14,632 bases of DNA, from assembly GCA_946479115.1 (NCBI GenBank), contig CAMLED010000017.1, positions 1 through 14,632 on the forward strand, given 5' to 3'. Under the pieces are notes generated by a model. It ran no database searches, was not told the DNA's origin, and worked only from the letters and a program-made list of their open reading frames with translations. Source of the DNA: an uncultured Candidatus Saccharibacteria bacterium (GTDB lineage: Bacteria > Patescibacteria > Saccharimonadia > Saccharimonadales > UBA6022). Below, piece after piece: positions 1 to 14,632 of this stretch; the first letter of the stretch is position 1; the number at the start of each line of letters is the position of its first letter. Made by a program: the position numbers and the translations under genes.

Positions 1-443
1 ATGACATCAAGGAGGGCCTGAGCACGACGAGCTTCGTCGGCAATATTGCGGGCAGCTTCGTGAGCTGGGGCAATCAAGGCTTTATCGTCAGTAGAACGGA
101 GGAGGAGAAGATAGGTGTCAAACTTTTCTTCAGGAGATACATCAAGCTTATCAACGAGTGGACGAAGTTCGCTCAACGCGTCTTGTTTGATTGCTTCAAG
201 ATCACCACTTGCTGCAGGAGCAGGGACTACGGGTGTCACTGTTGGTGTTGGCATAGCAACTTCAGGTATCTCTGGTACTTCAGGAAGTTCTGGCGCTGGT
301 GGTGTTACCACTTCAGCTGGTTCTTCTGTATCAGCTGCGGGTGCAGCGACATCATCTGTTGCTTGATTATTAATGCCAGCCAAAACCTTGGCTAGTTCTT
401 GATCGTCACTAATTGCTTGCTGCGATTGCGGTTGAATATCCAT
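1..443 (-). CDS. Hypothetical protein, N-terminal part (C-terminus beyond window)
   Basis: An open frame starts with ATG at 443 on the minus strand and runs off the left edge without a stop (147 codons visible). AGAGGTGG a few bases upstream is a good ribosome binding site. The first ~25 residues (MDIQPQSQQAISDDQELAKV) are polar. Residues ~26-75 form a low-complexity stretch rich in Pro, Glu, Val, Ala and Thr, typical of a flexible linker. From ~78 on comes a charged, probably helical region (EAIKQDALSELRPLVDKL, then SPEEKFDTYLLLRSTDDKAL and an Ala/Arg-rich helix). No signal peptide or membrane segment is visible. I do not recognise the family. A disordered linker followed by a helical domain would fit a scaffold or regulatory protein, but that is a guess. 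The plus-strand reading frames over this stretch are antisense to a well-formed gene and are not annotated. Confidence 0.75.
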   Translation of the reverse strand, partial: MDIQPQSQQAISDDQELAKVLAGINNQATDDVAAPAADTEEPAEVVTPPAPELPEVPEIPEVAMPTPTVTPVVPAPAASGDLEAIKQDALSELRPLVDKLDVSPEEKFDTYLLLLRSTDDKALIAPAHEAARNIADEARRAQALLDV

Positions 444-461
444 GCCCACCTCTGCTATAAA
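432..461 (+). promoter_or_regulatory. Putative sigma70-type promoter upstream of the isomerase
   Basis: TTGAAT (432-437) and TATAAA (456-461) are 18 bp apart, and the second box is preceded by TGC, giving an extended -10. Transcription would start near 468 and run through the small ORF at 505 into the isomerase at 612. The promoter overlaps the first codons of the divergent minus-strand gene. This is read by eye, with no start-site data. Confidence 0.4.
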
Positions 462-504
462 TACTTATGCTTCTTTAATAAATACTGTATCATAATAGGA
501 GTAC

Positions 505-618
505 ATGAGTAAAGGAAATGAATTTAATTATTTCCTTTCGAAAGTCCGAACTATTATACACAGTATAGTAAGAGTAAAACTCGCAAGTAAAATGCGGGAG
601 GGGGTGGGAAGATGTTAG
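505..618 (+). CDS. Possible small leader ORF (37 aa) overlapping the isomerase start
   Basis: ATG at 505 is preceded by TAGGAG three bases away. The frame runs 37 codons to TAG at 616-618, overlapping the first codons of the isomerase gene (ATG 612) in another frame. The product begins MSKGNEFNYFLSKV and ends REGVGRC; its middle (RTIIHSIVRVKLASK) could be an amphipathic helix. The only support is the ribosome binding site and the coupling geometry, so it may be a leader peptide or chance. No family is recognised. Confidence 0.3.
   Translation: MSKGNEFNYFLSKVRTIIHSIVRVKLASKMREGVGRC
511..538. repeat. Inverted repeat, 9-bp arms
   Basis: AAAGGAAAT (511-519) and ATTTCCTTT (530-538) are perfect inverted arms around an AT-only core with one G (520-529). 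It lies between the divergent genes at 443 (-) and 612 (+). It could be a repressor operator or an mRNA hairpin in the isomerase leader. No T-run follows in the plus direction, so a terminator is unlikely. Confidence 0.5.
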
Positions 619-1652
619 ATGATGCAAACGTTATAGGTCAGCGTGATCCGCACGGTGCGCTCGAGGTTGCGGCAGCGCAATATACGCAGGCTCAGTTTGC
701 GGCTAAAATTATCAATCCCGAACATGACCAACGGGTGATTACTCGTGTTGTTGTAGCTGGCATGGGCGGATCAGCCTTGGCGGCACTTGTCGTAAAGTCA
801 TGGCTAAAGAATCGTTTGACAGTCCCATTTGAGATCGTTCGTACTTATAGCTTGCCGCACTACGTCGATAATCAGACACTCGTCATTGCCAGTAGCTACT
901 CTGGTAATACTGAGGAAACTGTTCAGTGTCTTGAGGAAGCCTTTGCGCGCGGTGCACAGGTGGCGATTATTGCTGCCGGTGGTGTGCTGATTGACCATGC
1001 ACAGTCAAACGACGTAGCCCATGTTCAACTACCGGGTGAACTGCAACCTCGCATGGCCGTGATCTATAATCTGCGAGCACTTGCGGCACTACTTGTTCAT
1101 TTTGGCATTACTGACAGCAGTATCCCGGAAGAAATTAGTCGCACGGCTGATTGGCTACAGAGTGAGACCGAACAGTGGGTGAGCAGCACCCCAACGGACA
1201 AAAACTATGCCAAGCAACTTGCGCTTATGGCAGTTGGTAAGACACCTGTTTTTTACTCCGGTAGTGTAATGGCACCGGTTGCCTACAAATGGAAGATTAG
1301 CTGGAATGAAAATGCCAAGAACGTCGCCTTTTGGAATGAACTACCTGAATTTAACCATAATGAATTTATTGGCTGGACATCTCATCCGATTGAAAAGCCA
1401 TTCGCTATTTTTGACCTGGTTAGTAATCTTGAGCATCCACAAATCTTAAAGCGATTTGAAGTGAGTGATCGACTACTGAGTGGACAGCGACCAAAAGCAA
1501 ACACCGTGCAGCTAGCCGGCGACACAATTATTGCCCAGATGTTATGGGGTAGTATTCTTGCAGATTTCGTCAGTATTTATGTAGCTATTTTAAACGGTGT
1601 CGATCCGACACCAGTACCGCTGATCGAGAAGCTGAAGCGCGAACTAGCGTAA
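612..1652 (+). CDS. Bifunctional phosphoglucose/phosphomannose isomerase (SIS family)
   Basis: This is a double-SIS isomerase of the archaeal/bacterial PGI/PMI type, expected to interconvert glucose-6-P or mannose-6-P with fructose-6-P in the cytosol. The N-terminal SIS domain has GMGGSA (50-55) and the sugar-phosphate loop SSYSGNTEET (94-103). The second half carries the family signature around WNENAKNVAFWNELPEFNHN (231-250), followed by E251 and GW. It holds the conserved Glu (E243) and His (H249) of the kind that serve as base and ring-opening residue in characterised members. The 346-residue length is normal for the family. The start is ATG 612 behind a purine-rich GGGAGGGGGTGGGAAG. It ends one base before the stop of the convergent permease gene, with no terminator between them. 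The family is clear; use of both substrates is inferred from homologues. Confidence 0.88.
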   Translation: MLDDANVIGQRDPHGALEVAAAQYTQAQFAAKIINPEHDQRVITRVVVAGMGGSALAALVVKSWLKNRLTVPFEIVRTYSLPHYVDNQTLVIASSYSGNTEETVQCLEEAFARGAQVAIIAAGGVLIDHAQSNDVAHVQLPGELQPRMAVIYNLRALAALLVHFGITDSSIPEEISRTADWLQSETEQWVSSTPTDKNYAKQLALMAVGKTPVFYSGSVMAPVAYKWKISWNENAKNVAFWNELPEFNHNEFIGWTSHPIEKPFAIFDLVSNLEHPQILKRFEVSDRLLSGQRPKANTVQLAGDTIIAQMLWGSILADFVSIYVAILNGVDPTPVPLIEKLKRELA

Positions 1653-1653
1653 T

Positions 1654-2889
1654 TTAGTGGTAGCGTCGCAGTGATTCGATAGGATCTTTACGTGCGGCGC
1701 GGACGGCAGGATAAAGGCCAAAGATGCTGCCGACTATTGCGGCGATACCAAAGGCAATGGCGGCGATTTCCCAAGTAATGATTGGATCAAAAGGGAGGAG
1801 TGTGCTGACGGCAAAGGCAATAATGTAACCACCGACATAGCCAAGCAGACCACCAAGCAAACTCATAATTAACGCCTCGGTCATAAATTGTCCAACAATA
1901 TTGCCGTTGCTTGCACCGACTGCTTTTCGCAGTCCAATTTCACGGGTGCGTTCTGCGACACCTACCAACATGATATTCATAATACCGATGCCGCCAACGA
2001 CTAACGAAATCGCTGCAATGACGGTCATTATTGAAGTGACAGCGAGGAAGAATTGACTAGTTGGTTTGGCAATTTCATCACCCGATAGGACGGTGAAATC
2101 AGTCTCTTGTTGGTGATTCTTTGATAGGTGAGTATTGGTTGTTTTAATAACGGCCGGGAGCTTATCAACTGACTCAGCGCTAATATTGATCTGTTGGATC
2201 TGAGCAATGCCTTGGTTAAAGCCTTTTCCGCTGGCGAAATTGATAATTGCACTACGGTCAAAATCTACGACATTATAATTAATAGGATTATTGAGGTATT
2301 TTAGAACGCCGATGACTGTAAAGGTTTCACCACGAAAAGTGAACGTTTGCCCAATTGACTGAGCGGTGCCAAAAATATCAATCGATAACTGGCTACCAAT
2401 TACTGCGGTATTTTCATCAGTGACAGTATCGATAAACTGGCCATCACTAATTGGGAGGTTAGTGATTTTCTCTAGGGCGGGTGTCGTGGCGACAACTGTT
2501 CCGGTGGCTGACTTGTTTTTGTCTGTTGAATCGCGAAGACTGCCGCTTAGGATCATTAATGGAGCGGCAGCTTGGACGCCGTCGATATTTTCGATATCAT
2601 GCAAATCGGTCTCTGTCAGTGTGCTAGTAGTAAACATGCCAGAACTGGCTGGATTGGCAAAATCGTTTAAGTTTTTACTGACGACGCCGGGACGAACAAC
2701 AGCGATATTGCCGCCAAGATCTTCAACTTGGTCTGCAACTAGTTTGGTAACACCACCGCTAAGAGACAGAATGGTCGTGATACTTGCGACGCCAATTCCC
2801 ACACCAAGAATTGTCAAAAACGTGCGCAGTTTTGTACTACGAAGTGAATAGTAAGCATTTTGGATGTGTTCAAAGAATAGTAAGTGCAT
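1654..2889 (-). CDS. ABC transporter permease, MacB/FtsX-type
   Basis: A 411-residue MacB_PCD/FtsX-family permease. It has TM1 at ~22-44 (RTFLTILGVGIGVASITTIL), a large extracytoplasmic domain at ~45-278, then TM2 (~281-310), TM3 (~336-361) and TM4 (~371-395). The cytoplasmic coupling segment AERTREIGLRKAVGAS (312-327) and the C-terminal PAVRAARKDPIESLRRY are hallmark sequences of this family. Such permeases dimerise with a LolD/MacB-like ATPase and work by mechanotransmission, moving lipids, peptides or toxins. Here the ATPase is the gene directly upstream; its stop and this start overlap as TAATG (2887-2891), implying translational coupling. No periplasmic partner gene is adjacent. The substrate is unknown, and in an organism without an outer membrane an efflux or lipoprotein/peptide export role is more likely than lipoprotein sorting to an outer membrane. 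Confidence 0.92.
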   Translation of the reverse strand: MHLLFFEHIQNAYYSLRSTKLRTFLTILGVGIGVASITTILSLSGGVTKLVADQVEDLGGNIAVVRPGVVSKNLNDFANPASSGMFTTSTLTETDLHDIENIDGVQAAAPLMILSGSLRDSTDKNKSATGTVVATTPALEKITNLPISDGQFIDTVTDENTAVIGSQLSIDIFGTAQSIGQTFTFRGETFTVIGVLKYLNNPINYNVVDFDRSAIINFASGKGFNQGIAQIQQINISAESVDKLPAVIKTTNTHLSKNHQQETDFTVLSGDEIAKPTSQFFLAVTSIMTVIAAISLVVGGIGIMNIMLVGVAERTREIGLRKAVGASNGNIVGQFMTEALIMSLLGGLLGYVGGYIIAFAVSTLLPFDPIITWEIAAIAFGIAAIVGSIFGLYPAVRAARKDPIESLRRYH

Positions 2890-3695
2890 TATTTTTTCGC
2901 CTGCTTCTTTTTACGTGGTTTGGTTGTTTTCTTTGGAGCGGCCTTAGTTGTCTTGCGGCTACCGAGAGGTACTTTTTTATTTTTATCCTCTGGAATAACC
3001 GGTGTTTTGGTGTCACTGGCAATTTTACCATCGAGCATATGAATGACACGGCTGGCATAGGTGGTGAGATTAGGATTATGCGTCACCATGACAATCGTGT
3101 TGCCACGTTTATGAAGATCGGACAGTTCTTCCATGACGATATGGCTAGATTTACTGTCGAGGTTACCTGTCGGTTCATCGGCCAAGATAATTGATGGGTT
3201 ATTCACGAGCGCACGAGCAATGGCGACACGTTGCATCTGGCCACCTGATAGTTGCCATGGCATATAATACTCACGCTCTGATAAATGAAAACTTTTTAAA
3301 ATATCACTGGCCATCATTAAGCGCTTAGTGCGATACATTCCGCGGTAGGTGAGGGGAAGCGCGACATTCTCGATGACTGTCAGACGGTTAATTAGGTTAA
3401 AGCTTTGGAAGACGATACCAATTTGTTGGCTGCGAATACGAGCATGGCGGGCACCGCTGAGCGTCTCGACGGAAGTGCCATCTAGGAGATACTCGCCGTC
3501 GTCTGAACGGTCGAGTAGACCTAATATATTAAGAAGGGTTGTTTTGCCGCAACCGCTTGGTCCCATAATCGTGATAAACTCACCTTTTTCGATCGTCAAA
3601 TCAATCGCATCAAGTGCGTGATGTTCCGCGTCGCCAATCCCATATAATTTGGTTAGGCCACGTAGTTCGATAACAGGCGGAGTCTTTTTGGTCAT
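2889..3695 (-). CDS. ABC transporter ATP-binding protein, MacB/LolD-type, with basic tail
   Basis: The ATPase partner of the downstream permease. Numbering from the ATG at 3695 (268 aa): Walker A GPSGCGKT (45-52), Q-loop FQSFN (Q97), signature LSGGQ (149-153), Walker [10 protein letters not shown] (169-177) with catalytic Glu174, and switch His206. I chose ATG 3695 because AGGAG lies just upstream and the protein then starts [16 protein letters not shown] like its family. A longer frame begins at 3749, but its extra 18 residues look like leader sequence. Residues ~229-268 are an extra C-terminal tail rich in Lys, Arg, Thr and Pro (for example RKKKQAKK at the end) that LolD/MacB ATPases usually lack; it may bind membrane phospholipid or nucleic acid. 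Expression is probably as a two-gene operon from the promoter region at 3703-3754. Confidence 0.93.
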
Positions 3696-3702
3696 TGCTC
3701 CT

Positions 3703-3754
3703 ATTATAGGTACGATAATCTCTGAAAAGCAACCATTCTGGAGCGTCAATTATA
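3703..3754 (-). promoter_or_regulatory. Two candidate -10 boxes for the ABC operon
   Basis: On the minus strand a perfect TATAAT lies at 3708-3703, seven bases before the ATG at 3695, with TTGCTT 18 bp upstream as a weak -35. Initiation there would give a nearly leaderless mRNA although an AGGAG is present. A second TATAAT at 3754-3749 would give a leader of about 47 nt containing that AGGAG. The sequence alone does not say which one is used. The region is shared with the divergent tRNA promoter. Confidence 0.4.
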
Positions 3755-3758
3755 CAAC

Positions 3759-3767
3759 TGGTATACT
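3759..3767 (+). promoter_or_regulatory. Extended -10 promoter of tRNA-Ser
   Basis: TGGTATACT (3759-3767) is an extended -10 element (TGn plus TATACT). Its expected start point, about 3774, is 3 bases before the mature tRNA 5' end at 3777. No good -35 is seen, which is common with extended -10 promoters. Confidence 0.5.
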
Positions 3768-3776
3768 TTATGTAAT

Positions 3777-3866
3777 GGAGAGGTGGCCGAGTGGTTGAAG
3801 GCGCACGCTTGGAAAGCGTGTGTGCCAGCAATGGTACCGCAGGTTCGAATCCTGTTCTCTCCGCCA
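3777..3866 (+). tRNA. tRNA-Ser (anticodon GGA)
   Basis: A 90-nt type II tRNA. Acceptor GGAGAGG pairs with TCTCTCC (last pair G-T), followed by discriminator G and an encoded CCA. The anticodon stem is CACGC/GCGTG around the loop TTGGAAA, so the anticodon is GGA, reading UCC and UCU. The T arm is CAGG-TTCGAAT-CCTG. The long variable arm (about 3824-3838) between the anticodon and T stems is expected for tRNA-Ser. A strong terminator begins directly after CCA, so this is a single-gene transcript. Confidence 0.96.
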
Positions 3867-3901
3867 AAATAAATACAGCCCGTCTGGGCTGTATTTATTT
3901 T
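3867..3901 (+). terminator. Intrinsic terminator after tRNA-Ser (possibly bidirectional)
   Basis: A near-perfect hairpin: AAATAAATACAGCCC (3867-3881), loop GTCT, GGGCTGTATTTATTT (3886-3900), plus T at 3901. The GC core is six bp with the T-rich arm serving as the U-tract. Because the arms are A-rich and T-rich, it can also terminate minus-strand transcripts arriving from the gene at 4043-4645. Confidence 0.85.
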
Positions 3902-3921
3902 GCCTGTGATAAGGATCCGGA

Positions 3922-3998
3922 CTTGCGGTGCTTTTACAAAGTAAAAATCGCAAGATTCGGCGCAGTGAATGAAGTGAAAAGTAGTTCTATTTTTTCAC
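3922..3998. repeat. Two hairpins in the tRNA/orphan-gene intergenic region
   Basis: Hairpin one: CTTGCG (3922-3927) pairs with CGCAAG (3949-3954) and encloses an inner stem TTTTAC-AAA-GTAAAA (3932-3946). Hairpin two: GTGAAAA (3974-3980) pairs with TTTTCAC (3992-3998). They lie downstream of the minus-strand gene ending at 4043. The second, read on the minus strand, ends in a T-rich arm 45 nt past the stop and could be its terminator. No genes are seen in 3902-4042. Confidence 0.45.
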
Positions 3999-4042
3999 GA
4001 GTGAGCGGAGAAGGCCTCGGCCGCTATCCTGTTCCCAGGAGC

Positions 4043-4645
4043 TTATGCCGCGTGCCGTTCCACCTCTTCGACAGCCGCTTGATGCATCACTCTCCATTCC
4101 TCACTTCGCTTCGACTCACCACGATTAAGCGGTTTAAAGTCATATTCTAGTGCCGCTAGGACACTATCTAAATTACGACCGATCTGCGGACTGCCACTGT
4201 CCAGAACCAAACGGTATAGGACGGCTCGGGCGATTTGCTGTTCGGCAGTGACGCGCAGTTGATATGGCCCATGCATCGTATCACGATATTCGTCAGGAAC
4301 TTTAGCCCAGCCAACCGCCATGCCATTATAAGGAACCTGCAACCTGTCTGTATGCTCAGGCAATTTGTTCGCCCAGTCGAGAACAACCGGTGTGTGATGA
4401 TCAGAACTAAAAGGTAGGTTGGTTTCGGGATTGCGAAATATCGCTGTGCTATTCATGTACCATATCGGTTCGCCAAGTGTGTTCTGGGCGACGGCCAATG
4501 TTTTTGAGAGATCAAGATGAGAGGACCAGTAGACAGTGACACGCTCATCGTTACGCATACTTGTGATATATTCTGTGTCAATTTTCGCTTCTTCGAAAAT
4601 GTTATTATCAACCGTTTTATATTCGCGATTAATTTCGTTGTTCAC
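4043..4645 (-). CDS. Hypothetical protein (200 aa), unrecognised
   Basis: The gene starts with GTG at 4645 behind AGGAAA and stops with TAA at 4043-4045. The 200-residue product has no signal peptide or membrane segment. The N-terminal 30 residues are acidic and polar. Residues ~35-125 are mixed and rich in aromatics (VTVYWSSHLDLSKTL, GEPIWYMNSTAIFRN, VPYNGMAVGWAKVPDEYRD), which suggests a compact beta-rich domain. Residues ~130-200 are mostly helical (TAEQQIARAVLYRLVLDS, then RGESKRSEEWRVMHQAAVEE). I do not recognise the family. It is monocistronic, lying between the tRNA terminator and a divergent cupin gene. A start at a later ATG (residue 30) is possible but would discard well-formed sequence next to a plausible ribosome binding site. 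Confidence 0.72.
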   Translation of the reverse strand: MNNEINREYKTVDNNIFEEAKIDTEYITSMRNDERVTVYWSSHLDLSKTLAVAQNTLGEPIWYMNSTAIFRNPETNLPFSSDHHTPVVLDWANKLPEHTDRLQVPYNGMAVGWAKVPDEYRDTMHGPYQLRVTAEQQIARAVLYRLVLDSGSPQIGRNLDSVLAALEYDFKPLNRGESKRSEEWRVMHQAAVEEVERHAA

Positions 4646-4659
4646 TATTTTTCCTGTCT

Positions 4660-4665
4660 GTTATA
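4660..4665 (-). promoter_or_regulatory. Candidate -10 box for the 4645 gene
   Basis: TATAAC on the minus strand (4665-4660) lies 14 bases before the GTG start, leaving room for a short leader with AGGAAA. No convincing -35 box is visible at the usual distance. Confidence 0.3.
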
Positions 4666-4711
4666 TCCGAATAGTAGCATTAGCGATATGGGGTGTAAAT
4701 AGTGATTTTAC

Positions 4712-4740
4712 CGAGGGGCATTTTCACCTCGTGCTATAGT
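4712..4740 (+). promoter_or_regulatory. Extended -10 promoter with inverted repeat; leaderless start
   Basis: TGCTATAGT (4732-4740) is an extended -10 box that ends six bases before the ATG at 4747, so transcription should begin at or next to the start codon. No Shine-Dalgarno sequence is present. Directly upstream are inverted arms CGAGG (4712-4716) and CCTCG (4727-4731), placed where a regulator could contact polymerase. Confidence 0.5.
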
Positions 4741-4746
4741 GACAAT

Positions 4747-5100
4747 ATGGAACATATCGCTTATTCAGACCGTAAAACACATATCAATAACAATGATTGT
4801 ACGGTGCACGAGTTTCCGTCGCCAACGGACGATCTTGATGCGGCAATCGTTGATCTAGATGGCCGCTATCCTGAAACAGGGTGGGCAATTAATAAAGAAT
4901 GCAGAGCCTTATTATATGTAATTGCTAAGCGTGGTCGTGTGGTACCACATCCCGATACAAACAATAATGCTGTTGATGTGTCTGCCGGTAGTCAAGTGTA
5001 TATTGAACCAAACGAGGCCTATGCGTTAGAGGGTTCTATGCGACTATTGTTTATCTCAACTCCAAAATGGTCACCAGATCAAGCGGAGCGTATCGAGTAG
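4747..5100 (+). CDS. Cupin-like small protein
   Basis: A 117-residue protein from ATG 4747; the frame is open back to a GTG at 4702, but the promoter at 4732-4740 lies inside that extension. The pattern TGWAINKECRALLYVIAKRG, then a turn with VVPHP, then VSAGSQVYIEPNEAYALEGS and MRLLFISTPKW, is the single-domain cupin beta-barrel layout. The usual HxH metal motif is not obvious, so it may be a non-enzymatic sensor or binding cupin. The next gene (membrane spermidine-synthase-like protein) begins four bases after the stop, so the two are very likely co-translated and may act in one pathway. The fold assignment is inferred from pattern and length. Confidence 0.7.
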   Translation: MEHIAYSDRKTHINNNDCTVHEFPSPTDDLDAAIVDLDGRYPETGWAINKECRALLYVIAKRGRVVPHPDTNNNAVDVSAGSQVYIEPNEAYALEGSMRLLFISTPKWSPDQAERIE

Positions 5101-5104
5101 GCCA

Positions 5105-6529
5105 ATGAATAAAAAACTTCCTCTTTTGCCAATTGTTGCCTTTATTAGTGGCTTTTCATTAATGGCCTATGAGTTAGCAGCCGCACGAGTACTCGCACCG
5201 AGCATCGGCAGCTCGACGTATGTTTGGACAAGTGTCATCGGTGTCATTATTGCTGCACTCAGTATTGGTTACTGGGTTGGCGGTAAGTTTGCCGATCTCC
5301 GTAATCGTTTTAGTGATGTCGCATGGCTATGTTTAGCGATAGCGGTTACCGTAACACTAACACTTGTCATGTATCTGACTTCAATCGAATCTACCGTGCA
5401 GACGATCCCAGATGCACGCGTGCAGGGCGTGATGGCATCGCTATTATTATTTGCTCCGACGAGTTTCTTGATTGGTATGCTCAATCCGTATCTTGTGAAA
5501 CTACGCGTTACCTCACTGCAGACGTCAGGTCAGTCTTTCGCGAGCCTCAGCGCCCTTGAGTCAATCGGCGGGATCACAGGTACCTTTATCACTGGATTCA
5601 TTTTATTTGGCTATATTGGCGCTCGTGAAGCCTTTGCTGTTATTGTCGCTATATTATTAATCATGAGCTGGATGATTGCACCAAAGCAGCGCTGGCAATT
5701 ACGCCTGGGCGTAACGATCTGTATTATATTGTTTTGTTTGGGCGGCCTTCAGCAGGGTTCAAAGAATGAGATTGATACGGCGACAGCGCATTATTCAATC
5801 TATAATGGCGTCAGCGAAGGCAGATTTGCTCGGGGTATCGCAACAGGTCCTAATGGCACACAGTCCGGTGTATATCTAGATAATCCAAATGAATTATTAT
5901 TTTGGTACACCCAGCGCATGGCTGAAGTAGTGGCTGCTGCGCCAAAGCACGATCGTATCTTGGTACTGGGTGGGGGAGCGTTCACACTACCACAACATTT
6001 AGCAACGGCGTATCCGGAAAGCCAGGTTGACGTGGTAGAGATTGATCCAGAACTTGCCAAGATTGCCCGTGAACATTTTTATTACCGTGATCCTGCTAAC
6101 GTAAAAATGATTTTTCAAGATGCCCGCACCTATGTTAACCAGTCAACCGAGAAATATGATGTGATTTTGGTTGATGTCTATAGTGACGGCGATGTGCCGT
6201 TTAGTCTAATGACAAAAGAATATGGCCAGCATATCAAACGCTTATTACATAAAGATGCAGTTGTAGCGGTGAATATGATTGCGGCTACGTCTGGACCTTG
6301 TAGCGTGCTGCTAGCGGCGCTGGATGCGCCGTATCGTCAAAGTTTGCCGGAGGCACAGTATATGATTCAATCATCGGCCTCACCTAAATCTAATATGGTC
6401 GTGAGTTATAGTAACCAGCCATTAAAATGGGCCGGCGCGCTCACGCTTGATTTACCCCAGAAAACAGCCTATAGCGATAACTATGCACCTGCTGAAAGAT
6501 TGCAGCAAAGTTGTCAAAATTATGTCTAA
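5105..6529 (+). CDS. Membrane-anchored spermidine synthase-like protein
   Basis: A 474-residue fusion of a membrane domain (~1-215) with a soluble spermidine-synthase-like Rossmann methyltransferase-fold domain (~230-474). The membrane part starts PIVAFISGFSLMAYELAAAR, the usual opening of such fusions, and has about six hydrophobic segments (around 6-24, 38-58, 72-92, 108-131, 152-190 and 200-215). The soluble part has the nucleotide-binding loop VLGGGAFTLP (287-296), the acidic strand end VVEIDPEL (310-317) and FQDARTYV (337-344). It also has KYDVILVDVYSDGDVPFSLM (350-369), where polyamine synthases carry the catalytic Asp. Whether it makes polyamines is uncertain; many such fusions are uncharacterised aminopropyl- or methyltransferase-like proteins. 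The start ATG 5105 is four bases after the cupin stop with only a weak GAGTAGG, consistent with coupling. The NrdR-like box begins right after its stop. Confidence 0.88.
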   Translation: MNKKLPLLPIVAFISGFSLMAYELAAARVLAPSIGSSTYVWTSVIGVIIAALSIGYWVGGKFADLRNRFSDVAWLCLAIAVTVTLTLVMYLTSIESTVQTIPDARVQGVMASLLLFAPTSFLIGMLNPYLVKLRVTSLQTSGQSFASLSALESIGGITGTFITGFILFGYIGAREAFAVIVAILLIMSWMIAPKQRWQLRLGVTICIILFCLGGLQQGSKNEIDTATAHYSIYNGVSEGRFARGIATGPNGTQSGVYLDNPNELLFWYTQRMAEVVAAAPKHDRILVLGGGAFTLPQHLATAYPESQVDVVEIDPELAKIAREHFYYRDPANVKMIFQDARTYVNQSTEKYDVILVDVYSDGDVPFSLMTKEYGQHIKRLLHKDAVVAVNMIAATSGPCSVLLAALDAPYRQSLPEAQYMIQSSASPKSNMVVSYSNQPLKWAGALTLDLPQKTAYSDNYAPAERLQQSCQNYV

Positions 6530-6530
6530 A

Positions 6531-6579
6531 ACGCTATATATAGCGTTGTAAATAAGAAACAGTACGCTATACGGTGTTA
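6531..6579 (+). promoter_or_regulatory. NrdR box pair 1 (candidate)
   Basis: AACGCTATATATAGCGTT (6530-6547) is a perfect 18-bp palindrome. Its core CTATATATAG matches the NrdR consensus CwAtATaTwG at every position. A second, weaker site has core CTATACGGTG (6567-6576; 7 of 10). Core centres are 33 bp apart, about three helical turns, as in known NrdR operators that come as tandem pairs about 31-32 bp apart. A weak promoter (TTGTAA 6546-6551, 16 bp, TATACG 6568-6573) lies between and over them. NrdR is an ATP/dATP-sensing repressor of ribonucleotide reductase genes, and nrdA follows. Confidence 0.7.
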
Positions 6580-6625
6580 TTTAGGTTATGTTTAGCTGTG
6601 TGGTAATAAAAACACCCAAAAGTAC

Positions 6626-6654
6626 TTGAAAAACCATATATAGGGGCATATAGT
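6626..6654 (+). promoter_or_regulatory. Main promoter of the ribonucleotide reductase operon
   Basis: TTGAAA (6626-6631), a 17-bp spacer and TATAGT (6649-6654) make the best sigma70-type promoter in the intergenic region. Transcription would start near 6661, giving a leader of about 115 nt before the small ORF at 6776. NrdR-like box 3 fills the spacer. Confidence 0.6.
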
Positions 6655-6679
6655 TCTATGTAGACACTACATATGTAGC
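6631..6679 (+). promoter_or_regulatory. NrdR box pair 2 (candidate), on the promoter
   Basis: Box 3 has core CCATATATAG (6634-6643), 9 of 10 matches to CwAtATaTwG, and lies between the -35 and -10 elements. Box 4, ACACTACATATGTAGC (6664-6679), matches the left half of the 16-bp consensus well (7 of 10 in the core) and lies just after the predicted start site. Core centres are again 33 bp apart. Binding of NrdR across both would cover the promoter. Confidence 0.6.
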
Positions 6680-6701
6680 CGTTCAATCAAAACAGACATA
6701 T

Positions 6702-6743
6702 TGCAAGCAGAATTTGCACGACCCCAATAGCAGCCGGTGGGGT
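6702..6743 (+). other. nrd operon leader hairpins
   Basis: Two small stems in the leader: TGCAA (6702-6706) with TTGCA (6714-6718), and ACCCC (6721-6725) with GGGGT (6739-6743). No known riboswitch class is recognised; in particular no cobalamin-box pattern is seen. They could help shape the leader or be incidental. Confidence 0.3.
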
Positions 6744-6775
6744 AGTCTTCTTGCATCACTTTGAGGGAGGTGAGT

Positions 6776-6817
6776 ATGTCACAAAAACATAAGAATAGGG
6801 GAACAGGACATGAGTGA
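6776..6817 (+). CDS. 13-codon leader ORF overlapping the nrdA start
   Basis: GGGAGGTGAGT directly precedes ATG 6776, a stronger ribosome binding site than the GGGGAACAGGAC before nrdA. The frame reads MSQKHKNRGTGHE and stops with TGA at 6815-6817, five bases past the A of the nrdA ATG (6810). The geometry suggests translational coupling: ribosomes that finish the leader can restart on nrdA. It has no run of codons typical of attenuation. It may be real or may be chance next to a purine-rich stretch. Confidence 0.4.
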   Translation: MSQKHKNRGTGHE

Positions 6818-9206
6818 GATCCACGTCGTCAAACGCGATGGCACGCGCGAACCATTTGACGCTAACAAGATCAACCTGGCGCTAGTAGCAGCCAGCGAAG
6901 GCTTGCCAGATCAGATTAGTAAGGTAGTACAGGTTGCGACCGAATTACAACTGACATTATTTGATGGTATTACATCTGAACAACTGGACGAAGCAGTCAT
7001 TCATACGGCGCTTCAGAACGTCAAAGAAGATCCTGATTTCGATAAGATTGCGGCTCGTTTGCTTCTTAAGAACATTTACAAGAACATCTTGGGCGACTAC
7101 AGTACTCCTGCTGAGTTAAAGAAGCTCCACGAAGCAAAATTCGCTGAGTATATTAAGCAAGGCGTCAAAGACAACCTACTTGATGAGCGCATGAACGGCA
7201 AAGTATTCGATCTAAAGAAACTTGCCAAGGCGCTTGATCCAACTCGCGATGACCTTAGTAAATACCTGGGTGTCGTGACGAACAAGAACCGCTACGCACT
7301 ACGTAAACAAAGTGGTGCACCGATTGAAGTGCCACAGTTTACTCACATGCGTATCGCTATGGGCCTGAGCTTCAACGAAGCTGACCCAACATCTGCAGCG
7401 ATCGACTTCTACGAACACATGAGCAAGCTTGAATATACCCCAGGTGGTAGTACTCGCGTTAACGCTGGTGGTTCATTCCCACAACTATCTAACTGTTTCC
7501 TCGTTGAAGTACAGGATGACATGGAATCAATTGCCAAGGGTATCCGCGACACCATGTGGATCGCCAAGGGTACTGGTGGTATCGGTATTAGCCTGAACAA
7601 GCTTCGCGCGGCAGGTAGCCCAGTTAAAACTACTAACACCGAATCAACTGGTCCAATTCCATTCATGAAGATGATCGACACAGCCCTATTCGCTGTTTCT
7701 CGTAAGGGTAAAAAAGCCGGTGCAGCTGCACTCTACATGGAAAACTGGCACCTTAACTTCCCACAGTTCCTAGACCTAAAGCAGAACTCCGGTGACCCAT
7801 ACCTTCGTACTCGTTTTGCGAACACCGCTGTATTTATGAGCGACGAGTTCATGAAACGCGTCCAAAAAGACCAAGATTGGTACCTATTTGATCCAGCCGA
7901 AACACCTGATCTTCCAGAACTGTACGGCGCTGAATTCTCAGAAGCTTACGCTGGCTATATCAAGAAGGCTGAAAAGGGTGAACTCCGTGACTTCCAAAAG
8001 ATCAAAGCTCGCGAGCAGTTCTACCAGATTTTGACCGTCCTCCAGGCAACCAGCCACCCATGGCTTACCTGGAAAGACACGATCAATGTTCGCGCATTGA
8101 ACAACAACACTAGCACGATTCACTTGTCTAACCTCTGTACAGAAATTACATTGCCACAAGACAAAGATAACACCGCTGTTTGTAACCTTGTCAGTATCAA
8201 CCTGACTGCGCACCTTAACGAAGACAAGACTTGGGACTGGGATCGCCTCGCTGCCAGTACTCGTAGTGCGATTCGCCAATTGGATAACCTGTGTGACATC
8301 ACAAACACGCCGATTCCAGAAGCAATGCACTCAAATCTGCAGAACCGCGCACTTGGTCTTGGTGTCATGGGCTTTACTGATGTTATCGAAAAGCTTGGCT
8401 ACAGCTACGAATCAGAAGAAGCCTACGATTTGATCGACCAGCTCACTGAGTTCGTTAGTTACAACGCTATCGACGAATCAGCTGACCTAGCTAAGAAACT
8501 TGGTTCATACCCAACCTTCAAGGGAAGTGGTTGGAGCAAAGGTATCCTACCTATCGACACTATTGACCAGCTGGCTGCTGACCGTAAGGTAAAGGTAGAA
8601 GTTAACCGCAAGCAACGCCTCGACTGGGATATTCTTCGCGCTAAGGTTAAAAAAGGTATGCGCAACGCAACTTTGATGGCTATCGCACCAACAGCGAACA
8701 TTGCCCACATCGCTGGTACAACACCAGGCTTGGATCCACAATTTGCTCAGATCTTCTCTCGTGCAACCTTGAACGGTAAGTTCCTCGAAGTAAACGTTAA
8801 CCTCGTAAACGACCTAAAGAAACTAGGTATTTGGGACGACGTCAAAGAAGAAGTACTTCGCACACAAGGTGATGTACAACAAATTGATGCAATTCCACAG
8901 CACATCAAAGATGTATACAAAACCAGCTTCCAGCTCAGTCCATACTCATTCATCGAAGTCGCCGCCCGCGCACAAAAATGGGTTGACCAGGCAATCAGCC
9001 GTAATATGTACCTCGAAACTCGTAACATTGACGACTACATCGATATCTACACCGCAGCCTGGAAACGCGGACTCAAGACAACATACTATCTGCACGTAAA
9101 GCCGCGGCATACCGCAGAACAAAGTACCGTCAAAGTTAACAAATCAGAAACCGGCACCGGACCACGAAAATCAGGATTCGGCTTCGCTAAAAAACAATCA
9201 GTATAG
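6810..9206 (+). CDS. nrdA: Ribonucleoside-diphosphate reductase class I, alpha subunit, lacking its C-terminal cysteine pair
   Basis: The catalytic subunit (798 aa) that reduces ribonucleoside diphosphates to deoxy forms. Residues ~3-95 are an ATP-cone (VVKRDGTREPFDANKI), the allosteric activity site. The ten-stranded barrel carries C229 (SNCFL) and C458 (AVCNL), the reducing pair. It also has N441, C443 and E445 in NLCTE, the thiyl radical Cys and its helpers, plus the phosphate-binding PTANIAHIAGTTPGLDP (627-643). Y759-Y760 (TTYY) match the radical-transfer tyrosines Y730/Y731 of E. coli. After these the family normally has a flexible tail ending in a cysteine pair that re-reduces the active site. 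Here the tail (761-798, ending GFGFAKKQSV) has no Cys, and the last Cys is C495. The pair is found in the next small ORF. The start ATG 6810 is fixed by the ATP-cone. Regulation is probably by NrdR. Confidence 0.97.
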   Translation: MSEIHVVKRDGTREPFDANKINLALVAASEGLPDQISKVVQVATELQLTLFDGITSEQLDEAVIHTALQNVKEDPDFDKIAARLLLKNIYKNILGDYSTPAELKKLHEAKFAEYIKQGVKDNLLDERMNGKVFDLKKLAKALDPTRDDLSKYLGVVTNKNRYALRKQSGAPIEVPQFTHMRIAMGLSFNEADPTSAAIDFYEHMSKLEYTPGGSTRVNAGGSFPQLSNCFLVEVQDDMESIAKGIRDTMWIAKGTGGIGISLNKLRAAGSPVKTTNTESTGPIPFMKMIDTALFAVSRKGKKAGAAALYMENWHLNFPQFLDLKQNSGDPYLRTRFANTAVFMSDEFMKRVQKDQDWYLFDPAETPDLPELYGAEFSEAYAGYIKKAEKGELRDFQKIKAREQFYQILTVLQATSHPWLTWKDTINVRALNNNTSTIHLSNLCTEITLPQDKDNTAVCNLVSINLTAHLNEDKTWDWDRLAASTRSAIRQLDNLCDITNTPIPEAMHSNLQNRALGLGVMGFTDVIEKLGYSYESEEAYDLIDQLTEFVSYNAIDESADLAKKLGSYPTFKGSGWSKGILPIDTIDQLAADRKVKVEVNRKQRLDWDILRAKVKKGMRNATLMAIAPTANIAHIAGTTPGLDPQFAQIFSRATLNGKFLEVNVNLVNDLKKLGIWDDVKEEVLRTQGDVQQIDAIPQHIKDVYKTSFQLSPYSFIEVAARAQKWVDQAISRNMYLETRNIDDYIDIYTAAWKRGLKTTYYLHVKPRHTAEQSTVKVNKSETGTGPRKSGFGFAKKQSV

Positions 9207-9226
9207 AAAAATAGGGGGATAAAACA

Positions 9227-9403
9227 ATGGCAAACGCATCACAAATCATCAGCGACGACATGACACTAGAGGAAAAACTAGAAGCTATCGAAAAAGCTAT
9301 GGCGAACGCACAGGCAATGGCTAACGAAGAAGCAGCAAGCAAAGGTGTCGACGCAGCACCAATCGACCCTCAAGATTTCTTGATGTGTGAAGGCTGCCAA
9401 TAG
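9227..9403 (+). CDS. Small CxxC protein, likely detached redox tail of NrdA
   Basis: A 58-residue protein from ATG 9227, preceded by AGGGGG eight to nine bases upstream. It begins 20 bases after the nrdA stop, in a different frame, with an in-frame TAG at 9212-9214, so it is not a simple frameshifted end of nrdA. Residues ~12-40 (MTLEEKLEAIEKAMANAQAM and on) should form one amphipathic helix. Then comes a flexible VDAAPIDPQD and the end FLMCEGCQ, with C54 and C57 one residue from the C-terminus. Class I large subunits usually end with such a cysteine pair at the very end of a flexible arm, and NrdA here lacks it. I infer that this protein docks on NrdA through its helix and shuttles electrons to C229/C458. 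The split class II enzyme of Pseudomonas (NrdJa/NrdJb) is a partial precedent. Confidence 0.8.
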   Translation: MANASQIISDDMTLEEKLEAIEKAMANAQAMANEEAASKGVDAAPIDPQDFLMCEGCQ

Positions 9404-9416
9404 GTCTAAAAGAGCT

Positions 9417-9662
9417 ATGGAGCAGTTGAATACAGCCCAGACGGTAGAGACCGAAGAAAATAACCGACAGCGCGATTACTTACGCGGGCAACTGGTTATT
9501 CGGGCATACCAAATTAGTTACAGCAAGCCATCAACGGAACTCAGTGCGCAATTTGCAAATTATGAATTAGCGATGATTGCACAAAAAATTGATGCAATCC
9601 CATCGCACACCGTCGGGCAACAAATGCTACCAATAGAATTTAGTGAACAAGGAGAAGAATAA
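9417..9662 (+). CDS. Unknown 81-residue protein inside the nrd operon
   Basis: It lies between the CxxC protein (stop 9401-9403) and nrdB, whose ATG shares one base with its stop (TAATG, 9660-9664). That overlap shows it is translated as part of the operon. I take ATG 9417 with a weak AAAAGAG; a GTG at 9387 inside the preceding ORF would add ten basic residues. The protein is polar and helical, without Cys, His clusters or membrane segments (ENNRQRDYLRGQLVIRAYQI, then LSAQFANYELAMIAQKIDAI, acidic end). I do not recognise a family. Its position suggests a role in the reductase, such as an assembly, metallation or subunit-bridging factor, but this is a guess. Confidence 0.75.
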   Translation: MEQLNTAQTVETEENNRQRDYLRGQLVIRAYQISYSKPSTELSAQFANYELAMIAQKIDAIPSHTVGQQMLPIEFSEQGEE

Positions 9663-10720
9663 TGGCAGGAATTTTAGGCACAGGCATTCAAGACGGACTA
9701 CTTTTAAAGCCCGTCCACTACAAATGGGCAATGGATCTGTATGATCAGGCAGTTGCAAACACATGGTTTCCAAACGAAATCCAATTAGTTCAGGACCTTG
9801 CAGACTGGAAGAAAATGAGCGACGAAGAACGCCACGCGTTGACGTTCTTGATGAGCTACTTTAACCCAAATGAATTGCTTGTGAACAAAGCCTTGGCCTT
9901 TGGTGTCTACCCATACGTCAACGCTGCTGAATGTCACCTCTATCTTGCCAAGCAGATGTGGGAAGAAGCAAACCACTGTATGTCATTTGAATACGTGCTT
10001 GAGACTTTCCCAATCAACCGCGAAGAAGCCTATGCGGCGCACGTTGAAACCCCTTCAATGGCACGCAAGGAAGCGTTTGAAACCAAGTACATCAAGCGCA
10101 TGACCGAAGATACCCTCGATATCACGACGACTGAAGGCAAAAAAGACTTCGTTCGTAACCTGGTTGCCTACAACATTATCCTTGAAGGTATCTGGTTCTA
10201 CAGCGGTTTCATGGTGGCCCTTTCTTTCCGCCAGCGCAACTTGCTCCGTAACTTTGGTTCACTTATGGACTGGGTGGTTCGCGACGAATCACTTCACCTT
10301 AAGTTCGGTATCAACTTAATCTTAACTGTTCTGGAAGAAAACGAAGATCTTCAGACCGAAGAGTTCGCCGCTGAAATCAAGCAAATGATCCTCGATGGTG
10401 TTGAGATGGAAGAAGCCTACAACAAGGACCTATTGCCAAATGGTATCCTTGGTTTGAACAGCGACTACATCAACCAGTACGTTAAGTACCTGGCTGATCG
10501 CCGCCTTGAAGAGCTTGGTTTTGATGCACACTACAAGGTGTCAAACCCTGCTAAGTGGATGGCTGCCGCTAATGATACATTGCAACTCGTTAACTTCTTT
10601 GAAAGCACCAACACTAGCTACGAAGTGAATGCTGGTGGTTCATCGACCAAAGAGATGGAAGGTCAAAGCCCAAGCGCTGACCGCAACGAAAACGATCCAG
10701 ACAATAGTATCTTGAAGTAA
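9662..10720 (+). CDS. nrdB: Ribonucleotide reductase beta subunit, class Ic-like (Phe at radical Tyr site)
   Basis: The radical-generating subunit (352 aa). Ferritin-like helices carry the dimetal ligands E71 (NPNELL), E102 and H105 (WEEANHCMSF), E175 (ILEGIWFY), and E209 and H212 (RDESLHL). The tyrosyl-radical position, four residues after H105, is F109. The first ligand is Glu rather than the Asp of E. coli. Ligand spacing (31, 3, 4, 66, 34, 3) equals that of Chlamydia trachomatis NrdB (E89, E120, H123, F127, E193, E227, H230), which uses a Mn(IV)/Fe(III) cofactor in place of a tyrosyl radical. W35, 36 residues before E71, fits the radical-path Trp, and Y320 in the tail fits E. coli Y356. 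The C-terminal ~30 residues are polar and end in NSILK. The start overlaps the preceding stop. Cofactor identity is inferred. Confidence 0.96.
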   Translation: MAGILGTGIQDGLLLKPVHYKWAMDLYDQAVANTWFPNEIQLVQDLADWKKMSDEERHALTFLMSYFNPNELLVNKALAFGVYPYVNAAECHLYLAKQMWEEANHCMSFEYVLETFPINREEAYAAHVETPSMARKEAFETKYIKRMTEDTLDITTTEGKKDFVRNLVAYNIILEGIWFYSGFMVALSFRQRNLLRNFGSLMDWVVRDESLHLKFGINLILTVLEENEDLQTEEFAAEIKQMILDGVEMEEAYNKDLLPNGILGLNSDYINQYVKYLADRRLEELGFDAHYKVSNPAKWMAAANDTLQLVNFFESTNTSYEVNAGGSSTKEMEGQSPSADRNENDPDNSILK

Positions 10721-10726
10721 TGAAAT

Positions 10727-10753
10727 AAAAGTAGGCCGCCTAGGCCTACTTTT
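10727..10753 (+). terminator. Intrinsic terminator of the nrd operon
   Basis: AAAAGTAGGCC (10727-10737), loop GCCTA, and GGCCTACTTTT (10743-10753): an 11-bp perfect stem whose end supplies the U-tract, starting six bases after the nrdB stop. Confidence 0.85.
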
Positions 10754-10785
10754 GTCTTATGTGTTAATTTTCCGAGGAGGCCGCT

Positions 10786-11280
10786 ATGAAAAATATAATT
10801 GGAAATTACGAATCAGCTATTTTAAGCGCCGAGGCGCTGCTCCACGAACACAGTATTTTACCTGTTGACCTGATACAATGCGACACAATTTGCTACCGCG
10901 TTGAAACAAACGGACGTTACAAAGAGGTAAAAGAGCAGCTGGCTCAAAAAGCCTTGCTATTAAACGAAGTAGAAATTAATAATCGCCTGATTGCTGCATT
11001 TGCTCTTGAAGAACCACTTGAGGCTGGCACGCAGCACTTAATATCCTATATCGAATTACCTCAGCCAAAACCGGGTAGTCAGTATAGCGAAGGAATTGAT
11101 CACGTTCAGTTTGTAACGCGTTTGCCATTGAGCCAGTTCCATACCAAATATCAACAACTGCCATTTGAAACGAAAGGCCTAGCGAGTGAGTTAAACCCAC
11201 TTCTCAAGCTTGAAGGTGAACAGATAAGTGTAAAATTCCACGATAAACACATGGGTGCGGTGATTGCGCTGGAAGATTAG
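10786..11280 (+). CDS. YecM-like protein (VOC superfamily)
   Basis: A 164-residue protein that resembles E. coli YecM along its length. It has DTICYRVETNGRY (33-45), LLLNEVEINNRLIAAFAL (57-74), the strand-turn YIELPQPKPGSQYSEGIDHV (88-107) and the C-terminal GLASELNPLLKLEGEQISVK (131-150) followed by FHD. YecM adopts a vicinal-oxygen-chelate-like fold, and a metal-dependent function has been suggested but not shown. AGGAGG seven bases before ATG 10786 is one of the best ribosome binding sites in the window. No clear promoter lies between the nrd terminator and this gene, so it may depend partly on readthrough. It shares the hairpin at 11297-11336 with the convergent gene downstream. Confidence 0.8.
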   Translation: MKNIIGNYESAILSAEALLHEHSILPVDLIQCDTICYRVETNGRYKEVKEQLAQKALLLNEVEINNRLIAAFALEEPLEAGTQHLISYIELPQPKPGSQYSEGIDHVQFVTRLPLSQFHTKYQQLPFETKGLASELNPLLKLEGEQISVKFHDKHMGAVIALED

Positions 11281-11296
11281 ATCTATGATTAATTAA

Positions 11297-11336
11297 AAGT
11301 TGAGCCCCGCATTCCAGGAGGAGCGGGGCTCAACTT
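11297..11336. terminator. Bidirectional terminator hairpin between convergent genes
   Basis: AAGTTGAGCCCCGC (11297-11310) and GCGGGGCTCAACTT (11323-11336) form a perfect 14-bp stem with a 12-base loop, ATTCCAGGAGGA. Read on the minus strand it is followed by TTTTAATTAA, a good U-tract for the gene at 11359-12102. In the plus direction the T-run is poor (CTTCCTG), so it would mainly protect the 3' end of the YecM-like mRNA. Confidence 0.8.
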
Positions 11337-11358
11337 CCTGTGCGGGGCTGTGTGGTTG

Positions 11359-12102
11359 TTAGATCTGAACGAGACTCAAGCGCTTCTCGGCACTATCCAA
11401 AGTGGACGTCAATGATTTTAGTTGACGTTCTTTTTTGTCGATGGTTTCCTTCAGGATGCCTCGAAGACCCTGCTCAATGAGTAGAGGCAAGTGTTTGATG
11501 CCTGAATAGTTGTCGCGTAAGGCAAAAAAGTCTGGCACTAGAGCGTGGGCGGTCTCCCAGGCTTCTCGTACTGTGTTATGTGCTGACAACATCTCGTTCG
11601 TAAAGCTGATGCCGCCCCCTGGATCACCGTCAATGTACCAGAAAAGCCACTTGCCACTCCGGGTCAAATAAAACGCTACGGTCACATATGATGGTCCCGA
11701 CCATCGAACGTCATCGGTGTATAGAGATGCCTTAACAACGACTCTGGCTTTCGTCCGCTGTCCAAGCATTCCGCAACGGACAAGCAGACTATCCCATAGA
11801 AATTCGCTGTTTGTCCCATTCAATACTTCTAGCGAACACCTGTGACCTGGAGGCTGTAGGTAAAGTACTTCAGACTGTCGCCGATGGTTCTTGCGTGGAT
11901 CAAGCTCCTCCAGCCTTTCAAATCCATGCAGATAGTCAAGGTAGGGCTTGATGTTGGTGTCGTACATGCTTTCCAGCAGATCGACATCAACACTTGTTGA
12001 CCTAAGGTCTTTTTCGGTGACGATATGTCCTGGGGTGCATACGAGTTGTCGCAAAACATCCAGGCAGGTATCTGTATCAAGCTGATTGATGGACGAATCC
12101 AT
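11359..12102 (-). CDS. Hypothetical protein (247 aa), unrecognised, C-terminal coiled coil
   Basis: I take ATG 12102, with GGTGAT about seven bases upstream; a TTG at 12108 in the same frame is closer to that site and less likely. Near the N-terminus, CLDVLRQLVCTPGHIVTEKD looks faintly like the winged-helix pattern of OmpR-type regulators, but the rest does not follow that family. The middle (~80-175) is a mixed domain with several aromatic strands (SYVTVAFYLTRSGKWLFWYI, then DGDPGGGISF). The last ~45 residues (RGILKETIDKKERQLKSLTS and on) form a probable coiled coil. There is no signal peptide or membrane segment. The family is unknown. It is monocistronic, flanked by a terminator and by a palindromic site at 12165-12187 in its upstream region. 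Confidence 0.7.
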   Translation of the reverse strand: MDSSINQLDTDTCLDVLRQLVCTPGHIVTEKDLRSTSVDVDLLESMYDTNIKPYLDYLHGFERLEELDPRKNHRRQSEVLYLQPPGHRCSLEVLNGTNSEFLWDSLLVRCGMLGQRTKARVVVKASLYTDDVRWSGPSYVTVAFYLTRSGKWLFWYIDGDPGGGISFTNEMLSAHNTVREAWETAHALVPDFFALRDNYSGIKHLPLLIEQGLRGILKETIDKKERQLKSLTSTLDSAEKRLSLVQI

Positions 12103-12164
12103 TGCCAATCACCATCTTTCTTAAGGTTCGCTTCCTTGGGGCGTACCCCTACTGGAAGTTGCGA

Positions 12165-12187
12165 CTGTGTGTCACATGTACACACAG
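12165..12187. promoter_or_regulatory. Candidate operator palindrome
   Basis: CTGTGTG (12165-12171) and CACACAG (12181-12187) are perfect inverted arms around TCACATGTA, itself containing ACATGT. The 23-bp site lies 63 bp upstream of the minus-strand start at 12102 and 107 bp upstream of the plus-strand start at 12294. Its size and symmetry suit a dimeric repressor. A TATTTT on the minus strand just beyond it could be the -10 of the gene at 11359-12102. Confidence 0.45.
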
Positions 12188-12257
12188 TAAAATAGTTTCA
12201 TATGAGATGCAAGCATAACTAACTTCTCAGGATAACTGATTTTAAGAGGTGAATCGA

Positions 12258-12286
12258 TTGACTTTTCATACCATTTATGCTAATAT
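12258..12286 (+). promoter_or_regulatory. Strong promoter giving a leaderless mRNA
   Basis: TTGACT (12258-12263), exactly 17 bp, then TAATAT (12281-12286) preceded by TGC. The -10 ends seven bases before ATG 12294, so the expected start point is at the start codon itself. There is no Shine-Dalgarno sequence in between (ATAAGGT). Confidence 0.7.
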
Positions 12287-12299
12287 ATAAGGTATGAAA
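12264..12299. repeat. Inverted repeat flanking the -10 box and start codon
   Basis: TTTCATACC (12264-12272) and GGTATGAAA (12291-12299) are perfect 9-bp inverted arms separated by 18 bp. The left arm follows the -35 box, and the right arm contains the ATG. If bound by a dimeric regulator it would shut the promoter completely. Only the right arm would be in the transcript, so an RNA hairpin is unlikely. Confidence 0.6.
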
Positions 12300-13235
12300 C
12301 GCCTCGAAGGCATAAAACAAAAACCTGAAAATAATGACAATGACAGCCCTGAATATATATCAGAGGTTCCTTCGGTGCGACAGCAACTCGAATCATTAGC
12401 GAGCGACGAGACTTTTTCTGTAGAACATGCCAAGTTGAAACAAGAGCTGGCGAGTGATCCAGAATATTTGACGTTCGCTGCGGCAGAGGCCGAAATTAAA
12501 GAGCTGACAGCCCAATCATATACAGAGGAGAGTATCACTGTTGCTCAGCAGCTATATAAACAACTGAGCGAACTCAAAAGCAACCTCTATTCAAATGTGC
12601 GCTACAAAGATTATGCACAATCAATAGAACGAATGTATGATTTCGAATACTCGGCAGCACGTGCCATTGATGCCGATAGTCCGGAAGCAAAAATGTTGCT
12701 CGCTAGCCTAGGCGCAGAAGCTGACATGACAGATATCGATGCAGCACCTTTTATGAATTACAAAGATAATACTGCAGAGGCTTGGCAATATGTTCCAGAT
12801 GCTGCAATTAAAGACTACCTTAGTGCCCGCCCATTTATGGATACGAGTCATATGCGGCTGGACGGCAATAAAATTAGAATTCGCAGTGAGACAAAGAATG
12901 ATTCATTTGCTATACCTGCATCGTTATTTGTATCTGCCGCCAGCTTCGAATCATGGACCGGGCGCAGAGAGGGTATTGGTAAAGCGTGGAGCTCACTATA
13001 CGGGTATGGTGACACTACTAGCCTTAATGTCATGAAGCACTATGCATCGCTAGAGACTGAACTCCCACCGGTTGAGTTCGTAAACGTATATGTCCAACCT
13101 GATGGTAGAATGTTCGCAGATAATGATGCAGGTGATTCACACCGCATCGGCGCGGCATTTTTACGTGGTGATACGAGCGTGAAAGCAGAGAATGTTAATT
13201 TTGTAATGTTAGATCGCAATATCCTTACAGATTAG
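12294..13235 (+). CDS. Hypothetical protein with ParB-like C-terminal motif
   Basis: A 313-residue protein. The first ~30 residues are polar and disordered; ~30-130 are helical and acidic (VRQQLESLASDETFSVEHAK, ESITVAQQLYKQLSELKSNL), probably coiled coil. A globular part follows (~150-310), with short basic and aromatic strands (GNKIRIRSET; ASFESWTGRREGIGKAWSSL). Near the end, VNVYVQPDGRMF (263-274) followed by GDSHRIGAAFLRGD (280-293) resembles the ParB/sulfiredoxin-like core, in which PDG is followed by G.HR..AA...G. This supports a ParB-like fold but not a specific job. Translation probably starts on a leaderless mRNA. The acetyltransferase gene begins 17 bases after the stop and may share the transcript. 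Confidence 0.75.
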   Translation: MKRLEGIKQKPENNDNDSPEYISEVPSVRQQLESLASDETFSVEHAKLKQELASDPEYLTFAAAEAEIKELTAQSYTEESITVAQQLYKQLSELKSNLYSNVRYKDYAQSIERMYDFEYSAARAIDADSPEAKMLLASLGAEADMTDIDAAPFMNYKDNTAEAWQYVPDAAIKDYLSARPFMDTSHMRLDGNKIRIRSETKNDSFAIPASLFVSAASFESWTGRREGIGKAWSSLYGYGDTTSLNVMKHYASLETELPPVEFVNVYVQPDGRMFADNDAGDSHRIGAAFLRGDTSVKAENVNFVMLDRNILTD

Positions 13236-13240
13236 TTTGA

Positions 13241-13246
13241 TAGTAT
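13241..13246 (+). promoter_or_regulatory. Possible -10 box for a leaderless acetyltransferase mRNA
   Basis: TAGTAT (13241-13246) ends six bases before ATG 13253, and the bases between (ATATTT) hold no ribosome binding site. No clear -35 is visible, and the gene could instead be translated by readthrough from the gene upstream. Confidence 0.3.
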
Positions 13247-13252
13247 ATATTT

Positions 13253-13768
13253 ATGAGCCACGAATTTATTAATGTCGATGAAAATCTTAGGCTTGAACAG
13301 CTTACACCAGATCGTGCTGGCGAGGTGTTTGCTATCACCGATCAAAATCGTGATTATCTTGGAAAATTTATGCCTTGGGTGCCGTACATCAAGTCATCTG
13401 AGGATTCTTTGAACTATATTAACGAGACGATCGAGAGCCGAAAGCTTGGGACGAAGTATTCGTATGGTGTGGTCTACGACGAAACACTAGTGGGAAACGT
13501 CAGTCTACGTAACATTAATCACGAATCTCTTCGGCCAGAAATTGGCTACTGGATCATACCCGAGTATTCAGGGAAGGGTATTACTACCCGAGCGGTCAAA
13601 GCACTCACCGAATTAGGGCTAAAATCACTTGAATTAGACCAAATTATTCTACGAGCTAATCCTGAAAATGTAGCCAGTAACAAAGTGGCTGAAAAGGCGG
13701 GATACCAGCTTCTCGATCATGAAGTCGAGGATGGTGAACCGCTTAATGTGTGGTCAATTTCTAGGTAA
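13253..13768 (+). CDS. GNAT acetyltransferase, RimJ/RimL-type
   Basis: A 171-residue GNAT enzyme that transfers acetyl from acetyl-CoA, probably to a protein N-terminus or small amine. The N-terminal half has the RimL-like pattern LRLEQLTPDRAGEVFAIT (12-29) and YLGKFMPWVPY (35-45). Motif A is EIGYWIIPEYSGKGITTRAV (96-115), with the CoA pyrophosphate loop at YSGKGIT. Motif B is NPENVASNKVAEKAGYQ (136-152). The length is typical. The start ATG 13253 has no Shine-Dalgarno sequence. It may be co-transcribed with the upstream gene. The substrate cannot be read from the sequence; relatives modify ribosomal proteins, but many RimL-like enzymes have other targets. Confidence 0.92.
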   Translation: MSHEFINVDENLRLEQLTPDRAGEVFAITDQNRDYLGKFMPWVPYIKSSEDSLNYINETIESRKLGTKYSYGVVYDETLVGNVSLRNINHESLRPEIGYWIIPEYSGKGITTRAVKALTELGLKSLELDQIILRANPENVASNKVAEKAGYQLLDHEVEDGEPLNVWSISR

Positions 13769-13926
13769 CTATGAACATAGTCATATAGATTAATTAATTA
13801 ATTTACTTATGCTTGCAAAGCTAGTTCTCAGATCTTATTCTAGTGCGAGTGTTTTCTCTCTTAAAGATTGAGGATTAACCGGGACTTCCGGCACTATTTG
13901 AATGACACCTCGAAAGGGTGAGTACT
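13769..13926 (+). promoter_or_regulatory. Promoter and structured leader of the CHAP gene
   Basis: TTGCAA (13813-13818), 17 bp, TATTCT (13836-13841) form a good promoter with a start near 13848, leaving about 80 nt of leader. The leader holds CCGGGACTTCCGG (13879-13891), able to fold as CCGG/CCGG, and CACC (13906-13909) opposite GGTG (13917-13920). The second stem would cover the Shine-Dalgarno GGGTGA (13916-13921) of the TTG start, so translation may be controlled. No known riboswitch class is recognised. Upstream, CTATG/CATAG (13770-13781) and repeated TTAA lie between genes; no clear terminator is seen. Confidence 0.5.
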
Positions 13927-14632
13927 TTGAAAAAGACTGCGTTGGGAAGATGGGCCTGTATCTTTCTTGCAATATTTGGATTTACTCTAACGTCGGTTGC
14001 GGTGGCAGCTCCCGCGCATGCGGATACAACCCTGTGTACGTCTTCGGGGAGTAATTTTTCACCCTGTAACACATTGGTGACGACTTCCAACGGCTACGAA
14101 GATCACTATACGAGTAGTTACTGGAGGGCATTCTCAGGACACAACTGCACCAATTATGTTGGCTATATGCTAACTCGAAATGGCGATGCGGGCCCTGGTG
14201 TCCTTATGGGTAATGCTACGCTGTGGGATAATAAAATTAGTCAAAATTCGAATTGGGGCTACACGGTTGATTCGGTGGCTACGGTTGGCTCAATTGCTCA
14301 ATGGGAGGGTAATGACAATAACCCAGGCGCTAGTCCGGGTCATGTGGCTTACGTTGAAGCGGTTGGTGACGGTACGATCACGGTTTCTGAAGATAATGTC
14401 ATTCTTGGTGGCGTGTCTCATTATCGTTGGAGAACCATTACTACAAATGGAGACTGGCCGACGCGATTTTTACATATTAAGGATGTAACGCCGCCTGTCA
14501 CGCCGCCAGTTACTCCACCTGCTAAAAGCATTTCTGCGCAACGTGCATCTAACGGTGCCTTTAATCTATTTGCCACAGATTCAAGCAACCAGCTCGTCAC
14601 GTATTTCCAATCTACCGCTAATGGATCTTGGT
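13927..14632 (+). CDS. Secreted CHAP-domain hydrolase with lectin-like repeat (C-terminus beyond window)
   Basis: An open frame of 235 codons runs to the window end. I take TTG 13927 with GGGTGA five bases upstream; GTG 13918 in the same frame is the alternative. The N-terminus KKTALGRWACIFLAIFGF up to APAHA (~28-32) is a classic signal peptide. The CHAP domain (~55-185) has the nucleophile C74 (GHNCTNYVGY), the general base H139 (SPGHVAYVE) and E155/N157 (SEDN) as third residue. CHAP enzymes cut peptidoglycan amide or peptide bonds. A TPPV repeat linker (~189-198) leads to SNGAFNLFATDSSNQLVTYF, which looks like the first blade of a PLL/tectonin-type beta-propeller lectin. A secreted wall hydrolase with a sugar-binding domain fits an episymbiont acting on its own or its host's wall. 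Confidence 0.87.
   Translation, partial: MKKTALGRWACIFLAIFGFTLTSVAVAAPAHADTTLCTSSGSNFSPCNTLVTTSNGYEDHYTSSYWRAFSGHNCTNYVGYMLTRNGDAGPGVLMGNATLWDNKISQNSNWGYTVDSVATVGSIAQWEGNDNNPGASPGHVAYVEAVGDGTITVSEDNVILGGVSHYRWRTITTNGDWPTRFLHIKDVTPPVTPPVTPPAKSISAQRASNGAFNLFATDSSNQLVTYFQSTANGSW

Follow-up and report, generated by a model that had tools for sequence, protein, structure and literature searches.

The DNA analyzed here (the window) is a stretch of 14,632 nucleotides from an uncultured Saccharibacteria bacterium. It carries nrdA, a 58 aa open reading frame and nrdB, which are all placed in the same direction by ORF calling on the window (Table 1). The 81 aa open reading frame that precedes nrdB is probably not part of the mechanism proposed below. 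A YecM-family open reading frame is present downstream of nrdB, at positions 10786–11280. The NrdA frame is closed by a TAG at 9204–9206, and a second TAG, at 9212–9214, is in the frame of the 58 aa open reading frame, 15 nt upstream of its ATG. Translation that slipped into this frame ahead of the NrdA stop would therefore end immediately.

Table 1. Features of the nrd locus, with positions in the window
Feature	Position	Strand	Remarks
nrdA, class I ribonucleotide reductase alpha lacking the C-terminal cysteine pair	6810..9206	+	798 aa; domains: ATP-cone, all-alpha, barrel
C229 codon, active-site cysteine (NrdA)	7494..7496	+	Cys in 183/183
C443 codon, presumed thiyl-radical cysteine (NrdA)	8136..8138	+	Cys in 185/185
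C458 codon, active-site cysteine (NrdA)	8181..8183	+	Cys in 185/185
Y759-Y760, radical-transfer tyrosine dyad (NrdA)	9084..9089	+	nrdA codons downstream of it are without Cys
GFGFA motif at the extreme NrdA C-terminus, candidate docking site	9174..9188	+	GFGF[AS] in 188/190
AGGGGG, probable ribosome-binding site for the arm	9213..9218	+	from reading of the sequence
Predicted detached redox arm, 58 aa, ATG at 9227	9227..9403	+	conserved helix, flexible tail, end MCEGCQ
C54 codon (arm)	9386..9388	+	Cys in 121/121 (matches listed plus the window)
C57 codon (arm)	9395..9397	+	Cys in 121/121 (matches listed plus the window)
81 aa open reading frame between arm gene and nrdB	9417..9662	+	similar frame at 2/76 loci (L001, L002)
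nrdB, radical-generating beta subunit	9662..10720	+	PF00268, E = 4e-73

The best NCBIfam model for the window NrdA is NF005101, which has 822 positions; the match reaches position 789 only. An alignment (n = 190) was made of the window NrdA, the NrdA sequences from 76 arm loci described below and the NrdA proteins among the matches listed. Cysteine is present at C229, C443 and C458 in every aligned sequence that has a residue there, and C443 is presumed, from its counterpart in E. coli NrdA, to be the thiyl-radical cysteine. No cysteine follows the tyrosine dyad in any of the 190 sequences (among the matches listed), and the two whose C-terminus is not GFGF[AS] display GFGFT. The first-pass annotation had named C229, C443, C458, C495, Y759 and Y760 and described the tail cysteines as missing; the residues were re-read and are as described. 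The locus shows an alpha barrel with three active-site cysteines and the tyrosine dyad, as well as a separate NrdB-family beta subunit, all characteristic of class I. The cysteine pair at the C-terminus of alpha is absent and is found instead on the separate 58 aa chain.

The 58 aa protein, termed the arm here, has at least 120 homologues of 55–59 aa among the matches listed. Those with a name are annotated as hypothetical protein, and they come from Saccharimonadales, Saccharibacteria and similar groups. The CxxC is kept in all copies, i.e. the matches listed and the window. The pN/pS values of 0.11–0.39 (uncorrected proportions from 15 pairwise comparisons among 6 copies) indicate purifying selection on the arm gene. 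A decayed remnant or a sequencing error is ruled out by the number of listed homologues, the invariant CxxC and the pN/pS values. A single-chain AlphaFold2 model displays a helix at positions 14–39 with low-confidence ends (mean pLDDT 72), and the invariant residues of this helix group along a single face (shuffle p about 0.001). The initial description, of a second open reading frame in another frame with its own AGGGGG, a helix plus linker and a cysteine-bearing end, is confirmed by the ATG, the AGGGGG and the predicted helix.

No significant Pfam or NCBIfam match was found for the arm, whether to thioredoxin, glutaredoxin or another family, and with no Pfam match and a single predicted helix it does not show a thioredoxin fold. 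A glutaredoxin- or NrdH-like external reductant acting directly on the tail-less NrdA would have the CxxC and the operon position in common with the arm, and its function would be close to that proposed below. However, the lack of a family match, the 58 aa length with one predicted helix and flexible ends, and a CxxC situated at the C-terminus as in NrdA tails make such a reductant extremely improbable.

The arm gene was located at 76 loci when one genome was scanned for each species. The order nrdA-arm-nrdB is found at 52 loci and nrdA-nrdB-arm at 17; the arm follows nrdA at a contig end at two, precedes nrdB at one and is without an nrd gene at four, i.e. nrdA and/or nrdB adjoins it at 72 of the 76. 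The four exceptions are L016, L045 and L073, which are on contigs with phage genes, and L066, at a contig edge. Two loci with the order nrdA-nrdB-arm show a small gene between nrdB and the arm (L041, 4536–4934; L009, 4505–4912); that of L041 encodes a pyridoxamine-phosphate-oxidase-like protein.

The arm gene is directly 3′ of nrdA in the window and at 52 + 2 of the 76 loci, a position that would suit a frameshift or readthrough joining the 58 aa protein to NrdA to give a normal tail. However, an in-frame TAG precedes the arm ATG, the frames of the arm relative to nrdA are near equal in number (19, 18 and 17 across 54 loci), nrdB intervenes at 17 of the 76 loci, and an arm is unlinked in another lineage (see below). 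The chance of such a joining is close to nil, and a programmed fusion is refuted by the gene orders. The first-pass statement that the two stop codons exclude a simple frameshift fusion thus holds, and the order of genes in the window recurs in relatives together with a second order. The arm and NrdA are in the same open reading frame at none of the 76 loci. A fusion search of low sensitivity, with a joined 381 aa query, gave seven candidates and none at E ≤ 10; eligible proteins were of ~210–667 aa only, i.e. shorter than full-length NrdA, and the counterweight is the 76 loci and at least 120 listed NrdA proteins of 796–813 aa. By gene order and frame, the arm is an independent gene.

A draw of 192 genomes from the phylum gave the arm in three. 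A draw of 244 genomes from the class gave an arm match in 51 and PF02867 in 156. The window's NrdA type was defined by a best PF02867 match of 534–574 bits, with the boundary set from a gap in the scores. The arm is present in 49 of the 49 class genomes with this type and in 2 of the other 195 (244 genomes, completeness unstated). Of these two, G350 has NrdA as a contig-edge fragment, and G418 has a remnant without the CxxC in a genome without a PF02867 match. The G418 remnant (L175, about 7630–7695, minus strand) reads MGQIISNTMTLEEKLSAINQAIASLS followed by a stop and has no cysteines. Class III NrdD is found in 10 of the 51 arm-matching genomes. The window's NrdA type is the sole reductase found in 36 of the 49 genomes, i.e. 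the sole PF02867 protein with no NrdD found (completeness unstated). The catalytic chain is without a cysteine pair and a conserved, co-occurring second chain has one, as in a split reductase of the NrdJab kind.

The NF005101 cut-off is passed by 4 of the 192 genomes of the phylum draw, three with the split arrangement and G045. NrdA of G045 is intact; its 853-codon frame has the C-terminal end ACPVDPQERLNCESCQ (longer stretch, TACPVDPQERLNCESCQ). The G045 protein (L142/L176; NF005101) and the window NrdA share the barrel, the dyad and the KxRHTAEQST motif that follows the dyad, and the fused tail of G045 shows the same CPxDPxxxxxCxxCQ end as the window's separate arm. Unlike the arm, this tail is joined to NrdA by a Ser/Thr-rich linker and has no helix, and no separate arm gene was found in G045. 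Relatives were searched for an intact NrdA accompanied by a decayed small open reading frame and the opposite was seen, G045 being the sole intact member found. The likeness of the 58 aa end to the end of an intact NrdA, pointed out at first pass, is borne out by the G045 C-terminus and by an alignment of arms and fused tail in which DP, C, C and Q are common to 11 of 11.

Two divergent detached arms bridge to the fused G045 tail. In G235, nrdA is followed by a 54 aa arm ending ACPIDPAERALCDSCQ and then by nrdB; upstream of nrdA are NrdR, thioredoxin and a pyridine-nucleotide disulfide reductase fragment, the thioredoxin neighbour being found in this one genome only. G374 carries a 69 aa arm with the end APIDPQDAFQCEGCQ. 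In a tree of 44 NrdA sequences, with tails excluded, all 17 arm-type NrdA fall into a single clade (SH-aLRT 100) with G045 as sister (100; long branch, 0.57). The common DP/C/C/Q, the one clade and the intact sister argue for a single detachment: the tail was cut off once in the window's lineage, the helix being an extra. Since nothing like the arm helix is seen in the fused tails, its docking is something that we infer.

From these comparisons the locus is read as a three-part class I ribonucleotide reductase consisting of a tail-less NrdA, NrdB and a separate 58 aa redox arm, with a probability of about 0.92. By sequence, the arm is the CxxC tail of the NrdA C-terminus in detached form; it presumably acts in trans. 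The arm helix, residues about 14–39, would dock on NrdA, with the conserved GFGFA end as a possible site, and the flexible end would bring C54/C57 into the active site, where they would reduce the C229–C458 disulfide made in each turnover. Thioredoxin would re-reduce the arm afterwards. A split class I alpha with an arm in trans had been proposed in the first-pass annotation, and relatives support it with the G045 end, the bridging arms, the 49 of 49 co-occurrence and the loci where nrdB lies between nrdA and the arm.

Sml1 is a model for a small regulator or inhibitor of the reductase. A small helical protein encoded in an nrd operon could play such a part instead of serving as a redox arm, and phages sometimes encode regulators. 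However, NrdA would then be left without any cysteine pair, the arm ends in the same way as the intact sister NrdA, and both cysteines are kept in all 121 copies (matches listed plus the window) and in all 20 listed viral copies. A regulator or inhibitor is therefore very improbable, and the redox arm is the preferred reading.

A second NrdA type (PF02867, 625–657 bits) is found in 14 genomes, with the cysteine tail absent in 11 and present in three. The pattern C[DE]xC[QE]-stop gives matches in 11 of the 14 genomes versus four matches for the reversed control. Of the 11 genomes without the tail, eight (G218, G223, G232, G234, G238, G242, G243 and G247) have an unlinked open reading frame of 32–36 aa, e.g. 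MPEVNKINDEDWDKPMVCPIDPKELAECEACQ, and most of these short frames have an AGGAGGG-like leader. A short-arm profile matches 11 of the 244 class genomes, i.e. the eight, G236, G249 (no PF02867 found) and G235 by its arm (E = 4e-4). No arm was found by pattern or profile in G228, G230 and G245, which have tail-less NrdA of the second type. Five loci with this NrdA and no cysteine tail (L169–L172, L177) have no arm gene nearby; the arm is elsewhere in four of the five genomes, with none found for G228. G236 displays a fused tail plus two stand-alone arms (L112, L184, L198), and the contig of one of these arms has an endolysin gene. L112 nests within the tail-less clade of the NrdA tree, thus tail loss in the second type was not one clean event.

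G150 has another NrdA type, in which nrdA is without cysteines and a 69 aa open reading frame behind nrdB ends in GDPNLNVCESCQ. This split rests on one genome; no detached relative of the 69 aa frame was found in 10 genomes of its family, and in four the same end is fused in NrdA. The operonic split described at first pass stands, but its scope was too narrow, as the arm is also unlinked in a second lineage and present in phages.

The window's arm family is found in 20 IMG/VR contigs, with the helix and both cysteines kept. Neither PF02867 nor PF00268 is found in any of the 20 (records possibly fragments), and those sampled carry terminase, portal, endolysin or Erf genes; we infer their host from the arm family alone. 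Arm genes are also found on phage-like contigs in Saccharibacteria bins (L016, 3108–3287; L045, 4920–5159; L073, 4998–5159), and two of these three bins contain an operonic arm as well. The phage genes there are terminase, amidase or endolysin, and an Erf-like protein, and L045 has a phage-type GroEL too. The 32 aa arm family is situated beside endolysins in two more viral contigs and in contigs of G236 and G247.

Viral contigs contain at least 120 stretches that fit DPx(NAN)LxxC[DE]xCQ-stop at the DNA level, and none that fit the reversed pattern. Of the 120 inspected, 119 are short open frames (25–147 codons, median 34) and one is cut by a contig edge; no long open reading frame ends in the motif among these 120. 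The 120 listed stretches show 89 distinct 20-residue ends, and proline is present at position −14, which the pattern does not fix, in 117 of the 119 listed short frames. A reductase large subunit is found in 1 of 50 longer motif-bearing viral contigs.

Three viral contigs (L220, L347, L348) carry a tail-less NrdA with a detached arm upstream, and the identity of these NrdA chains to L220 or to the window's type is 62–64% or higher. In L220 (4892–9425) the order is arm, LAGLIDADG gene, tail-less nrdA and nrdB, the LAGLIDADG gene being between arm and nrdA; WhiB-like proteins are encoded as well. Given these three contigs, the split could even have originated in a phage.

The Saccharibacteria-phage arm and the 32 aa arm give no match in INPHARED. 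The 35 aa arm of L220 gives two weak ones, at E = 0.02 each, which match each other only at E = 1. One is a 30 aa open reading frame of Pontimonas phage phiPsal1 that carries no separate annotation (L222, 4980–5072; MG835450), and the other a 26 aa open reading frame in Pseudanabaena phage Pan2 (L223, 3992–4072; ON968453) that overlaps an annotated open reading frame in another frame. Both are likely arms. A holin adjoins the arm in L264 and in phiPsal1. No annotated reductase was found in phiPsal1 or in the part of Pan2 shown.

Phages of Saccharibacteria and of other bacteria probably use lone arms to sustain turnover of the host's (or their own) tail-less reductase in infection, and arm genes in phages may represent a new type of helper. 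That arms are present without reductase genes (0 of 20 contigs, and a large subunit in 1 of 50) would also suit decoys or inhibitors of the host reductase, but the 20 copies retain the helix and the cysteine pair and DNA phages usually need dNTPs, and a decoy role is unlikely. We consider it rather probable that stand-alone arms are widespread, mostly unannotated microproteins, with at least three detachments from NrdA in Patescibacteria (58 aa operonic, 32–37 aa unlinked and 69 aa behind nrdB). Very many phages, actinophage-like and Saccharibacteria-linked ones included, would then carry arms of ~22–60 aa alone, as a minimal auxiliary metabolic gene for the host reductase, and a phage could be the source of the split.

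Such an arrangement would separate the turnover chemistry of class I from the catalytic chain and make it an interchangeable part. It would also explain the incomplete look of NrdA across a whole bacterial group, and offer a clean test system for the action of the mobile tail. It suggests in addition that phages control dNTP supply by one of the smallest imaginable helper proteins, below the size limit of most gene finders.

The CxxC tail of yeast Rnr1 can act in trans on the neighbouring subunit. In both yeast and the present system the tail of one chain would reduce the active site of another; however, the Rnr1 tail is still covalently part of alpha. The two pieces of NrdA in Aeromonas phage Aeh1 reportedly do not include a free-standing redox tail, unlike the window's arm. 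An insertion of mobE in a functionally critical region of the gene splits this NrdA, and, as proposed here, a functional class I alpha is formed from two polypeptides (PMC2988022). The split enzyme NrdJa/NrdJb likewise has a catalytic chain without terminal cysteines and a second chain for thiol-disulfide exchange (PMC4520616, PMC9669993). NrdJb performs this exchange (PMC4520616) and is needed in vivo (PMC4520616, PMC9669993); unlike the present system, that enzyme is class II and AdoCbl-dependent. The window's locus is not NrdJab proper, with an IscU-like/zinc-finger NrdJb, as it shows a class I alpha with nrdB and an arm without a domain match. By titles and abstract starts, the literature searched gave no description of a class I arm as a separate protein, nor of an arm gene in a phage. 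A split reductase with its redox chain in trans is a known arrangement, and the class I form with a 58 aa arm appears to be new.
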